64,000 nucleotides of DNA from Solirubrobacter phytolaccae (GTDB taxonomy: Bacteria; Actinomycetota; Thermoleophilia; Solirubrobacterales; Solirubrobacteraceae): contig NZ_JAPDDP010000008.1 of NCBI RefSeq assembly GCF_027587195.1, positions 1 through 64,000 on the forward strand, written 5' to 3'. The translations under genes and the position numbers were made by a program. Positions 1-64,000 of the stretch are shown here, piece by piece. The notes beneath the pieces were generated by a model. It saw only the letters and a program-made list of their open reading frames with translations. It was not told the origin of the DNA and ran no database searches. The stretch's first letter is position 1. Every line of letters starts with the position of its first letter.

Positions 1-672
1 CGCCGTGGCCACGCCCGCGGCGCGCAGCCACGGGTAGGCGATCGGCTCGCGCCGCGCGAGCACCGCGCGGCGCAGGGCGAACGGGGCGTAGGCCAGCGCG
101 CGCCGGCGACGCCGCAGCACCTGAGCGCGTGAGGACGACCACAGCTCGTCGCCGCCGACGCCGGTCAGCAGCGTGCCGCCGGCCGCCCGCTCGAGCAGCG
201 GCAGGTGGAAGTGGGTGTTGAACGGCCACAGCAGGCCGTGCCGCTCGAGCACCCGCCGCGCGTACGGCCCGACGGCGTCGAGCTCGTCGCCGACCTCGAT
301 CTTCACCCAGTCGCCCAGGCCGAGGTGCGCGACCACGCGCTCCTGCCAGTCGGACTCGTGCGAGTGGGGCTCGTGGGCCGCGCGCAGCGTGAGCGGGACC
401 GGATCGGGCAGGCCTTCACGCCGAGCGACGTGCGTGGCCGCGGCGAGCACCGCGGAGGAGTCCTTGCCGCCCGAGAAGGAGACGAAGCACGGCCCGTCGA
501 CGCGCACGGCCGCCTCGAGCGCGGTGGCCGGCACGCCGCCGGCCGGCAGCGGCGTGGGAGGGTCGAAGCCGAAGACGATGCCGGTCGCGAGCTCGACCGG
601 CGCCAGCTCGCTTCCGCCGCGGCCGGCCCGCGAGCGGCCGTCGGCTCGCATCGGCCCCGCCGGGCGGCTCAC
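1..672 (-). CDS. Asparagine-synthase-like protein (synthetase domain only, cut by window edge)
   Basis: ATP-dependent amide-forming enzyme of the asparagine synthetase C-domain family; in lasso-type RiPP clusters this family closes the macrolactam ring. The 224 visible residues include the PP-loop SGGKDSS (residues 67-73) and the later GVGGDELW motif. The GTG start at 672 overlaps the B2 stop by 4 bases (GTGA). The protein begins directly before the synthetase fold, so the usual N-terminal glutamine amidohydrolase domain is missing, and K replaces the usual L/V/F in SGGxDSS. The C-terminus lies outside the window. The operon context (PqqD-like, B2) suggests peptide maturation; a stand-alone amidotransferase role remains possible. 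Confidence 0.8.
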   Translation of the reverse strand, partial: MSRPAGPMRADGRSRAGRGGSELAPVELATGIVFGFDPPTPLPAGGVPATALEAAVRVDGPCFVSFSGGKDSSAVLAAATHVARREGLPDPVPLTLRAAHEPHSHESDWQERVVAHLGLGDWVKIEVGDELDAVGPYARRVLERHGLLWPFNTHFHLPLLERAAGGTLLTGVGGDELWSSSRAQVLRRRRRALAYAPFALRRAVLARREPIAYPWLRAAGVATA

Positions 673-1031
673 GGCGCGAGCCGAAGCATCTCGACGTAGC
701 GATGGCCATCGGGCTGGCTCTCGCCGTCGAGCCACGCGTGCGCGGTGAAGTTGCCGCGCGCGCCGCCCTCGGTGCCGACGATCAGGTCGACCGGCTGTCC
801 CTGCGCGGCGAGCCAGCGCTGCAGCACGAGCGAGCGCTCGAAGCAGGAGGGAGACTCGCGCCGCAGGATCAGGCGCACCGCGCGGCCGGCCCGCTCGGGG
901 ACCGCCGGGGGCGCGGGAACGCGGACGTCACGCACGGCGCCGGCCCGCAGCTGCGCGCGCACGTCGCGCACCGCGCGCCAGGTCCACCAGGCCGCGCGGG
1001 CGTCGGCGATCTCCGGCCGGCGACGCATCAA
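669..1031 (-). CDS. Lasso peptide biosynthesis B2-like protein (transglutaminase-fold leader protease)
   Basis: Small 120-residue protein of the McjB C-terminal/B2 family, cysteine proteases that remove the leader of lasso-type precursors. The family pattern is visible: SCFERSLVLQRWL with candidate nucleophile Cys63, then FTAHAWLDGE with His98 and Asp102. It overlaps the PqqD-like gene upstream by 4 bases and the synthase gene downstream by 4 bases, so the three are translationally coupled. Split B1/B2 architecture (PqqD plus B2) is typical of actinobacterial lasso clusters. No precursor peptide gene is visible in the window. Confidence 0.85.
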   Translation of the reverse strand: MMRRRPEIADARAAWWTWRAVRDVRAQLRAGAVRDVRVPAPPAVPERAGRAVRLILRRESPSCFERSLVLQRWLAAQGQPVDLIVGTEGGARGNFTAHAWLDGESQPDGHRYVEMLRLAP

Positions 1032-1288
1032 CCCTCGAGCAGGTCCCGCGCGCGCAGCTCCGCGAGGAAGGCGTCAGTGTCCGCGCCCGCCCGCTCGTGG
1101 TCGATCCCGAACTCGGCCGCGAGGCGGGCGGCGAGGTCGTCGCGCGTGGCGCCCTTGGCCAGCGCGCGCCACAGCAGCCCGCCGGCCTCGTTGGCGGCGA
1201 GGTACTCGGCGGTCGCCTCGTCGAGCGCGACGATCTCGCCGTCGACGTCGGTCCAGGCGACGCCCTCTTGGCGCAGCTTGAGGGTCAT
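1028..1288 (-). CDS. PqqD family RiPP recognition element (B1-like)
   Basis: 86-residue PqqD-like protein, the winged-helix fold that binds leader peptides and presents them to maturation enzymes. Family features seen are the early beta hairpin with DVDGEIVALDEATAEYL, the helix around NEAGGLLWRALAKG, and the closing helix with FLAELRARDLLEG. It overlaps both neighbours (4 bases each). With B2 next to it, it most likely forms the split B1/B2 leader-peptide processing pair. A PQQ role is unlikely because no other pqq genes are present. Confidence 0.88.
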   Translation of the reverse strand: MTLKLRQEGVAWTDVDGEIVALDEATAEYLAANEAGGLLWRALAKGATRDDLAARLAAEFGIDHERAGADTDAFLAELRARDLLEG

Positions 1289-2292
1289 GTCGGTCTTCTC
1301 GTCTCCAGATGGTCGGAGCGGCGGAGCGAGGCGTTGCGCAGCGCGCTGCGCGAGCGCGTGAGCTTCTCACCCCAGCCTTCGTCGGGTCCGGGACGCAGGG
1401 TATTGACGATCGCCTTCGCCGCGGCGCCCGGGACCGTCGGCAGCGGCGCGGCCGCCACCGGCCCGACCAGGCGCTCGACGTGGCCCTCGAAGACGGTGCG
1501 CTCGCGCGCCTCGAGCAGGTGCCGGCGCCAGATCGGGGCGCTGCGTGGCGCGCCGGAGCCGAACACGTCCTCGACGGCGCGCCACGTCGCCGCCCACAGC
1601 CGGCTGACGCCCCACTCGCGCGCGACCGCTGCCGCAGCCTCCTCACCCGCGGCGTGCGTGACCGCGGCGACGTCCACGAGCGCGCTCAGGCGGCTCAGCG
1701 GATCGTGCTCCCACGCGTGCGCGGCCAGCAGGACGGCGTGGTGCGCGGGTGACGGCGCGAGGACGCCTTCCAGCCCGAACGTGCTGGGCCGGGCCGCGGC
1801 CGCGAGCGTCGCGAACGACGGCGGCGTGGCGGTCGGCCACTTGGGCCGCATGTGCACCTCGATCGACAGCGGCAGCTCCGGGAGCGCCAGCGGCCGCAGG
1901 TGGTGGATGTCCTCGTAGAGCTCCGGATCGCCGACCTCGACGAAGCCGGCGGCGAGCAGCGCGGTCTGCACCGCTTCGGCGTCCTCGACGAGCAGGTCGA
2001 GATCCTTCCACGGTCGCATCCGCGGCTGCGGCCAGTACGCCGCGGCCTCCGGGCCCTTCATCACGATGATCTGCGCGTCCGGCACGGCGGCGCGCACCCG
2101 CCGCATCAAGAGACCGGCGCCGAGCAGGATCGCCGCGGCCAGCCGCTCGTCGTGCTGGAGGTCGGCCGGGATGGCCTCGCCCGCCGCGCGCCGGCGCGAC
2201 GCGGCGACCAGGTGCAGCTTGTGGTGGCGCAGGTCCGACAGGCGCGGCGCGCGGTCAGCGAGCTCGTCGACGCGATTCCAGAGCTCGTCCAT
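1285..2292 (-). CDS. Nucleotidyltransferase family protein
   Basis: 335-residue protein of the uncharacterised NTP-transferase family often found in lasso peptide clusters (paeninodin-type clusters carry one). The N-terminal third holds the nucleotidyltransferase core: VMKGPEAAAYW followed by the acidic pair in KDLDLLVED. The ATG at 2292 shares its A with the TGA stop of the ABC permease, and the gene runs 4 bases into pqqD. It may nucleotidylate the peptide or a sugar/phosphate tail; the substrate cannot be read from sequence. The C-terminal half is helical with no motif I recognise. Confidence 0.78.
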   Translation of the reverse strand: MDELWNRVDELADRAPRLSDLRHHKLHLVAASRRRAAGEAIPADLQHDERLAAAILLGAGLLMRRVRAAVPDAQIIVMKGPEAAAYWPQPRMRPWKDLDLLVEDAEAVQTALLAAGFVEVGDPELYEDIHHLRPLALPELPLSIEVHMRPKWPTATPPSFATLAAAARPSTFGLEGVLAPSPAHHAVLLAAHAWEHDPLSRLSALVDVAAVTHAAGEEAAAAVAREWGVSRLWAATWRAVEDVFGSGAPRSAPIWRRHLLEARERTVFEGHVERLVGPVAAAPLPTVPGAAAKAIVNTLRPGPDEGWGEKLTRSRSALRNASLRRSDHLETRRPT

Positions 2293-3112
2293 CAGTACTG
2301 CCCCAGGGTGCCGCGCCGGCGCTCGCGGGCGATCGCCCAGCGGAAGCACAGGACGCCGAGCGCGAGGCCGGCCATGGAGAGCGGCAGCAGGTGCAGCAGG
2401 TCCGAGCCCGCGGCGCTCCAGCCCGTGCCGCCGATCAGCGCTTCGCGGATGCCGTCGATGGCGATCGCGAACGGGTTCCACTCGGCCATCGTCTGCAGCG
2501 CGCCGGGCAGGAGCGCGATCGGGAACACCGCGCCGGAGATGAGCCCGAGCAGCGTGACGGCCACGCCGGTGACGTTGCTGCCACGGCGGAAGGTCACGAC
2601 CGCGGCGGCGGCGACCAGGCCGAGGCCCCAGGTGAACGGCAGGAAGGCGACCAGGAGCACGAAGGCGGGCAGGATCCCGCTGAGCTGCAGGTCCAGCCCG
2701 AAGCCGATCGCGATCGCGGTGAGCAGCACCGCCGCGCGGATCGGGACGAAGATCAGCGTGTACGCGATCGAGCCGAGCTGCAGCGTGGCGCCGGCGGTCG
2801 GCGTGGCGAGCAGCGCCTCGAACGTGCCCGTGAGCTGCTCCTGGCGCAGCGCCGCCGACACCTGGTAGAGCAGCACGCCCGCCGTGAGGTTGATCACGAG
2901 CCCGATCACGACGAACGCGAGGTACGTCGGGACCGTGCCGCCGTAGGTCGGCAGCTTGCCCGGGTCCACGAGCTTGGCGACGAAGAAGAAGACGAGGATC
3001 TGCATCGCCAGGCCGACGATGTCCCCGACGAAGACCGCGCGGTAGGAGAGCGCGATCTTCCAGTCGCGGCGGACGAACGCGGGGAGCTTGGCCATCTCGG
3101 CCACGAGGGCGC

Positions 3113-3116
<4 letters not shown>
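2292..3116 (-). CDS. ABC-2 type transporter permease
   Basis: 274-residue integral membrane protein with about six hydrophobic segments (for example FVGDIVGLAMQILVFFFVAKLV, LAFVVIGLVINLTAGVLLY, ILPAFVLLVAFLPFTWGLGLV, VAVTLLGLISGAVFPIALLPG). The layout fits ABC-2 export permeases. Its ATG at 3116 overlaps the ATPase gene by 4 bases and its stop overlaps the nucleotidyltransferase start, placing it in the same transcription unit as the peptide-maturation genes. Likely exports the product or confers self-immunity. Confidence 0.88.
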
Positions 3117-3880
<764 letters not shown>

Positions 3881-3965
3881 GAGGGGATGATGCGTCGCCA
3901 CCGGCCGTTCGACGCCCTACGAAGGTCCAGGTACACCGGAGCCGGCAGCCGCGACCCTCCCGGTT

Positions 3966-6227
3966 GTGCACCTCGTCCGCTCGCTGTTGCTCGTCCTCTC
4001 GGTTTTCGTTGCGTCGGCTTCCGTGGCGGACGCGCGGCCCGTGATCGTGGCGCTGCACGACCCCGCGACCGCGGCGCGCGTCGACGCCATCGAGGCCGAC
4101 GTCGGCACACTCGCACCCGTGCGGCGGCTCCGGCTCGTCGACGCGTTCACCGCCGACGCGACGGCGGCCCAGATCCGCGCGCTGGCCGCCCGGCCGGACG
4201 TCGCGCACGTGGAGGAGGACGCGCGCGTCGTGCCGTTCGGCGTCACCGCGCAGGCGTCGTTCGGCCTGACGAAGGCGCGCGAGGACATCCCGGGGCTGAC
4301 CGGCGAAGGGCTCGTGGCCGCGATCATCGACTCGGGCCTCGACACGACGATGCCGGACCTGCCCGCGAGCAAGGTCGTCGCCTTCAAGGACCTCGTCAAC
4401 GGTCGCGAGGTGCCCTACGACGACCTCGGCCACGGCAGCCTCGTCGCCGGCGTGCTGGCCGGGACCGGCGCGAGCGGGGCGGAGGGGCGCGGCGCCGCGC
4501 CCGACGCCAAGCTCGTGAGCGTCAAGGTCATCGACGGCAACGCGCAGAGCAGCCTCGGCAAGATCGCCGAGGGCGTGCAGTGGGCGGTCGAGCACCGCGC
4601 GCAGTACGGCATCGACGTCATCAACCTCTCGATCGGCGACCCGGTCGGCTGCGGCGCCGGGACCGACGTCGCGTCCCAGGCCGTCGACGCCGCCGTCGCC
4701 GCGGGGATCGTCGTCGTCGCCGCCGCGGGCAACGCGGGCCCGGAGCCGTGCACGATCAAGTCGCCGGCCGCGGCGGCCGGGGCGATCACGGTCGGCGCGA
4801 TGTCCGACCTCGGCGCCGGCGGTTTCGCGAACGGCTGGTTCTCCAGCCGCGGCCCGACGCTCGACGGGCGCATCAAGCCCGACATCTCCGCCCCGGGCGT
4901 GCACGTCGTGATGGCGACGCCGTGGGGCACGCACGAGCCGCAGGTCGGCACGAGCGCCGCCGCGCCGTTCGTCTCCGGCGCGGCGCTCCTGCTGCTCCAG
5001 GCCGCCCCGAACCTCACCCCCGCGGAGGTCAAGGCGGCGATGGAGAACACGGCCGTGGACTTCGGCCGGCCGGGCCGCGACACCGCGTACGGCGCCGGGC
5101 GACTCGACGTCTACGCGGCCCTGCGGTCGGTCGGCGCGTCGCTGTCCGCGCCGCCCGCCATGCCGCAGCAGCGCTCGTCGGTCGGGACGCTGGCCGAGGG
5201 TGAGCGCGCTGTGCGGGGCGTCGAGGTCACCGACGCGCGCTTCCCCCTCGCGGTCACGCTCGAAGGGCCGAGCGCGGGCTTCGACCTCGTGCTGCTCGAC
5301 CCGGACGGCAAGCCGACCGGCAAGAGCGTCGACCAGCCCTTCGGCGCTTCCCGACAGGAGGACCTGAGCCTCGTCGCGCCGGCGCCCGGGTGCTACACGG
5401 TCCGCGTCATCGCCCGCGCGGGGGCGGGGGAGTACGTCACCGACGTCTCGGGCGCCCTGGACACCACGCCGCCCACGCTCACGCTCGACGACCCCGGCAC
5501 GACCCGCACCCCGGCGGTCGGCGGCGCCGCCGGCAGCACGCGTGGCGACCGCGCCGTCACGGTGACGGTGCGCCAGGCCGGGACGCTCGTCCGCAGCGCC
5601 GTCGTCGAGCCCGTGGACGGCCGCTGGGCGCTCCCGCTGACGCTGGCCGACGGCACGTACAGCGTGGAGGCCGAGCAGCGCGACTGCAGCGACCACGTCA
5701 CGCGCACGCAGGCGCGCACGTTGATCGTGGACACGAAGCCGGTGGTCACGCCGACCGCGACGCCCATCGCCACCGCCACCGCGACGGCCACCGCGACCGC
5801 GACGGCTACCGCGACCGCGACGACCACCGCCACGGCGACGACCACGCCGACCCCGACGCCCACGCCGACCGCAACCGCGCCCGCTGCCGTCCCGACTGCG
5901 ACGCCCGTGCCCTTCGCCGCGCCCGTCTTCCCACCCGCGCGCGTCGTCGTCTCGGCCCCCGGTCTCTCGCTCATCGTCGCCAAGCAGAAGTTCGCGACCG
6001 TGCTCAAGCGCGGGCTCGCCGTCCGCGCGACCTGCTCGTCCGGGTGCCGCATGAGCGTCGTCGTCACCCAGGGCAAGAAGGTCCTCGCGCGCGGCGCCGG
6101 TCCGACGCTCAAGCTGACCGCCTCCGCCCGCAAGGCGCTCGCGAAGGCGAAGAGGGTGACGCTCGGCGTGACCGTCTCCGCCCCCGGCGCCAGGCCCGTC
6201 ACGAAGACGGTCGTGCTCAGCCGCTGA
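3966..6227 (+). CDS. Secreted subtilisin-like serine protease (S8)
   Basis: 753-residue exported protease. Signal peptide at residues 1-23, a short propeptide-like region, then the S8 catalytic domain with Asp122 (IIDSGLD), His156 (DLGHGSLVAG), oxyanion Asn256 (AAAGNAGP) and Ser330 (GTSAAAPFVSG). A C-terminal region with two beta-type stretches is joined by a Thr/Ala/Pro-rich linker at about residues 595-650 to a last module of about 90 residues that carries CSSGCRMSV and ends in VTKTVVLSR. GTG start at 3966. The stop overlaps the convergent amylosucrase gene by 11 bases. Probably a surface or extracellular protease. Confidence 0.9.
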   Translation: MHLVRSLLLVLSVFVASASVADARPVIVALHDPATAARVDAIEADVGTLAPVRRLRLVDAFTADATAAQIRALAARPDVAHVEEDARVVPFGVTAQASFGLTKAREDIPGLTGEGLVAAIIDSGLDTTMPDLPASKVVAFKDLVNGREVPYDDLGHGSLVAGVLAGTGASGAEGRGAAPDAKLVSVKVIDGNAQSSLGKIAEGVQWAVEHRAQYGIDVINLSIGDPVGCGAGTDVASQAVDAAVAAGIVVVAAAGNAGPEPCTIKSPAAAAGAITVGAMSDLGAGGFANGWFSSRGPTLDGRIKPDISAPGVHVVMATPWGTHEPQVGTSAAAPFVSGAALLLLQAAPNLTPAEVKAAMENTAVDFGRPGRDTAYGAGRLDVYAALRSVGASLSAPPAMPQQRSSVGTLAEGERAVRGVEVTDARFPLAVTLEGPSAGFDLVLLDPDGKPTGKSVDQPFGASRQEDLSLVAPAPGCYTVRVIARAGAGEYVTDVSGALDTTPPTLTLDDPGTTRTPAVGGAAGSTRGDRAVTVTVRQAGTLVRSAVVEPVDGRWALPLTLADGTYSVEAEQRDCSDHVTRTQARTLIVDTKPVVTPTATPIATATATATATATATATATTTATATTTPTPTPTPTATAPAAVPTATPVPFAAPVFPPARVVVSAPGLSLIVAKQKFATVLKRGLAVRATCSSGCRMSVVVTQGKKVLARGAGPTLKLTASARKALAKAKRVTLGVTVSAPGARPVTKTVVLSR
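5755..5905 (+). repeat. In-frame hexanucleotide-type repeat coding a Thr/Ala/Pro linker
   Basis: Tandem, imperfect units of the ACCGCG/ACCGCC/ACGCCG type inside the subtilase gene. They code for alternating Thr-Ala and then Thr-Pro dipeptides. The unit length of 6 keeps frame on gain or loss of repeats, so linker length could vary between strains. Confidence 0.75.
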
Positions 6228-8115
6228 GCCAGAGGTGCTGGTAGGGCGCCAGCACGACGAAGTCGTGGTACGGCTCGACCGGGCGGCCGTCGACCGTGCC
6301 GGCGTCCTCGGTCAGCTCGAAGCCGTGCTCGTGCACCACGCCGAGCCCGACCGCCTGCGGCTCGGCGGTGAAGTTGCCGAGCACGAGCAGCCGCTCGCCC
6401 GCCTGCGCGCGGCAGAGGCCGAAGACGTGGTCGTTGCCCGTCCAGATCGGCTCGACCGCACCCTGGACGTGGATCGCGCGCGTGGCCCGGCGCGCCTCGA
6501 TCAGCCGCCGCAGGCCCGCCCACAGCTGCCCCTCGACGGTCCCGGGGTCGTGGCGGCGCTCCGCCGCCGACCAGTCCATCGCGGGGCGATGCATCCAGCG
6601 GTTGTCGTCGGCCTTGTGCGGGTCCTGCAGGTAGGACGCGTCGTTCGGGAGCCCCAACTCGTCGCCCATGTAGATGAGCGGCAGCCCGCCGTGGGCGAAG
6701 GCGATCGCGTACAGCAGCAGGACACGCCGGATCGCGAGCTCCGCCGCCACCGCGTCGGGCGCGCTCTCGAGCCCGGCCAAGGACGCGCAGGAGCCCGACG
6801 TCCGCGCCTCACCCGTCCGCGGGTCGGGCTGGAAGCGGGCGCCGCGCGCGAACGAGCCCGGGAACTCGCCCGCGTACCAGTCGGCCAGGAAGCGCCGGTG
6901 CAGGTACGCGTCCTCGTGGACCCGCGCGGCGTCCTCGGGCGTGATCGCCCAGCCGATGTCGTCGTGGCAGCGCACGTAGGTCAGCCAGCCCGCGCCGGGC
7001 GGCACGGGCGGCATCGCCAGCAGCGTCGACGTCATCAGCCCCACGCGCCCGCTCGCGAGCGCGCTCCAGAGCAGGACCATGAGCACGTTGTGGTAGGCGA
7101 GGTCGCACTCCTTGCCCTCGTGCTTGCCCGTCCCGAGGTACGGCACGAGGTCCTGCGGCGCGACGATCGCCTCGGCCTTGAACGCCACCGCGGGGGCCGC
7201 GATCCGCATCGCGGCGCGGAAGGCCTGGAGCAGCTCGTGGACCTCGGGCTGGTTCTGGCAGTTGGTCCCGAGCCGCTTCCACAGGAACGGCGCGGCGTCC
7301 AGGCGCAGCACGTCCACTCCCGCGCGCGCGAGGCCCAGCATCGCCTCCGCCATGGCCACGAACACGTCCGGGTTCGTGTAGTCGAGGTCCCACTGGTAGG
7401 CGTTGAACGTCGTCCAGACCCAGCGCTCATGCTCGTCCGACCAGGTGAACGAGCCGGGGGCGGTGTCCGGGAACACGTCGGGCAGCGTGCGCTCGTACGC
7501 GTCCGGCTCCGAGCGGTCCTCGAACGTGCGCAGGAACGCCGGGTCGCGCGCCCACGGGTGCTCGGCGGCGACGTGGTTGAGCACCAGATCCACGCACAGC
7601 GCCATGCCCTCGCCGCGCAGGTCGTCGGCCAGCGCGCTCAGGTCGTCCATCGTCCCCAGCGCCGGCTCCACGGCGCCGTAGTCGACCACCGCGTAGCCGC
7701 CGTCGTTCGGCGCGGGCCGGGCCGCCAGCAGCGGCATCAGGTGCAGGTAGGTGACGCCGAGCTCACGCAGGTACGGCAGCCGCTCGCGCACGCCGGTGAG
7801 GGTGCCCGCGAACCGATCGACGTACGTCACGTACCCCACCGCCTGCTCGCGCTGGAGCCAGTCCGGCGTCACCTCGCGCTCGTGGTCGAGCATCCGCAGC
7901 TCGCGCGAGCGCCCGGCGGCCGTGCTCGCGATCGCCTCCAGCAGCCGCTCCCATGCCGCGGGGAACCGCGCGTCGTTCCCGTACAGGGCGAACAGCGGAT
8001 CCCGCAGCTCGGTGAAGAACCGCTCCAGGCGCACCGCGAACGCGTCGTCGCCCTCCACCCGCGTCGTCTCGAAGTCCGCGCGCACCTCGGGGCGCATCGC
8101 GTGGCGGTTCTGCAC
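6217..8115 (-). CDS. Amylosucrase-type GH13 glucosyltransferase
   Basis: 632-residue alpha-amylase-superfamily enzyme closest to amylosucrase, which transfers glucose from sucrose to alpha-1,4-glucan. Seen are the nucleophile region VDVLRLDAAPFLWKRLGT, the acid/base region AFKAEAIV, the third acid in VRCHDDIGW, GFELTEDAG near the C-terminus and the amylosucrase-like stretches PGSFARGARF and LPLIYMGDELG. The full helical N-terminal domain is present, and length matches the family (about 630-650). I chose the GTG at 8115, which overlaps the TAG of the ParB-like gene; an ATG at 8097 is the alternative. Related trehalose-synthase-like enzymes are less likely. Confidence 0.87.
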   Translation of the reverse strand: MQNRHAMRPEVRADFETTRVEGDDAFAVRLERFFTELRDPLFALYGNDARFPAAWERLLEAIASTAAGRSRELRMLDHEREVTPDWLQREQAVGYVTYVDRFAGTLTGVRERLPYLRELGVTYLHLMPLLAARPAPNDGGYAVVDYGAVEPALGTMDDLSALADDLRGEGMALCVDLVLNHVAAEHPWARDPAFLRTFEDRSEPDAYERTLPDVFPDTAPGSFTWSDEHERWVWTTFNAYQWDLDYTNPDVFVAMAEAMLGLARAGVDVLRLDAAPFLWKRLGTNCQNQPEVHELLQAFRAAMRIAAPAVAFKAEAIVAPQDLVPYLGTGKHEGKECDLAYHNVLMVLLWSALASGRVGLMTSTLLAMPPVPPGAGWLTYVRCHDDIGWAITPEDAARVHEDAYLHRRFLADWYAGEFPGSFARGARFQPDPRTGEARTSGSCASLAGLESAPDAVAAELAIRRVLLLYAIAFAHGGLPLIYMGDELGLPNDASYLQDPHKADDNRWMHRPAMDWSAAERRHDPGTVEGQLWAGLRRLIEARRATRAIHVQGAVEPIWTGNDHVFGLCRAQAGERLLVLGNFTAEPQAVGLGVVHEHGFELTEDAGTVDGRPVEPYHDFVVLAPYQHLWLSG

Positions 8116-9014
8116 TAGTCGCGGAGCTCTTTGATGATCTGGTGCGTCATCGTGTCCTTCTCGGACGCGCTGCTCGGAGAGGCCACCTCGCCCGCCAGCT
8201 TCTCGGCGATCTCGTCCGACCAGTCGTGGGTCTGGAGGAGCAGGAAGCGCAGCATCGCGATGCGCAGGTAGCGCTCGGTCTCGGTGCCGCCGCCGCCGAG
8301 GCCGGCCTCGCGCAGCATGTTGACGATCGGCTCGTACTCCTCCGTGTACCAGAGAACCCCGAGCTCGCGGCGCGGGATCACGCGCTCGCGCTCGAGGCTC
8401 ACGCGGTAGCCCCAGCCCTCCACGAGCGTGGCGAGCTGCGCGTAGCGCCACTCGTCGGAGAGCTCGATCCGCGCGCGCAGCGCGGGCGGAAGCGGGACCC
8501 GCTCGTGGAAGACGCGCTCGTGGCGCTTGAGCGGCAGGTCCGCCATCTGGAGCTCGCGGCCGGCGCCGAGCTTGGTCCGCACGTCGATGACGCGCGCGTT
8601 GATGTCCTTCTCCTTCAGCGCCCGGGCGACCGACACGCGGTGGTGGCCGTCGCGCACGAAGTGCAGGTCGCCGATCCGGAAGACGTCGATCGGCGGCATC
8701 GCCTCGCCGCGCTTGCGGGCCTCGGCGATCCGCTCCCAGCGCCCGCGGGTGCCGGGGGAGGGCCGGAAGTCGCGGTCGAACTCGCCGCGGCGACGGTCCA
8801 CGGTGCCGACGATCGAGTCCAGGTCGATCACCTGCTCCCCGAGGTCCGTGCGTGAGGTCGCGCCGAGCGCGGCGACGACCTCGTCGAACGGCAGCATGTG
8901 GCTGACGTCGTCGGGCTCGAAGCGCATGCGGGCCGCGAGCCGCGCGAGTACCCGCCTCCGCCGCTCGCGATCGAAGGCGATCTTCGCGTCTTCTCGGGGC
9001 AGTCCCGTGCTCAC
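8115..9014 (-). CDS. ParB-like N-terminal domain protein
   Basis: 299-residue protein with a ParB/sulfiredoxin-type domain: PPIDVFRIGDLHFVRDGHHRVSVARALKEKDI resembles the GERR-type nucleotide-binding motif, here with DGHHR. The C-terminal half is charged and helical and has no recognisable partition-type helix-turn-helix. GTG start at 9014, 24 bases from the divergent kinase gene start at 9039. Its TAG stop overlaps the amylosucrase start. There is no ParA next to it, so chromosome partition is unlikely; the function is unknown but linked by operon to glucan/sucrose metabolism. Confidence 0.75.
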   Translation of the reverse strand: MSTGLPREDAKIAFDRERRRRVLARLAARMRFEPDDVSHMLPFDEVVAALGATSRTDLGEQVIDLDSIVGTVDRRRGEFDRDFRPSPGTRGRWERIAEARKRGEAMPPIDVFRIGDLHFVRDGHHRVSVARALKEKDINARVIDVRTKLGAGRELQMADLPLKRHERVFHERVPLPPALRARIELSDEWRYAQLATLVEGWGYRVSLERERVIPRRELGVLWYTEEYEPIVNMLREAGLGGGGTETERYLRIAMLRFLLLQTHDWSDEIAEKLAGEVASPSSASEKDTMTHQIIKELRD

Positions 9015-9038
9015 GCTTCGGACATCATGCCTCACGCC

Positions 9039-9488
9039 ATGGAAGCCGTCATCTTCAGCGGGTTGCAGGCCGCGGGCAAGACGACGCTGTACCGCGACCG
9101 TTTCCTGGAGACCCACGCCCGGATCGCGATGGATCTGCTGCGCACACGGGCCCGCGAGGCCGCGCTGATGCGCGTCTGCTTTGAGACCCGGACGCCGTTC
9201 GTGGTCGACAACACCAACCCGACGGCAGCCGATCGCGCCCGTTATCTCAAGCCGGCGCGCGAGGCCGGGTTCCGCGTGATCGGCTACCTGGTCGAGGCCG
9301 ACTACGCGGTCGCGGCCTCGCGCAACCTGGCGCGTACGCGCACGGTCCCGGCAGCGGGCCTGCGCGACGCGGCCCGCCGGTTCGTGCGCCCGGCCCCCGA
9401 CGAGGGCTTCGACGAGCTCTGGCACGCCACCGCCGGCCCGGACGGCTGGCGGATCGAGCCGCTGCTCACGACACCGCCGCTGTTCTGA
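9039..9488 (+). CDS. P-loop kinase-like ATPase
   Basis: 149-residue AAA/zeta-like P-loop protein that probably phosphorylates a small molecule or nucleic acid end. Walker A is SGLQAAGKTT at residues 7-16, followed by VVDNTNPTAADRARYL, a stretch typical of the polynucleotide-kinase-like family (DNTN motif), and an Arg-rich lid. ATG at 9039 chosen; an in-frame ATG at 9027 adds four residues. It is divergent from the ParB-like gene and overlaps the convergent reductase gene by 23 bases. Confidence 0.8.
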   Translation: MEAVIFSGLQAAGKTTLYRDRFLETHARIAMDLLRTRAREAALMRVCFETRTPFVVDNTNPTAADRARYLKPAREAGFRVIGYLVEADYAVAASRNLARTRTVPAAGLRDAARRFVRPAPDEGFDELWHATAGPDGWRIEPLLTTPPLF

Positions 9489-10413
9489 GCGTGGCGTCGA
9501 TGGCGTCCACCGTGTCCGAGGACAACCGCACGTCCGCCGCCGCCGCGTTCTCGTGCACCTGCTCGGGCCGCGACGCGCCGACGATCACCGACGTCACGTT
9601 GCGCTGGTGCAGCACCCAGGCGAGCGCGAGCTGGGAGAGCTTGACGCCGGCCTGATCGGCGATCGGCCGCAGCGCCTGCACCGCGACGAGCGTCTCGTCG
9701 GTCAGCCACTGCTTGATGAAGCGGCTCATCGTCTTGCTCGCCGCGCGCGAGTCGGCGGGGACCTTGTGGCCCGGCAGGTACTTGCCGGTCAGCACGCCCT
9801 GGGCGAGCGGCGACCACACGATCTGGCTGATGCCGTGCGCCTCGCAGACGGGGATCACCGACGCCTCCGGCTTGCGCCACAGCGCGCTGTACTGCGGTTG
9901 GCTGGAGACGAACTTGGCCACGCCGGGCAGCGCCAGCGCCGCCTCGATCCTGTCCGCCGGCCACTCCGAGAACCCGATCTGGCGCGCCTTGCCCGCCTCG
10001 ACGACCTCGGTCAGCGCGCCCATCGTCTCCTCGAGCGGCACGCTGTCGTCGTAGCGGTGGCACTGGTACAGGTCGACGTAGTCGGTCTGCAGCCGCGCGA
10101 GCGACCCGTCGATCTGCTTGAGGATCTGCTTGCGCGAGAGCCCGCGGTCACGCGGCCCCATCGGGAAGAAGACCTTGGTCGCGAGCACGTACGAGGAGCG
10201 CTCGTAGTCGCGCAGGATCTCGCCCCACGCGGTCTCCGCCGCGCCCGTCCCGTACACGTTCGCGGTGTCGAACAGCGTGATGCCGGCGTCGAACGCCGCC
10301 CGCGTGCACGCCTCGGTCTGCTCGCGCCCGACCCCGCCCGAGTAGGTCAGCCACGACCCGAGCGCCACGGTCGACACGCTGACGCCACTGTCGCCCAGCT
10401 CCCTCTGTTCCAT
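9466..10413 (-). CDS. Aldo/keto reductase
   Basis: 315-residue NADPH-dependent oxidoreductase of the voltage-gated K-channel beta/YghZ-like branch. Catalytic tetrad residues appear in place: Asp in LFDTANVYG, Tyr in the same stretch, Lys in LATKVFF and His in LYQCHRYD. The C-terminal cofactor loop is VIVGASRPEQVHEN. ATG at 10413, nine bases from the end of cysNC, so it may be read through from the sulfur operon, although a hairpin sits at that junction. The substrate is unknown. Confidence 0.9.
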   Translation of the reverse strand: MEQRELGDSGVSVSTVALGSWLTYSGGVGREQTEACTRAAFDAGITLFDTANVYGTGAAETAWGEILRDYERSSYVLATKVFFPMGPRDRGLSRKQILKQIDGSLARLQTDYVDLYQCHRYDDSVPLEETMGALTEVVEAGKARQIGFSEWPADRIEAALALPGVAKFVSSQPQYSALWRKPEASVIPVCEAHGISQIVWSPLAQGVLTGKYLPGHKVPADSRAASKTMSRFIKQWLTDETLVAVQALRPIADQAGVKLSQLALAWVLHQRNVTSVIVGASRPEQVHENAAAADVRLSSDTVDAIDATLRTAAVS

Positions 10414-10422
10414 AAGCGAAAG

Positions 10423-12234
10423 CTAAAGGCCCTGGGGCTTTAACTTCGCTACGACCCGCCGCGCCGCCTCTTCCACGCTCAGGTCGCGGATCACGAGCTC
10501 GGCGTGCTCGGGCGGCTCGTAGGGCGCGGACTCGCCCGTCAGGCCCGGGAGCCGGCCCGCGCGGGCCTTCGCGTACAGGCCCTTCGGGTCGCGGCGCGCG
10601 CACTCCTCCAGCGGCGTGTCGACGAAGACCTCGATGAAGTCCAGGCCCGCGGCCTCGTGCAACCTTCGCGCGTCGTCGCGGCTGTCGCGGAACGGGGAGA
10701 CGAGCGAGACGAGCGCCACGGCGCCCGCGTCGGCGAACAGGCGCGCGACGTGGGCGACGCGGCGGATGTTCTCCGACCGCGAGGCGGGATCGAACCCGAG
10801 GTCGCCGGAGAGCCCGTGGCGGAGGTTGTCACCGTCGAGCAGGTAGGCGAAGCGCCCCGCCTCGACGAGCGCCTCCTCCACGGCCACCGCGATCGACGAC
10901 TTGCCCGACGCCGGCAGCCCGGTGAGCCACACCGTCGCGCCGCGCTGATCCAGCGACGACCAGCGCTTGCTCCGATCGAGCGCGCTCGGATGCCAGCGGA
11001 TGTCGGGCGAGCGCTGGAGCTCCGGCGCGCGGCCCGGCCGCGCGGCCTCGATCATGCCGGCCGCGGCGGTGTCGTGGGTGCGCTCGTCGATGAGGATGAA
11101 CGCGCCCGTCGTGCGGTTGGCGGCGTACGCGTCACCGAAGACGGGCGCCGCGGTGCGCAGGGTGATCCGGCCGATGTCGTTCAGGCCCAGCTCGTCCGCG
11201 GGCTGCGCCTCGAAGGTGTCGATGTCCACGCGCGCCGCGATGTCGGCGATGTCCGCCCGCACGCGCTTGGTCGTGTGCTTGAGCAGGTAGCGCGCGCCGA
11301 CCCGGGCGGGCGCCTCGACCATCCAGCACACGGTCGCCTCCAGCTCGCGTGCCACCTCGGGCGTGGCCCCGGGGGTGGCGATCAGGTCACCGCGACCGAC
11401 GTCCAGCTCGTCCTCGAGCACGACGGTCGCGACCATCGGCGGCACGGCTTCGTCGACCGTGCCCGCCGGCGTATCGATCCGCGCAATCCGCGAGCGGGAC
11501 CCGTGCGGCAGCACCACCACCTCGTCGCCCGTGCGCAGCACGCCGCCGGCGACCCGCCCCGCGTAGCCGCGGTAGTCCTCGCCGCGCACGGTCCACTGGA
11601 CGGGGAAGCGCATGCCCTCCAGGTCACGGTCGCGCGCCACCTCGACCGACTCGAGCAGCTCGAGCAGCGGCGGGCCGTCGTACCAACCCGTGTGCTCCGA
11701 CGTGTCGACCACGTTGTCGCCGAGCAGCGCGGAGATCGGCACGGCCTGCACGTCCTCGATCCCGAGCGACGCGCCCAGCTCGTCGAACGCGGTTTCGATC
11801 GCGCGGAACCCGGGCTCGTCGAAGTCGACGAGGTCCATCTTGTTCACGCACGCCACGAGGTGCCGGATGCCGAGCAGCGCGGCGAGGTACGCGTGCCGCC
11901 TCGACTGCTCGAGCAGCCCCTTGCGCGCGTCGACGAGCACCAGGGCGAGGTCCGCCGTCGACGCCCCCGTGACCATGTTGCGCGTGTAGCGGACGTGGCC
12001 GGGTGTGTCGGCGAGGATGAACGAGCGCCGCTCGGTGGCGAAGAACCGGTACGCCACGTCGATCGTGATGCCCTGCTCACGCTCGGCCCGCAGCCCGTCC
12101 GTGACGTGCGCGAGGTCCTCCTCGCCGTGGTCGTCCAGCAGCGACTTCGAGTCCAGCAGCAGCCGCCCGATCAGCGTCGACTTGCCGTCGTCCACGGACC
12201 CGGCGGTCGCGATGCGCAGCAGGTCGCCACTCAT
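10423..12234 (-). CDS. cysNC: Bifunctional sulfate adenylyltransferase large subunit/APS kinase (CysNC)
   Basis: 603-residue fusion that activates sulfate to APS with CysD (GTPase-driven) and phosphorylates APS to PAPS. The N-terminal EF-Tu-like GTPase has GSVDDGKST, ADTPGH and NKMD motifs; beta-barrel domains follow. The C-terminal APS kinase (about residues 425-600) carries GLPASGKSS, DGDNLRHGL and FIEVFVDTPLEECARRDPKGLYAKAR. ATG at 12234 directly abuts the cysD stop. It sits with a sulfotransferase, and no reductive assimilation genes are in view, so PAPS is probably used for sulfation. Confidence 0.96.
   Translation of the reverse strand: MSGDLLRIATAGSVDDGKSTLIGRLLLDSKSLLDDHGEEDLAHVTDGLRAEREQGITIDVAYRFFATERRSFILADTPGHVRYTRNMVTGASTADLALVLVDARKGLLEQSRRHAYLAALLGIRHLVACVNKMDLVDFDEPGFRAIETAFDELGASLGIEDVQAVPISALLGDNVVDTSEHTGWYDGPPLLELLESVEVARDRDLEGMRFPVQWTVRGEDYRGYAGRVAGGVLRTGDEVVVLPHGSRSRIARIDTPAGTVDEAVPPMVATVVLEDELDVGRGDLIATPGATPEVARELEATVCWMVEAPARVGARYLLKHTTKRVRADIADIAARVDIDTFEAQPADELGLNDIGRITLRTAAPVFGDAYAANRTTGAFILIDERTHDTAAAGMIEAARPGRAPELQRSPDIRWHPSALDRSKRWSSLDQRGATVWLTGLPASGKSSIAVAVEEALVEAGRFAYLLDGDNLRHGLSGDLGFDPASRSENIRRVAHVARLFADAGAVALVSLVSPFRDSRDDARRLHEAAGLDFIEVFVDTPLEECARRDPKGLYAKARAGRLPGLTGESAPYEPPEHAELVIRDLSVEEAARRVVAKLKPQGL
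10425..10441 (-). terminator. Possible hairpin at the end of cysNC
   Basis: On the minus strand AAAGCCC and GGGCCTTT can pair around CA with one bulge, overlapping the last codons of cysNC, and a T-rich stretch follows. It could weaken transcription into the aldo/keto reductase gene. Weak evidence, based on base pairing only. Confidence 0.25.
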
Positions 12235-13125
12235 CTAGAAGTAGCCCTCTCGTTTGCGGTCTTCCATGGCCGCGGACGAGGTCCGGTCGTCGGCGCGGGT
12301 CGCGCCGCGCTCGGACTCCGTCGCCGCCGCCGTCTCGACCAGGATCGCCTCGAAGTCGGCCGCGTCTGAACGCACCGCGCCGGTCACCGTCAGGTCGCCC
12401 ACCGTGCGGTACCGGACCTGCTCCACGAAGGTCTCGGCGCCGTTCATGTCCAGGTGCTCGGAGACCGCGAACAGCATCCCGTCACGCTCGAACACCTCGC
12501 GCTCGTGGGCGAAGTAGATCGACGGCACCTCGAGCCCCTCGTGCGCGATGTAGCGCCACACGTCCAGCTCGGTCCAGTTCGAGATCGGGAACGCGCGCAC
12601 GCTCTCGCCGCGCCGGACGACGGTGTTGAACAGGTCCCAGACCTCGGGCCGCTGGTTGCGCGGCTCCCACTGCCCCAGCTCGTCCCGGAACGACAGGATC
12701 CGCTCCTTCGCCCGCGCTCGCTCCTCGTCGCGCCGGGCGCCGCCGAACGCCGCGTCGAAGCGTCCCGCGGACAGCGCGTCGAGCAGCGTCACCGTCTGCA
12801 GGCGGTTGCGCGACGGCCCGTCCTCGACCACACGCCCGCGATCGATCGACTCCTGCACGGACGCGACGATCAGCTGCTCGCCGAGCTCCGCCACCCGCCG
12901 GTCGCGGAACTCGATCACCTCCGGGAAGTTGTGGCCCGTGTCCACGTGCAGGATCGGGCACGGGAACGGCGCCGGCCGGAACGCCTTCTCGGCCAGGCGC
13001 AGGAGCACGATCGAGTCCTTGCCGCCGCTGAACAGCAGGACGGGCCGTTCGAGCTCCGCCGCGACCTCGCGCATGACGTAGACGGCCTCGGCCTCGAGCG
13101 CCTCGAGCTGCGTCAGGGTCTTCAA
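12235..13125 (-). CDS. cysD: Sulfate adenylyltransferase small subunit
   Basis: 296-residue PP-loop enzyme (adenylyl transfer onto sulfate) that pairs with CysN. Seen are LLFSGGKDSIVLLRLAEKAF near the N-terminus, HVDTGHNFPEV, GARRDEERARAKER and the family C-terminus ending KREGYF. The TTG start at 13125 overlaps the sulfotransferase stop (TTGA). Length matches the family. Confidence 0.96.
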   Translation of the reverse strand: MKTLTQLEALEAEAVYVMREVAAELERPVLLFSGGKDSIVLLRLAEKAFRPAPFPCPILHVDTGHNFPEVIEFRDRRVAELGEQLIVASVQESIDRGRVVEDGPSRNRLQTVTLLDALSAGRFDAAFGGARRDEERARAKERILSFRDELGQWEPRNQRPEVWDLFNTVVRRGESVRAFPISNWTELDVWRYIAHEGLEVPSIYFAHEREVFERDGMLFAVSEHLDMNGAETFVEQVRYRTVGDLTVTGAVRSDAADFEAILVETAAATESERGATRADDRTSSAAMEDRKREGYF

Positions 13126-13832
13126 GCGGCTTCCGCGTTCTCGCCGTGGTAGCGGGCGACCCAGGCCGCCGAGCGCCCGTTCGCCTGGCGTTTGAGCGGC
13201 GGCGGCGAGGCGGGCACGCCGGTGAGCGCCTCGATCGTCGGCGACGGGTCACGCGCGAAGTCCTCGTAGACCACGACGTCAGGATCGCGAGGCGCCAGCC
13301 ACGCCGTCCACGCCTGCTCGCCCACGGTCAGCCACTCGACAAGGTGGCGGATCGCGGCGAACGAGTAGACCGGCTCGGCTCGGGGCTCGTCGCCGTCGCG
13401 CCAGGCCTGCGTCTGGATCGCGGTCCACAGCGAGACGGCCTGGGCGACCTTGTCGCGGCGGATCACCTGCACGTACCGCAGCTCGCCGAAGACGTCCTCG
13501 AGCGTGCGGCCCCGCAGGCGCGCCCACAGGTCGTCGGTGTGGCTCCACATGATCTTCGCGGCGAACACTCCGTTGGGGGTCGTACCCGCTTCGCGGACCT
13601 TCTCGAAGTCGAAGTCCGATTCGGGGGTACCCGGATCCAGTGGGGGCAGCAGCGAGCGCACGTACGGGTCGTCGAGCCCGGCCAGGTACTGGCGGGGCTG
13701 GTCGGCGAGGCCGGTGTCCTTGAAGTGCTGGAACCACTCGTTGGGCACACCGGCCACGCCCGTGGCTTTCAGGAGCTCGCACAGCAACGTGCTCCCGCTC
13801 CGCTGGGTGGCGCAGACGATCAATCCAGACAT
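13122..13832 (-). CDS. Stf0-like PAPS-dependent sulfotransferase
   Basis: 236-residue sulfotransferase that moves sulfate from PAPS to an acceptor. The 5'-phosphosulfate loop is at the N-terminus (IVCATQRSGSTLLCELL), and the 3'-phosphate-binding region is YVQVIRRDKVAQAVSLW. The overall pattern (GVPNEWFQ, GVFAAKIMW, VVYEDFARDP) fits the Stf0/trehalose 2-sulfotransferase family. ATG at 13832. It is the first gene of an operon with cysD and cysNC (4-base overlap), a direct link between PAPS supply and use, and the divergent sulfatase start is only 15 bases away. Acceptor unknown; a trehalose- or glycolipid-like molecule is plausible. Confidence 0.88.
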   Translation of the reverse strand: MSGLIVCATQRSGSTLLCELLKATGVAGVPNEWFQHFKDTGLADQPRQYLAGLDDPYVRSLLPPLDPGTPESDFDFEKVREAGTTPNGVFAAKIMWSHTDDLWARLRGRTLEDVFGELRYVQVIRRDKVAQAVSLWTAIQTQAWRDGDEPRAEPVYSFAAIRHLVEWLTVGEQAWTAWLAPRDPDVVVYEDFARDPSPTIEALTGVPASPPPLKRQANGRSAAWVARYHGENAEAA

Positions 13833-13847
13833 TCTCGATAGGATTAC

Positions 13848-15128
13848 ATGACTTTGCGGAAACCCAACATCGTGTATCTGCATTCGCACGACACGGGGCG
13901 GCACATCCAGCCCTACGGCCACCAGGTCCCGACGCCGAACATCCAGCGGCTCGCGGACCAGGGCGTGCTGTTCCGGCAGGCGTTCTCGGCGGCGCCGGTC
14001 TGCTCGGCCTCGCGCGCCGCGCTGCTGACGGGCGAGTACAGCCACACGAACGGGATGCTCGGCCTGGCGCACCGCGGGTACCGGCTCGCCGACTACGACC
14101 ACCACCTCGTGCACACGCTCCGCGCGGCGGGCTACCGGTCGACGTTGATCGGCGAGCAGCACCTGTCCTCGGACCCGCAGGACATCGGCTACGACCGGAT
14201 CGTCGAGATCGACTCCACGCACGCGGCCCACGTCGCCCCGGCGGCGGCGAGCTTCCTGCGCGAGGAGCATGAGGCGCCGTTCTTCCTCAGCGTCGGCTTC
14301 TTCGAGACCCACCGCGACTACTTCGAGCCCACGTCGGTGCGTGACGCCCTGTACTCGCTGCCGCCCGCGCACCTGCCGGACACCCCGGAGACGCGGCGCG
14401 ACATCGCCGCCTACAAGGCCAGCGCGCGTTCGCTCGACCAGGGCGTCGGCACTGTGCTCGACGCGGTCCCGGACGACACACTCGTGATCCTCACGACCGA
14501 CCACGGGCTCGCGTTCCCGGGCGCGAAGGCCACGCTGACCGACCGCGGCATCGGCGTGATGCTGATCATCCGCGGCCCGGGCTTCATCGGCGGCAAGGTG
14601 TCCGACGAGCTGGTCTCCCAGATCGACCTGTTCCCGACGATCTGCGAGCTCGTCGGGATCGAGCGCCCGGAGTGGGTGCGCGGCCGCAGCCTGCTGGACG
14701 CCGAGCGCAACGAGGCGGTGTTCGCGGAGATCACCTTCCACGCCGCCTACGAGCCCCAGCGTGCGGTGCGCACGAAGCGGTACAAGTACATCCGCCGGTT
14801 CGAGAACGGTCACGAAGGCCCCGTGCTCGCCAACATCGACGACAGCCCGACCAAGGACTACCTGCTCGCCCACGGCCTCGCCGAGCGCGTGCTCGCCGCT
14901 GAGGAGCTCTACGACCTCGTGTTCGACCCGGGGGAGGCGGCCAACCTCGCCGGCGACCCCGCGCACGAGGAGGTGCTCAACGAGCTGCGCGGTCGCCTGC
15001 TCGAGTGGATGGACGCCACCGACGACCCGCTCCTGCACGGGCCGGTCGAGCCGGAGGAGGGCGTGGAGATCAACCTGCCGAGCCAGCGCTCTCCCGATGA
15101 ACCCACCATCGTCGTGGAGCGCTCGTGA
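13848..15128 (+). CDS. Sulfatase (type I, formylglycine-dependent)
   Basis: 426-residue alkaline-phosphatase-fold sulfate ester hydrolase. The formylglycine site is APVCSASRAALLTG with Cys52; the motif reads C-x-A-x-R rather than the canonical C-x-P-x-R. Metal site residues appear in the C-terminal part around TTDHGLAFPG. There is no signal peptide, so it is likely cytoplasmic. Divergent from the sulfotransferase operon with a 15-base gap, so the two directions must share regulatory DNA. A sulfatase-modifying enzyme is not in the window. Confidence 0.9.
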   Translation: MTLRKPNIVYLHSHDTGRHIQPYGHQVPTPNIQRLADQGVLFRQAFSAAPVCSASRAALLTGEYSHTNGMLGLAHRGYRLADYDHHLVHTLRAAGYRSTLIGEQHLSSDPQDIGYDRIVEIDSTHAAHVAPAAASFLREEHEAPFFLSVGFFETHRDYFEPTSVRDALYSLPPAHLPDTPETRRDIAAYKASARSLDQGVGTVLDAVPDDTLVILTTDHGLAFPGAKATLTDRGIGVMLIIRGPGFIGGKVSDELVSQIDLFPTICELVGIERPEWVRGRSLLDAERNEAVFAEITFHAAYEPQRAVRTKRYKYIRRFENGHEGPVLANIDDSPTKDYLLAHGLAERVLAAEELYDLVFDPGEAANLAGDPAHEEVLNELRGRLLEWMDATDDPLLHGPVEPEEGVEINLPSQRSPDEPTIVVERS

Positions 15129-15805
15129 CGGGGCTCGTGCTGCAGACGCAGGAGGACGCACCCGCCGGTCTGCTCGAGGGCTGGGCGCAGCGCCGCGGAT
15201 TCGCGCTGGACACGCTGCGGGTGGACGGTGAGGCCGCCTGGCCGGAGCCCCGCGCGTACGACTTCGTGGCCACCCTGGGCTCCAGCGCGAGCGTCGCCGG
15301 CGGCGGGCCCGGCTGGGTGGCGCGCACGATCGACTTCCTGCGCGCGGCCGACGCCGCCGACGTCCCCGTGCTCGGCATCTGCTTCGGCGCGCAGGCGCTG
15401 GCCGCCGCGCTGGGCGGCTCGGTCCACAAGCTGGCCACGCCCGAGGTCGGCTGGGTCACGGTGACGAGCAACGACGCCGACCGGATCCCGTCCGGCCCGT
15501 GGCTGGCCTGGCACGAGGACGGCTTCACGCTGCCGCCGCTGGGCTACGAGCTGGCCGCGAACGCGTTCGGCTGTCAGGCCTTCTGCCTCACCCGCCACCT
15601 CGGCGTGCAGTTCCACCCGGAGGTCACCGCGGGCATCGTCGCGGGCTGGACGCGCGCCGACCACGAGGACCTCGCGCGGGCCGGCGTCACCGCCGCCGAC
15701 CTCGATCCGCAGCCGCACGCCGCGGAGGCCGCACGCGCGGCTGAAGTCCTCTTTGACGGATTCGCTGCTCGCGCAGGGCTTGTGGCTGTAGCCTCCGGCG
15801 CGTGA
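15125..15805 (+). CDS. Class I glutamine amidotransferase-like protein
   Basis: 226-residue protein with the GATase nucleophile elbow VLGICFGAQALAAALGG and the His/Glu pair GVQFHPEVT, so the Cys-His-Glu triad is intact. The GTG start at 15125 overlaps the sulfatase stop by 4 bases and its own stop overlaps the next gene, giving a three-gene coupled unit. GMP-synthase-like stand-alone amidotransferases of this kind hydrolyse glutamine or gamma-glutamyl compounds; the partner or substrate is not evident. Confidence 0.87.
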   Translation: MTGLVLQTQEDAPAGLLEGWAQRRGFALDTLRVDGEAAWPEPRAYDFVATLGSSASVAGGGPGWVARTIDFLRAADAADVPVLGICFGAQALAAALGGSVHKLATPEVGWVTVTSNDADRIPSGPWLAWHEDGFTLPPLGYELAANAFGCQAFCLTRHLGVQFHPEVTAGIVAGWTRADHEDLARAGVTAADLDPQPHAAEAARAAEVLFDGFAARAGLVAVASGA

Positions 15806-16179
15806 AGCACGAGCACACCCATCACGTGGCCGCGGACGCCGACAAGGTGTACGCCGCGCTCGCCGACATCCGCAACCTGCCGCACTACGTGCCGCAGATG
15901 ACCAAGGCGGAGCCCCACGACGGGGACAAGGTGACCGTCGAGGCGCGCTATCAGGGCCACACCCAGCACGGCGAGGGGTGGTTCAAGACCGACGACGACA
16001 AGCGCCGGATCGAGTGGGGCGCCGAAGGCAGCGACTACCACGGCTGGCTCCAGGTGGACCCGGACGAGGACGGCTCGCGGCTGACGCTCTTCGTCGCGAC
16101 GGTGCACGGCGACGCGCCCGACCCCGAGGTCATGGGCACGCTCGACGCGATCCGCCGCCTGGTTGAAGCCGACGTCTAA
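15802..16179 (+). CDS. SRPBCC (polyketide cyclase/dehydrase-like) protein
   Basis: 125-residue START/Bet v 1-like ligand-binding protein: N-terminal HTHHVAADADKVYAALADIRNLPHYVPQM, a beta sheet, then a long C-terminal helix TLDAIRRLVEADV. GTG start overlaps the amidotransferase stop (GTGA). Probably binds a small hydrophobic ligand; no catalytic residues can be assigned. Confidence 0.8.
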   Translation: MKHEHTHHVAADADKVYAALADIRNLPHYVPQMTKAEPHDGDKVTVEARYQGHTQHGEGWFKTDDDKRRIEWGAEGSDYHGWLQVDPDEDGSRLTLFVATVHGDAPDPEVMGTLDAIRRLVEADV

Positions 16180-16225
16180 CCACTGATCTCGTCACAAATC
16201 CGCACCCCTCGCGGTATTGAGGGGT

Positions 16226-16759
16226 GTGGACGCGTGGAGCGATGAGCAGCTGCTGACCGCGACGCCGGCTGATCCGGCCGCGTTCGGCGTGTTCTATCGC
16301 CGTCACGAGGCGTCCGTGCTCGGCTACTTCATGCGCCGGGTCCGCAACGCCGAGCTCGCGGCGGACCTCGCCGCGGAGACGTTCGCCGCGGCGCTGCTCG
16401 GCGTCGGCGACTACCGGCCGGAGCGCGGCGCGGGCATCGCCTGGCTGTACGGGATCGCCCGTCACCGGCTGATGCGCTCGCTCGAGCGCGGGCGGGTGGA
16501 GGACCGGGCGCGGCGCAAGCTCGCGATGCCGCGCCTGGAGGTCGACGACGAGCTCGTCGAGCGGATCGAGCGGCTCGCGGGGGAGGAGCGCGCGTTCGAA
16601 CTGCTCGAGCGGCTCCCGGCCGCGCAAGCCGAGGCGGTGCGCGCGCACGTGCTCGACGAGCGCTCCTACAAGGACATCGCGGCTTCGGTCCAGGTCTCCG
16701 AGGCGGTCGTGCGCAAGCGCGTCAGCCGCGGGCTGCTGACGCTGAAAGGACTCCTATGA
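16226..16759 (+). CDS. RNA polymerase sigma-70 family factor (ECF-like)
   Basis: 177-residue alternative sigma factor. Region 2 is visible in YRRHEASVLGYFMRRVRNAELAADLAAETFAAAL and GIAWLYGIARHRL; region 4 is in LLERLPAAQAEAVRAHVLDERSYKDIAASVQVSEAVVRKRVSRGL. The GTG at 16226 was chosen because it follows a GAGGGG stretch and keeps a normal family N-terminus; an in-frame TTG at 16217 is possible. Its TGA overlaps the ATG of a membrane protein gene, the usual arrangement for an ECF sigma and its regulator. Confidence 0.9.
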   Translation: MDAWSDEQLLTATPADPAAFGVFYRRHEASVLGYFMRRVRNAELAADLAAETFAAALLGVGDYRPERGAGIAWLYGIARHRLMRSLERGRVEDRARRKLAMPRLEVDDELVERIERLAGEERAFELLERLPAAQAEAVRAHVLDERSYKDIAASVQVSEAVVRKRVSRGLLTLKGLL

Positions 16760-17457
16760 CGCTCTTCCCGGGGCTCGAAGCGGCGCTCGACGAGGCGGCC
16801 GTGCGCCGCTACCCGCGGCGGCGGCCGCGGTCGTGGGCGCGCTGGGTGGCCGCGCCGGCGCTGGCCGTCTGCGCGGTCGCGCTCGTCGTCGCGGTGATGC
16901 CCGAGGAGCGTGCCACGCACCCGGAAGCCGCCGCCCCGCCGCCGCCGGTCACGGTCGCCCCGGAGACGCTCGCGCAGTCCCGCGCGCTCGTGGACGCTCC
17001 CACCCCCGACTGGCGCGACGTCGACGATCGCCTCGCGCACGCCGAGCTGCCGGGCGTGGCGGCGGAGATCGCGGCGCGCGTGCCATACGCGCCGGGCGCC
17101 CGCGAGTCGATGGACTGGGCCGGCACGCCCAAGAGCCCGACCGACATGAGCAGCATCGGCAGCCGCGTCGCCGTGCAGTTCCTGGTCGAGTACCGCGCGG
17201 CCTGCACGTGGGCGGCGTTCTGGCTGTGGGCGCAGCAGGAAGGAAACACGGCGGCGCTCGCGGGCGCGACCGCGGTCCTGCAGGACATCCCGCACTGGCC
17301 GGCGCTGCGCGGCTCGCTCGAAGACCCGTACGAGCGCACGGTCGGCTGGCCGCTCAACGCGAAGGCCGCGGCGGCCGGCGATGTGGCGCCGGTGCGCCAG
17401 TACGCGGTGGCCAACTGCACGGCGATCCCGTCGCCGTACACCGCCGCCATCCGCTGA
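16756..17457 (+). CDS. Single-pass membrane protein coupled to the sigma factor
   Basis: 233-residue protein with a basic cytoplasmic N-terminus (RRYPRRRPRSWARW), one membrane segment at about residues 30-48 (VAAPALAVCAVALVVAVM) and an extracytoplasmic part rich in Ala/Pro first, then Trp-containing helices and two Cys. The ATG overlaps the sigma gene stop. By position it may act as an anti-sigma or sensor, but the cytoplasmic part is too short (about 28 residues) for a classical zinc anti-sigma domain. I do not recognise the family. Confidence 0.72.
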   Translation: MTLFPGLEAALDEAAVRRYPRRRPRSWARWVAAPALAVCAVALVVAVMPEERATHPEAAAPPPPVTVAPETLAQSRALVDAPTPDWRDVDDRLAHAELPGVAAEIAARVPYAPGARESMDWAGTPKSPTDMSSIGSRVAVQFLVEYRAACTWAAFWLWAQQEGNTAALAGATAVLQDIPHWPALRGSLEDPYERTVGWPLNAKAAAAGDVAPVRQYAVANCTAIPSPYTAAIR

Positions 17458-17475
17458 GCGCTCTACCGTGCGCGG

Positions 17476-17646
17476 GTGGTGGCGGCGGATGATCTAGCTG
17501 AGGCGCTCGAGCAGCGCGACGAGCTCCTGATGGCGTGCCGTGAGGTGCTCCTGCGCATCGGCACGCGCGAGTCCTCGTCCCTGGTCGCGGCCATCGACAC
17601 GCTGCTGGACCTCGACGACGAGGCCAGTCCGGGGTCTCAGCGCTGA
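17476..17646 (+). CDS. Small hypothetical protein (56 residues)
   Basis: Short reading frame from GTG 17476 (a second GTG at 17479 also possible) to TGA 17646. The product is a charged amphipathic helical peptide: DDLAEALEQRDELLMACREVLLRIGTRESSSLVAAIDTLLDLDDE in two pieces. After the first few codons, third positions are almost all G or C, as in neighbouring genes. Plausible but unproven; no family recognised. Confidence 0.45.
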   Translation: MVAADDLAEALEQRDELLMACREVLLRIGTRESSSLVAAIDTLLDLDDEASPGSQR

Positions 17647-17652
17647 CCTTTT

Positions 17653-17668
17653 CCCCCGGTTCAGGGGG
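17653..17668 (+). terminator. Small hairpin after the 56-residue reading frame
   Basis: CCCCC and GGGGG arms around GGTTCA, followed by TTT. Could be a weak terminator between the small gene and the DUF2934 gene. Based on pairing only. Confidence 0.3.
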
Positions 17669-17720
17669 TTTCGCAAGCGCTTGGCGCGACGAACGCGCGG
17701 AGGCGGGCTTTACTGCGGGC

Positions 17721-18089
17721 ATGACTACCCGCCGTCGCTGGGACGCTGAAACCATCCACGCCACCCTCGAGCCGATCGTCGCCGAGCTCGGTCGCTTCCC
17801 GAAGCGCGAGGAGCTCTCCGCTCGTGGCCTCTCTGGTCTGAGCACGGCCATGGGCAAGCTCGGCGGTGTAGCCGAGTGGCGCGCGCGCTTCGCCGAGGCC
17901 GCCCCCGCCGCTCCGGCCGCCGTGGAGGCTCCGGCCGCCGTGGAGGTCGTCGAAGTCGTCGAGGTCGTCGAGCTGCCGTACGAGGTCATCGCCGAGCGCG
18001 CGTACTACATCGCGCTCGAGAACCAGGGCGGCGACCCCGTCGACCACTGGCTCACGGCCGAGCGTCAGCTCGCCGGCGCCGCTGCGTAG
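17721..18089 (+). CDS. DUF2934-type protein
   Basis: 122-residue soluble protein. Residues 1-60 look like a small helical DNA-binding-like domain (WDAETIHATLEPIVAELGRFPKREELSARGL); a Val/Glu/Ala-rich linker follows with near-identical VEVVEVVEVVEL steps. Residues about 88-118 match the DUF2934 pattern (EVIAERAYYIALE, DPVDHWLTAERQL). Function unknown. ATG at 17721 with a GGAGG-like stretch 20 bases upstream. Confidence 0.75.
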   Translation: MTTRRRWDAETIHATLEPIVAELGRFPKREELSARGLSGLSTAMGKLGGVAEWRARFAEAAPAAPAAVEAPAAVEVVEVVEVVELPYEVIAERAYYIALENQGGDPVDHWLTAERQLAGAAA

Positions 18090-18119
18090 CCCGCCGCACC
18101 CGTACGTAGGGTGGGGCGC

Positions 18120-19010
18120 GTGTTGGACGTCCCACCCGTGGTTCGCAACAAGGCGCTCGCCCTCGGCGCCGAAGACTGGCTCGCGGCGCTGCCCGCGCTG
18201 GTCGCCGAGCTCGCCGACCGCTGGTCGCTGACCCTCGGCCGCGTCTTCCCCGACGGCACCGAGGCGGTCGTGATTCAGGCCGGCCCCGAGGCCGTGCTCA
18301 AAGTGGGCCTGCCGACCGCCGAACGCGCCTCGGAGCTCACCGTCCTGCGCCTCGCGGACGGGCACGGCTGCGTCAAGCTCCTCGCCGCCGACGACGCCTC
18401 GGGTGCGATGCTGCTGGAGCGGCTCGGCCGCAGCCTGCACGAGGTGGGCCTGCCGATCGAGCGCCGGCACGCGATCCTCGTCGACACCGCGCGCCGCGTC
18501 TGGCGGCCCGCACCGGACGCCGGGCTGCCGACCGGGGCCGAGAAGGCGCGGACGCTCGCGGCCTTCATCCCGGCCACGTGGGAGCAGACGGGCCGCCCGT
18601 GCAGCGAGCGGGCGGTCGAGCACGCACTCGCCTGCGCGGCCCGGCGCGAGGCGGCCTACGACCCCGCGAAGGCCGTGCTCGTCCACGGCGACGTGCACGA
18701 GTGGAACGTGCTCGAGGCCGGCGACGGCGGCTGGAAGCTCGTCGACCCCGACGGCCTGCTGGCCGAGCCCGAGTACGACCTCGGCGTGCTCATGCGCGAG
18801 GACCCGGAGGACCTTATGGCGACCGGCGACCCGTTCGCCCGGGCCGACTCGCTCGCCGCCCGCACCGGCCTGGACGCCACCGCGATCTGGGAGTGGGGCG
18901 TCGCCGAGCGCGTCTCCACCGGCCTGCTCGCGACCCGCATCGAGCTGCAGCCCGTCGGCGCCCAGATGCTCGCCGCCGCGGACCGGATCGCGAAATTATG
19001 GAACCTTTGA
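18120..19010 (+). CDS. Aminoglycoside/hydroxyurea phosphotransferase-like protein
   Basis: 296-residue kinase-fold protein of the APH(6)/hydroxyurea resistance family. The catalytic loop is VLVHGDVHEWNVLEA and the metal-binding Asp is in LVDPDGLLAEPEYDLGVLMRE. N-lobe nucleotide-binding strands are visible around AVVIQAGPEAVLKVGLP. GTG at 18120 is preferred because AGGGTGGGG lies just upstream; GTG at 18111 would add three residues. In a soil actinobacterium this may phosphorylate a self-made or environmental antibiotic; resistance is not proven by sequence. Confidence 0.85.
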   Translation: MLDVPPVVRNKALALGAEDWLAALPALVAELADRWSLTLGRVFPDGTEAVVIQAGPEAVLKVGLPTAERASELTVLRLADGHGCVKLLAADDASGAMLLERLGRSLHEVGLPIERRHAILVDTARRVWRPAPDAGLPTGAEKARTLAAFIPATWEQTGRPCSERAVEHALACAARREAAYDPAKAVLVHGDVHEWNVLEAGDGGWKLVDPDGLLAEPEYDLGVLMREDPEDLMATGDPFARADSLAARTGLDATAIWEWGVAERVSTGLLATRIELQPVGAQMLAAADRIAKLWNL

Positions 19011-19055
19011 GACGAACTTGATCAAGCCTTCGGCTCCGGTGCCGATTGTGGGTGC

Positions 19056-19142
19056 ATGACCCAGATCGCCGCCGTTCTCATCCTGTCCGGTGCCAGCGCG
19101 TTCTTCGCGATGATGGCCTGGGCCGGGCAACATCACTCTTAG
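19056..19142 (+). CDS. Very small single-helix membrane peptide (28 residues)
   Basis: ATG 19056 to TAG 19142 encodes one hydrophobic segment (AAVLILSGASAFFAMMAWAG) ending in QHHS. GTGGGT lies just before the start as a weak ribosome site. It lies 40 bases upstream of the helicase gene. It may be a small membrane protein or chance; no homology can be judged here. Confidence 0.35.
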   Translation: MTQIAAVLILSGASAFFAMMAWAGQHHS

Positions 19143-19182
19143 TCTCCAAGCCACGTCGCGCCCGCTAGCGTAAGGGCACGAC

Positions 19183-20862
19183 GTGGCCGACGATGACGCA
19201 GCAATCACCTTTGCGGACCTAGCGCTCCGGGAGGAGCTGCTCACCGCCCTCACCCAGCTCGGCTACGAAGAGCCGACGCCGATCCAGCGCGAGGCGATCC
19301 CGCCCGTCGTGGAAGGGCGTGATCTGCTCGGGCAGGCCGCCACCGGCACCGGCAAGACCGCCGCCTTCGCGCTCCCGATCCTCCAGCGCCTGGACCGTGA
19401 CGCGTCCGAGCGGTCGCCCGCCGCGCTGGTGCTCGTGCCCACGCGCGAGCTCGCGATGCAGGTCTCCGAGGCGATGCACAAGTACGGGCGCGGGCTGCGC
19501 ACGCGCGTGCTGCCGGTCTACGGCGGCCAGCCGATCCGCATGCAGCTGCGCGCGCTCGAGCGCGGGGTGGACGTGGTGGTGGCGACGCCGGGTCGCGCCA
19601 TCGACCACCTCAACCGCGGGACGCTGCGCCTGGACAAGATCGAGACCGTCGTGCTCGACGAGGCCGACGAGATGCTCGACATGGGCTTCGCCGAGGACCT
19701 GGAGGCGCTGCTGGAGGCCGCGCCCGAGACGCGCCAGACCGTCCTCTTCTCGGCGACGATGCCACCGCGCCTGAACGGCATGGTCAAGCGCCACCTGCGT
19801 GAGCCGGTGACGATCGAGATCGGCCGCGCCGACGTCGAGAGCGAAGCCAAGCGCGTCCGTCAGACCGCGTACATCGTCCCGCGCGCGAGCAAGCCCGCCG
19901 CGCTCGGCCGCCTGCTCGACGTCGAGCAGCCGACGGCCGCGCTCGTCTTCTGCCGCACCCGCGACGAGGTCGACACGCTGACCGAGACGCTCAACGGCCG
20001 CGGCTACCGCGCCGAGGCGCTGCACGGCGGCATGTCCCAGCAGCAGCGCGACCGCGTGATGAACCGGCTGCGCTCCGGCAACGCCGACCTGCTGCTCGCC
20101 ACCGACGTCGCCGCCCGCGGCCTCGACATCGACCTGCTCACGCACGTCGTCAACTACGACGTGCCGGCCTCGCCCGAGGCCTACGTGCACCGGATCGGCC
20201 GCGTCGGCCGCGCCGGGCGTGAAGGCGTCGCGATCACGCTCGCCCAGCCGCGCGAGCACCGCATGCTGCGGACGATCGAGCACATCACCAAGCAGAAGAT
20301 CAAGATCGAGAAGATCCCGACGGTCGCCGACCTGCGCGCCCGTCGCCTGGAGCTCACCCGCGCGGGCCTCGAGGAGTCGCTGCTCGAGGACGGTGACCTG
20401 GACCACTTCCGCGTCGTCGTGGAGACGCTGGCCGAGTCCTACGACGTGATGGACGTCGCCGCGGCCGCGGTCAAGCTCGCCCACGAGGCGAGCGGTGGCC
20501 CGGCTCCCGACGAGGAGGAGATCCCGGACGTCCAGCCGGCGAGCGATCGCGGCGCGCCCCGGGGCCGCGACGACCGCACCAAGCGCCCCGCCGGCAAGCG
20601 CGAGAGCGCGGGCATGACCCGCATCTTCATCGGCGCCGGCCGCGTCGCCGGCATCCGCCCGAAGGACCTCGTCGGCGCGATCACCAACGAGGCCGGCCTC
20701 GTCGGCCGGGACATCGGCGGGATCGAGATCGGCGACCGCTTCTCGCTCGTCGAGGTGCCCGAGGGCTCCGTCGACGGCGTGATCACCGCGCTGCGCGGCA
20801 CGACCATCAAGGGCAAGAAGGCGACGATCCGCCGCGAGCGCTTCCAAAGTCCCAGGCGCTAA
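19183..20862 (+). CDS. deaD: DEAD-box ATP-dependent RNA helicase with DbpA-type RNA-binding domain
   Basis: 559-residue RNA helicase acting in ribosome assembly and RNA remodelling at low temperature. Motifs in order: PTPIQREA (Q), AATGTGKT (I), PTRELA (Ia), TPGR, LDEADEMLD (II), FSAT (III), ALVFCRTR (IV), ATDVAARGLDID (V), HRIGRVGRAGR (VI). A charged spacer follows, and the C-terminal TRIFIGAGRVAGIRPKDLVGAI region is the DbpA/CsdA RNA-binding fold. GTG start at 19183. It is followed by HIT and cold-shock genes in the same direction. Confidence 0.95.
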   Translation: MADDDAAITFADLALREELLTALTQLGYEEPTPIQREAIPPVVEGRDLLGQAATGTGKTAAFALPILQRLDRDASERSPAALVLVPTRELAMQVSEAMHKYGRGLRTRVLPVYGGQPIRMQLRALERGVDVVVATPGRAIDHLNRGTLRLDKIETVVLDEADEMLDMGFAEDLEALLEAAPETRQTVLFSATMPPRLNGMVKRHLREPVTIEIGRADVESEAKRVRQTAYIVPRASKPAALGRLLDVEQPTAALVFCRTRDEVDTLTETLNGRGYRAEALHGGMSQQQRDRVMNRLRSGNADLLLATDVAARGLDIDLLTHVVNYDVPASPEAYVHRIGRVGRAGREGVAITLAQPREHRMLRTIEHITKQKIKIEKIPTVADLRARRLELTRAGLEESLLEDGDLDHFRVVVETLAESYDVMDVAAAAVKLAHEASGGPAPDEEEIPDVQPASDRGAPRGRDDRTKRPAGKRESAGMTRIFIGAGRVAGIRPKDLVGAITNEAGLVGRDIGGIEIGDRFSLVEVPEGSVDGVITALRGTTIKGKKATIRRERFQSPRR

Positions 20863-20875
20863 ATAGGCTGGGGGG

Positions 20876-21289
20876 ATGGCTGCTGACCCCGATTGCCTGT
20901 TCTGCAAGATCGTCGCCGGTGACATCCCGTCGACGCGCGTCTACGAAGACGAGCGGACGATCGCCTTCATGGACATCAACCCCGGCACGCGCGGGCATCT
21001 GCTCGTGATCCCGCGCGAGCACGCGAAGGACCTGCTGGAGATCGACCCGGAGGATCTGGCCGCCTGCGCACGCACCGCGCAGGTGATGGCCCAGCGCGCG
21101 AAGGAAGCCCTGAATGCCGACGGGATCAACCTGATCAACAGCTGCGGGCAGAAGGCCTGGCAGACCGTCTTCCACTTCCACGTGCACGTGATCCCGCGCT
21201 ACGACGGCGACCCGCTGCGGCTTCCGTGGACGCCCGCTCCGGGCGACCGCGACGCGATCGCGCAAGCGGCAGAGCTCCTGAGCGCGTAG
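20876..21289 (+). CDS. HIT family nucleotide-binding hydrolase
   Basis: 137-residue histidine-triad protein, probably hydrolysing nucleoside phosphoramidates or dinucleotides. N-terminal CLFCKIVAGDIP is the family opening and the triad is FHFHVHVIPR. ATG at 20876 after GGCTGGGGGG, 13 bases behind the helicase stop, so probably co-transcribed with it. Confidence 0.94.
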   Translation: MAADPDCLFCKIVAGDIPSTRVYEDERTIAFMDINPGTRGHLLVIPREHAKDLLEIDPEDLAACARTAQVMAQRAKEALNADGINLINSCGQKAWQTVFHFHVHVIPRYDGDPLRLPWTPAPGDRDAIAQAAELLSA

Positions 21290-21321
21290 ACATCTCCACA
21301 CCCAGCAGGTGACGAACGCGG

Positions 21322-21349
21322 TTGCGCGCGCACTGCGCACATGTATAGC
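21322..21349 (+). promoter_or_regulatory. Candidate promoter for the cold-shock gene
   Basis: TTGCGC and TATAGC spaced by 16 bases lie about 90 bases upstream of the cold-shock start, leaving a long leader as is common for such genes. Sequence match only. Confidence 0.35.
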
Positions 21350-21436
21350 GTCTCCCACGTTGGGGCCGGACGCACCGACCGGTCGAAATAAGTGCGGCGT
21401 GGTTAGACGTCGAGCAGTAGTCAAGTGGGGTCATCT

Positions 21437-21640
21437 GTGGGCACCGGCACGGTCAAGTGGTTCTCGGACGAGAAGGGCTTCGGCTTCATCACGCCCGACG
21501 GGGGTGGGCGTGACCTCTTCGTCCATTTCTCCGGTATCACCGGCGACGGGTATCGATCGCTGAGCGAGGGCGCGAAGGTCACCTTCGAAGAAGAGAACGG
21601 GGACAAGGGCCCCAAGGCGATCAACGTTCAGAAGCTGTAG
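21437..21640 (+). CDS. Cold-shock domain protein
   Basis: 67-residue single-stranded nucleic-acid-binding protein: [20 protein letters not shown] carries RNP1 and DLFVHFSGI carries RNP2. GTG at 21437 gives the usual family length and has AGTGGGG upstream; GTG at 21425 would add four residues. It follows a helicase and HIT gene, a common RNA-maintenance grouping. Confidence 0.94.
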
Positions 21641-21672
21641 GTCGCCTGAGCGCGATGGAGAGAGCGATGGAC

Positions 21673-21695
21673 CCGGGGGGAACCGCATCCCCCGG
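21673..21695 (+). terminator. Hairpin downstream of the cold-shock gene
   Basis: CCGGGGG and CCCCCGG arms around GAACCGCAT lie 33 bases after the stop. No T-run follows, so it may be only a stabilising hairpin. Confidence 0.35.
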
Positions 21696-21722
21696 AGCCT
21701 CGTCGTGTTCAATGCGTGTGTG

Positions 21723-22406
21723 ATGGTCCATCGCACGCTCAAATTCGCCGCGGCGACCTCAGTCGCGGCGCTGGCCGTTGCGTCTGCGCCCGCCTCCGCG
21801 AAAGTCATCGAGGTCGGCCGCACGGACGCCGCGCCGGCGTGTCCGGCCGCCCCTTGCCTCGCGGTCTCGCGCACCACCGGCTACCAGATCAAAGTCGGCG
21901 ACGAGCGCAGCTCGTTCACCGTTCCCGAGGACGGGAAGATCGTTGCCTGGTCGATCAACCTCGGAAAGCCCACGGCCGAGCAGATCGCGTTCTTCGACAA
22001 GAACCTCGGCGGTCCGGCGTCCGCCCGGCTGACCGTCCTGCGCCTGGGCAAGACGCTCTACTCGCGCACCGTGACGCAGAGCCCGGTCCAGTTGCTGAAG
22101 CCCTACTTCGGTCAGACGGTGCAGTTCCCGCTGGGGCGCTCGCTCAACGTCAAGAAGGGTTATGTCATTGCACTGACAGTTCCGACCTGGGCTCCGGCGC
22201 TCACGCCGCTGCTCACGGACCACAGCTCGTGGCGCGCCTCGCGGGCCAAGGGCAAGTGCAACGACACCGGCATGCAGACCGCCCAGCAGTCGCTGAACAC
22301 GGTCACCCAGTACCGCTGCCTCTACAAGGCGCGCCTCACCTACAGCGCGACGCTCGTCACCCGCCCGGCGCCCACCCCGGCGGACCCGCCGAGCGACGGG
22401 ACGTAG
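21723..22406 (+). CDS. Secreted protein of unknown function
   Basis: 227-residue protein with a clear signal peptide (FAAATSVAALAVASAPASA) and a predicted beta-rich mature part containing four Cys (CPAAPC near the N-terminus, KCND and YRCLYK near the C-terminus). ATG 21723 was chosen because it places the signal peptide normally; a GTG at 21705 is in frame. It overlaps the convergent c-di-GMP enzyme gene by 50 bases. Family not recognised. Confidence 0.75.
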   Translation: MVHRTLKFAAATSVAALAVASAPASAKVIEVGRTDAAPACPAAPCLAVSRTTGYQIKVGDERSSFTVPEDGKIVAWSINLGKPTAEQIAFFDKNLGGPASARLTVLRLGKTLYSRTVTQSPVQLLKPYFGQTVQFPLGRSLNVKKGYVIALTVPTWAPALTPLLTDHSSWRASRAKGKCNDTGMQTAQQSLNTVTQYRCLYKARLTYSATLVTRPAPTPADPPSDGT

Positions 22407-24426
22407 GTTCCTTCGGGGGCGCGGCGGCGAGCTTCACACCCGCCGCGCGATCCGGGACCTGCGGCTTGTCGTGCCCGAGCAGGTCCAGCAGCGCGTCGAT
22501 GACGTCCGGGTCGTACTTGGAGCCCGCGCCGGCGCGCAGCTCGTAGACGGTCTGGGCGGGCGTCAGCGCGGGACGGTACGGCCGCTCGGTGGTCATCGCG
22601 ACGTAGGCGTGGCAGGCGAGGATCACGCGCGACCCGACCGGGATGCGCGCGCGCTCGAGCCCGTCGGGATAGCCCGTGCCGTTCCAGTGCTCGTGCTCGT
22701 GGCGGACGATCGGCGCGAGCGCCGCGAGCTCCTTCGTGCGGGCGAGGATCCGCTCGCCGACGATCGGGTGCTCGGACATGACCTCCCACTCCTCGCGGGT
22801 GAGCGGGCCGTCCTTCTCGAGCAGCTCCTCGGGCATGCCGAGCTTGCCGACGTCGTGCAGGAGCGCCGCGTGCGCGATCCGCTCCACGTGCCCTGAGTCC
22901 AGGCCGAGCATCATCGCGACGCCGCGCGCGAGCCGGACGAGCTCCTGCGTGTGCTCGTGCGTGTAGTTGTCGCGCTCCTCGATCGCCGCGGCCAGCGCCT
23001 GCACGGCGGCGGGCGAGCCCGAGCGCGACTGCAGCAGGGCGAGCTCGCGCTCCACCTCGGGGTTCGCGACCGCGACACGGCCCTTGCCGGTGCGCTTGGC
23101 GAGCATCAGCGCGCGGTCGGCCTGCTCGAGCAGCCCGTCCGAGTCCAGGCCGTCGTGCCAGGCGGCGACGCCGATCGAGCACTTGCCGCCGATCGCGTCG
23201 CGGCAGCGCTCGGCGACCTGCGCGGTCATCTCCTCGTCGGAGCCGGGGAGCAGCAGCACGAACTCGTCGCCGCCGTAGCGGGCGACCTGGTCGTACGGGC
23301 GCAGCTCGCCCTGCAGCGCGCGGGCGACGGTCCGCAGCAGCTCGTCGCCGGCGGCGTGGCCCTGGGTGTCGTTGACGCCCTTGAAGTCGTCGAGGTCGAG
23401 GATCACGGCGCCGAGCGGATGCCCGTCGCGGCGCGCGCGGGCGATCTCCTCGCGGATCCGCAGCTGCATCGCGCCGTGGTTGAGGACGCCGGTCAGCGCG
23501 TCCGTGCGGGCGACGTGCTGGACGTGCTCGAACGCCTCCGCGTTGCGGCAGGCGACGGTCGCGAGGCCCGCGATCGCCTCCAGCGTGCGCACGTCCTCGT
23601 CGTGCACGAAGCGCCGGCTCTTCCACGCCACCGACAGCGCGCCGCGCAGCTCGTCGTCCCAGTACATCGGGACCGAGACGGCGGTCATCAGCTCCGACCG
23701 CGCCGGGTGGTTGCGCATGCCGCCGAGCTGCTGGTAGTCCTGGGTGATGAACGGCTTGCCGGTCTCGAACACGCGGCCGGCCGCGCCCTCGCCGGGCTCG
23801 ACGCGCAGGCCGACCCAGCTGGCGGGCACGCGGTAGCCCGCGGTGGCGACGGCGTCACCGTGCTCGAGGTCGGCGAGGTAGACGCCGGACTCGTCTCCGT
23901 CGAGGGCGAGCGCGGCCTCGTCGACGAGCGTCTGCAGCACCTCCTGGAGGTCCAGCGACTGGCCCAGCGCGCGGGCTGCCCGCACCACGGCGCGGTCCTG
24001 GAGCGAGCCGGTGGCGCGGCGCTCCTCGGCCTCCAGGCGCGCGTACCCCGCGGCGGCCTGGTCGGCGAGCAGCTGCGCGTCGCGGACGTCCTCCTCGCTG
24101 ATCTCCCGGCGCTCGTCCCAGGCGATCAGCAACACGTCACGGATCTCGCCGTTCCAGGCGAGCGGCACGAACAGGGCGGAGGCGATGCCGTGCTGCTGCG
24201 CGCGGCCCGGGACGATCGCGTCGCTCGTCAGCGCGTCCGAGACGGCGAACGCGCGGCCGGTGCGCAGGACGGTGGCGGTGCCCGAGGGGCCCTCGTTGAA
24301 GCGCAGGTAGTCGTCGGCCTCGGTCGCCGGCCCGAACGCGCCGCGGTGGTCCTGGCTGATCGCCAGCAGGCGTGCGCGGTCGGCGCCGATCATGGTGCGC
24401 AGCGCACCTTCCAGGGCAGCGAACAA
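22357..24426 (-). CDS. GAF-GAF-GGDEF-HD-GYP c-di-GMP signalling protein
   Basis: Cyclic-di-GMP turnover enzyme, 689 residues from the TTG at 24426. Two GAF sensor domains (about 1-130 and 145-300), a GGDEF diguanylate cyclase with intact GGDEF at 385-389, and a HD-GYP phosphodiesterase with HDVGK at 524-528 and HEHEHWNGTGYPDGL at 576-590. Both synthesis and breakdown are therefore possible in one cytoplasmic protein. The open frame continues at least 30 codons upstream of 24426 without a standard start, so the true N-terminus may be longer. A c-di-GMP riboswitch is present at 56725-56806. Confidence 0.9.
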   Translation of the reverse strand: MFAALEGALRTMIGADRARLLAISQDHRGAFGPATEADDYLRFNEGPSGTATVLRTGRAFAVSDALTSDAIVPGRAQQHGIASALFVPLAWNGEIRDVLLIAWDERREISEEDVRDAQLLADQAAAGYARLEAEERRATGSLQDRAVVRAARALGQSLDLQEVLQTLVDEAALALDGDESGVYLADLEHGDAVATAGYRVPASWVGLRVEPGEGAAGRVFETGKPFITQDYQQLGGMRNHPARSELMTAVSVPMYWDDELRGALSVAWKSRRFVHDEDVRTLEAIAGLATVACRNAEAFEHVQHVARTDALTGVLNHGAMQLRIREEIARARRDGHPLGAVILDLDDFKGVNDTQGHAAGDELLRTVARALQGELRPYDQVARYGGDEFVLLLPGSDEEMTAQVAERCRDAIGGKCSIGVAAWHDGLDSDGLLEQADRALMLAKRTGKGRVAVANPEVERELALLQSRSGSPAAVQALAAAIEERDNYTHEHTQELVRLARGVAMMLGLDSGHVERIAHAALLHDVGKLGMPEELLEKDGPLTREEWEVMSEHPIVGERILARTKELAALAPIVRHEHEHWNGTGYPDGLERARIPVGSRVILACHAYVAMTTERPYRPALTPAQTVYELRAGAGSKYDPDVIDALLDLLGHDKPQVPDRAAGVKLAAAPPKEPTSRRSAGPPGWAPGG

Positions 24427-24603
24427 CGGACCCGGGTTGGTGGCCGAGGCGGCGTGGTGGGCGACCAGACTGAGCGGGCAGCCGGCGCCGGCGCTGGTGT
24501 CCGTCGCAATGCGCAGTGGAATGCCTCTTCTACACCGAAGTAATCGGTCGACCTGACTCGGACTTGACCCGCGTCCTACCCGCCTTGCGGCGCTCGGAGA
24601 CGC

Positions 24604-24993
24604 CTAGCAGGCGCCGGGGTTCTCGGCGCAGTAGTCCTCGAGGCCGTCGGGCGGCGTGCCCGTCTCCGGCGTCGTGTTCGTGGGCGGGGCCTCCTCGGTC
24701 GGGGGCGCCTCGGTGCCGCCCTCGGTCGTCCCGGTGGCGCCGGTCGCCTCCTCGCCGGTTCCGGCTTCGGGCGTCGGCGTCTCCTCCGCATCGGCGTCCG
24801 GGGTCTCGGTCGCGTCCGGATCGACGGTCGGCGTCGGCGTGGCGGCCGACGAGAAGCCGGCGCCGCTGCCGGGGACCTTCAGCTCGGGCGGGCCTCCGGG
24901 CACTTCGCGGTAGGCGACGCTGCTTCCGCCGCAGCCGGCGGCGATGAGTGCGAGCGCAGTGATTGACGCGGCGAGCCGCGGCGCGAGGCGCAT
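24604..24993 (-). CDS. Putative lipoprotein, Thr/Pro/Glu-rich
   Basis: 129-residue protein with a lipoprotein signal (ALALIAAGCGG, lipid Cys21) and a low-complexity Pro/Thr/Glu mature region ending with a two-Cys tail (DYCAENPGAC). Start ATG 24993 is fixed by AGGAGG 7 bases upstream. Probably an extended surface-anchored spacer protein; function unknown. Confidence 0.75.
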   Translation of the reverse strand: MRLAPRLAASITALALIAAGCGGSSVAYREVPGGPPELKVPGSGAGFSSAATPTPTVDPDATETPDADAEETPTPEAGTGEEATGATGTTEGGTEAPPTEEAPPTNTTPETGTPPDGLEDYCAENPGAC

Positions 24994-25007
24994 ACGGCGA
25001 CCTCCTC

Positions 25008-25277
25008 TCAGCTGGGCAGCGCGGCCATGCGGCGGCCGCACGTGGGGCAGTCGTTCAGATCCTTCTGGGCGGGCTGATCGCACCAGTTGCAGAAGCGAAG
25101 TGTCTCCACGGCCCATGGCAGGCTGGACTTCGACGGCGGCAGCGGGAGCACCTTCCCGACGACCTCGAGCTCCTCGCCCGTCTCGTCGTCCGTGTAGACC
25201 TTGCCGAACTCTGCCGGGACAAGGAGCTCACGGCCCGTGGACGGCGCGCGGAGACGATAAAGCTGGCCCTCTGACAT
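25008..25277 (-). CDS. Small zinc-ribbon protein
   Basis: 89-residue protein with a C-terminal CNWC-x(n)-CPTC pair (residues about 63-81) that should bind one zinc ion, behind an N-terminal beta domain. ATG at 25277. It lies 14 bases upstream of the lipoprotein gene on the same strand, suggesting co-transcription. Function unknown. Confidence 0.75.
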   Translation of the reverse strand: MSEGQLYRLRAPSTGRELLVPAEFGKVYTDDETGEELEVVGKVLPLPPSKSSLPWAVETLRFCNWCDQPAQKDLNDCPTCGRRMAALPS

Positions 25278-25331
25278 CGAGCGTGAGCGTAGCAGCGGTG
25301 TCGGCGGTCACGCCGCGTAGCCTGGTGGTCA

Positions 25332-26897
25332 GTGCGCGTTCTCATCTTCCACGGCTACCTGCTCCACGGGACCGGGTCCAACGTCTACAACGCGGAGCTC
25401 GGGGCGGCGCTCGTGCGGGGTGGGCACGAGCTGCACCTGCTGAGCCAGGAGCGCGATCCGTTCTCGCTGCCGTGGGTGGACGCCGCGGGGGACTGGGACG
25501 CCGGCGCCCTGCGGGTGCGGGTGCGGGAGCGCGAGGGCGTGGCGGCGGTGCGGGCCACGGTCTACCGGCCGGACATCGGCGGCGTGCTGCCGCTGTACGT
25601 CGCCGACCGCTACGAGGGCTTCGACGCGAAGCCGTTCCCGCAGCTGAGCGACGCGGAGCTCGACCACTACATCGCGAGCAACGTGGCCGCGGTGCGTGAG
25701 GTGGTCGAGCGTGCGCGGCCGGACGTCGCGCTCGCGAACCACCTGGTGATGGCGCCGCTGATCTTCGCGCGCGCGCTCGAGGACGTCCCGTACGCGATCA
25801 AGGTCCACGGCTCCGACCTCGAGTACGTCGTCAAGCCGCACCCGCGCTTCCGGCCGCACGCCGTCGAGGGCGCGGCACGGGCCAAGGCCTTCCTCGTCGG
25901 CTCCCGCCACACCGGGCAGACGCTGTGGGACGAGCTGGACGATCCTTCCGTGCCGCCACGCACCAAGCTGGGTCCGCCCGGCGTGGACGTGGAGCGCTTC
26001 ACGCCGCGCGCGGTGGATCTCGGCGTGCTGCGGGAGCGGCTGGCGGCGATCGCGCCGGCCGCGGCGACGGGCTCGTCCTTCGACCGCGACACCGGCGAGG
26101 CGGTCGCGGCGCTGGACGCCGTGGAGCCGGGGGACCGGTTGATCGTCTTCGTCGGCAAGCTGATCGCGTCCAAGGGCGCGGAGCTGCTGCTGGCGGCGTT
26201 CCCGCTCGTGCTGGCGCGTGAGCCGCGGGCGCGGCTGCTGGTGGTCGGGTTCGGCGCGTTCCGCGAGCGCCTGGAGGCGTTCGTCGACGAGCTGGCGTCC
26301 GGCACCGTGCGCGAGGTGCGCGGGGAGGACGGGCGTGAGCTGCCGGAGCTGGCGGCGTTCCTCGCCGCGCTCGACGAGTCTGCCGCGTCGGCCGGCCCCG
26401 CCGGCGCCGGCCGGCCGACGTCGCTCCCGCTCAGCGCGGCCGCGTACTTTGAAGCGGCCGCCGCGGCGGCCGGGCGCGTCGGCTTCGCGGGGCGCCTCGA
26501 TCACGACGAGGTCGCGGACCTGCTGCCCGCCTGCGAGGCGATGGCGGTCACGTCGACGTTCCCGGAGGCGTTCGGGATGGTCGCGGCCGAGGCGGCGGCC
26601 TGCGGGGCGCTGCCCGTGGTGGCGAACCACTCCGGGCTGGGCGAGGTCGCGCGGACGCTCCGCGGCGCCGTGCCCGAGGAGGCGCGCGGCTGGCTGTCGT
26701 TCGAGCTGGGCGACTCGTCCGTGGTGGAGCTCGCGGATGCGCTCAGCGGCTGGCTGGCGGCGCCCGACGACCTGCGCGAGCGCACGCGCGCGGCGATCGT
26801 CGAGACGACCCGAGCCCGCTACTCGTGGGAGGGCGTGGCCCGGACGGTCATCGCCGCGGGGCGTGGGGAGCTCGACGGTCTGCCCGATCCGCTCTGA
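25332..26897 (+). CDS. Glycosyltransferase family 4 protein
   Basis: 521-residue GT-B glycosyltransferase. N-terminal Rossmann domain with HGYLLHGTGSNVYNAELGAALVRGGH; the C-terminal nucleotide-sugar domain has LIVFVGKLIASKGAELLL and the E-x7-E motif in FPEAFGMVAAEAAACG. An insertion with Ala-rich stretches at about residues 335-390 makes it longer than usual (about 400). GTG at 25332. No membrane segments; likely a cytoplasmic or peripheral enzyme for glycolipid or polysaccharide synthesis. It overlaps the convergent MFS gene by 50 bases. Confidence 0.87.
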   Translation: MRVLIFHGYLLHGTGSNVYNAELGAALVRGGHELHLLSQERDPFSLPWVDAAGDWDAGALRVRVREREGVAAVRATVYRPDIGGVLPLYVADRYEGFDAKPFPQLSDAELDHYIASNVAAVREVVERARPDVALANHLVMAPLIFARALEDVPYAIKVHGSDLEYVVKPHPRFRPHAVEGAARAKAFLVGSRHTGQTLWDELDDPSVPPRTKLGPPGVDVERFTPRAVDLGVLRERLAAIAPAAATGSSFDRDTGEAVAALDAVEPGDRLIVFVGKLIASKGAELLLAAFPLVLAREPRARLLVVGFGAFRERLEAFVDELASGTVREVRGEDGRELPELAAFLAALDESAASAGPAGAGRPTSLPLSAAAYFEAAAAAAGRVGFAGRLDHDEVADLLPACEAMAVTSTFPEAFGMVAAEAAACGALPVVANHSGLGEVARTLRGAVPEEARGWLSFELGDSSVVELADALSGWLAAPDDLRERTRAAIVETTRARYSWEGVARTVIAAGRGELDGLPDPL

Positions 26898-28116
26898 CGT
26901 GCCAGGCCGCGGTCGCGAGCGCGACGGCCGCGATGAAGCCCGCGTAGCCGGCCACTGCGGCGCCGAGTGAGACGACGAGGGTCAGGAGCCCGATCGAGAT
27001 CACCGCGGTCGCCACGCCCAGGTAGATGAGCGTGTACGAGGCGGCGTTGACCGCGCCGCGACGGTCGGGCGGGGCGGCGTGGTTGAGCTGCGCCTGCGCG
27101 GCCAGGAACGCGAGCCCGTGGCCCGTCCCGGTCAGCAGCGCGGCGACGAGCAGCGCCGCCAGGCTCTCGGCCGGGAACGCGAGGGCGAGCGCACCGAGCC
27201 CGGCGGCGACGAGCACCAGCCCGAGCGCCTGGTCGCGCTCAGGAGCCCGCGCGCGCCCGCGTACGGCGATCTGCGCCACGCACGACGTCGCGAGCATCGT
27301 CCCGCTGATCGCGCCCAGCAGCGCGAGATTCCCCGTGTCCAGCAGCTCCCCGGCGTAGCTCGGCACCACCGACAGGAAGATCGACGCCGTCGCCCACACG
27401 GCGGCCCCGGTCAGGCTGACCCGCACGAACAGCGACCGGATCTCCACCGGCACCCCCGGCCGCTCAATTCTAAAGAGGGACTGTCCCTCTTTAACTTTCG
27501 CGGGCTCTGCGGCGGGCTTCGCGGCCCGCCGCCGGCGCCGCGCGAACATAAAGCGGGACTGTCCCTCTTTAGGTTCGGGGATCGCCAGGGCGGCGGCCGT
27601 GGCGGCGATGCCCAGGGCCGCGAAGAGGGCGAACGGGAGCACGAGGCGGTGCGGGGCCCACTGGGCGAGCAGGCCCGCGATGACCGGGCCCGAGCCGCTG
27701 CCGCCCGCCTGGGCGAGCGAGGTGAAGAGCGCGGCGCGGTCTTCGCTCGGGGCCGGGGCCAGCTCGACCAGCGCGGCCGCCGCGGCGCCCGCGATCATCC
27801 CGACCGCCAGGCCCTGCAGGGCTCGCGCCGCGAACAGCCACGGCAGGCTCTGGGCGGCCGCGAACGTGAGCAGGCCGACCGTCGCCGTCGCGAAGCCCGC
27901 GGCCATCACGCGGCGGCGGCCGTAGCGGTCCGACAGCTGGCCGAACACGAGCAGGGCGGGCGCGAGCACGAGCATGTAGGTCGCGAACACGACCGTCAGC
28001 ACCGCGCTCGAGAAGCCGAACTCGCGCTCGTAGAGCGCGTACAGCGGCGTCGCCAGGTTCGCCCCGGCCATGACCACGAACCAGGCCGTCGCGACCACGA
28101 GGAAGGGCACGCGCAT
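26848..28116 (-). CDS. MFS transporter with two repeat-encoded insertions
   Basis: 422-residue major facilitator with about 12 hydrophobic helices and the loop-2/3 motif FGQLSDRYGRRRVM, typical of drug-efflux-like MFS proteins. The central cytoplasmic loop (residues about 185-220) contains two copies of a KEGQS(L/R)F-type peptide coded by palindromic repeats at 27471-27493 and 27549-27571; frame is preserved and the loop tolerates them. ATG at 28116, divergent from the cytochrome gene by 57 bases. Substrate unknown. Confidence 0.88.
   Translation of the reverse strand: MRVPFLVVATAWFVVMAGANLATPLYALYEREFGFSSAVLTVVFATYMLVLAPALLVFGQLSDRYGRRRVMAAGFATATVGLLTFAAAQSLPWLFAARALQGLAVGMIAGAAAAALVELAPAPSEDRAALFTSLAQAGGSGSGPVIAGLLAQWAPHRLVLPFALFAALGIAATAAALAIPEPKEGQSRFMFARRRRRAAKPAAEPAKVKEGQSLFRIERPGVPVEIRSLFVRVSLTGAAVWATASIFLSVVPSYAGELLDTGNLALLGAISGTMLATSCVAQIAVRGRARAPERDQALGLVLVAAGLGALALAFPAESLAALLVAALLTGTGHGLAFLAAQAQLNHAAPPDRRGAVNAASYTLIYLGVATAVISIGLLTLVVSLGAAVAGYAGFIAAVALATAAWHVRADRADRRAPHAPRR
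27471..27493. repeat. 23-bp palindromic repeat, copy 1, inside the MFS gene
   Basis: Perfect 11-base arms TAAAGAGGGAC and GTCCCTCTTTA around one T. It is markedly AT-richer than its surroundings and lies in frame in the MFS central loop (coding KEGQSLF on the minus strand). Looks like an inserted interspersed palindrome. Confidence 0.85.
27549..27571. repeat. 23-bp palindromic repeat, copy 2, inside the MFS gene
   Basis: Same element with one arm mismatch (TAAAGCGGGAC with GTCCCTCTTTA), 55 bases from copy 1 and again in frame (KEGQSRF). Same spacing of arms and central T. Confidence 0.85.
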
Positions 28117-28173
28117 GACACGGCAGCCTAGGCGGCGGCTCCCTCGTCCCCGTGTCTGGTTAGGATGCCGCAG

Positions 28174-28911
28174 ATGAGGAGAGAGCTGGCGTGGATCGTC
28201 GGGGTCGTGTCGGCGTCGAGCGTCCTCGCGGGCTGCCAGCTGAAGGACAGCAACGCGAACATGGTCAACGGCAAGCAGCTGTTCGTCCAGGAGTGCGCTG
28301 CTTGTCACACGCTGCAGCGCGCGGGCGCGACGGGCGTCTCTGGGCCGAACCTGGATGCGGCGTTCGCGCAGTCCAAGAAGGACGGCCTGGGGGAGAGCAC
28401 GATCGAGGGCGTGATCTACGGCCAGATCCTGCACCCGAACAAGAACCCGCAGCTCAACACGCAGAAGAAGGGCGAGACGACGCCGCAGATGCCCGCGAAC
28501 CTCGTGACGGGCCAGGACGCGAAGGACGTCGCGGCCTACGTCGCCTTCGCCGCCAGCAAGAGCGGCGAGGACGAGGGCAAGCTCGCCGGCGTCGGCGCCT
28601 CCAAGGCCGAGGGCACCGCCACGGCCGAGAACGGTGTCCTGGACATCCCGGTCGCCGCCTCCGGCCTCGCCTACAAGTTCGCGGACGCCGAGGCCGAGGC
28701 GGGCAACGTCAAGTTCACGTCGGAGAACCCGCAGCCCGTGGACCACGACATCGCGGTCACCGGCAACGGCGTGGACGCCAAGGGCGAGATCGTCACCAAC
28801 GGCGGCGTCTCCGAGTTCAGCGCCGACCTGCAGCCCGGCGAGTACGTGTTCTTCTGCTCCGTGCCCGGCCACCGTGAGGGCGGCATGGAAGGCAAGCTCA
28901 CCGTCAAGTAG
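28174..28911 (+). CDS. Cytochrome c-cupredoxin fusion lipoprotein
   Basis: 245-residue membrane-anchored electron carrier. Lipobox SVLAGC with Cys21, class I cytochrome c domain with CAACH at 41-45 and a distal Met in QMPANL, then a cupredoxin domain with His in DHDIAV and the C-terminal FFCSVPGHREGGM supplying Cys, His and Met of a type 1 copper site. Both centres are complete. ATG 28174 follows AGGA with 8-base spacing; ATG 28165 is the alternative. Close to the oxidase genes, it probably passes electrons to a terminal oxidase. Confidence 0.88.
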   Translation: MRRELAWIVGVVSASSVLAGCQLKDSNANMVNGKQLFVQECAACHTLQRAGATGVSGPNLDAAFAQSKKDGLGESTIEGVIYGQILHPNKNPQLNTQKKGETTPQMPANLVTGQDAKDVAAYVAFAASKSGEDEGKLAGVGASKAEGTATAENGVLDIPVAASGLAYKFADAEAEAGNVKFTSENPQPVDHDIAVTGNGVDAKGEIVTNGGVSEFSADLQPGEYVFFCSVPGHREGGMEGKLTVK

Positions 28912-31276
28912 CGTCGCGCTGCGCGGCGAGCGCGAGCAGTCGCGCGCGCCGCAGCAGGTACGCGCGCGACACGATGTCCCGCAGCTCGCCGTCGGCGCCC
29001 AGCGCGTCGGCCAACCGGGCGGCGGGCACGACGACGACCTCGCCGTCGCGGGCGCCCACGGCGGTCGTGAGGGTCACGTCGCCGCGGAGCAACGCCAGCT
29101 CGCCGATGAAGCTGCCCGGGCCGTGCACGCGCCCGACGCGGTTGAGCGTGCCGTAGCCGTCGACCATCGCGACGGCGCCGGAGACCACGACCACGAAGTC
29201 CGCGGCCGGGTCACCCGTGCCGAACAGCGGCTGGCCCTGCAGGATCGGCCGGCGCTCGCCGAAGCGTTCGAGCGTCGTGATCTGCGCCTCGGTGAGACGC
29301 GGGTAGTCGTCGCTGGTCCGCTCGGCGACCATCCGGTCGATCAGCGCGAGGTCCACGCCCTGGCCGTCCGGGCCACGCAGACGGCCGATCGCGGGGAGCG
29401 AGGGGTCCGCGGCAGGGAGGGGCGCCGGGGCCCCCGGAGGCGGCGCGTCGCCGACCAGGGCGGCGGCGAGCGCGTCGGCGTCGTAGCGCCCGAGCAGGCG
29501 GGTGCCGTTGATGAAGAACGTCGGCGTCCCGTCCGCGCCGCTCGCCTCCGCGCTGGCGACGTCGGCCCGCACGCGCGCCGCGTGCTCGCCGGAGCCCAGG
29601 GCGCGGGTGAAGCGCTCCACGTCGAGGCCGAGGGCGGTGGCGTGGTCGACGAGGTCGGTCGCCGTGAGCCGGTCCTGGTGGGCGAAGAGGCAGTCGTGCA
29701 TCTCCCAGAAGAAGCCCTGCTCGCCGGCGGCCTCGGCCGCTTCCGCCGCGAGCTCGGCGTGCGGGTGCACGTCCGGGAGCGGGAGGTGGCGGAACACGTA
29801 CCGCAGCTGGTCGCCGAAGCGCGCCCGCACCTCCTCGACGGCGCCGGTGGCCCGCCCGCAGAACGGACACTCGAAGTCGCCGTACTCGACGAGCGTCAGC
29901 GGCGCGTCGGCCGGACCGCGGATGTGGTCGGTCGCCGGGTCGACCGGGCGGTCGAGCGTCATCGGCGGCGCGTCGTCGTCCTCGTCGGCGAGCCGCTTGT
30001 CGATCGCGAAGATCGCCCAGCCGAGCGTCAGCGCGATCAGCGAGGCGGCGAGGATGCCCACGCGCGCCTCGTCGGCCAGCTCCTGCGAGTCGAACGCCAG
30101 GTCGGCGACGAACAGCGAGATCGTGAACCCGATCCCGCCGAGCGCCGCGCCGCCGAGCAGCTCACCCGGGCGGATCCGGCCGGGCAGCTGGCCGAGGCCG
30201 AGCCGCACGCCCGCCAGGCTCATCGCGCCGATGCCGAGCAGCTTGCCGCCCGCGAGGCCGACGATCACGCCCCAGGTGACCGGTGACGAGAACGCCTGCT
30301 CGAGCAGCTCGCCGTCGATCGCAACGCCGGCGTTGGCCAGCGCGAAGACCGGGATGATGAAGAAGCTCGACCACGGGTGTAGGAGCTCCGTCAGCCGCTC
30401 GTTCGGCGACACCGCGCGCTCGACCGAGAGCTTCGCCGACCGGGCGAGCGCCGGCAGCGGCGACTGGCCGAACGCCCGCGCCAGCGCGCCCGCCTCGCGC
30501 ACGTCCTCGGCGCGGGGTGCGTACGCCGAGACGCACAGGCCGAGCACGACGCCCGCGAGCGTGGGGTGGATGCCGGACTCGACCATCGCCACCCACAGCA
30601 CGAGGCCGACCACGAGGTAGACGGGGCCGCGGAACACCCGCACGCGGCTGACCAGGACCAGCGCCAACACGCACAGGGCGGCGACGAAGATCGGCGTGAA
30701 GGTCACGTCCTCGGAGTAGAAGACGGCGATCGCGAGCAGCGCGCCGATGTCGTCGACCACCGACAGCGACAGCATGAAGACCCGCAGGTGTGCCGGGAAC
30801 CGCGGGCCGACCACCGCCAGCGCCCCGAGCACGAACGCCGTGTCCGTGGCCATCGCGATCCCCCAGCCACGCGCCGCCTCACCGCTCGGGTTGAACGCCA
30901 GGTAGACGAGCGCGGGCACCACGAGCCCGGCGACCGCACCCAGGGCCGGGATCGTGAACCGCGTGCGGTCGGTCAGCTCGCCCATCGACAGCTGGCGCCG
31001 CAGCTCCAGCCCGATGACGAAGAAGAACAGCACCATCAGCCCGTCGTTGACCCAGTGCCGCAGATCGTGGTCGTAGGTGAAGAAGTCGCCGATCTTCAGC
31101 GCGACGTCCATGCCCCACAGGTCCTCATACAGCCCCGAGAGGGGAGAGTTGGCCCAGACGAGCGCGAGGATCGTCGCAGCGAGCAGCAGCGCCGCGCCGC
31201 CGGTCTCGGTGTGGAGATAGCTACGGAGCGGCGCGGCGAACTGGCCGACGAGCTCCCGCGTGGAGGACCGCGTCAT
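28904..31276 (-). CDS. nhaA: NhaA Na+/H+ antiporter fused to DsbA-like and cNMP-binding-like domains
   Basis: 790-residue fusion. Residues 1-430 are a full NhaA antiporter with the paired aspartates D175-D176 (SVVDDIGALLAI) and about 11-12 helices. Residues 450-615 are a DsbA/thioredoxin-like domain with CPFC at 470-473 and the cis-Pro region GTPTFFING. Residues about 665-790 form a cyclic-nucleotide-binding-like beta barrel (GPGSFIGELALLRGDV), though the phosphate-binding Arg is not in its usual place. NhaA-thioredoxin fusions are known in actinobacteria; the third domain is unusual. The ATG at 31276 lies 72 bases below the oxidase operon end, behind a hairpin. Confidence 0.92.
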   Translation of the reverse strand: MTRSSTRELVGQFAAPLRSYLHTETGGAALLLAATILALVWANSPLSGLYEDLWGMDVALKIGDFFTYDHDLRHWVNDGLMVLFFFVIGLELRRQLSMGELTDRTRFTIPALGAVAGLVVPALVYLAFNPSGEAARGWGIAMATDTAFVLGALAVVGPRFPAHLRVFMLSLSVVDDIGALLAIAVFYSEDVTFTPIFVAALCVLALVLVSRVRVFRGPVYLVVGLVLWVAMVESGIHPTLAGVVLGLCVSAYAPRAEDVREAGALARAFGQSPLPALARSAKLSVERAVSPNERLTELLHPWSSFFIIPVFALANAGVAIDGELLEQAFSSPVTWGVIVGLAGGKLLGIGAMSLAGVRLGLGQLPGRIRPGELLGGAALGGIGFTISLFVADLAFDSQELADEARVGILAASLIALTLGWAIFAIDKRLADEDDDAPPMTLDRPVDPATDHIRGPADAPLTLVEYGDFECPFCGRATGAVEEVRARFGDQLRYVFRHLPLPDVHPHAELAAEAAEAAGEQGFFWEMHDCLFAHQDRLTATDLVDHATALGLDVERFTRALGSGEHAARVRADVASAEASGADGTPTFFINGTRLLGRYDADALAAALVGDAPPPGAPAPLPAADPSLPAIGRLRGPDGQGVDLALIDRMVAERTSDDYPRLTEAQITTLERFGERRPILQGQPLFGTGDPAADFVVVVSGAVAMVDGYGTLNRVGRVHGPGSFIGELALLRGDVTLTTAVGARDGEVVVVPAARLADALGADGELRDIVSRAYLLRRARLLALAAQRDAT

Positions 31277-31309
31277 CGACGCGGGAGAATGACGGATCCG
31301 TCCGCGTCA

Positions 31310-31337
31310 CGTGGATGGGTGCGAGCACCCATCCACG
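31310..31337 (-). terminator. Hairpin between the oxidase operon and nhaA
   Basis: Perfect 13-base arms CGTGGATGGGTGC and GCACCCATCCACG separated by GA, 12 bases past the stop of the 39-residue gene. A strong stem; no T-run follows. Likely terminates or stabilises the oxidase transcript. Confidence 0.6.
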
Positions 31338-31348
31338 CTCGCCGTCGG

Positions 31349-31468
31349 CTACAGCGCCTGGATGACCAGCGCCGCGACGAGCACGACCGCCGCGACGGCG
31401 AGCACGTAGAGCAGGACGCGGAAGGCGTCCCGCTCGTGCTTGAGCGGGTTGAAGCCGCGCTCGCTCAA
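31349..31468 (-). CDS. Small single-helix protein at the end of the oxidase operon
   Basis: 39-residue peptide (start TTG 31468 overlapping the ctaE stop as TTGA): polar N-terminus ERGFNPLKHERDAF, then one membrane helix LLYVLAVAAVVLVAALVI. Size, topology and position suggest a small accessory oxidase subunit. No recognised family. Confidence 0.6.
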   Translation of the reverse strand: MSERGFNPLKHERDAFRVLLYVLAVAAVVLVAALVIQAL

Positions 31469-32082
31469 ATGATGTAGACGGTCAGGTACACGACGATCCA
31501 CATGACGTCGACGAAGTGCCAGTAGATGCCCGGCACTTCGAAGCCGAGGTGGTGGCCGGACGAGTAGTGGCCGCGGAAGGAGCGGATCGTGACGAAGGCC
31601 AGCAGCATCAGGCCGATCGACACGTGCGCGCCGTGGAGGCCGGTCAGGCCGTAGAAGATCGTCCCCTGCGCGTGGTCCTGGGGCGAGAAGCCGATGTGGA
31701 CGTACTCGTTGATCTGGATGAACAGGAACGTCAGGCCGAGCAGGAAGGTCGCGACCATGCCGAGCTGCAGGCCCAGGCGGTTGTCCTTGCGGATCGCCTC
31801 CTGCGCGTAGTGCAGCGTGAACGAGGAGGACACGAGGATCGCGGTGTTGAAGCCGGCGATCAGCTTGGGCAGGTGGTCGCCCTCGGCCGGCCATTCGGCG
31901 CCGCCCACGACCCGGATGAAGAAGTAGGCCGTGAAGAAGGCCCCGAAGACCATGATCTCCGAGATGATGAAAAGCAGCATCCCGAGCGTGGCCGGGTCCA
32001 CCCGCGAGGAGCGGTTGGCCGGCGGCGGCCCGTGATGGTGATCGTCGTGCTCGGCTGACCCGAGGTGAGCGGCTGCTGCCAC
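31465..32082 (-). CDS. ctaE: Cytochrome c oxidase subunit III
   Basis: 205-residue membrane subunit of a heme-copper oxidase, with five helices as in short actinobacterial CtaE. The His-rich N-terminus (HDDHHHGPP) is followed by family stretches MLLFIISEIMVFGAFF, LTGLHGAHVSIGL and GIYWHFVDVMWIVVYL. GTG at 32082 follows directly on the TAG of the upstream gene. Only one ctaE is present for two oxidase clusters. Confidence 0.95.
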   Translation of the reverse strand: MAAAAHLGSAEHDDHHHGPPPANRSSRVDPATLGMLLFIISEIMVFGAFFTAYFFIRVVGGAEWPAEGDHLPKLIAGFNTAILVSSSFTLHYAQEAIRKDNRLGLQLGMVATFLLGLTFLFIQINEYVHIGFSPQDHAQGTIFYGLTGLHGAHVSIGLMLLAFVTIRSFRGHYSSGHHLGFEVPGIYWHFVDVMWIVVYLTVYII

Positions 32083-32913
32083 CTAGGCCCCCGCGGTCTC
32101 GTTCACGTGCGCCTCGATGTGCTCGACCGGCAGGTGCGCGCTGTCGCGGACGCGGTCCACGAGCTTGTCCGCGACCCACTGGGACGAGCCCTCGGGGAGC
32201 GTCGAGATGAGGATGTCGTGCACGTAGAAGTACTGGACGGCGTTCATGATCGCCGTGTACGGATCGGGGTCGCCGATCATGCCGGCGGCGATGATCCCCG
32301 AGTCGTCCAGGGAGGCGAGCAGGCGCCGGCCGCGCTGGCGGGCCTCACGCACGCCCTCGCCCGAGGTGACGTCCTGCGGGACGATGAGCACGTAGCGCTT
32401 GGGCTTGGAGCCCTCTTCCGCCATCGCCTTCAGGCGCTCCACGAGCTCCGGCGCGGCCGAGGTGAGGTTGGCGACCACGAGCGTGACGTCGAACGGCAGG
32501 CCGTCCTTGTCGATATCGACGATGACGTGCTCGACCGGGACGCCCGTCTCGTCCTCGAGGCGCTCGATGATGTCGCGCTTGGTCCACGAGGACGTGTTGA
32601 CGGGCTTGGTGCCGACGATGATCTCGTCGATCGGCTGCGCCCGGAACGCGTCCATGGCCGCGTTGAACGGGTCGGCGTCGCCGACCTCGCCGTCGCCGAC
32701 GGCGCCGAGGTCCCGGATGTACTCGACCGCGAGCTCCATCCGCACCTGGGCGCTGTCGCGCACGACGTCGTCATAGATGACGTTGCCGTGGCGGGGACGG
32801 GTCTGCGGCACGACGACGAAGAAGCGCGATCCTTCCTCGGCCCGCTCCTTGATCCGGTTCAGGAGCGCCCCACCGGCGATGGTCTCGTTGGCGAGGATGA
32901 GCACGGTCGGCAC
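32083..32913 (-). CDS. Tandem-repeat soluble protein of the oxidase operon
   Basis: 276-residue protein made of two homologous halves (about 1-130 and 140-268). Matching pairs: VGDADPFNAAMDAF with IGDPDPYTAIMNAV, and GVPVEHVIVD with HLPVEHIEAH. Each half starts with a hydrophobic strand and a Leu-rich helix (LILANETIAGGALLNRIKE; LVVANLTSAAPELVERLK), giving an alpha/beta fold that recalls universal stress proteins. It lies between ctaD and ctaE with gaps of 2 and 0 bases, so it is made with the oxidase. GTG start at 32913. Function unknown. Confidence 0.8.
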   Translation of the reverse strand: MPTVLILANETIAGGALLNRIKERAEEGSRFFVVVPQTRPRHGNVIYDDVVRDSAQVRMELAVEYIRDLGAVGDGEVGDADPFNAAMDAFRAQPIDEIIVGTKPVNTSSWTKRDIIERLEDETGVPVEHVIVDIDKDGLPFDVTLVVANLTSAAPELVERLKAMAEEGSKPKRYVLIVPQDVTSGEGVREARQRGRRLLASLDDSGIIAAGMIGDPDPYTAIMNAVQYFYVHDILISTLPEGSSQWVADKLVDRVRDSAHLPVEHIEAHVNETAGA

Positions 32914-32915
32914 GG

Positions 32916-34838
32916 CTAGACCCCTTCCTCAGCCGACGAAGCGCCGGCCGCTTGCTTTGGCCGCGCCTCTTCGGCGGGCTCCATGATCCCGTGCACATGG
33001 CCGGGCACCCCGTACTCGTACGGGCCACCGACGACGGTCGGGATGCGGTCGAAGTTGAAGATCGGCGGCGGCGACGAGACCTGCCACTCGAGCGTGAACG
33101 CCCGCCACGGGTTGGCCGACGCGCGCGGACCACCGCGCCACGACGAGACCATGTTGTAGAGGAAGATCAGCGTCGAGAGCCCGAGCACGAACGAGCTCAG
33201 CGAGATGAACAGGTTCCACGCCGCGAACTCCTCGGCGTAGTCCGCCACGCGCCGCGGCATGCCCTTCACGCCCACGAGGTGCATCGGGCCGAACGTCGCG
33301 TTGAAGGACACGAACGTCAGCCAGAAGTGCGCCTTGCCGAGCCGCTCGTCGAACATCCGGCCCGTCATCTTCGGGAACCAGTAGTAGACGCCGGCGTAGA
33401 TCGTGAACAGCGAGCCGCCGTAGAGCACGTAGTGGATGTGGGCGACGATGAAGTAGGTGTCCGAGACGTAGATGTCCATCGGCACCATCGCGAGGATCAC
33501 GCCCGAGATGCCGCCCAGCGTGAACATCGTCAGGAAGCCGAGCGCCCACAGCATCGGGGTGTCCAGGTGCAGGACGCCCTTCCACAGGGTCGCGAGCCAG
33601 CTGAAGATCTTGATGCCGGTGGGCACCGCGATGATCGCGGTCGTGACCATCATCGGGATGCGGATCCAGTCCTGCATGCCCGAGACGAACATGTGGTGCG
33701 CCCAGACGGTGAACCCGAGCAGCACGATGGCCAGCAGCGAGAACGCCATCATCCGGTAGCCGAAGATCGGTTTTCGCGACTTCACCGACAGGATCTCGGA
33801 GATGATCCCGAAGCCCGGCAGCATCATGATGTAGACCGCCGGGTGCGAGTAGAACCAGAAGACGTGCTGGTACATCAGCACGTCGCCGTCCTTCTCGGGC
33901 CGGAAGAAGTTGAAGCCCAGCGCGTAGTCGAAGAGCACGAAGAACTGCGACGCGGCGACGAACGGCGTGGCGATCACGACGAGCAGCGACGTCGAGAAGT
34001 TCGCCCACACCAGCAGCGGCATCCGCCAGAACGACATGCCCGGCGCGCGCATGGTGATGATGGTCACCAGGAAGTTCAGGGCGGTCGCGATCGACGACAC
34101 GCCCGCGAACTGCACGCCGATCGTGAAGAACATCTGCCCGAGTGGGGCGGAGGTCGAGAGCGGCGCGTACGCCGTCCAGCCGGTGGAGAACGACCCGCCC
34201 GGCGCCACGAACGACGCCGTCATCATGATGCCGGCGATCGGCAGCATCCAGAACGACAGCGCGTTCAGGCGCGGGAACGCCATGTCCGGCGCGCCGATCA
34301 TCAGCGGCAGCACGTAGTTCGCCAGCCCGGCGAACACCGGGATGATGAACAGGAAGATCATCAGCGACGCGTGGACGCTGAACAGGCCGTTGAACGCGTT
34401 GGCGTCCACGAACTGCGAGCCGGGCGCGGCGAGCTCTGCGCGCACGAGCATCGCCAGCAGGCCGCCGATCATCATGAAGAAGAACGACGTGACGACGTAC
34501 TGGATCCCGATCACCTTGTGATCGGTGTTGACCCGGAAGTAGTCGGTCCAGGAGGTCGCGCCGTGACCGGAGTGATCCTCGGCGCGCTCCTTCTTGCCGG
34601 CCGCCCAGTAGAACCAGTAGTCGAACGCGCCGAGCCCGATCAGGAACCACAGCGGGGCGATCAGCAGCGACAGCAGGAGGATCGCGTTCTGGGCCTTCGT
34701 CGTGATTCCGCCGTCCGCGAAGACGGGGAACCCGTAGGCCTCACGCGCGGCGATGATGATCGCGGCGCAGAACAGCGTGCCGAGAACGAGGAAGAACCCC
34801 GCCCGCGGAAGTCCAGGTGCGCGGAGTCGAGCCGTCAT
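32916..34838 (-). CDS. ctaD: Cytochrome c oxidase subunit I, A2-type
   Basis: 640-residue catalytic subunit (heme a, heme a3-CuB). His ligands appear in SVHASLMIF, WFYSHPAVYIMMLPGFG, VWAHHMF and VAHIHYVLYGG. The YSHPAVY motif lacks the Glu of GHPEVY, the mark of A2-type oxidases that use Tyr-Ser in the proton channel. An N-terminal extension with two helices (residues about 15-75) precedes the core. ATG at 34838 was chosen because AAGGAGG lies 4 bases upstream and it shares one base with the ctaC stop. Confidence 0.96.
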   Translation of the reverse strand: MTARLRAPGLPRAGFFLVLGTLFCAAIIIAAREAYGFPVFADGGITTKAQNAILLLSLLIAPLWFLIGLGAFDYWFYWAAGKKERAEDHSGHGATSWTDYFRVNTDHKVIGIQYVVTSFFFMMIGGLLAMLVRAELAAPGSQFVDANAFNGLFSVHASLMIFLFIIPVFAGLANYVLPLMIGAPDMAFPRLNALSFWMLPIAGIMMTASFVAPGGSFSTGWTAYAPLSTSAPLGQMFFTIGVQFAGVSSIATALNFLVTIITMRAPGMSFWRMPLLVWANFSTSLLVVIATPFVAASQFFVLFDYALGFNFFRPEKDGDVLMYQHVFWFYSHPAVYIMMLPGFGIISEILSVKSRKPIFGYRMMAFSLLAIVLLGFTVWAHHMFVSGMQDWIRIPMMVTTAIIAVPTGIKIFSWLATLWKGVLHLDTPMLWALGFLTMFTLGGISGVILAMVPMDIYVSDTYFIVAHIHYVLYGGSLFTIYAGVYYWFPKMTGRMFDERLGKAHFWLTFVSFNATFGPMHLVGVKGMPRRVADYAEEFAAWNLFISLSSFVLGLSTLIFLYNMVSSWRGGPRASANPWRAFTLEWQVSSPPPIFNFDRIPTVVGGPYEYGVPGHVHGIMEPAEEARPKQAAGASSAEEGV

Positions 34839-35908
34839 CACCCCTCCTTGGTCACTTCCGAAAGGTACTTCGCCAGCGCGTCGACACCGTCGGCACCCAG
34901 GCGCTGGCCGTAGTCCTTGGGCATGGTGTCGGAGTACCCGTTGGCGATCTCCGCACTCGGGTCCTCGATCGACGTCTTGATGAACGCCTCGTCCTTGCCG
35001 GCCAGGACCTCGTCGAGGTTCGGGCCGACGGTGGCGTTCGTGCCCGCGTCCGCGAGCGTGTGGCAGCCGCCACAGCCGTTGGACGTGAACAGGCCCTTGC
35101 CGTTGTCACCGCCGCCGCCACCGGCGGGCGGCGCGGGCGGCTTGGCGGCCTCTTCGAGCCAGCTCGCGAAGTCCGCCTCGGTCTGCACGACGGCCGTGGC
35201 GCGCATCGTCGCGTGCCCGAGCCCGCACAGCTCGGCGCAGACGATCGGGTACTCGCCGAGCCGGTTGGGCGTGACGCGGTAGGTCACGTTGATCCCGGGC
35301 ACCGCGTCCTTCTTCATGCGGAAGGCCGGAATCCAGAAGTCGTGGAGCACGTCCTTGGCCTGCAGCGTGAACTTCACCGGGCGGTCGATCGGCAGGTGCA
35401 GCTCCGTCGCGGAGATCTCCTTGCCGTCCTCACCCGGATAGAAGAACGTCCAGGCGAACTGCTCGCCGACGACGCGGACCTCCATCGTGTTCGCCTGCGC
35501 CTTCTCGACGTCCGTGAGGACGATGAAGGCGTAGGTGCACAGGCCGACCAGCAGGATCGCCGGGATCGCCGTCCAGACGACCTCCAGCTTCGTGTTGCCG
35601 TGGATCGGCGGCCCGTCGAGCTCTTCCTCCCCCGGACGCATCCGGAACTTGACGACGCTGAAGAGCACCACGACCGAGACCCCGACGAACACGGGGACCG
35701 ACGCGATGATCAGGACGTCCCACAGAGTGTCGATCGGCTTCGCCTCTTCCGAGGCGGCGACCGGAAACCAGTCGATGAGCAGGCCAGCGGCAATACCGAG
35801 GATCGATGCAACGACCCCGATGCCGAGCATCTGCTTCCAGTCTGCACGTGCGTGCGGGCGCTCCGGTCGAGGACCGGTCTGCGCGAGACTTCTCTCCTCA
35901 AGCCCCAT
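34838..35908 (-). CDS. ctaC: Cytochrome c oxidase subunit II with fused cytochrome c (caa3 type)
   Basis: 356-residue subunit II. Two N-terminal helices (about 27-48 and 62-85, plus a membrane segment near 112), a cupredoxin CuA domain with the ligands in HDFWIPAF and CAELCGLGHATM, then a Pro/Gly linker and a C-terminal cytochrome c with CGGCH near residue 282 and the distal Met in SDTMPKDYG. The fused cytochrome makes it a caa3 oxidase. ATG start at 35908, first gene of the cluster. Confidence 0.95.
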   Translation of the reverse strand: MGLEERSLAQTGPRPERPHARADWKQMLGIGVVASILGIAAGLLIDWFPVAASEEAKPIDTLWDVLIIASVPVFVGVSVVVLFSVVKFRMRPGEEELDGPPIHGNTKLEVVWTAIPAILLVGLCTYAFIVLTDVEKAQANTMEVRVVGEQFAWTFFYPGEDGKEISATELHLPIDRPVKFTLQAKDVLHDFWIPAFRMKKDAVPGINVTYRVTPNRLGEYPIVCAELCGLGHATMRATAVVQTEADFASWLEEAAKPPAPPAGGGGGDNGKGLFTSNGCGGCHTLADAGTNATVGPNLDEVLAGKDEAFIKTSIEDPSAEIANGYSDTMPKDYGQRLGADGVDALAKYLSEVTKEG

Positions 35909-35996
35909 CGTCGCGGCATCCTAAGGGAGCGCGACGTCGGACGCGGAGCCGGGGCGTCCCCCGGCAGACATTTTGGCGCTTCGGAGGAGGTTCGGG

Positions 35997-36410
35997 CTAC
36001 GCCGCGCGGTAGGCGGGGCGCGTCTCGAAGCGGGGCGTCTGGGCCGCGCGTACGGGGCCGTCGGGGCGCCCACCGGCGCGGAAGTCCGACGGCGCTACGC
36101 CCTGGTAGCGGCGGAAGGCCTTCGCGAACTGGGCGGGTTGGCGGTAGCCCACACGGTGGGCGACCTCGCGAACGGTCAGGGCACGGGTCGAGAGCATCTC
36201 GGCCGCCTTCTGCATGCGGACACGCGTCAGGTGGTCGCGAAACGTTGTCTCCCCGATCTCGGCGTACGCCCGCTGCAACTGGCGGCGGGACGATGCGACG
36301 CGGCGGGCGATGTCGTCGAGAGACAGATCGGAGGCGTACTCTCGGTCGACGATCTCAGCGGCCTCCTGGAACAGCGAGGTGCGCAAGCGAATTGTTGAAG
36401 AACGTTGCAT
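35997..36410 (-). CDS. AraC-type transcriptional regulator (DNA-binding domain only)
   Basis: 137-residue regulator consisting essentially of the AraC/XylS double helix-turn-helix: LSLDDIARRVASSRRQLQRAYAEIGETTFRDHLTRVRMQKAAEML and VREVAHRVGYRQPAQFAKAFRRYQGVAPSDFR. No separate ligand-binding domain; a short Arg/Pro-rich tail follows. ATG 36410 (GTG 36416 possible). A 14-bp palindrome lies just upstream, suggesting autoregulation. It lies between the stressosome operon and the A2 oxidase cluster. Confidence 0.88.
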   Translation of the reverse strand: MQRSSTIRLRTSLFQEAAEIVDREYASDLSLDDIARRVASSRRQLQRAYAEIGETTFRDHLTRVRMQKAAEMLSTRALTVREVAHRVGYRQPAQFAKAFRRYQGVAPSDFRAGGRPDGPVRAAQTPRFETRPAYRAA

Positions 36411-36415
36411 GGGCA

Positions 36416-36429
36416 CGTATCTAGATACG
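36416..36429. promoter_or_regulatory. 14-bp palindrome, likely operator of the AraC-type gene
   Basis: Perfect palindrome CGTATCTAGATACG six bases before the ATG. AT-rich in a GC-rich genome and placed near the expected transcription start. Confidence 0.45.
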
Positions 36430-36437
36430 CAGTTAAC

Positions 36438-36465
36438 CCTGTAACGGATGACCCCGTGTCGTCAA
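36438..36465 (-). promoter_or_regulatory. Candidate promoter of the AraC-type gene
   Basis: Minus-strand TTGACG and TACAGG separated by 16 bases, about 30 bases from the start codon. Good -35, weak -10. Confidence 0.35.
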
Positions 36466-36484
36466 CGTGCCACTTCTGGCACGT
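36465..36484 (-). terminator. Hairpin after the RsbX-like gene
   Basis: Arms ACGTGCCA and TGGCACGT around a four-base loop, 24 bases past the stop of the last stressosome gene. Likely end of the stressosome transcript. Confidence 0.45.
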
Positions 36485-36507
36485 CGCCGCTCCCAGGCTT
36501 CTCTGAG

Positions 36508-37116
36508 TTATCGATATCTGACGACGACGGCGAGGGCGTCATCCGTGCCTTTGCCGTGCATCTCGAAGATTCTGTCTGCCATTTTCTGCGCTGCGCCGCC
36601 GCTCGCGAGCGCCGGGGAGATCGCGGCGTCGATGCCGTCGGTGATCATCACGAGCAAATCGCCCCGGTCCAGGGACATCGTTGCCTGACGGACATTCGGC
36701 ATCCGATATCCGAGCACTCCGCCGAACACGAGCGCGACCTCCTCGCGCAGCTCCGGGCCCTGCCGGACGAGCCGGGCGTCGACGTTCCCGACCCCTGCCC
36801 AGCGCAGCTCGGCGGCCTCCAGGTCCAGCCACGCGACGGTCATCACGACGCCGCGCGTCTCAACCAGCGCCTCATGGCACGCCTGCAAGAGATCTTGCGC
36901 CTCGGCGTCCGCGTTCGCGCGCACGACCTCGGCGCACCGCTCCGACGCGTCCGCCGCCTCGGGGCCGTGCCCGAGGCCGTCGATCAGTGCGATCAGCGCG
37001 CCCGTCGGGGTCGGAACGAAGACCGCCAGGTCGCCCGAGCGCTCCTCGCCCGCATGCGGCGCTCCCGCGACGCCCCGGTCCAGGGACGCCGGCCACTCCT
37101 CGACCAGATCAGGCAC
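36508..37116 (-). CDS. RsbX-like PP2C phosphatase
   Basis: 202-residue SpoIIE/PP2C-type serine phosphatase domain that would dephosphorylate stressosome proteins (RsbR/RsbS) and reset the signal. Metal-site Asp residues lie in DLAVFVP, LIDGLGHGPEA and LVMITDGIDAAI. GTG 37116 overlaps the RsbT gene by 8 bases. Last gene of the operon. The name is by position and domain content. Confidence 0.82.
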   Translation of the reverse strand: MPDLVEEWPASLDRGVAGAPHAGEERSGDLAVFVPTPTGALIALIDGLGHGPEAADASERCAEVVRANADAEAQDLLQACHEALVETRGVVMTVAWLDLEAAELRWAGVGNVDARLVRQGPELREEVALVFGGVLGYRMPNVRQATMSLDRGDLLVMITDGIDAAISPALASGGAAQKMADRIFEMHGKGTDDALAVVVRYR

Positions 37117-37525
37117 TGCGGCTCCACTTCACCAAGGTGACCGTCGTCCCCTCCCCGGGGGCGGTCTGGATGTCGAACTCGTCGACGAGCCGCCGCGCGC
37201 CGGGGAGGCCGAGCCCGAGCCCGCCGCCGGTCGTGTAGCCGTCGGTCAGCGCACGCTCGAGGTCGGCGATGCCCGGGCCCTGGTCGCGCGCCACGACCTT
37301 GACCCCGCGGCGGCCCTTGGCGTCGCGGACGAGCTCGATGAACACCTCGCCGCGCACCGCGTAGGTCGTGATGTTGCGGGCGATCTCGGAGATCGCGGTG
37401 GCGAGCAGCGTCTGGTCGGTGCTCGGCATCTCCAGCGTCACGGCCAGGGCCCGCGCGCGCTGGCGCGCGGTCACCACGTCGGCGTCGGAGTCGATCGCGA
37501 TCCGTTCGGCCGCGTCAGGTGCCAA
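37109..37525 (-). CDS. rsbT: RsbT-like serine/threonine kinase (HATPase)
   Basis: 138-residue GHKL-fold kinase: N-box SEIARNITTYA, G1 box ARDQGPGIADLE, G2 box TTGGGLGLGLPGARRLVDEF. Family members phosphorylate RsbS/RsbR, leave the stressosome and then switch on RsbU. TTG start at 37525, overlapping rsbS by 11 bases. Confidence 0.92.
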   Translation of the reverse strand: MAPDAAERIAIDSDADVVTARQRARALAVTLEMPSTDQTLLATAISEIARNITTYAVRGEVFIELVRDAKGRRGVKVVARDQGPGIADLERALTDGYTTGGGLGLGLPGARRLVDEFDIQTAPGEGTTVTLVKWSRSA

Positions 37526-37874
37526 GGAACCCCGCCTCGAGGAGTGCGAGCCCTTCCTCCAGGTCCAGCGCCGTCTGCACGTCCTCGAAGCTCATGCCGA
37601 GCTGCACCATCGCGAACGCGACCTCGGGCTGGATCCCGACGATCACGGTCTCCGCGCCGCGGAGCCGGGTCATCATCGCGATCCCGCGCAGCGAGCGCGA
37701 CACGAACGAGTCCATCACGTCGAGCGAGGTGACGTCGACGATGATCCCCTTCGAGCGGTGGCGGGTGACCTGGGCCATCACGTCGTCACGCAGCTGGAGC
37801 ACGTCGGTGTCGGTCAGCGCGGACTGGATCGAGGCAATCAGGAACGGCCCCTGCTTGAGGATCGGGACCGCCAT
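37515..37874 (-). CDS. rsbS: RsbS-like STAS stressosome scaffold
   Basis: 119-residue STAS-domain protein: VPILKQGPFLIASIQSALTDTD at the start, the phosphosite loop VTSLDVMDSFVSRSL (the conserved Ser follows Asp) and RLRGAETVIVGIQPEVAFAMVQLG. ATG 37874 shares one base with the rsbR stop (TGATG). Confidence 0.93.
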   Translation of the reverse strand: MAVPILKQGPFLIASIQSALTDTDVLQLRDDVMAQVTRHRSKGIIVDVTSLDVMDSFVSRSLRGIAMMTRLRGAETVIVGIQPEVAFAMVQLGMSFEDVQTALDLEEGLALLEAGFLGT

Positions 37875-38773
37875 CAGACGCGGTCGTCGGCCTTGTCGAC
37901 GGCGCCGGAGATCACCGTGTAGCCCAGCAGGCGCTCCGCCTCTTCGATGCCGCCCTGCAGATCGCCAACTGCGTTGACCTTCGACAGGTCCACGCCCAGC
38001 GTGACGAGCGTCTGCGCGATCTCGGAGGAGAGACCGGTGATGATGACCGAAGCGCCCATCAGCCGGGACGCGTCGACGGTCTGCACGAGGTGGTTGGCCA
38101 CGGTCGAGTCGATCGCGGGCACGCCGGTGATGTCGATCACGACCACGCGGGCGCGGTTGGTGCGGATGCCGCGCAGCAGCTGCTCGGTGAGCTGGCGGGC
38201 GCGCTGGCCGTCGAGCACGCCGATGATCGGGAGGATCAGCAGCCGCTCGCGGACCTGGAGGACCGGGGTGGAGAGCTCGCGGATCGCCTCCTGCTGCTGG
38301 CGGATGATGCGCTCGCGCTCCTGCACGAAGTTCACGCCCACCGTGTTGGCGATGCGGTTCGCGGCCGGCTCGTACGCGTCGAGGACCTCGTTGAGGACCT
38401 GGAAGTCGGCCTGGTACTTCTCGAACAGCGAGCGCGCGAGCACGTCGCGCAGCAGGAGCACGATGCCGAGCACCTCGTCGGTCTCGACGCCGCGGGGGAT
38501 GATGCGCTCGGAGAGGTTGCGGGCGTAGTCCTGGAGCGCCTCGACGGAGCCCGTCTCGAGCACCTCGACGTAGTTGTCGTAGACCGAGGTCGCCTCGGAG
38601 AAGATCTCCTCCTCCGTGAGGGCGGTGAGCAGCCGCGCCTCGCCGATCCGCCGCGCCCACTCCTGGCGTAGCTCCGTGCGGTTGTTGCTGAGGTGGGAGA
38701 CCAACTCGCTCAGAAGGTCGTCGCGTGCGTCTTGCTGGCCGTTCACCGCCGTGGGGTCGGTCGGATCAGCCAT
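37874..38773 (-). CDS. rsbR: RsbR-like stressosome sensor
   Basis: 299-residue protein with a helical N-terminal sensor half (about 1-155) and a C-terminal STAS domain (about 175-285). Phosphosite loop ITGVPAIDSTVANHL is intact. The N-domain (EWARRIGEARLLTALTEEEI, LRDVLARSLFEKY) is a non-heme globin/RsbR_N-like helical bundle. It forms the stressosome shell with RsbS. ATG 38773, overlapping the upstream phosphatase gene by 8 bases. Confidence 0.93.
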   Translation of the reverse strand: MADPTDPTAVNGQQDARDDLLSELVSHLSNNRTELRQEWARRIGEARLLTALTEEEIFSEATSVYDNYVEVLETGSVEALQDYARNLSERIIPRGVETDEVLGIVLLLRDVLARSLFEKYQADFQVLNEVLDAYEPAANRIANTVGVNFVQERERIIRQQQEAIRELSTPVLQVRERLLILPIIGVLDGQRARQLTEQLLRGIRTNRARVVVIDITGVPAIDSTVANHLVQTVDASRLMGASVIITGLSSEIAQTLVTLGVDLSKVNAVGDLQGGIEEAERLLGYTVISGAVDKADDRV

Positions 38774-40196
38774 CAGTCTCCTTGGGTTGGGGTGTGGGGC
38801 CGAAGGCCAGGATCGCCATGTCGTCGCGCAGCCGGCCTTCCGAGGCGGCCATGACCGCCGCCTCCACGCGCTCGGCCACCGCGTCCGGCGGCAGCCCGGC
38901 GCAGGTCTTGAGCAGGGCCACGAGCTCGTTGTGGCCGAACACCTCTTGCCGGCGGCGCCGGACCTCGGTCACGCCGTCGGTGTAGAACACGAGCACCTCA
39001 CCCGGGCCGAGCTCGACCGAGACGTCGGTGAGCAGCGGGTCGATGTCCGAGCCCAGCAGCGTGCCGAGCTGGCCGACCGGCGTCACGCTCCCGTCCGGGG
39101 CGACGACGAGTGGGAGCGCGTGCCCGCCGCACGCGAGGTCGAGCGTCACGCGGTTGGGCGCCGTGCGCAGGTGGGCGTAACACACGGTGCAGAACCGGCC
39201 CTCGTCACCGGTCTGCTCGCGCAGCGCCCGGTGCAGGAGTGCGAGCACGCCGCTCGGGCGCGACTCGTAGGCGGCCGCGGCGCGCATCGTGTGGCGCGCG
39301 AGGGCGGTCACGGCGGCCGCGTCCGGCCCCTTGCCCTGGACGTCGCCGATGAGGGCCGTCCAGGCGCCGTCGCCGGCCGGGAAGAGGTCGTAGAAGTCGC
39401 CGCCGAGCTCGATCCCCTCGCCGGCGGGGCGGAAGCGCACCGCGGCGCTGAGCCCGTGCACGGGCGGCAGCCCGCCGGGGCGCAGCGAGCGCTGCAGCGT
39501 GCGCGCGATCGTCCGCTCGCGGTCGTAGAGCTGGGCGTTGGAGATCGCCACCGACGCGAGCTGGGCGAGCTGCGTGAGCACCGCCTCGTCGCGCAGGGTG
39601 AACGTGCGGTCGGGCGCGTCGATCACCTCGACCATCCCGAGCTCCTTCCCGCGGCCGGTGAGCTGGGCCTGCAGGCGCGCGGGCTGCGGGTCGCCGCCGC
39701 CCAGGCGCGGGGGAGAGGTGGCCGTGAGCGGACGCAGGCGCGGGTCCGGGGCGAGCACGGCGACCGTCGCCCGCGCGGAGTGCAGGATCTCCCGCGCCGC
39801 GTCCGCGGTCAGCTGCAGGATCGCCTCGACGGTCAGCGACAGGTTGATCGCGACGGACGCGTCCGCGAGCGCGCGCAGCTGCTCCACGTACTCGTGCTCG
39901 AGCCGCGCGGCCTCCTGCACCTCGAGGTAGCCGCGGTGCACGGTCTCGAACGTCGAGAGGCTCTCGCGCAGGAAGTCGGCCGCGAGCGCGAGCGTCGCGT
40001 CGTCGTGGACCTTCGCGGCCCGGAGCGCGGCGTGGTGCGCCTCGGCGAGGTCCATCACGCTCAGCTGCGCCGCGACGGCCTCACGGCCGAGGTCGTAGGC
40101 GGCACCCAGCGCCGACTCGCCCCGATCCGCGAGGTAGGCCGTGAAGGCCGCGGAATAGCGAGCGGCCAGTACGGGTGCGCCGTTGGCTCCGTCCAT
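38766..40196 (-). CDS. RsbU-like PP2C phosphatase with GAF domain
   Basis: 476-residue signalling phosphatase, first gene of the stressosome operon. Residues about 1-85 resemble the RsbU N-terminal domain that binds RsbT (YSAAFTAYLADRGESALGAAYDLGREAV), followed by a coiled linker, a GAF domain (about 125-240) and a SpoIIE-type PP2C domain (about 260-470) with GGDFYDLFP, LIGDVQGKGPDAA and VFYTDGVTEVR. ATG 40196 was chosen; TTG 40211 and GTG 40205 are upstream alternatives. Output target (an anti-anti-sigma or other) is not in the window. Confidence 0.88.
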   Translation of the reverse strand: MDGANGAPVLAARYSAAFTAYLADRGESALGAAYDLGREAVAAQLSVMDLAEAHHAALRAAKVHDDATLALAADFLRESLSTFETVHRGYLEVQEAARLEHEYVEQLRALADASVAINLSLTVEAILQLTADAAREILHSARATVAVLAPDPRLRPLTATSPPRLGGGDPQPARLQAQLTGRGKELGMVEVIDAPDRTFTLRDEAVLTQLAQLASVAISNAQLYDRERTIARTLQRSLRPGGLPPVHGLSAAVRFRPAGEGIELGGDFYDLFPAGDGAWTALIGDVQGKGPDAAAVTALARHTMRAAAAYESRPSGVLALLHRALREQTGDEGRFCTVCYAHLRTAPNRVTLDLACGGHALPLVVAPDGSVTPVGQLGTLLGSDIDPLLTDVSVELGPGEVLVFYTDGVTEVRRRRQEVFGHNELVALLKTCAGLPPDAVAERVEAAVMAASEGRLRDDMAILAFGPTPQPKETDG

Positions 40197-40226
40197 CGTC
40201 CCCACGTTCAAGAGGACCCTACGCGA

Positions 40227-40247
40227 CCGCGTCGCGAAACGACGCGG
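40227..40247 (-). terminator. Hairpin at the end of the A1 oxidase cluster
   Basis: Arms CCGCGTCG and CGACGCGG around five bases, directly after the stop at 40248. Separates the oxidase transcript from the stressosome operon. Confidence 0.5.
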
Positions 40248-40508
40248 CTAGTGATGCGAATGGTCGAGCGGGAGCTCGGCGATGTCTCGCCGGACGTCCG
40301 CGACCCAGCGGATGGTGGTCGCCAGGAAGGCGACGCCGAAGAAGGCCACCAGCACCCAGGACAGGGTGATGCAGACGATCGCGCCGGCCAGCGCCGCGGC
40401 GTTGAGCAGCGGCAGGATGCTGTGCGCCGGCATGTGGATCTCCTCCCCGACGGGAGGGACCGTGGCGACGGTCTCGGCGACTTCGGTGTTCTCGGCGTGC
40501 TCGCTCAT
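40248..40508 (-). CDS. Two-helix membrane protein, oxidase subunit IV-like
   Basis: 86-residue protein with a polar, acidic N-terminus, two membrane helices (ILPLLNAAALAGAIVCITLSW; VLVAFFGVAFLATTIRW) and a His-containing tail LPLDHSHH. Small size, topology and position behind ctaC-ctaD-ctaB match actinobacterial oxidase subunit IV-type proteins. ATG 40508 overlaps the previous stop (TAATG). Confidence 0.75.
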   Translation of the reverse strand: MSEHAENTEVAETVATVPPVGEEIHMPAHSILPLLNAAALAGAIVCITLSWVLVAFFGVAFLATTIRWVADVRRDIAELPLDHSHH

Positions 40509-40618
40509 TATTGGATGTACACCCAGGCGGCGACGAAGGTCAGGCAGAAGAACAGGAGCCCCACGATCGAGACGTAGAACGCCGTCCTGAGGTTTCTGCG
40601 GGCAAGCTTGCGATCCAT
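40508..40618 (-). CDS. Very small single-helix oxidase-operon peptide
   Basis: 36 residues from ATG 40618: basic start MDRKLARRNLRTAF, then a helix FYVSIVGLLFFCLTFVAAW. Coupled to the next gene by TAATG and 12 bases after ctaB. Likely a small oxidase subunit or assembly factor. Confidence 0.65.
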   Translation of the reverse strand: MDRKLARRNLRTAFYVSIVGLLFFCLTFVAAWVYIQ

Positions 40619-40630
40619 CGGGCGGCCAGT

Positions 40631-41527
40631 CTACGAGAAGAGTTGGGCGTCGACCACCATCGCGACGAACAAGACCGCGAGGTAGCTCAGGGAAAACAGG
40701 TACGTGCGCAGCGCGCTCGCCCGGTCGGCGTTGCGCTGCAGGCGGATCGCCAGCGTGATGAAGGCGGCGTTCAGGCCGACGGCGACGACCGCGTAGAGCG
40801 GGCCGAAGAACCCGAAGACGAACGGCAGCAGCGTCAGGAGCGTCAGCAGCAGCGTGTAGAGCACGATCTGCCGGCGCGTCTCCTTCTCGCCGTGCACGAC
40901 CGGCATCATCGGCACGCCGACGCGCTCGTACTCGGACTTCATCAGCAGGCTGAGCGCCCAGAAGTGCGGGGGCGTCCAGTAGAAGATGATCGCGAACAGG
41001 TACAGCGCGGTCGGCGCGACGCTGCCGGTGACCGCGGCCCAGCCGACGAGCGGCGGGACGGCGCCCGCGGCGCCGCCGATCACGATGTTCTGCGGCGAGC
41101 GGCGCTTGAGCCAGACCGTGTAGACCAGCGTGTACCAGACGAACCCGGCCAGGGCCAGGAACGCGGCCAGCACGTTCGCGGCGGCGGCGAGGATGACGAA
41201 GCTCGCCACCTGCAGCCCGAACGCGTAGATCAGGGCCGCGCGCGACGAGATGCGGCCGGCCGGGATGGGACGGTTGGCCGTGCGGGGCATGGCCTCGTCG
41301 ATGTCCCGGTCGTACCAGTGGTTGAAGGCGCCCGCGCCGCCCGCGCTCAGGAAGCCACCGAGGACGGTCGCCGCGACGAGCGCGATCGACGGGTCCCCGG
41401 CGACGTACATCGTGGTGATCGTCGTCAGGAGCAGCAGGAGCTGCACCTTCGGCTTGGTCAGCTCGAAGTAGTCGCCGGCGATCTGCCGGACGCCCGAGAC
41501 GGGGAGGGCTGCGCGGGAGGCTTCCAT
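40631..41527 (-). CDS. ctaB: Protoheme IX farnesyltransferase
   Basis: 298-residue UbiA-type prenyltransferase making heme O from heme B for oxidase assembly. The first Asp-rich motif is NHWYDRDIDEAMPRTANRPIP, the second region is YTVWLKRRSPQNIVIGGAAGAVPPLVGW, and about nine helices are present. ATG 41527 abuts the ctaD stop. Confidence 0.96.
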   Translation of the reverse strand: MEASRAALPVSGVRQIAGDYFELTKPKVQLLLLLTTITTMYVAGDPSIALVAATVLGGFLSAGGAGAFNHWYDRDIDEAMPRTANRPIPAGRISSRAALIYAFGLQVASFVILAAAANVLAAFLALAGFVWYTLVYTVWLKRRSPQNIVIGGAAGAVPPLVGWAAVTGSVAPTALYLFAIIFYWTPPHFWALSLLMKSEYERVGVPMMPVVHGEKETRRQIVLYTLLLTLLTLLPFVFGFFGPLYAVVAVGLNAAFITLAIRLQRNADRASALRTYLFSLSYLAVLFVAMVVDAQLFS

Positions 41528-43216
41528 CTAACGCATCAGCGGCTGGCCGGAGCGGTAGCGCTGCTCGGAGTTGGTGCGCTGCTCGATCTCGCGCCGGATG
41601 TCCTTCATCGGCTCGACCGAGCGCACGCGCGGGACGACGTCGAAGTTGTTCTCCGGCGGCGGCGAGGGCGTGAACCACTCGAGCGTGTTCGCCTTCCACG
41701 GGTCCGGGCCGGCGATCGCGCCGCGCTTGAGCGACCAGACGACGCTGAACACGGTCACGGCCGCGGCCAGCGCGATCATGAACGCGCCGATCGTGGAGAT
41801 GAAGTTGTAGACCGTCCAGCTGGACTCCGAGTACTCGTAGATCCGTCGCGGCATGCCGGACAGACCAGCGGAGTGCTGGATGAGGAACGTCGTGTGGAAG
41901 CCGATGAACAGCAGGGCGAAGCCGAGCTTGCCGGTCTTCTCGCTGAGCATCCGGCCGGTCATCTTCGGCCACCAGAAGTACAGCGCGCCGAACATCGCGA
42001 AGGCGGACGCGCCGAACGCCGTGTAGTGGAAGTGGGCGACGACGAAGTAGGTGTCCGTCAGCTGCCAGTCGATCGGGAAGACCGCCAGGAAGATGCCGGT
42101 GATGCCGCCCATCGTGAAGGTCGCGATGCCGCCGACGCAGTACAGGAGCGCCGTGGTCCACTCGACCGTGCCGCGCCAGAGCGTGGCGATCCAGTTGAAG
42201 ATCTTCACGCCGGTCGGGACCGCGATCACGAACGACATGAGCATGAAGAACGCGAGCACGGTGGTGCTCATCGGCGTCGCGAACATGTGGTGCGCCCACA
42301 CGAGCATGCCCAGGAAGGCGATGCCGACCGTGGCGGCCGCGATCGCCTTGTAGCCGAAGATCGGCTTGCGGGCGAACACCGGGAGGATCTCCGAGAAGAC
42401 GCCGAACGCCGGCAGCACGAGGATGTAGACCTCGGGGTGCCCGAAGAACCAGAACAGGTGCTGCCAGAGCAGCGCCGAGCCTCCCTGCGCCGGGTCGAAG
42501 AAGCCGGTGCCGAAGTTGCGGTCCAGCAGCAGCATCGTCACGGTCGCGGCGAGCGACGTGAGGGCCACGATCACCAGGTACGCGTAGATCAGGATCGTCC
42601 ACACGAACAAGGGCATGCGGCCCCAGCCCATGCCGGGCGCGCGCATGTTGTGGATCGTGGCGATGAAGTTGATCGCGCCGATGATCGAGCTCAGGCCGGT
42701 GAGGTGGACCATGTAGATCCACGCCTCTTGGCCGTTGGTGCCCGAGTACTGCTTGAGGCTGAGCGGGACGTACGAGAACCAGCCGGCCTCCGGCGGGGAG
42801 TAGAGCATCGACGCGTAGAGCGCGATGCCGCCGAACAGGTACATCCAGTACGACCACGCGTTCAGGCGCGGGAAGGCGACGTCGCGCGCGCCGAGCATCA
42901 GCGGCAGCAGGTAGTTCGCGAAGCCCGCCCACACCGGCACGACGACCAGGAAGACCATGGTCGTCCCGTGCATGGTGAGGATCTGGTTGTACCGCTCAGG
43001 CGTGAGCAGCGTGTTGTCCGGCACCGCGAGCTGCGTGCGGATCAGCAGCGCCTCGACCCCGCCCAGGATGAAGAACACCAGGACGGTGGCCAGGTACATG
43101 ATCCCGATCTTCTTGTGATCGGTCGTGGTGATCCACGAGGTCCAGCCACGCGTGCGGTCGGGGTTGTCGACCGCCGACGCGATGATCTGGGGGCGACCCA
43201 GGCTGTGGTCGCTCAC
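41528..43216 (-). CDS. ctaD: Cytochrome c oxidase subunit I, A1-type
   Basis: 562-residue catalytic subunit with heme and CuB ligands in TMHGTTMVF, WFFGHPEVYILVLPAFG, VWAHHMF and VVAHFHYTAFG. The Glu of GHPEVY is present (A1-type D-channel), unlike the other ctaD in the window. GTG 43216 overlaps the ctaC stop by 4 bases (GTGA). Confidence 0.96.
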   Translation of the reverse strand: MSDHSLGRPQIIASAVDNPDRTRGWTSWITTTDHKKIGIMYLATVLVFFILGGVEALLIRTQLAVPDNTLLTPERYNQILTMHGTTMVFLVVVPVWAGFANYLLPLMLGARDVAFPRLNAWSYWMYLFGGIALYASMLYSPPEAGWFSYVPLSLKQYSGTNGQEAWIYMVHLTGLSSIIGAINFIATIHNMRAPGMGWGRMPLFVWTILIYAYLVIVALTSLAATVTMLLLDRNFGTGFFDPAQGGSALLWQHLFWFFGHPEVYILVLPAFGVFSEILPVFARKPIFGYKAIAAATVGIAFLGMLVWAHHMFATPMSTTVLAFFMLMSFVIAVPTGVKIFNWIATLWRGTVEWTTALLYCVGGIATFTMGGITGIFLAVFPIDWQLTDTYFVVAHFHYTAFGASAFAMFGALYFWWPKMTGRMLSEKTGKLGFALLFIGFHTTFLIQHSAGLSGMPRRIYEYSESSWTVYNFISTIGAFMIALAAAVTVFSVVWSLKRGAIAGPDPWKANTLEWFTPSPPPENNFDVVPRVRSVEPMKDIRREIEQRTNSEQRYRSGQPLMR

Positions 43217-44118
43217 TCGCCATCACCCTGGCTCTGCTGCTCGGTGAGCTCTTTCTGCTGCTCGGACACGTCGGTCTCAGCCGTCTTGACCTGCTGGACC
43301 TTCTCGGCGTACCACGCCTTGTAGTCCTCCATCTTCATGCCGATCACGCGGCCGTACATGTTCGCGTGGTTGCGCCCGCACAGCTCGGCGCACTGACCGG
43401 TGTAAACAACTTGCTTCTGCCCCTCCGGGATGGCGTCCGGGGGGATCCGGAACCAAAGCTTGTTCGTATAGCCCGGGACGGCGTCCATCTTGCCGCCGAG
43501 CTTGGGGATCCACCACGAGTGGACGACGTCGTCGGCCGTGATGTCGAGGAGGACGGTCATGCCGACCGGCACGACCATGTCCGTGTAGGTCAGCAGCTGG
43601 TCCTGCCCCGGGTAGAGGTAGCGCCACACGTACTGCTGGCCGTTGACCTCGATGGTCATCGTGTCGCCCTTGGGGACGGACTGGTTGGTCGCGGCGAACT
43701 GCGCGCCTTCGACCTGGGAGACCTGATTGCCGTCCGCGTCGATGAGCGACGGCTTCGGGTTCTTGATCGACGGCAGCTGGATGAACGTGAACGCCGTGAT
43801 GAAGATGAGGATCAAGAACGCGCCGACGGTCCAGCCGACCTCGAGCTTGGTGTTGCCGTGGATCTGGGCCGCGGTGGCGCCCTTCTTGGCCTTGAAGCGG
43901 AAGAGAGCCCACAGCAGCGCTCCCTCGACCCCCACGAAGATGAACAACGCGAGGATGAACACCATCACGTAGAGGGTGTGGATGCTGTCCGCGTTCGGCG
44001 AGCCGCCGGATTCGGGGAACAGCAAACCGGCACGCGCGGCCGGTGCGGCAAGGAGCGCGGCCACGAGCGCTAGGGGCAGCGCAAGCAGCAGGCGTCGACG
44101 ATTACGACCTTCGGACAC
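43213..44118 (-). CDS. ctaC: Cytochrome c oxidase subunit II (no fused cytochrome)
   Basis: 301-residue subunit II. Signal peptide LLLALPLALVAALLAAPAARA, two membrane helices, and a CuA domain with HSWWIPKL and CAELCGRNHANM. A charged Gln-rich tail replaces the cytochrome c domain seen in the other ctaC. GTG 44118 was chosen because it puts the signal peptide at the N-terminus; a GTG at 44172 gives an 18-residue extension. Confidence 0.93.
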   Translation of the reverse strand: MSEGRNRRRLLLALPLALVAALLAAPAARAGLLFPESGGSPNADSIHTLYVMVFILALFIFVGVEGALLWALFRFKAKKGATAAQIHGNTKLEVGWTVGAFLILIFITAFTFIQLPSIKNPKPSLIDADGNQVSQVEGAQFAATNQSVPKGDTMTIEVNGQQYVWRYLYPGQDQLLTYTDMVVPVGMTVLLDITADDVVHSWWIPKLGGKMDAVPGYTNKLWFRIPPDAIPEGQKQVVYTGQCAELCGRNHANMYGRVIGMKMEDYKAWYAEKVQQVKTAETDVSEQQKELTEQQSQGDGE

Positions 44119-44128
44119 GAGGGCCGGG

Positions 44129-44134
44129 AGTATA
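44129..44134 (-). promoter_or_regulatory. Candidate -10 element upstream of ctaC
   Basis: TATACT on the minus strand ends 10 bases before the GTG 44118; a nearly leaderless transcript is possible. No convincing -35. Confidence 0.3.
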
Positions 44135-44178
44135 AGGAGCGAGCGGATGCCTTCGCGGCGCGGTCGGGTCACTGACGC

Positions 44179-44961
44179 TCAGGCTCCGGTGAATCGCGGG
44201 GCTCGTTTCTCGACGAACGCCGTGACTCCTTCGAGGAAGTCGGCCGTGCGCGCCGCCCCGTGCTGGATCTCGGCCTCGAGCTCGAGCTGCTCCTTGAACC
44301 GGTTGAAGGACCAGGCGTTCAGCTGGCGCTTGGAGCCCGCGTACGAGCGCGTCGGGCCGCTGGCCATGCGCTGCGCGAGCTCCTCGGTGTTCGCCAGCAG
44401 CGCGTAGTCCTCGATGACGCGGTTGATCAGGCCCCACTCCAAGGCCTGGCGCGCCGGCACCTTCTCGCCCAGCAGCGCCATCTCCGACGCGCGGGCGAAC
44501 CCGATCCGCTCCGGGATGAGGAAGCTCGAACCACCGTCGGGCACGAGACCGATGTTCACGAACGCGAGCATGAAATACGCCGATTCGGCCGCGAGGACGA
44601 GGTCCCCGGCGAGCGCGAACGAGATCCCGATCCCCACCGCCGGCCCGTTGACCGCGGTGATCACGGGCTTGTCCATCGTCCGCAGGCCTTCGATGATCGG
44701 GTGGAAGTGGTCGCGCAGCGCCGCCTGCACGTCCGGCCGTCCGTCCTCGGCCGGGTCGAAGCCCGATTTGAGGTCCGCGCCGGAGCAGAACGCCTTCCCC
44801 GCGCCCGTGAGGATCACGGCCCGGATGTGAGGATCCGCGGCGCTCTCTTCGACGGCCTGGCGGAGCTCGTCACGCAGCTCCGTGTTCGCGGCGTTCATCG
44901 CCTCGGGCCGGTTCAGCGTGATCGTGCACACGGCGCCGTTGCGCTCCACTTGGACGGTCAT
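44179..44961 (-). CDS. Enoyl-CoA hydratase/isomerase family protein
   Basis: 260-residue crotonase-fold enzyme of acyl-CoA metabolism. CoA-binding and oxyanion stretches: AVILTGAGKAFCSGADLKSGFD and NGPAVGIGISFALAGDLVLAAESAYFMLAFVNIGLVPDGGSSFL. The position corresponding to one catalytic Glu is occupied in VPDGG by Asp, as in PaaG-like members. ATG 44961; divergent from the peptidase gene by 40 bases. Confidence 0.92.
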   Translation of the reverse strand: MTVQVERNGAVCTITLNRPEAMNAANTELRDELRQAVEESAADPHIRAVILTGAGKAFCSGADLKSGFDPAEDGRPDVQAALRDHFHPIIEGLRTMDKPVITAVNGPAVGIGISFALAGDLVLAAESAYFMLAFVNIGLVPDGGSSFLIPERIGFARASEMALLGEKVPARQALEWGLINRVIEDYALLANTEELAQRMASGPTRSYAGSKRQLNAWSFNRFKEQLELEAEIQHGAARTADFLEGVTAFVEKRAPRFTGA

Positions 44962-45001
44962 GGGTGTGATTGTGCTGCAAGTCGGGGTAGTCCATTGGCC
45001 T

Positions 45002-45736
45002 ATGCCGTTTGCGCGACGCCCCCGGATCGGTCTCTGCACCGCGCTCGAGCGGGCGCGCTGGACCGTCTGGGACCGCGAGGCCTTCCTGCTCTCGCGGGCG
45101 TACGTCGACGCGCTCCAGGGCGCGGGCGCGATCGCGATGATGCTTCCGCCCGACGAGTGGGTCGCCGACCATCCCGACGACGTGCTCGAGGGGTTGGACG
45201 GCCTCATGCTCGCCGGCGGCGCCGACATCGACCCGTCCTCCTACGGCGGCCCGCGGCACCCCAAGGTCACCAACACCCGGGTGGACCGTGACCGTGCCGA
45301 GATCGCCCTGTTCACGCGGGCGCTGGAGCGCGACCTGCCCGTGCTGGGAATCTGCCGCGGGATGCAGCTGATGAACGTCGCCCGCGGCGGGACGCTGATC
45401 CAGCACCTGCCCGAGGACGTGGGGCACACGGACCACCGGCGTGCGCTCGGCTCGTTCGACAATGCGGATCACGACGTGCGCCTGGAGCCGGGATCTTTGG
45501 CCGCCCGGGCGTGTGGAGAGACGCTGCACGCGACCAAGTCGCACCACCACCAGGCCGTCTCCGACCTGGGGGAGGGCATCGTGGCCTCGGGCTGGAGCGT
45601 GCTGGACGACCTCGTCGAGGCGATCGAGCTGCCCGAGACCGCGTGGGCCTTGGGCGTGCAGTGGCACCCGGAAGTGGACCCGCGGTCACGGGTCGTGCGC
45701 TCGTTCGTGCACGAAGCGGCGCTGGTCGCCGCGTGA
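45002..45736 (+). CDS. Gamma-glutamyl-gamma-aminobutyrate hydrolase-like peptidase C26
   Basis: 244-residue class I amidotransferase-fold hydrolase (PuuD-like), cutting gamma-glutamyl bonds. Nucleophile Cys in VLGICRGMQLMNVARGG, His/Glu in GVQWHPEVD, plus the family stretches LAGGADIDPSSYG and SHHHQAVSDLG. ATG 45002. Followed by the long hairpin block. Confidence 0.92.
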   Translation: MPFARRPRIGLCTALERARWTVWDREAFLLSRAYVDALQGAGAIAMMLPPDEWVADHPDDVLEGLDGLMLAGGADIDPSSYGGPRHPKVTNTRVDRDRAEIALFTRALERDLPVLGICRGMQLMNVARGGTLIQHLPEDVGHTDHRRALGSFDNADHDVRLEPGSLAARACGETLHATKSHHHQAVSDLGEGIVASGWSVLDDLVEAIELPETAWALGVQWHPEVDPRSRVVRSFVHEAALVAA

Positions 45737-45932
45737 ACGTCAACGGCTGAGCACACCGTCGGGCGTCGCGTCAAGCAATTCATGCCCAAGCGTGGGCGGA
45801 GAGCGTTGCGGGCGTCAGGAATTGCTTGACCCGCCGCGGCCGGCGCGCTGATGGGCTGGTCAGGAGGGTTCCCCTCGCTGTGGGAACGCCGTGCGTTCCC
45901 CCGTCTCGTATGGCGAGGGCCGGTTTCGCGGA

Positions 45933-45979
45933 GGGTGTGTCCCGAAACCTTCCCGTAAGGACGGTTTCGGGACACACCC
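45933..45979. repeat. Hairpin H2 of the nested block (17-bp perfect stem)
   Basis: Arms GGGTGTGTCCCGAAACC and GGTTTCGGGACACACCC around 13 bases. Central left member of the mirror-ordered hairpins. Confidence 0.9.
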
Positions 45980-45999
45980 CACGATCAGGCCGGGAAGGA

Positions 46000-46048
46000 G
46001 GGGTGTGCCCGGAAACTCCCGCTATGCGGGAGTTTGGGGACACACCCC
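46000..46048. repeat. Hairpin H3 of the nested block
   Basis: Inner 10-base stem AAACTCCCGC/GCGGGAGTTT with loop TAT, and outer GGGGTGTG-type arms that pair with a few mismatches. It shares the GGGTGTG/CACACCC ends with H2. Confidence 0.88.
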
Positions 46049-46332
46049 CTCGCCGAACGGTCACGGGTGGTCCTTCGTGATCGATCTGAGGTGAACGCCT
46101 GAGCGTTCACTCAGTGAGGGGAACCCTCCTCACCCGCCCAGATCACGCCGGCCGCGCCGGGTCAAGAAATTCCTGATCCGGCCGCGCGATGCACGAGCGT
46201 CGCGGGCATGAATTTCTTGACGCGGCGCCCGACGGTGTGATCAGAAGTTGGGTCCCTGCAGCCCGCCCCAAGATGAGAAATGGGGCTGGCCGTACCAGGC
46301 CCATCCGCCCGACTCGATAAGTTCCTGTCTCC

Positions 46333-47265
46333 GTGCCCCGCTCGACCGCCATCCGCGCGGCCGCCTGCACGGTGCTCGCCGTCGGCCTCGCGGCGCCGTT
46401 GCTCCGCCGTCGGCTCCGCCTGAAGCCGCCCGTGGTGATCGCCGCTGCGGCGGCTACGCCGTTCGCCCTAGGAACGCTCATGCCGCGCAGCCGGACGCGC
46501 GACGTCGGGATGTGCGTGCTGCAGATGTACGCGTATCTGGCGACGTACCAGATGCCCAACGACGATCCGGAGAAGCTCGAGGCGCGGGTCAAGGTCAAGT
46601 ACCCGGTGAGGATCGACCGGGTCATCGGCCTCGGGACCACGCCGACCATGCGCCTGCAGCGGGCGTTCGGCGCCGAAGGGCGGTTCCGCGCGTGGGAGAA
46701 GCTCCTGGTGTTCTCGCACTGGGTGTGGTTCGCCGTCCCGCACGGCACGGTCGCGTACGTGCTGTTCAAGCACCCGAAGCAGTTCCCGACGGCGGCGGCG
46801 CGGATCTACGCGACGTTCGACATCGGCGTGATCGGCTACTGGGCGGTGCCGACCGCTCCGCCGTGGTACGCGGCGCAGCAGGGCCTGATGGAGGACGGCC
46901 GGACGCCGGAGCTGCGGCGGATGATGGTCGAGTACGGCGAGCAGTTCTGGAAGGCGGGCTGGGCGCCTCTGTACGGTGTCTTGGGAGGCAATCCCCTGGC
47001 CGCCATGCCGTCGCTGCACTTCGCCACCTCCGTGACGGCCGCGCACGTCCTGAGCGACACCGGCCGTGGCGCGGGCCTGCTCGGCTGGAGCTACGTGGCC
47101 ACGCTCGGCCTCGCGCTCGTCTACCTGGGCGAGCACTACGTCACCGACCTGATGGCGGGCCTGGCGCTCGCGGAGAGCATCCAGGCCGCGACGCCGAAGG
47201 TATCGCCGGTAGCCCGGCGGATCAGCCGCACGCTGCAGCAGCTCGAGGCGAAGGCCCGGGCATGA
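46333..47265 (+). CDS. PAP2/inositolphosphotransferase-like membrane protein
   Basis: 310-residue membrane protein with about six helices and the PAP2 superfamily residues AMPSLHFATSVTAAH and YLGEHYVTDLMAG (His of the acid-phosphatase motif conserved). Resembles Aur1/Ipt1-type enzymes that move phosphate-linked headgroups. GTG start 46333. The stop overlaps the next gene (ATGA). Confidence 0.85.
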   Translation: MPRSTAIRAAACTVLAVGLAAPLLRRRLRLKPPVVIAAAAATPFALGTLMPRSRTRDVGMCVLQMYAYLATYQMPNDDPEKLEARVKVKYPVRIDRVIGLGTTPTMRLQRAFGAEGRFRAWEKLLVFSHWVWFAVPHGTVAYVLFKHPKQFPTAAARIYATFDIGVIGYWAVPTAPPWYAAQQGLMEDGRTPELRRMMVEYGEQFWKAGWAPLYGVLGGNPLAAMPSLHFATSVTAAHVLSDTGRGAGLLGWSYVATLGLALVYLGEHYVTDLMAGLALAESIQAATPKVSPVARRISRTLQQLEAKARA

Positions 47266-48374
47266 CCAGGGCGCCGGAGCGAGAGGTGGAGCCCCGCCCG
47301 CCCGGCGACGAGCACGACGACGACGATCGCGGCCTCGAGTTCACGACGCGGAGCGTCCTGACGCTGGCCGGCTTCCTCGCCGCGATGATCCTCGCGCTCT
47401 ACCTGCTGCTGCCGCAGCTCGCGGGCCTGGAGGACACGTGGGAGCGGATGCGGGACGGCTCGCCGTTCTGGATCCTGGTCGCGCTGGCCTTCGCGCTCGG
47501 CATGTTCTGGGGCTACATCGAGATGTTCCGCGGGGTGTTCTCGAAGGTCGGCGCCGGCGTCATCGGCCGCACGGAGAGCTACCTGATCACGATGGCCGGC
47601 CTCGCGGCGAGCCGGCTGTTCGCGGCCGGCGGCGCCGGCGGGCTCGTGCTGCAGGCCTGGGCGCTGCGCCAGGCGGGCCTCGGCCGCCGCGTCGTCGCCG
47701 ACAAGACGATCAGCTTCCTCGTCCTGACCTACTTCCCGTACGCGGCGGCGGTCCTGATCTGCGGCCTCGGCCTGCGGATCGGCCTGTTCCCGGGCGAGGC
47801 GCCGGTGGCGATGACGCTCGTCCCGGCGATCATCGCGCTGATCATGATGGGCGTCGCGGCGCTCATCCTGCTCGTCCCGACCGACCTGCAGCGCCGCCTC
47901 GACGGCTTCGCCCGCCGCACCGGCCACATCGGCCGCGTCGCGCAGAAGCTCGCCTCGATCCCCGCCGCCTCCTCCGCCGGCCTGCACGACGCGATCGCCC
48001 ACCTGCGCAGCCGCGACCCCGCGCTGCTGGGCGCGATCGCGTTCTGGGCGTTCCAGATCGCGGTGCTGTGGGCCGCGTTCCACGCCTTCGGCGACCCGCC
48101 GCCGCTCGCGGTGCTCGTGCAGGCGTTCTTCGTCGGGATGCTGGGCAACCTGCTGCCGATCCCGGGTGGCGTCGGCGGCGTCGAAGGTGGCATGATCGGC
48201 TCGTTCGCCGCCTTCGGCGTCGACGCCGGGCTCGCGGTCGTCGCCGTTCTGGTGTTCCGCGCTCTGACGTTCTGGCTACCCCTACTTCCAGGGGTGATCG
48301 CCTTCTTCAAGCTTCGCGCACGCGTGGAGCTTTGGCGACGGGAACGCGGCGCTACTATACAAAGTAAAGCGTGA
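47262..48374 (+). CDS. Flippase-like UPF0104/LPG synthase transmembrane domain protein
   Basis: 370-residue membrane protein with about eight helices and the family stretches GRTESYLITMAGLAASRLFAAGGAGG and LLPIPGGVGGVEGGMIGSFAAFGV. Acidic N-terminal tail. Coupled to the PAP2 gene (4-base overlap), suggesting joint work on a lipid-linked substrate. Could move lipids or polyprenyl glycolipids across the membrane. Confidence 0.85.
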   Translation: MTRAPEREVEPRPPGDEHDDDDRGLEFTTRSVLTLAGFLAAMILALYLLLPQLAGLEDTWERMRDGSPFWILVALAFALGMFWGYIEMFRGVFSKVGAGVIGRTESYLITMAGLAASRLFAAGGAGGLVLQAWALRQAGLGRRVVADKTISFLVLTYFPYAAAVLICGLGLRIGLFPGEAPVAMTLVPAIIALIMMGVAALILLVPTDLQRRLDGFARRTGHIGRVAQKLASIPAASSAGLHDAIAHLRSRDPALLGAIAFWAFQIAVLWAAFHAFGDPPPLAVLVQAFFVGMLGNLLPIPGGVGGVEGGMIGSFAAFGVDAGLAVVAVLVFRALTFWLPLLPGVIAFFKLRARVELWRRERGATIQSKA

Positions 48375-48390
48375 GCGTGGAAAGGTTCGA

Positions 48391-49404
48391 ATGGCAGACG
48401 TCGAGAACGTGATCATCATCGGCAGCGGGCCAGCCGGTTACACGGCGTCGCTGTACACCTCCCGGGCGAATCTGAACCCGCTGTGCATCGAGGGCTTCAT
48501 GTGGGGCGGCCTGCTCCAGCAGACCACCGATGTCGAGAACTACCCGGGCTTCCCCGAGGGGATCATGGGCCCGGAGATGATGCAGAAGTTCCGCGACCAG
48601 GCGGAGCGCTTCGGCACGCGGTTCATCACCGACAACGTGACGAAGTTCGAGCCGGGCGCCGACGGCGAGCCGCACACCGTGTGGGTCGACGACGAGGCGT
48701 ACAAGGCGCGGACCGTGATCCTCGCGATGGGCGCGGAGCACAAGAAGCTCGGCGTGCCCGGCGAGGAAGAGCTCGGCGGCCGCGGCGTGTCCTACTGCGC
48801 GACCTGTGACGCCGCCTTCTACAAGGACCGCACGACGATCATCGTCGGCGGCGGCGACTCCGCGATGGAGGAGGCGATCTTCCTCGCGAAGTTCTCCTCG
48901 AAGGTCACGATCGTGCACCGCCGGGACGAGTTCCGCGCCTCGAAGATCATGCTCGAGCGCGCGAAGGCCGCCGAGAACATCGAGTTCCTGACGCCGTACA
49001 CGGTCAAGGCGTTCCTGCCCGGCGAGAAGGGCGCGCTGGACCGTGCCGACCTGATCAACACCGAGACCGGCGAGGAGCTGGTCCTGCCGATGGCCGGCGC
49101 CTTCATCGCGATCGGCCACGAGCCGCAGTCGGAGATCGTCGACGGCCTGATCGACGTCGACGACGAGGGCTACGTCAAGGTCGACGGCCGCTCCACCCGC
49201 ACGAACATCCCCGGCGTCTTCGCCGCGGGTGACCTGGTCGACCACACCTATCGCCAGGCGATCACCGCTTCGGGCTCCGGCTGTCAGGCTGCGCTCGACG
49301 CCGAATGGTACCTGCGCGACAACCCCTCAGTCCCGACCCCGAAGGCCCTCGAGGGCACCGGCAACCTCGCCGAAGAGCAGTGGGCGCCGGTCGCCCGCTC
49401 CTAG
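48391..49404 (+). CDS. trxB: Thioredoxin-disulfide reductase
   Basis: 337-residue FAD/NADPH enzyme: FAD motif IIIGSGPAGYTASLY, redox CATC in SYCATCDAAF, NADPH motif IIVGGGDSAMEEAIFL and the C-terminal GVFAAGDLVDHTYRQAITASGSG. ATG 48391 with GGAAAGG upstream. Thioredoxin itself is not in the window. Confidence 0.96.
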   Translation: MADVENVIIIGSGPAGYTASLYTSRANLNPLCIEGFMWGGLLQQTTDVENYPGFPEGIMGPEMMQKFRDQAERFGTRFITDNVTKFEPGADGEPHTVWVDDEAYKARTVILAMGAEHKKLGVPGEEELGGRGVSYCATCDAAFYKDRTTIIVGGGDSAMEEAIFLAKFSSKVTIVHRRDEFRASKIMLERAKAAENIEFLTPYTVKAFLPGEKGALDRADLINTETGEELVLPMAGAFIAIGHEPQSEIVDGLIDVDDEGYVKVDGRSTRTNIPGVFAAGDLVDHTYRQAITASGSGCQAALDAEWYLRDNPSVPTPKALEGTGNLAEEQWAPVARS

Positions 49405-49940
49405 CGGTGTTCGCCGCCGCCGCACTCCTCACGGGATGCGGCGGCGATGACGAGCCCGCGGTGAGCACGCTCCCCGCGGCTCCGGACACGATCGACTTCT
49501 CCTCGCCCGACTTCAAGGACGGCGCGGCGATCCCCGCCAAGCTGACCTGCGACGGCGAGGGCACGCCGCCGACGCTCGTCTGGCGCGCGGTGCCCGCGGG
49601 CCAGGCCGTCGAGACGATCGTCGTGGTCGAGGACCCGGACGCGAAGGACGGCGCCTTCTACCACTGGACGGCGTACGGCATGACGGCCGCGACCGGTGCG
49701 GGCCTCGCGCCCCAGGGCCAGTTCCCGGCCGGCACGAAGGAAGGCAAGAACTCCGCCGGCAAGGACGGCTGGACGCCGCCGTGCCCGCCCGAGGGCGAGA
49801 AGCACCGCTACATCTTCAGCTTCTACGCGATCAAGGACGCGAGCGCGCTGGAAGCCGGCGCCTCGCCCGAGGACGTGCTGGCGAAGCTCGAGGGCGCAGT
49901 CGCCGTCGGTTCCTTCACCGGCACGTACGAGCGCAAGTAG
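49380..49940 (+). CDS. YbhB/PEBP-like lipoprotein
   Basis: 186-residue protein with lipoprotein signal (AVFAAAALLTGCGG) and a phosphatidylethanolamine-binding-like domain: FKDGAAIPAKLTCDGEGTPP, VVVEDPDAKDGAFYHW and GWTPPCPPEGEKHRYIFSFYA. GTG 49380 gives a proper signal peptide and overlaps trxB by 25 bases; GTG 49407 would remove the charged N-region. Likely outer-face ligand binding. Confidence 0.85.
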   Translation: MGAGRPLLAVFAAAALLTGCGGDDEPAVSTLPAAPDTIDFSSPDFKDGAAIPAKLTCDGEGTPPTLVWRAVPAGQAVETIVVVEDPDAKDGAFYHWTAYGMTAATGAGLAPQGQFPAGTKEGKNSAGKDGWTPPCPPEGEKHRYIFSFYAIKDASALEAGASPEDVLAKLEGAVAVGSFTGTYERK

Positions 49941-51395
49941 CTAGGCCGCGCAGAGCGTCTCGGTCGTTGCGCCCGGTGCGAGGCACCGGGTCGCGACCGT
50001 CGGCGCTCGCTTCGGCCGCACCGTGAGCGTCTTGACGGCGCCGATCATGTTCGGCGCCGAGACGGCCACGCGGATCTTCGTGCCCGCCTTCAGCGTGCCC
50101 TGCTTGGCGCGCTTGGCGAACAGCGCCTTCAGCGACACCGTGCCGTTGACGTTGCGGAAGGTCAGCGACGTGCGCTTGCAGCCCTTCGCGCACGTGACGG
50201 TGACCGTCGCGCCCGCGGGCACACCCTTGACCGTCAGGGTCTTGAAGACCGTGCTCGTCTTGCCGGCCTTGGCGCCCGCGACCAGGTCGACGAGGAGGCG
50301 CTTGGGCACGTAGGTCGGCGAGACGATCACCGGCGGCGGGGCCGGCGCGGGAACGACGACCACCGGCGGCGGGTCGGCGGGCGGCTTGGGCTCGCCGAGC
50401 GAGCGGAAGCCCGGCTCCCACGTGGCCGGCGCGGTCTGCGCCCGGCTGGTCCAGGCCCCGCCGGCGGCGGGCGCGACCACCTCGACGAGCCCGAAGCGGT
50501 TGCGGATCGCGACGGGATCGCCGGCGAGCGTGCCCCCGAGCGACTCCCACAGGCTCCAGATGTTGTTGGCCGGCTCGTTGTGGGTCCACCACAGCGCGCC
50601 GTCGGCGCCGCGCGCGAACACGTGCAGCGCGCCGTCGCCGCTGGTCACGACGCTCGGGTCACCGACGATCTGCACCGGGCTGTGGGACGTGAAGAACGAG
50701 AAGGTGAACGCGGACGCGTCCGGCTGGCGGGTGAACCACGGCGTGCCGTCCTGCCCGCGCGCGAACAGCGTGAGCCGACCGCCGGCGTCGCGGGCGACCG
50801 CCGGGTCGCCCGGGAAGGGGCCGCCCAGGGGCGCGTTCGCCCAGCCGCCGTCGTTGACCCAGACGCGCAGCTCGCTGTCGGTCTCGCGCACGAACACGAT
50901 CGAGCGGGGGCGGCTGTCGAGGATCGCCGCCGGCTCGCCCGCGGGTGAGCCACCGAGCGCCTCGGGATCGGCCCAGCCCGTGAGGGTCTGCGCCGTCCAC
51001 CACAGCTTGCCGTCCACGCCGCGGAAGTAGAGCTCGAGCCGGTTGTCGGCGTTCAGGAGCAGATCTGGCGCGCCGGCCGCGCCGGTGGCGACGGGTTCGC
51101 GCGCGGACCAGTCGCCGTCCGGCAGGACGTACACCGTGCCGTCCTCACCGCGCGCGGCGACGACGATCGTGCCGGCCGCGTCACGGACCGCGGCGACCGG
51201 CTCCTGCACGAGCCCGGCGCCGCCCACGCGCTCCAGCACTCCGCCCGGAGGCGCGTGGTAGAGCGCGCCGTCGGTCCCCACGACGAAGCTGTGGACCGCG
51301 TTCGCGGCGTCCACGGCCACGGTGCGGGTGGCGTACGCGGGCGCGGCGCAGACGAGCGCGAGCGCGGCGAGGGTGAAGACGACGGCTCGACGCAT
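49941..51395 (-). CDS. Secreted lectin-like beta-propeller protein
   Basis: 484-residue secreted protein: signal peptide to about residue 22, then repeated blades with the PLL-lectin-like pattern (FVVGTDGALYH, AARGEDGTVYVL, YFRGVDGKLWWT, FARGQDGTPWFT, FARGADGALWWT) spanning residues about 30-330, a Pro-rich linker and a C-terminal beta module with CAKGCKRTSLTF. Probably binds cell-surface sugars. The C-terminal module resembles the one at the end of the Ig-like protein at 60554-62194. It meets the PEBP gene tail to tail at 49940/49941. Confidence 0.8.
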   Translation of the reverse strand: MRRAVVFTLAALALVCAAPAYATRTVAVDAANAVHSFVVGTDGALYHAPPGGVLERVGGAGLVQEPVAAVRDAAGTIVVAARGEDGTVYVLPDGDWSAREPVATGAAGAPDLLLNADNRLELYFRGVDGKLWWTAQTLTGWADPEALGGSPAGEPAAILDSRPRSIVFVRETDSELRVWVNDGGWANAPLGGPFPGDPAVARDAGGRLTLFARGQDGTPWFTRQPDASAFTFSFFTSHSPVQIVGDPSVVTSGDGALHVFARGADGALWWTHNEPANNIWSLWESLGGTLAGDPVAIRNRFGLVEVVAPAAGGAWTSRAQTAPATWEPGFRSLGEPKPPADPPPVVVVPAPAPPPVIVSPTYVPKRLLVDLVAGAKAGKTSTVFKTLTVKGVPAGATVTVTCAKGCKRTSLTFRNVNGTVSLKALFAKRAKQGTLKAGTKIRVAVSAPNMIGAVKTLTVRPKRAPTVATRCLAPGATTETLCAA

Positions 51396-51417
51396 CCGAA
51401 GGACTGTAAGCAGAGAT

Positions 51418-53073
51418 TCAGCGCACGCGCAACGAATACTGGCGTTCCTGGTAGCGCGAGCTCCCCTGCGGCTTGACCACGAGGAAGTACGAGCGCTTCT
51501 TGGAGCCGTTGTTGCGGACGGTCACCTGCTCGGTCTTCTTCGAGCCCGACTTGCGCGATTTCGCGACTCTGCCGTCGAGATCGTTGACCGAGACCGCCTC
51601 GGTGGTGAAGACCTCGAGCGACGGATCCCCGAAGCGCGGGATGACCTTGACCGTCGCCGACTTCTTGCCTCCGATGACGATCCGATATACGTCCACCGGG
51701 TCTTCCTGCTTGTCCAGGAGCGCGTCGACCTGCACGCTCTTGCCGCCCTGCCAGATCGGCGTCGACGGCTTGCCGAACGCGGTGCCGTCCACCCACACGA
51801 GGTTGTCGTTGGGCTCGTACGGGTCCTGGATCGGCAGCTTGTCGGCGGCGACCGTCAGCGCGGCGTCGATGTTGAGCACGCCGAAGCCGGTCAGCGGGTC
51901 CCAGCCCGGCCGGTCCTGGCCGTCGGGGGAGACGATGTCGCGCGCGGTCAGGCGCACGGCCTGCACGACGCGGTCCGGCGTGAGGTCCGGGCGGGCCGCG
52001 CGGACCCAGGCCAGCGCGGCGGAGACCATCGGCGCCGAGAAGCTCGTGCCGTCCATGATCTGGTAGCCGTCCTGGACGCCGTCCGTGTCCAGCGCCGGCG
52101 GGACCGCGGTCATGATCCCCACGCCCGGGGCGCTGAGGTCGACGGCGGCGTTGGCGTTGGAGAACGACGCGCTGCGGTCGTCCGGCGTGGTCGCGGCGAC
52201 CGTCACGACGTGCGGGAGCGAGGCCGGGAACTCGAGCGGGTTGCCGTCCTGGAACTCGTTGCCCGCCGCGGCGACGGGGATGACGCCCTTGGCCAGCGCG
52301 AAGTACAGCTGCACCCATTCGGCCGCGCAGCGCGACGGCGAGCCGTAGCTCATGTTGATCACGGCGGCGCCGGCGGCGACCGCCTTGCCGATCGCCTCAC
52401 CGGAGGCCGCGCAGGTGATGCCGCCCTCGGGCACGCCCGGGGTGGTCGCGAGCGGGACGTTGAGCGCCCGCGCACCCGGCCAGACGCCGAGGATGCCGAC
52501 GCCGTTCTGTGGCGCCGCGGCGACCGACGCCGTGGCCGTGCCGTGCGAGTTCGTGACCGGCGTGCCGGGGATCGTCGCGAACGCCGAGCCCACCCACTCC
52601 GGGTGCGCCGGGTCGGCGGCCGCGTCCACGAGCGCGATCAGCGGGCTCTCGGGCGTGACCGGCGGCGGGACGGTGGCCGGCGAGACGAGCCGGGCGCGCC
52701 AGTTGTTCGGCGCGACCGAGAGCGGGTCGTCCGGCACGGCCTGCTTGCTCTTGAGCACCGTGTTCGCCTGCGAGTACAGGAGCAGCCCGCGCGCCTCGAG
52801 GGCGTGGGCGAAGCCACGCGCCTGGTCGCGCTCGACCACGTAGTTGCCCAGGCCGGAGTGGCGCGCGCCGAAGCGGGCGGCGACGGCCTTGGCCTCCGCG
52901 CCGGGCTCGGCGCCCACCAGCCAGGTGTCAGGGTCCGACCGGACCGCGGACGCGGTCGCTTCGCCGGGCAGATCCTGAGGGAACTCAGGCACGGCGGCGT
53001 GCGCGGCGGGCGCGCTCAGGAGCAGGACGAGGGTTGCGGCAAGGACGGCTCGGGTCACGGGAAAGTTCAACAC
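51418..53073 (-). CDS. Secreted subtilisin-like serine protease (S8), second copy
   Basis: 551-residue exported protease. Signal peptide AVLAATLVLLLSAPAAHA, then the S8 domain with Asp in IALVDAAAD, His in NSHGTATASV, Asn in AAAGNEFQDG and Ser in GTSFSAPMVSAALA; a C-terminal beta domain (PEPNDNLV-like start) follows. GTG 53073 was used; GTG 53058 also gives a good signal peptide. Divergent from the small membrane protein by 40 bases. Sequence is distinct from the S8 at 3966. Confidence 0.9.
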   Translation of the reverse strand: MLNFPVTRAVLAATLVLLLSAPAAHAAVPEFPQDLPGEATASAVRSDPDTWLVGAEPGAEAKAVAARFGARHSGLGNYVVERDQARGFAHALEARGLLLYSQANTVLKSKQAVPDDPLSVAPNNWRARLVSPATVPPPVTPESPLIALVDAAADPAHPEWVGSAFATIPGTPVTNSHGTATASVAAAPQNGVGILGVWPGARALNVPLATTPGVPEGGITCAASGEAIGKAVAAGAAVINMSYGSPSRCAAEWVQLYFALAKGVIPVAAAGNEFQDGNPLEFPASLPHVVTVAATTPDDRSASFSNANAAVDLSAPGVGIMTAVPPALDTDGVQDGYQIMDGTSFSAPMVSAALAWVRAARPDLTPDRVVQAVRLTARDIVSPDGQDRPGWDPLTGFGVLNIDAALTVAADKLPIQDPYEPNDNLVWVDGTAFGKPSTPIWQGGKSVQVDALLDKQEDPVDVYRIVIGGKKSATVKVIPRFGDPSLEVFTTEAVSVNDLDGRVAKSRKSGSKKTEQVTVRNNGSKKRSYFLVVKPQGSSRYQERQYSLRVR

Positions 53074-53113
53074 CTGGGGAGGGCGATCGGAGCGGCGAGC
53101 CTACACTCGCGGC

Positions 53114-53368
53114 GTGGACACGTTCACTTTGGTCTCTACTGTGATCGTTGGAGCCCTTTTTGTGACGGTGATCTTGCTCGGTGTGTTCAGCAAGCGCTCC
53201 GCACTGGAGATCCTCGACTGGAAGCCGACGCGCTCGGCGGAGGTCGAGGCGGAGAACGAGGTCGACGACATCGAGCAGATGGTCGCGGCCCAGAACGAGC
53301 TTCGGCGCCGCCGTGGCAAGCCCGAGCGCTCGCTCGAGGACATCGAGTCCGAGTGGCGCGAGTCCTGA
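53114..53368 (+). CDS. Small membrane protein
   Basis: 84-residue protein: one N-terminal helix (LVSTVIVGALFVTVILLGVF), then an acidic/basic cytoplasmic tail likely to be coiled coil (EVEAENEVDDIEQMVAAQNELRRRRG). GTG 53114. Overlaps the next gene by 16 bases. Function unknown; tail composition suggests a protein-interaction role. Confidence 0.75.
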   Translation: MDTFTLVSTVIVGALFVTVILLGVFSKRSALEILDWKPTRSAEVEAENEVDDIEQMVAAQNELRRRRGKPERSLEDIESEWRES

Positions 53369-53763
53369 TCGTGCCCTGCGGGTGCCGCGGGCGTGAGCTG
53401 GCGGCCGCGCTGCGCGCCGACGGTCACGCCGTACGCGGCACGACCCGCGGTGCGCACGTCGAGGACATTCGAACCTCCGGCGCGGAGGCCTACGTCGGCG
53501 ACCCGGACCGGATCGCGACACTGATGGACGCGCTGCACGGCGTCACGATCGCGTGCTGGCTGGCCGGCGGGCTCGAGATCCCCGAAGGCCGGCTGCGGAT
53601 GTTCCTCGAGAAGCTCGTCGACACCGGCGTGCGCGGCGTGGTCTACGAGGGCGCGCACGCGGACACGGCGCGGCGGGCGAGCGAGACCTGGCAGATCCCG
53701 CTCGAGGTGCTCACTCCGGGAGCAGACGCCAAGGCTGCCGTGGACCGACTCCTAGGCGTCTGA
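53353..53763 (+). CDS. Short Rossmann-type protein
   Basis: 136-residue alpha/beta protein beginning RVLIVPCGCRGRELAAALRADGHAVRGTTR, an altered NAD(P)-binding opening, and continuing with CWLAGGLEIPEGRLRMFLEKL. It looks like a shortened NAD-dependent epimerase-like fold without a catalytic YxxxK. GTG 53353 inside the preceding gene. The end overlaps the convergent Nudix gene by 53 bases. Confidence 0.68.
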   Translation: MARVLIVPCGCRGRELAAALRADGHAVRGTTRGAHVEDIRTSGAEAYVGDPDRIATLMDALHGVTIACWLAGGLEIPEGRLRMFLEKLVDTGVRGVVYEGAHADTARRASETWQIPLEVLTPGADAKAAVDRLLGV

Positions 53764-54250
53764 GCAGGTCGTTCAGGATGCGGGCCGTCGCGCCCCAGAC
53801 CAGGTGGTCGCCGACCTCGTAGACGTCCGTCCGGAACGCGATCCCGCGGCGCTCCATCCGCTTGAGCGAGTGCCCGGCGACGAGGTCCTCCAGCGCGAAC
53901 TCGAGCACCTCCGCGACCTCGGTCTCCTGCATCACCCACTCGAAGCCGTGCTCGATCAGGCCGACGAACGGATAGATCGCGTAGTCGGTGGCGACGGTCC
54001 CGACGGGCACGAGCGCGCCGACGAGCTCCACGGCCTGCGCCGGGAGCCCGACCTCCTCCCACGCCTCCCGCAACGCGGTCTCCTGCAGCGTCTCGCCGTC
54101 GTCGCGGCGCCCGCCGGGGAACGAGATCTCGCCGGCGTGGCGGCTGAGGTCCTCGCGGCGCTTGGTGAAGACCGCGTGCAGGCGGTCGTCCGGGTCGCAG
54201 AACAGCGGGACGAGCACGGCGGAGTGCGTATTCCCGCCGCGGACGTCCAT
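53711..54250 (-). CDS. Nudix hydrolase (CoA pyrophosphatase-like)
   Basis: 179-residue Nudix enzyme with an intact box: GGRRDDGETLQETALREAWEEVGL. The preceding SFPGG and the following AIYPFVGLI fit the NudL/CoA diphosphatase branch. ATG 54250 was chosen because GGAGGAGG lies 8 bases upstream; a frame extending to GTG 54367 inside osmC exists, and the stretch before 54250 also looks protein-like. Confidence 0.85.
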   Translation of the reverse strand: MDVRGGNTHSAVLVPLFCDPDDRLHAVFTKRREDLSRHAGEISFPGGRRDDGETLQETALREAWEEVGLPAQAVELVGALVPVGTVATDYAIYPFVGLIEHGFEWVMQETEVAEVLEFALEDLVAGHSLKRMERRGIAFRTDVYEVGDHLVWGATARILNDLLRRLGVGPRQPWRLLPE

Positions 54251-54303
54251 GCCGAGCGCCTCCTCCGGCGTGAGGAGGGCGGCGCTCAGCTGCTCCTTCA
54301 GGG

Positions 54304-54738
54304 TCAGGTGAGCTCGACCCGCTCGTCGAACGCCACTTCGCCCTCGAGGGTGCGGTGGACCGGGCACTTGGCCGCGATCACCTGCAGGCGCTCGACCTGC
54401 TCCTCGCTGAGGTGGGCGGGCATCCGCATGATCATCTCGAAGCGGGTCGGGCAGCCACGCTCGGCGGGCGAGTAGCGGCAGTCGACCTCCAGGCCGTCCA
54501 CGTTCCAGCCCTTGCGCTCCGCGTACATCTCCATCGTCACGGCCGTGCAGGCCGCGAGCGCGGCGGCGAGCAACTCCTGCGGGCTCGGGCCGAGGTCCTG
54601 CCCGCCCGCGGACTCGGGCTCGTCGGCGGTGATCGTGTGCCGTCCCGCCTTGACGTCGTGCGTGTAGCGCTCACGCTTGCGCGCGACCGCCCGCATCGCG
54701 CCCGAGGCCGTCTTGTCTGATCGGTTGATCAGCGCCAT
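54304..54738 (-). CDS. OsmC/Ohr family peroxidase-like protein
   Basis: 144-residue thiol peroxidase-fold protein with the two Cys positions in AAALAACTAVTMEMY and IAAKCPVHRTLEGE and the charged ELLAAALA helix. Probably detoxifies organic hydroperoxides. ATG 54738 touches the stop of the DUF1015 gene, so the two are likely co-transcribed. Confidence 0.9.
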   Translation of the reverse strand: MALINRSDKTASGAMRAVARKRERYTHDVKAGRHTITADEPESAGGQDLGPSPQELLAAALAACTAVTMEMYAERKGWNVDGLEVDCRYSPAERGCPTRFEMIMRMPAHLSEEQVERLQVIAAKCPVHRTLEGEVAFDERVELT

Positions 54739-55941
54739 CTAGTCCTCCAGGGGATTGAAGACCATCCCCGTCAGCACCTTGGGGTAGAAGTAGGTCGACT
54801 TCGGCGGCATGTTCTCGCCCGCGGCGGCCACGTCGCGCACGCGCTCGACGGGGCTCGCGTTCATCAGGAACGCCGCGTTCGCCTCGCCCGCGTCGACCTT
54901 GGCGCGCGCCAGCTCGGGCGTGCGCGCGTAGTCCAGGCCGTGCAGGTGCGAGATGTCGTCCTCGGTGAGCCCGAGCGCGTTCATCAGGATGAGCTTCTCG
55001 AGCACGGCGGTGTCCAGGCGCCGGTACGGCTCCGGCTTGCCCTCGAGGGCGGCGTCGGCGATCGCCCAGTCCTTGAGGTACAGCGTCTGCTCTTCACCGT
55101 TCGCGTAGTACCCGATGCTCAGCGTGTCACGCGGCTCCGTGGTCCAGTCGCGCTCCAGGGCCGTCGCGAGCGCGTCCATGTCGGCGTTCGTGGCCAGGCG
55201 GTGCGTCGGGAAGACGGTCAGGCCCTCGTCCTGCAGTGCGACCAGGCACATGAGGACATGATCGGCGGCGGCGTTCTCCTGCTGATAGACGCGGGCCGTC
55301 TCGTAGCGGTGGTGGCCGTCGGCGATCAGCAGCTCGGTCGCGTTCAGCGTGGCCTTGAAGGCCGCGGTCGCCTGCTCGTCGTCCACGCGCCAGAGCTTGT
55401 GCGTCGTGCCCTCGTCGTCCGTGACCTCGCCCCACGGCGCGCCGGCAGTGAACGGCTCGACGGCCTTCCAGGCGGCGTTCTCGGGATCGTCGAACAGGGA
55501 GAAGATGGGGGAGAGGTTCGTGCGCGTCGCGCGCGTGAGCCGTAGCCGGTCCTCCTTCGGCCCCGGGTGCGTGCGCTCGTGCGGGCGGATCCGGCCGGGG
55601 CCGTAGTCCTCGACCTTCACGCGCGCGAAGACGCCGTGGCGGGTGCGCGGCCGGCCGTCCGGGCCCGTGTAGTCCTGCGCGAGCGCCCACAGGGCGGGGG
55701 ACTCGTCGCGGACGACGACGCCGTCCTTCGCCCAGGTATCGAGCACCTCGGCCGCGTGCGCGTACGGATCGCCGTCGCTCTGCGGCAGGTCGATCTCGAC
55801 CACGTTGAACGGCGACTGGCCCAGGAGCTCCGCTCGCTGGGCCGCGTCGATCACGTCATAAGGGGGTGCGGCAACGGGCTGGAGCCCGCCGACCTTCGCG
55901 AGGTCGTAGTGAAGTGCGAGAAGGGGCTCGACGTCGGCCAT
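54739..55941 (-). CDS. DUF1015 family protein
   Basis: 400-residue protein of the DUF1015 family: opening LQPVAAPPYDVIDAAQRAEL, central GVFARVKVEDYGPGRIRPHERTHPGPKEDRL, ADGHHRYETARVYQ (ParB/nucleotide-binding-like loop) and a closing MPPKSTYFYPKVLTGMVFNPL. Family role is not established; often near serine biosynthesis or cell-envelope genes. ATG 55941. Confidence 0.9.
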   Translation of the reverse strand: MADVEPLLALHYDLAKVGGLQPVAAPPYDVIDAAQRAELLGQSPFNVVEIDLPQSDGDPYAHAAEVLDTWAKDGVVVRDESPALWALAQDYTGPDGRPRTRHGVFARVKVEDYGPGRIRPHERTHPGPKEDRLRLTRATRTNLSPIFSLFDDPENAAWKAVEPFTAGAPWGEVTDDEGTTHKLWRVDDEQATAAFKATLNATELLIADGHHRYETARVYQQENAAADHVLMCLVALQDEGLTVFPTHRLATNADMDALATALERDWTTEPRDTLSIGYYANGEEQTLYLKDWAIADAALEGKPEPYRRLDTAVLEKLILMNALGLTEDDISHLHGLDYARTPELARAKVDAGEANAAFLMNASPVERVRDVAAAGENMPPKSTYFYPKVLTGMVFNPLED

Positions 55942-55968
55942 CGACGTCGATGTTAGGCGCTCAGCCGC

Positions 55969-56655
55969 TCAGACCTTGGCGCCGAAGTCGGCGGTGACGG
56001 TCGCGCCGACGGTGCCGTCGGTCGGGACGCCGATGCGCACCGCGATGCCGACTTCCTTGTACGACTTCTTGAGGATGTTGGCCTTGTGGCCGGAGGAGTT
56101 CATCCAGGCGTTCATGATCGCCTGCGGGGTGCTCAGCTCGCCCGTGCCCCAGGCGAGGTTCTCGCCGATCGTCCAGCCGTCGTTGCGCTTGGCGTAGCCG
56201 GCGCCGATGATGCGGTCCACGAACGTGTCGCCGTTCGGGCTGGTGTGGTCGAAGAAGCCGTCGTTGACCATGTCGTTCGAGTGCCCGACCGCGGCCTTGC
56301 GCAGCTTCGCGTTGTCCTTGAGGACCGGCAGGTTGGCCTGCGCGCGGATCTGGTTGTGCAGGCACAGCAGCGCGGCGCGGACGGCGTCGAGGTTGGTCGC
56401 GTCCGGCGTGATCGTCGTGTTGGCGCAAGGAGCGACGGAAGCCTTGGCCTGGACCTTGGTCTTCGTCTTGGACGCCTTCGCCTTGGCCTTGACCTGGCGC
56501 TTGTCGCCGAGGGCGATCTTGGCCTTGACGGTCTTGGACTTCGTCGTGCCCTTGGTCTTCGTCGGGGCGGCGTCGGCGCTCACCGGAGCGGCGAACACGA
56601 GGCCGGTGGCAACGGCGGCGACGGGGATGAAGCGGGTGACGATCTTCTTGAGCAC
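55969..56655 (-). CDS. Secreted CAP-domain (SCP-like) protein under a c-di-GMP riboswitch
   Basis: 228-residue exported protein: signal peptide VAAVATGLVFAAPVSADA, a Lys/Thr/Ala-rich basic stretch (about 30-75), then a CAP domain with LHNQIRAQANLPVLKDN, HSNDMVNDGFFDHTSPNGDTFVDRI, GENLAWGTG and MNAWMNSSGHKANIL; the two His and two Glu of the CAP cavity are present. GTG 56655 with AGAGG upstream. The leader contains a GEMM-type riboswitch, so expression should follow c-di-GMP. Confidence 0.92.
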   Translation of the reverse strand: MLKKIVTRFIPVAAVATGLVFAAPVSADAAPTKTKGTTKSKTVKAKIALGDKRQVKAKAKASKTKTKVQAKASVAPCANTTITPDATNLDAVRAALLCLHNQIRAQANLPVLKDNAKLRKAAVGHSNDMVNDGFFDHTSPNGDTFVDRIIGAGYAKRNDGWTIGENLAWGTGELSTPQAIMNAWMNSSGHKANILKKSYKEVGIAVRIGVPTDGTVGATVTADFGAKV

Positions 56656-56724
56656 GGCGGCGACCTCTTCGCACTTGTCGGGTCAGTTCGTTCCGTCGAC
56701 CCGACGTGCCGTGCTGGCACGAAT

Positions 56725-56806
56725 CCTTCGGTAGCCCGGCTGGCTCAGAGAGCCCCGTGGCTTTGCGCCCCGTCCTCGCAGACGGTTTGCCTTTATCGGG
56801 AGGCAG
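56725..56806 (-). promoter_or_regulatory. Cyclic-di-GMP-I (GEMM) riboswitch
   Basis: On the minus strand, the conserved core blocks occur in order: GATAAAGGCAAACC, a short stem CCGTC/GACGG with a GCGA (GNRA) loop, GGGGCGCAAAGCC, a GGCTC/GAGCC stem, and GCCGGGCTACCGAAGG. This is the GEMM-I consensus including the tetraloop. It lies 70 bases upstream of the CAP-domain gene; a downstream TCGGGTC/GACCCGA stem and the ribosome site are the likely expression platform. Confidence 0.85.
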
Positions 56807-56878
56807 AACTTTCTTTGTTGCCTACTTCATCGGCACCTCGCCGGAAAACTTCAATCCGCTGCGATACTGCCTGGACAG

Positions 56879-56953
56879 CGGGGCGTAGCGCAGCCTGGTT
56901 AGCGCGCATGCTTTGGGAGCATGAGGTCCCGGGTTCGAATCCCGGCGCCCCGA
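56879..56953 (+). tRNA. tRNA-Pro (TGG)
   Basis: Cloverleaf with acceptor CGGGGCG/CGCCCCG, anticodon stem CATGC/GCATG and loop TTTGGGA giving anticodon TGG, and T-arm CCGGG/CCCGG around TTCGAAT. No encoded CCA. Confidence 0.97.
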
Positions 56954-56965
56954 TTGATCATCGAT

Positions 56966-57874
56966 GTGAAGGCCGACCTCTCGGGGTTGACGGTGCTTGC
57001 TGAAAGTGGTGAGCAGGAGACCATCCTCGGCGCGGCGCGCGGCTCACTTGAGCCCTGGCCGGTCTGGACCTGTCCGGACCCGGTGCTGATGACCGACACG
57101 GCGCGAATCGGAGCGTTGGCGCCCGGGCTGCGCGACGCCGTCCACGCGCTGTACAGCACGTACCCGCGGACCGTGCGCTTCGACGGCGTCGAGGTGTCGT
57201 GGTCGCCCAACGTGTACCCGCGCGTGTGGTGCCCGAGCATCGACACGGTGTTCTTCGCGCGCGCCTTGAAGCCGTACGCCGCGGCGGCCTCGAGCGTCGC
57301 CGAGATCGGCTGCGGCTCGGGCTTCCTGACCAAGTACGCGCTCACGCACGGCACGTCGATCACGCGTGCGGTGGCGTCGGACATCAACCTGGACGCGCTC
57401 GCGTGTGCGCGGGATGCGCTGGCGGGGCTCTCGCACTCCGCCTCGGTGTCGCTCGTGTGTCCCCAGCCGGACGATCCGACGATCGGCTTCGCGGGGAGCT
57501 TCGACGTCATCTTCTGCAACCCGCCCTACATCCCACGGCCGGGTATGCGCAACGACAACCCGTACGAGGGCCTCGATCTGATCGCCAAGCTGGCGCGGCA
57601 AGGCCGGTCCATGCTCGCTGACGGGGGCGTGCTCTTGCTGAACATCTCGTCGCTGAGCGGGGCGGAGCCCGAGCGCTGGCTGGCCGAGAATGGCTGGGCC
57701 GTGCGCGAGCTGGACCGGCTTACCGTGCCGTTGAAGGTCAACGCGGTGACGAGCGGTGTGACGCCCGAGTCGCGTTCGTGGCTCGAGTACCTACGCGAGC
57801 GGGGTCTGGTCCCGGGTCGCGAGGGCTACGAGTACTGGCATGACCTCCGAATGCTGGAGTGTGTCCCGACGTGA
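56966..57874 (+). CDS. N5-glutamine methyltransferase-like protein
   Basis: 302-residue class I SAM-dependent methyltransferase: glycine loop VAEIGCGSGFLT, acidic strand AVASDINLDALACA and catalytic NPPY in VIFCNPPYIPRPG, the mark of HemK/PrmC-type N-methyltransferases. GTG 56966, 12 bases past the tRNA-Pro; a TTG 56954 is possible. Head of a coupled run of four genes. Confidence 0.85.
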   Translation: MKADLSGLTVLAESGEQETILGAARGSLEPWPVWTCPDPVLMTDTARIGALAPGLRDAVHALYSTYPRTVRFDGVEVSWSPNVYPRVWCPSIDTVFFARALKPYAAAASSVAEIGCGSGFLTKYALTHGTSITRAVASDINLDALACARDALAGLSHSASVSLVCPQPDDPTIGFAGSFDVIFCNPPYIPRPGMRNDNPYEGLDLIAKLARQGRSMLADGGVLLLNISSLSGAEPERWLAENGWAVRELDRLTVPLKVNAVTSGVTPESRSWLEYLRERGLVPGREGYEYWHDLRMLECVPT

Positions 57875-58227
57875 TTCCCCTATATCTGCATCTCCTTGCC
57901 ATGGCGATGTTCGTAGGCGGGCAACTCGTCCTGGGCATCGCTGTGGTGCCCGGACTTCGCGGACGTGACCGCGAAGGCCTGCGCGCGGTGGCGCGGCGGT
58001 TCGGCTGGGCGTCCCTCGGGGCGCTGGCCGTGTTGCTGGCGACGGGTGCGTGGATGGCGACGGACCGGTCACTGTGGTCCGACGGCACGTTGCACCTCAA
58101 ACTCGGGCTGTTCGCGCTGGCCGGCGGATTGATCCTCGTGCATCTCCGCAACGGCGCTGCGCATTGGCTCCAGGGGGCGATCCTCCTCGTCTCTCTCGTG
58201 ATCGTCTGGCTTGGCGTGAACCTGTGA
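57871..58227 (+). CDS. Small CopD-like membrane protein
   Basis: 118 residues with four membrane helices (LYLHLLAMAMFVGGQLVLGIAVV; GWASLGALAVLLATGAWMA; LGLFALAGGLILVHL; GAILLVSLVIVWLGV). The first helix carries His; layout recalls CopD-like/DUF2269 four-helix proteins. GTG 57871 overlaps the methyltransferase stop (GTGA); its own stop overlaps the next GTG. Confidence 0.75.
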   Translation: MIPLYLHLLAMAMFVGGQLVLGIAVVPGLRGRDREGLRAVARRFGWASLGALAVLLATGAWMATDRSLWSDGTLHLKLGLFALAGGLILVHLRNGAAHWLQGAILLVSLVIVWLGVNL

Positions 58228-59813
58228 CCGACGATCCCTACCGGATGTACATCGTCATCCGGCGCGGAGCGTTCACAACTCTGAGCGAGGGTGGACGCAT
58301 GGTCGGCCTCGCGGCCGTGCGGGCGGTGCGGGAGTTCGACCTGCCGGCCGAATGGCTCGCCCGTGCGGGCAAGGTCGTGCTGCGCGCGCGCCAGCCGTCG
58401 CAGTTCGCCCGCTTGCTGGAAGAGCCGCACGCGGTCGGCGGGGAGGGCGTGATCGCGCTGCCGCCACGAAGGCGGTCGGAGCGGAGCGAGACGCTGCTGA
58501 AGATCCAGGCGATGTCGACGGAGCTGCTCGCGCCCGGTTCCTTCGCGTCCGCGCCGGTCGTCTACGCGGTCAACCCGTTGGTGAAGATGAGCACGGGCAA
58601 GACGCTCGCGCAGATCGCCCACGCGGCGGTGATGGCGGATGCCTTGGGGTTGGACGTCAGCGCCGCGCGGGTGATCGTCCCGCGCGCGTGGGATCGGTTG
58701 GACGGGTGCGTCGCGGAGGTGCGCGACGCGGGCCTGACCGAAGTTCCTCCCGGAACCGTCACCGTGCGTGTCCTAGTGTCTGAGCCGATGCGCGCCTTTG
58801 CCTCCGATAACTACGCCCCGATCGTCCCCGAAGCGCTCGAGGCGATCGCGGCCGCCAACGTCGGCCACGCCACGTCCTACGGGGACGACGAGTGGACCGG
58901 CCAGCTGCGCGACCGCGCGCTCGAGCTGTTCGGGACGCGGGACATCTTCCCCGTGTTCAACGGCACGGGCGCGAACGTCGTCGGCCTGCGGTCGATGCTG
59001 CGGCCGTGGCAGGGCGTCATCTGCGCCGAGACCGCGCACCTGAACGTGGACGAGGGCGGCGCGCCCGAGGTGATGGGCGGCATCAAGCTGCTGACCGTCC
59101 CGACGCCGGACGGCAAGCTGACGCCTTCGCTCGTGGATACGCGCGTCGTTCGGATCGGCGACGAGCACGCGGTCCAGCCGGGCGTGGTCTCGGTGACGCA
59201 GTCGACGGAGCTGGGGACCTTGTATTCGGTTGATGAGCTGCGCGCGCTGGCGGATCACGCGCACGCGCACGGGATGCTCTTCCACATCGACGGCTCGCGG
59301 CTCGCGAACGCGGCGGCGTCCTTGGATGTGGACCTGCGCGCGATCACGACGGACGTGGGCGCGGACGTCGTGTCGCTGGGCGGCACCAAGATCGGGCTGC
59401 TGGCCGCCGAGGCGGTGCTGGTCCTGAACGCCGAGCTGGCGCCGTCCCTCTTGTACCTGAGGAAGCAGTCGATGCAGCTCGCGTCGAAGATGCGCTTCGT
59501 CAGCGCGCAGCTGCTCGCGCTGCTGGAGGGCGACCTGTGGCGGCGGTCGGCGGGGAACGCGAACGCGATGGCGGCGCGGCTGGCCGAGGGCGTGCGCGAG
59601 CTGGTGACGATCACGCAGCCGGTGCAGGCGAACGGCGTGTTCGCCGTGCTGCCCCCGGGCGCCGCCGACGAGCTCCGGCGCTCGTTCAAGTTCTACGACT
59701 GGAACGAGGCCACGGGCGAGGTGCGCTGGATGTGCTCCTGGGACACGACGGAGGAGGACGTCGACGCGTTCGTCGCCGCCGTGCGTGACGTCGTCGCCGC
59801 CGCGGTGCAGTGA
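58224..59813 (+). CDS. PTH2-like domain joined in one frame to threonine aldolase
   Basis: 529-codon open frame. Residues 1-188 resemble a PTH2-family peptidyl-tRNA hydrolase-like domain (YIVIRRGAFTTLSEGGRMVG; KMSTGKTLAQIAHAAVMA). From residue 189 a PLP-dependent threonine aldolase begins (MRAFASDNYAPIVPEALEAIA) with FHIDGSRLANA and the PLP Lys in SLGGTKIGL. ATG 58788 could start a separate 341-residue aldolase, and a TAG just upstream in another frame is notable, so the join may be a real fusion or a lost stop. GTG 58224 overlaps the previous stop. Confidence 0.8.
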   Translation: MTDDPYRMYIVIRRGAFTTLSEGGRMVGLAAVRAVREFDLPAEWLARAGKVVLRARQPSQFARLLEEPHAVGGEGVIALPPRRRSERSETLLKIQAMSTELLAPGSFASAPVVYAVNPLVKMSTGKTLAQIAHAAVMADALGLDVSAARVIVPRAWDRLDGCVAEVRDAGLTEVPPGTVTVRVLVSEPMRAFASDNYAPIVPEALEAIAAANVGHATSYGDDEWTGQLRDRALELFGTRDIFPVFNGTGANVVGLRSMLRPWQGVICAETAHLNVDEGGAPEVMGGIKLLTVPTPDGKLTPSLVDTRVVRIGDEHAVQPGVVSVTQSTELGTLYSVDELRALADHAHAHGMLFHIDGSRLANAAASLDVDLRAITTDVGADVVSLGGTKIGLLAAEAVLVLNAELAPSLLYLRKQSMQLASKMRFVSAQLLALLEGDLWRRSAGNANAMAARLAEGVRELVTITQPVQANGVFAVLPPGAADELRRSFKFYDWNEATGEVRWMCSWDTTEEDVDAFVAAVRDVVAAAVQ

Positions 59814-60469
59814 AGGCGACCAACACCGCGGGGTATGAGGCGCCGATCGGCCTGACCGCCGATCCCGTGGTGTTCACGCTTTTGGATGGGCGGCTGTGCG
59901 TGTTGCTCGCGCGGCGGCTGGAGGAGCCACAGCGCGGGATGTTCTCGCTGCCCGGCGGCTTCGTGGGTGCGTCGGAGGCGCCGAGCGAGACCGCCGAGCG
60001 CAAGCTGCGTGAGAAGACCGGTGTCGGGTCGGTGCACCTCGAGCAGTTGCGCACCTACGCCGACCCGTTGCGTGATCCCCGTGGATGGCTGCCGACCATC
60101 GCGTACATGGCTTTGGTCCGTCCGGAGACGCTGCCCGAGGTGACGCCCGCGGAGCGCGAGGCGTCCTGGCATCCGGTCGATCGGCTCCCGGAACTGGCTT
60201 TGGACCACGCCACGATCGTCGACGACGGCATCTGGAGATTGCACGCGCGCGTGGGGGACAAGGTCTGGTTCGTGCGCAAGGCGCTGGCGCTGCTGCCCGA
60301 GCCGTTCACGTTGCGCCAGGCGCAGCAGCTGTACGAGGCGCTGCGCGGCGAGGTCGTCGACGCGGCCAACTTCCGCCGTGACATGCGAGGCACCGGGTTG
60401 CTGGAGGACACGGGCTCGCAGCGCTCGGAGGGCCCGGGCCGCCCCGGCCGGCTCTACCGCCGCGTCTAG
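59810..60469 (+). CDS. Nudix-domain protein with degenerate box and winged-helix tail (NrtR-like)
   Basis: 219-residue protein. The Nudix box reads GGFVGASEAPSETAERKLREKTGV: the catalytic RE and last E positions are replaced by Lys, so hydrolysis is unlikely. The C-terminal 80 residues (PFTLRQAQQLYEALRGEVVDAANFRRDM) form a winged-helix DNA-binding-like domain, as in NrtR regulators of NAD metabolism. GTG 59810 overlaps the aldolase stop. Likely a transcriptional regulator sensing a nucleotide-sugar or ADP-ribose. Confidence 0.85.
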   Translation: MKATNTAGYEAPIGLTADPVVFTLLDGRLCVLLARRLEEPQRGMFSLPGGFVGASEAPSETAERKLREKTGVGSVHLEQLRTYADPLRDPRGWLPTIAYMALVRPETLPEVTPAEREASWHPVDRLPELALDHATIVDDGIWRLHARVGDKVWFVRKALALLPEPFTLRQAQQLYEALRGEVVDAANFRRDMRGTGLLEDTGSQRSEGPGRPGRLYRRV

Positions 60470-60553
60470 GCCCGCCAAGGTTCCTTCAAGGTCGCGGCAA
60501 GGCGGCTCCCGTTTCCTTCGCCGGGCACCGAGCCCGAGCCAAGGAAGTCTCCC

Positions 60554-62194
60554 GTGTCGTCTGCCCGCCGTCTTGTCCTGCTGTGTCTTGCGTTCTTTGC
60601 CGTCATCGCCTCACCGGCGCTGGCCGACGGCACCCTGCGCGTGAGCATGAGCGGCCCCGGTTCCGTGACCGGGACCGGCATCAACTGCGCGCGTGGGCTG
60701 TCCGGCGCCGCGACCGGCGACTGCGTCGAGGCCTTCGTCGACAAAAAGGTCTGCGTCCTCGACGAGCACGGCAAGCCCGAGTGCGAGATGGTCGCCCAGG
60801 GCACCGCCCTGAAGGCCACGGTCGGCGTGAGCGGGTTCGTCTTCGACGGCTGGACGGGCGACTGCTCCGGCCGCACCTGCGACGTCGCGTTGAGCGACGA
60901 CCTGGGCGTGACCGCGCACTTCCGTGACGCAGTCGCGCCGTCGGTGTCCTTGGGCGGCGTGGCCTCGGGGGCGGTCGTGCGCGGCAACGTGCCGCTGAGC
61001 GCCTCGGCGAGCGACAACGCCGGCGTCACGCGCGTGATCTTCGCGGTCGGCGGCACGACGATCGTCGACGAGCAGCCGCCCTACGCCGCGACGATCCCGA
61101 TCGCCGGGATGAAGGACGGCAACTACGACGCGAGCGCGAAGGCCTTCGACGCCGCGGGCCTGTCGTCGACGAGCAGCGTCCCGGTGACCGTGGACAACAC
61201 GGCGCCGTCGGTCGGCGTGAACGGTCCTGCGAGCGGCGCCGCCTTCACGGGCGGCACGACCCAGACCTGGACGCTTGCCGTGACCGACACCACCGCGACG
61301 TCCGTCAAGTGCAGCGTCGTGCCGCTCGGCACTCCCGCCGCGTTCGGCGCCTGCTCGGGCGGCGCCGGCGCGCACTCGGTGTCCGGCAAGCCACACGGCG
61401 CCTACGTGTTCTCCGTCCGCGCCACGGACGCGGCAGGCAACGTCGCCGACGTCACCCGAAGCTTCTCGATCGACACCGTCGCCCCGGTCACGACCGTCAT
61501 CTCCGACGTGGAGGACGGCGCCACCACCACGTCGACCTCAATCGGCTGGTCGTTCAGCGCGAACGAGCCCGGCGTGTCCTACGCGTGCCGCGTCCACCCC
61601 GCGGCCCTCACCCCGGGCCCCTTCGGTCCGTGCTCGTCGGCCGCCGGCCACGTGGCCGCGGGCTTCGCGCCGGGCGTGTACGCGTTCGAGGTCCGCGCGA
61701 CCGACGCGGTCGGCAACGCCGAGTCGACCCCGATCAAGCGCACCTTCACCGTCGCGCCCGCGCCGCCGCCGCCCCCAGCCACGGTCGTCGATCCCGTGAC
61801 GCCGCAGCCGACCCCGAGCCACACCGGCACCGGCACCGGCAGCGTGCTCAGCGGAGCGAAGTCCAGCACCGCCGCACCTCAGATCGTCGTCACGCTCGCC
61901 TTCAGCTTCTCCAGCTCCACCAAGAAGCAGACCAAGCTCACCTCCCTCGTCGTCAAGGGCGTCCCGGCCGGCTCAACCGTCTCGGCCAAGGGCTTCAAGA
62001 AGACCAACGCCGCCGGCATCGTGTCCCTCAAGTCTCTGACCAAGAAGCCGCTGAAGGCCGGCTCGACGATCACGGTGACGGTCTCCCACCCGGCCATGTC
62101 CAGCGCGATCAAGACCTTGAAGATCCTCCCGCGCAAGTCCCCGGTCGTCACGACCCAGTGCCAGCCGCCCGGCAGCAAGCCCAAGCCCTGCTGA
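60554..62194 (+). CDS. Secreted Ig-like repeat surface protein
   Basis: 546-residue exported protein: signal peptide LVLLCLAFFAVIASPALA, an N-terminal Cys-rich module (CARG, DCVEAF, CVLD, CEMV, DCSGRTCDV, InlB-like FDGWTGDC), Ig/BNR-like repeats starting APSVSLGG and APSVGVNG with PYAATIPI and YVFSVRATDAAGNVAD, a Pro-rich linker, and a C-terminal beta module ending in CQPPGSKPKPC. GTG 60554. The leader between 60479 and 60550 can form a stem TTCCTT/AAGGAA. Likely cell-surface adhesion or matrix role. Confidence 0.82.
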   Translation: MSSARRLVLLCLAFFAVIASPALADGTLRVSMSGPGSVTGTGINCARGLSGAATGDCVEAFVDKKVCVLDEHGKPECEMVAQGTALKATVGVSGFVFDGWTGDCSGRTCDVALSDDLGVTAHFRDAVAPSVSLGGVASGAVVRGNVPLSASASDNAGVTRVIFAVGGTTIVDEQPPYAATIPIAGMKDGNYDASAKAFDAAGLSSTSSVPVTVDNTAPSVGVNGPASGAAFTGGTTQTWTLAVTDTTATSVKCSVVPLGTPAAFGACSGGAGAHSVSGKPHGAYVFSVRATDAAGNVADVTRSFSIDTVAPVTTVISDVEDGATTTSTSIGWSFSANEPGVSYACRVHPAALTPGPFGPCSSAAGHVAAGFAPGVYAFEVRATDAVGNAESTPIKRTFTVAPAPPPPPATVVDPVTPQPTPSHTGTGTGSVLSGAKSSTAAPQIVVTLAFSFSSSTKKQTKLTSLVVKGVPAGSTVSAKGFKKTNAAGIVSLKSLTKKPLKAGSTITVTVSHPAMSSAIKTLKILPRKSPVVTTQCQPPGSKPKPC

Positions 62195-62235
62195 CCGGGA
62201 TTTCCGGCGGCGCAGCATCTAAGCTGCGCCGCCAC

Positions 62236-62309
62236 GCCCCTGTAGCTCAGCTGGATAGAGCAGCGGACTTCTAATCCGCAGGTCGTTGGTTCGAATCCAA
62301 CCGGGGGCG
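62236..62309 (+). tRNA. tRNA-Arg (TCT)
   Basis: Acceptor GCCCCTG/CGGGGGC, anticodon arm GCGGA/TCCGC with loop CTTCTAA giving anticodon TCT, and T-arm GTTGG/CCAAC around TTCGAAT. No encoded CCA. Probable integration site for the neighbouring integrase. Confidence 0.96.
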
Positions 62310-62410
62310 CTAGGAAGTGCCTGCAAAGCGCCTGATTTTGAAAGTGCGCTTTAGCACGACCGGCATACCGTGCCGCAATCGTGCCTCGAAATCTGCGCTA
62401 CTTTGGCGGC

Positions 62411-63577
62411 ATGGAAGTGCCGATTTCGGGTCACGTGTACCGCCACGAGGGCCGCAAAGGTCCGGTCTGGCGAGCCAAGTACCGGCTTCCGGATGGTCGC
62501 CAGGCGCATCGCACGATCGGCCCGGCCTGGACCGAGCGGGGGAGGCCGGCAGCGGGCACGTACACGAAGCGAACGGCGGAAGCCTGGTTGCGAGACGTGC
62601 TTGACGAGGCACGCCGCGGCACGCTCGCGGGTCTCAACCGGACGGGCGCGACGATTGCCGACGCCGCGGCTGAGTATCTGCGCTTCGTCGAAGTCGATCG
62701 CCAGCGCAAAGCGAGCACGATCCGCGACTACAAGAGCGTGGTCGACAACCACATCCTCCCGACACTCGGCAAGCTGGCGATCGAGGACCTCACGATCGAG
62801 AAGCTCGAGCGCTGGCAGCGCCAGCTCGGCTCGGAGAGCCCGATCTCCAATCGTCAGAAGGCGAAGATCATCACGATCTTCCATGGCCTCATGGAGCGAG
62901 CGCGGAGAGTCTGGAAGTTGCCGTCGAACCCGGTGCGCGACTTGGAGAAGCCGCGTCAGGCTCCAGCTGCAGGCATCGACGTCTTCTCGGCTGAAGAAGT
63001 CCATGCCCTCTCGCGCGCTGCCGAAGACGAGCAGGACGCCGCGATCTTCCTGACCGCCGCCTTCACCGGTCTGCGCCAGGGCGAGCTCATCGCTCTGCGC
63101 TGGCGTGACGTCGACTTCCGCGGCCAGCACATCCGCGTCCGCGCCAGCTACACCAACCAGGTCCTCTCAACGCCGAAGAGCGGCAAGGTTCGAGCCGTCC
63201 CGATGGCGCCGGCTGTGGCCACCGCATTGGCTCGCCTTGGCACGCGAGACGAGTTCGCCGGCGTTGACGACCTCGTCTTCGTCGGCTTGCTGGGTCAGCA
63301 CCTCGATGCCTCGGCACTGCTCAAGCGCTACAAGCGAGCGCTGACCAAGGCTGGTCTGCGTCCCTTGCGTTTCCACGACCTGCGCCACACCTTCGGGACG
63401 CGCATGATCGCCAAGGCTGACATCGTGCGCGTCCAGGAGTGGATGGGCCACGCCGACATCGAGACGACGCGCAAGTACCTGCACTTCGCTCCGCGGCCGG
63501 ACGACGCCCTCCTGGTTGCCCAGGCCTTCGCCCTCGACGAGGTCGAACCGTCGCCTGTGCCCTCGCCCGAGCCATAG
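62411..63577 (+). CDS. Tyrosine site-specific recombinase (integrase)
   Basis: 388-residue phage-type integrase: N-terminal arm-binding region HVYRHEGRKGPVWRAKY, SAM-like core-binding domain around residues 80-160, and a C-terminal catalytic domain with Arg in GLRQGELIALRW, HxxR in FHDLRHTFGTRM and Tyr in ETTRKYLHF. GC is lower than its neighbours, and the gene starts 100 bases past tRNA-Arg, the classic layout of an island or prophage end. ATG 62411; GTG 62381 also in frame. Confidence 0.92.
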   Translation: MEVPISGHVYRHEGRKGPVWRAKYRLPDGRQAHRTIGPAWTERGRPAAGTYTKRTAEAWLRDVLDEARRGTLAGLNRTGATIADAAAEYLRFVEVDRQRKASTIRDYKSVVDNHILPTLGKLAIEDLTIEKLERWQRQLGSESPISNRQKAKIITIFHGLMERARRVWKLPSNPVRDLEKPRQAPAAGIDVFSAEEVHALSRAAEDEQDAAIFLTAAFTGLRQGELIALRWRDVDFRGQHIRVRASYTNQVLSTPKSGKVRAVPMAPAVATALARLGTRDEFAGVDDLVFVGLLGQHLDASALLKRYKRALTKAGLRPLRFHDLRHTFGTRMIAKADIVRVQEWMGHADIETTRKYLHFAPRPDDALLVAQAFALDEVEPSPVPSPEP

Positions 63578-63607
63578 CCGTCGTCAGCACCATCTCCGAC
63601 TCCGGCA

Positions 63608-63693
63608 TCAGCACCGACACCGGCTCCAGCACCAGCTTCAGCACCGACACCGTCACCGGATTCAGCTCCGGCACCAGCACCGAATCCGGTGAC
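63608..63693. repeat. Direct and inverted repeats after the integrase
   Basis: A 15-base direct repeat TCAGCACCGACACCG occurs at 63608 and 63638, and a 12-base perfect inverted repeat GTCACCGGATTC/GAATCCGGTGAC spans 63652-63693 with an 18-base loop. Just beyond lies a 10-base palindrome AACACGTGTT (63695-63704). Possible terminator or recombination-site structure of the integrase. Confidence 0.75.
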
Positions 63694-63860
63694 AAACACG
63701 TGTTCGCCATACCTACCCTCGCGAACTCACCTCTTCTCGTCGCTCTTCGCTGTCCCGGTTGCCAACCCCCCGATCTCTTCTCTCCTCGCATCTCTCCCTC
63801 TGCCTCGAACCACCCCAGCTCCTGTCCAGTCCTTGTCCTCTCGGTCCCTCGCAACCACCC

Positions 63861-63984
63861 GCCTCGATCCGCCTGCCCACCCATAGCCTCGATCGAAAAT
63901 CCGACCACCCTCAGACCCTCCGGTGGGTGCGGGTGGTCGGATTTTCGATCGAGGCGCATCTGGCTCTGGCAGGCGGATCGAGGC
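63861..63984. repeat. Nested 25-bp and 17-bp perfect inverted repeats
   Basis: Inner arms 63886-63910 and 63931-63955 are perfect 25-base inverted copies (starting GCCTCGATCGAAAATCC) with a 20-base loop. Outer arms 63861-63877 and 63968-63984 are 17-base inverted copies (GCCTCGATCCGCCTGCC). The gene-free stretch 63578-64000 is otherwise pyrimidine-rich on the plus strand between 63705 and 63860, with no convincing gene. Confidence 0.9.
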
Positions 63985-64000
63985 AGTCCTACTCGTTCGG

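What the first reader, a model, noticed from the sequence alone, without database searches (positions are those of the whole stretch)
45752..46239. 488-base mirror-ordered array of six hairpins
Outer inverted arms match in 34 of 36 positions, and hairpins occur in symmetric order on both sides of a pair of long GGGTGTG-type stems. There is no gene inside. It may be a MITE-like element, a nested REP/BIME assembly, or a large structured RNA; it could also act as a two-way transcription barrier between 45736 and 46333.
Basis: seen in the sequence. Interest (0 to 1): 0.75.

Follow-up and report, generated by a model that had tools for sequence, protein, structure and literature searches.

The report
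Solirubrobacter paired-hairpin mobile repeat family
The 510-base mirror-image stretch is one of at least 46 copies of a non-coding, jumping-gene-like repeat found only in some soil bacteria of the genus Solirubrobacter, built from two inward-facing blocks of hairpins around a swappable centre and sitting mostly where two genes end face to face.

Summary
In detail: 34/36 arm positions pair, and hairpins run in mirror order (I count eight: P1-P2-P3, two central, P3'-P2'-P1') over about 45737-46250. It is one copy of a dispersed family. The host genome has at least 46 sites; other Solirubrobacter genomes have more, and two of seven have none. It was not found in 57 genomes of 24 other genera of the family. 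Each copy is two ~175-nt halves that always face inward (37/37 pairs) around 1-3 interchangeable ~50-nt hairpins. Hairpins inside each half are maintained by compensatory changes (98.1% of cells paired, 169 double-change cells, 0/500 shuffles), while the two halves of one copy differ, so the long palindrome itself is not what is conserved. Sites are empty, decayed or differently filled in sister species, and copies share mosaic blocks that stop at the element ends: an insertion element that recombines and decays. Copies sit between convergent genes (22/33 versus 41/258 background). No ORF, RAYT link or target duplication was found. Best reading: a new, genus-restricted, MITE/BIME-like non-autonomous element that probably also blocks transcription both ways (inferred). 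New variant of a known kind.

The parts
45737..46250 (.). whole element, from just after the stop codon of the upstream gene to the end of the outer inverted repeat
   Evidence: 47-nt outer inverted repeat; the site lacks the element in three sister genomes; similarity among copies stops at such ends
45746..45922 (+). left half-element, read outer to inner
   Evidence: covariance model R1, E 1.4e-33; alignment A1
45749..45850 (+). hairpin P1 of the left half (GAGCACACC...GTCAAG...CTTGAC...GGCGCGCT)
   Evidence: fold -50.8 kcal/mol; compensatory pairs in A1
45858..45880 (+). hairpin P2 of the left half (GGTCAGGAGGGTTCCCCTCGCTG)
   Evidence: compensatory pairs at columns 124-136 and 125-135
45881..45901 (+). 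hairpin P3 of the left half (GGGAACGC...GCGTTCCC)
   Evidence: compensatory pair at columns 143-162
45932..45980 (.). central interchangeable hairpin 1 (GGGTGTGTCCCGAAACC...)
   Evidence: 20 of 21 nt complementary, fold -39.3; 87-96% alike hairpins in L054, L055, L057
46000..46048 (.). central interchangeable hairpin 2 (GGGGTGTGCCCGGAAACTCCC...)
   Evidence: fold -38.3; related hairpins in the differently shelled elements L087-L092
46069..46245 (-). right half-element, read outer to inner on the minus strand
   Evidence: covariance model R1, E 1.1e-34
46090..46111 (-). hairpin P3 of the right half (GTGAACGC...GCGTTCAC)
46112..46135 (-). hairpin P2 of the right half
46141..46243 (-). hairpin P1 of the right half
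   Evidence: fold -69.4 kcal/mol
44882..45736 (+). upstream gene, Peptidase_C26 (class-I glutamine amidotransferase type); likely true start near 45002; its TGA stop abuts the element
   Evidence: Pfam PF07722 E 6e-60; codon-use start 45002
46333..47265 (+). downstream gene, PAP2-superfamily protein
   Evidence: Pfam PF14378 E 5e-24

Best explanation
It is one copy of a non-autonomous mobile repeat family of the MITE/BIME kind, restricted to part of the genus Solirubrobacter. Shown: an element is two structured ~175-nt halves (hairpins P1, P2, P3) always facing inward around 1-3 exchangeable hairpins; it lies mostly at gene 3' ends, especially between convergent genes; sister species lack it, have degraded it, or carry a different version at the same site. 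Inferred: a transposase or recombinase supplied in trans recognises the structured ends (near-invariant CACACC and GCGTCAAG in P1); copies then exchange interiors by recombination and shrink by deletion at the palindromes; the two halves of a copy are kept different because a perfect 500-bp palindrome is unstable; insertions survive where they cut no promoter or reading frame, and there they probably act as two-way transcription barriers. In the window it would separate the C26 peptidase gene from the PAP2 gene.
For: At least 46 sites with a half-element in the host genome; model R1 gives 96, 93, 31, 10 and 10 half-matches in five Solirubrobacter genomes and none in two, none in 57 genomes of 24 other genera of the family, 5 of 232 genomes of the order by BLAST, and only S. 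taibaiensis in a scan of 84,980 named species genomes, from which the host's own records may be left out. Orientation inward in 37 of 37 pairs. Covariation: 98.1% of cells paired against 30-46% when slid, 169 double-change cells against 56 shuffled (0/500), column pair 6-108 shows G-C, T-A, C-G and A-T. Window site empty in G001, G002 and G003 but filled by a different version in S. taibaiensis. Of the type 1/2 sites mapped to G003, 17 have both flanks aligned and no recognisable half, nine with 60 bp or less between the flanks; remnants are visible at four; ten other sites hold halves in both species. Blocks of 91-98% identity end at element ends and break inside elements. Convergent neighbours 22/33 against 41/258, p = 3e-9. 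Halves of one copy differ at column 6 in 12/12 and are less alike than halves of different copies, 71.7% against 76.4%.
Against: No transposase, autonomous copy or target-site duplication was found, so movement is inferred from empty sites and dispersed near-identical blocks. The 'empty' state could in part be loss of an ancestral element: ten sites are shared with G003 and several 'empty' sites hold remnants. The barrier role has no transcript evidence.
Confidence: 0.7

Rival explanations
1. It is chiefly a functional bidirectional terminator/insulator module: selection for ending transcription between convergent genes maintains the hairpins, and spread by recombination is secondary.
For: Convergent genes in 22/33 own and 10/19 S. 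taibaiensis copies, ends often 2-20 bp from stop codons, compensatory hairpin changes, very strong stems. At some orthologous 'empty' sites G003 has a simple hairpin instead, e.g. GAACATGAAGGTGCC..GGCACCTTCATGTTC at the L060 site.
Against: No U-tract and no terminator-like site by consensus. Most assessable sites lack the element in the closest relative, some with only 1-25 bp between the convergent genes, so the role is dispensable. Some copies lie beside intact ordinary hairpins (L058, L064). Convergent bias is also known for REP dimers (PMC3733652, PMC1525189).
Confidence: 0.2
2. It is a REP/REPIN/BIME system mobilised by a RAYT (Y1) transposase of this genome.
For: Inverted pairs of hairpin units, heterodimer preference and location within 20 bp of convergent 3' ends are all reported for REP dimers (PMC3733652). 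Two Y1_Tnp genes are present.
Against: Both Y1 genes are flanked by different palindromes (AAAGAGGGACAGTCCCTCTTTA; CCAGGGCCTTTAAG) and no half-element. No GTAG tag at the ends. Halves are ~175 nt, not 20-40 nt.
Confidence: 0.06
3. It is a large structured non-coding RNA or a pair of RNAs.
For: Strong covariation. On the inner-to-outer strand 97 A-C mismatches become G-U and only 8 go the other way.
Against: That asymmetry comes from about four columns, including the near-invariant CACACC end whose partner arm drifts; rare mismatches are even, about 12 against 8. Changes are nearly all Watson-Crick to Watson-Crick. No Rfam family reaches threshold and no promoter-like site was found. Site turnover between species.
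Confidence: 0.04

Closest known systems
REP dimers, REPINs and BIMEs (GTAG/CGTC REP super-families)
   Same: non-coding palindromic units in inverted pairs, mosaic assembly, heterodimer preference, location at 3' ends and between convergent ORFs, turnover between species (PMC3733652; PMC1525189; REPINs PMC3116915, abstract only)
   Different: half-unit ~175 nt with three hairpins instead of 20-40 nt with one; terminal AACGGC runs instead of a GTAG tag; interchangeable central hairpins; not linked to the genome's RAYT genes
MITEs / foldback elements
   Same: short non-coding element with terminal inverted repeats, dispersed in intergenic sites, empty orthologous sites
   Different: no target-site duplication seen, no parent transposon found, inverted repeats are hairpin domains that differ between the two ends
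Modular intergenic repeats of other bacteria (RIME, Deinococcus SNR, Correia; from my own knowledge)
   Same: genus-restricted, modular, palindromic, intergenic
   Different: unrelated sequence as far as recalled; obligate inward-facing pair around exchangeable hairpins not known to me there
Bidirectional intrinsic terminators between convergent genes
   Same: location and strong stems
   Different: no U-tract, dispensable and mobile

Membership tests
MITE | terminal inverted repeats | tested here: met
   47 nt at 89% here; CACACC near-invariant at the outer end of all halves
MITE | no coding capacity | tested here: met
   internal ORFs have no Pfam match; central stretches of 54-371 bp are hairpins
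MITE | dispersed copies and empty sites | tested here: met
MITE | target-site duplication | tested here: inconclusive
   none seen at the cleanest junctions, L054 and L082 among others, but boundaries blur in AACGGC runs
MITE | parent transposon sharing the ends | tested here: not met
   no half pair enclosing a transposase-like ORF in the copies examined; the genome is a 169-contig draft
REP/REPIN | RAYT gene flanked by the same repeat | tested here: not met
   L093 and L094 carry other palindromes
REP/REPIN | GTAG tag and 20-40 nt unit | tested here: not met
   ends are (AACGGC)n-GCTGA/GGCGA-GCACACC, half ~175 nt
REP/REPIN | inverted (heterotypic) dimers near convergent 3' ends | tested here: met
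   37/37 inward pairs; 12/12 heterotypic at column 6; convergent excess
intrinsic terminator | hairpin followed by T-tract | tested here: not met
   0 found in 45200-46800
intrinsic terminator | stops transcription | not testable with these tools
   no transcript data
structured RNA | match to a described RNA family | tested here: not met
   no Rfam match at gathering threshold; best sub-threshold hits are microRNA-like hairpins
structured RNA | G-U tolerance on one strand | tested here: inconclusive
   97 against 8 but from about four columns

The most novel reading that the evidence does not exclude
A distinct class of mobile element whose two obligatory, different, three-hairpin ends are recognised as structures by an unknown enzyme in trans, and which acts as a socket in which 50-nt hairpin modules are exchanged, so that a bacterial genus keeps a shifting set of hairpin arrays in its convergent intergenic slots.
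Probability: 0.15. Interest if true: 0.7.

Novelty: new variant of a known kind. Interest (0 to 1): 0.5.

Why it matters
It shows that bacterial intergenic palindromes can be much larger and more ordered than REP/BIME units, with obligate inward-facing partners and exchangeable centres. The heterotypic halves bear directly on an open remark in the REP literature, that heterodimer preference has no obvious explanation (PMC3733652): here local hairpins are maintained while the long palindrome is kept imperfect. The family also gives matched filled and empty sites in close species, which makes its effect on transcription and its mode of movement directly testable.

Tried and rejected
Known RNA family: none at threshold. 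RAYT-driven REP: the two Y1 genes have other flanking palindromes. Autonomous copy: L206/L074 with a 1.1-kb interior has only hairpins and a GC-rich tandem repeat, no transposase-like ORF by inspection (no family search was run on those ORFs). Target-site duplication: looked for at about 19 junctions, none convincing. RNA from G-U excess: strong in total but carried by about four columns, so not used. Homogenised arms: rejected, halves of one copy are less alike than halves of different copies. A first gene caller missed the upstream window gene and was replaced; its hairpin census is not used. Literature search found no description of such repeats in Solirubrobacter among the open papers held.

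Full report
What was checked. The stated arms pair in exactly 34 of 36 positions, and the inverted repeat extends to 47 nt at 89%. The stretch folds far better than shuffles (z = -19.5 as RNA, -20.1 as DNA) and holds the longest inverted repeats of the window. It lies between the stop codon of a Peptidase_C26 gene and the start of a PAP2-family gene, both on the plus strand. ORFs inside or overlapping it have no Pfam match.

It is a family. A BLAST of the element against the host genome gives 125 matches; with the covariance model R1 96 half-matches are found, which I group into at least 46 sites. Among seven genomes of the genus, five carry it (96, 93, 31, 10, 10 half-matches) and two do not. 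None of 57 genomes from 24 other genera of the family matches, and 5 of 232 genomes of the order match by BLAST. An exact-pattern scan of named species genomes hits only Solirubrobacter taibaiensis, 20 loci (records of the host itself may be left out there). The host is therefore most likely a Solirubrobacter.

Anatomy. 58 complete half-elements were aligned, read from the outer end inward. Each half has a long hairpin P1 with near-invariant CACACC and GCGTCAAG, a small hairpin P2 and a hairpin P3. The consensus structure has 34 pairs; 98.1% of cells pair against 30-46% when partners are slid by 1-3 columns; 11 pairs and 169 cells carry changes on both sides, more than in any of 500 shuffles. 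The best pair, columns 6-108, occurs as G-C (35), T-A (12), C-G (10) and A-T (1). Related sequences inflate such counts, but the slid control keeps relatedness. The two halves always face inward, 37 of 37 neighbouring pairs, with 54-371 bp (median 147) between them. That middle holds one to three hairpins of about 50 nt which differ completely between copies in their upper stems. The window copy has two of the GGGTGTG type. Outside the core many copies have one to about ten tandem AACGGC hexamers; a second subtype has a CGTCGGGGAGCACACC end with a longer outer arm, and a third, differently shelled set (L087-L092) shares the central hairpin type.

The long palindrome is not what is conserved. 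In all 12 copies with two complete halves the halves differ at column 6, which breaks the left-right pair but keeps both local pairs, and halves of one copy are less alike (71.7%) than halves of different copies (76.4%; 1.8% of permutations as low). So selection or mutation maintains the local hairpins, and copies are heterodimers. That a perfect 500-bp palindrome would be unstable is an inference from general knowledge.

Where copies sit. Around the host copies 22 of 33 with two neighbours lie between convergent genes (six of these 33 are the differently shelled set), against 41 of 258 gaps in a 300-kb contig of a sister species (p = 3e-9) and 6 of 57 in the window; in S. taibaiensis 10 of 19. 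Of eight further host sites six look convergent. Ends are often 2-20 bp from stop codons. The gene calls are my own codon-usage calls, not an annotation.

Turnover of sites. The window site is empty in G001, G002 and G003 and filled by a differently built copy in S. taibaiensis. Probes from 34 host sites were placed in G003, the closest relative by the one protein compared (96% identity against 91% in G001/G002). Excluding the differently shelled set, 17 sites have both flanks aligned and no recognisable half, nine of them with 60 bp or less between the flanks; remnants of ends survive at L058, L062, L073 and L078; ten sites carry halves in both species, usually with different centres. At L054 and L082 the empty site has 5 and 1 bp where the host has about 490 and 414 bp. 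No target-site duplication is visible.

Exchange between copies. Copies share blocks of 91-98% identity, such as L054/L060 (229 bp, 98%), L063/L082 (366 bp, 96%) and L059/L065 (279 bp, 98%), whose outer limits are the element ends and whose inner limits fall inside the element. This is what dispersal plus recombination among copies would leave.

What moves it is unknown. The two Y1 (RAYT-type) genes of the genome are flanked by other palindromes and no half-element. No pair of halves encloses a transposase-like ORF in the loci read. The near-invariant outer arm CACACC against a drifting partner arm (columns 8-106 and 10-104) looks like a protein-recognised end, an inference.

Comparison. REP dimers share the inverted heterotypic arrangement and the place next to convergent 3' ends (PMC3733652; PMC1525189), but have 20-40 nt units, a GTAG or CGTC tag and, for the GTAG kind, a RAYT. 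MITEs share the terminal inverted repeats, lack of genes and empty sites, but normally have target duplications and a parent transposon. So it works like these, and is a new variant rather than a member of the REP family in the strict sense.

Function. Strong stems at convergent 3' ends suggest a two-way barrier to transcription; this is inferred, there is no T-tract, and sister species do without it at most assessable sites. I put mobile non-autonomous element as the identity (0.7) and transcription barrier as a likely by-product.

Noticed in passing
window 27470-27572: Two AAAGAGGGAC-GTCCCTCTTTA palindromes, the same kind that flanks the RAYT-type gene at L093: a separate, ordinary REP family with its own RAYT.
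   Followed up: partly
window 63886-63955: A 28-bp, 96% hairpin GCCTCGATCGAAAATCCGACCACCCTCA near the window end, probably an ordinary terminator or another repeat.
   Followed up: no
L087-L092 (host C157, C33, C96, C78, C92, C66): A second family of long mirror-image elements with another shell (AACAACGGCCATCGAGGGGGAAGGGAGC) but the same GGGGTGTG central hairpin type, five of six between convergent genes.
   Followed up: partly
L070:2480-2545 and L039:1440-1510: Expanded AACGGC hexamer runs (about ten and eight copies) at element ends, a likely variable microsatellite.
   Followed up: no
L046 (sister genome G003, C2:616160): Two elements appear fused in tandem at one site, with a short CCACG tandem repeat between them.
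   Followed up: no
L206:3958-4600 (host C22:40457): An overgrown copy with several central hairpins and a GC-rich GACGGGCCGCGCGGCCGG tandem repeat.
   Followed up: partly
host contigs C44, C88, C109, C36, C129, C91, C165, C99, C131: Contigs end within about 100-800 bp of a copy, so these palindromes seem to break the assembly and the copy number is a lower bound.
   Followed up: no
L060 site in G003 (L177): The orthologous empty site holds a simple perfect hairpin GAACATGAAGGTGCC..GGCACCTTCATGTTC, as if such intergenic gaps favour some hairpin.
   Followed up: no
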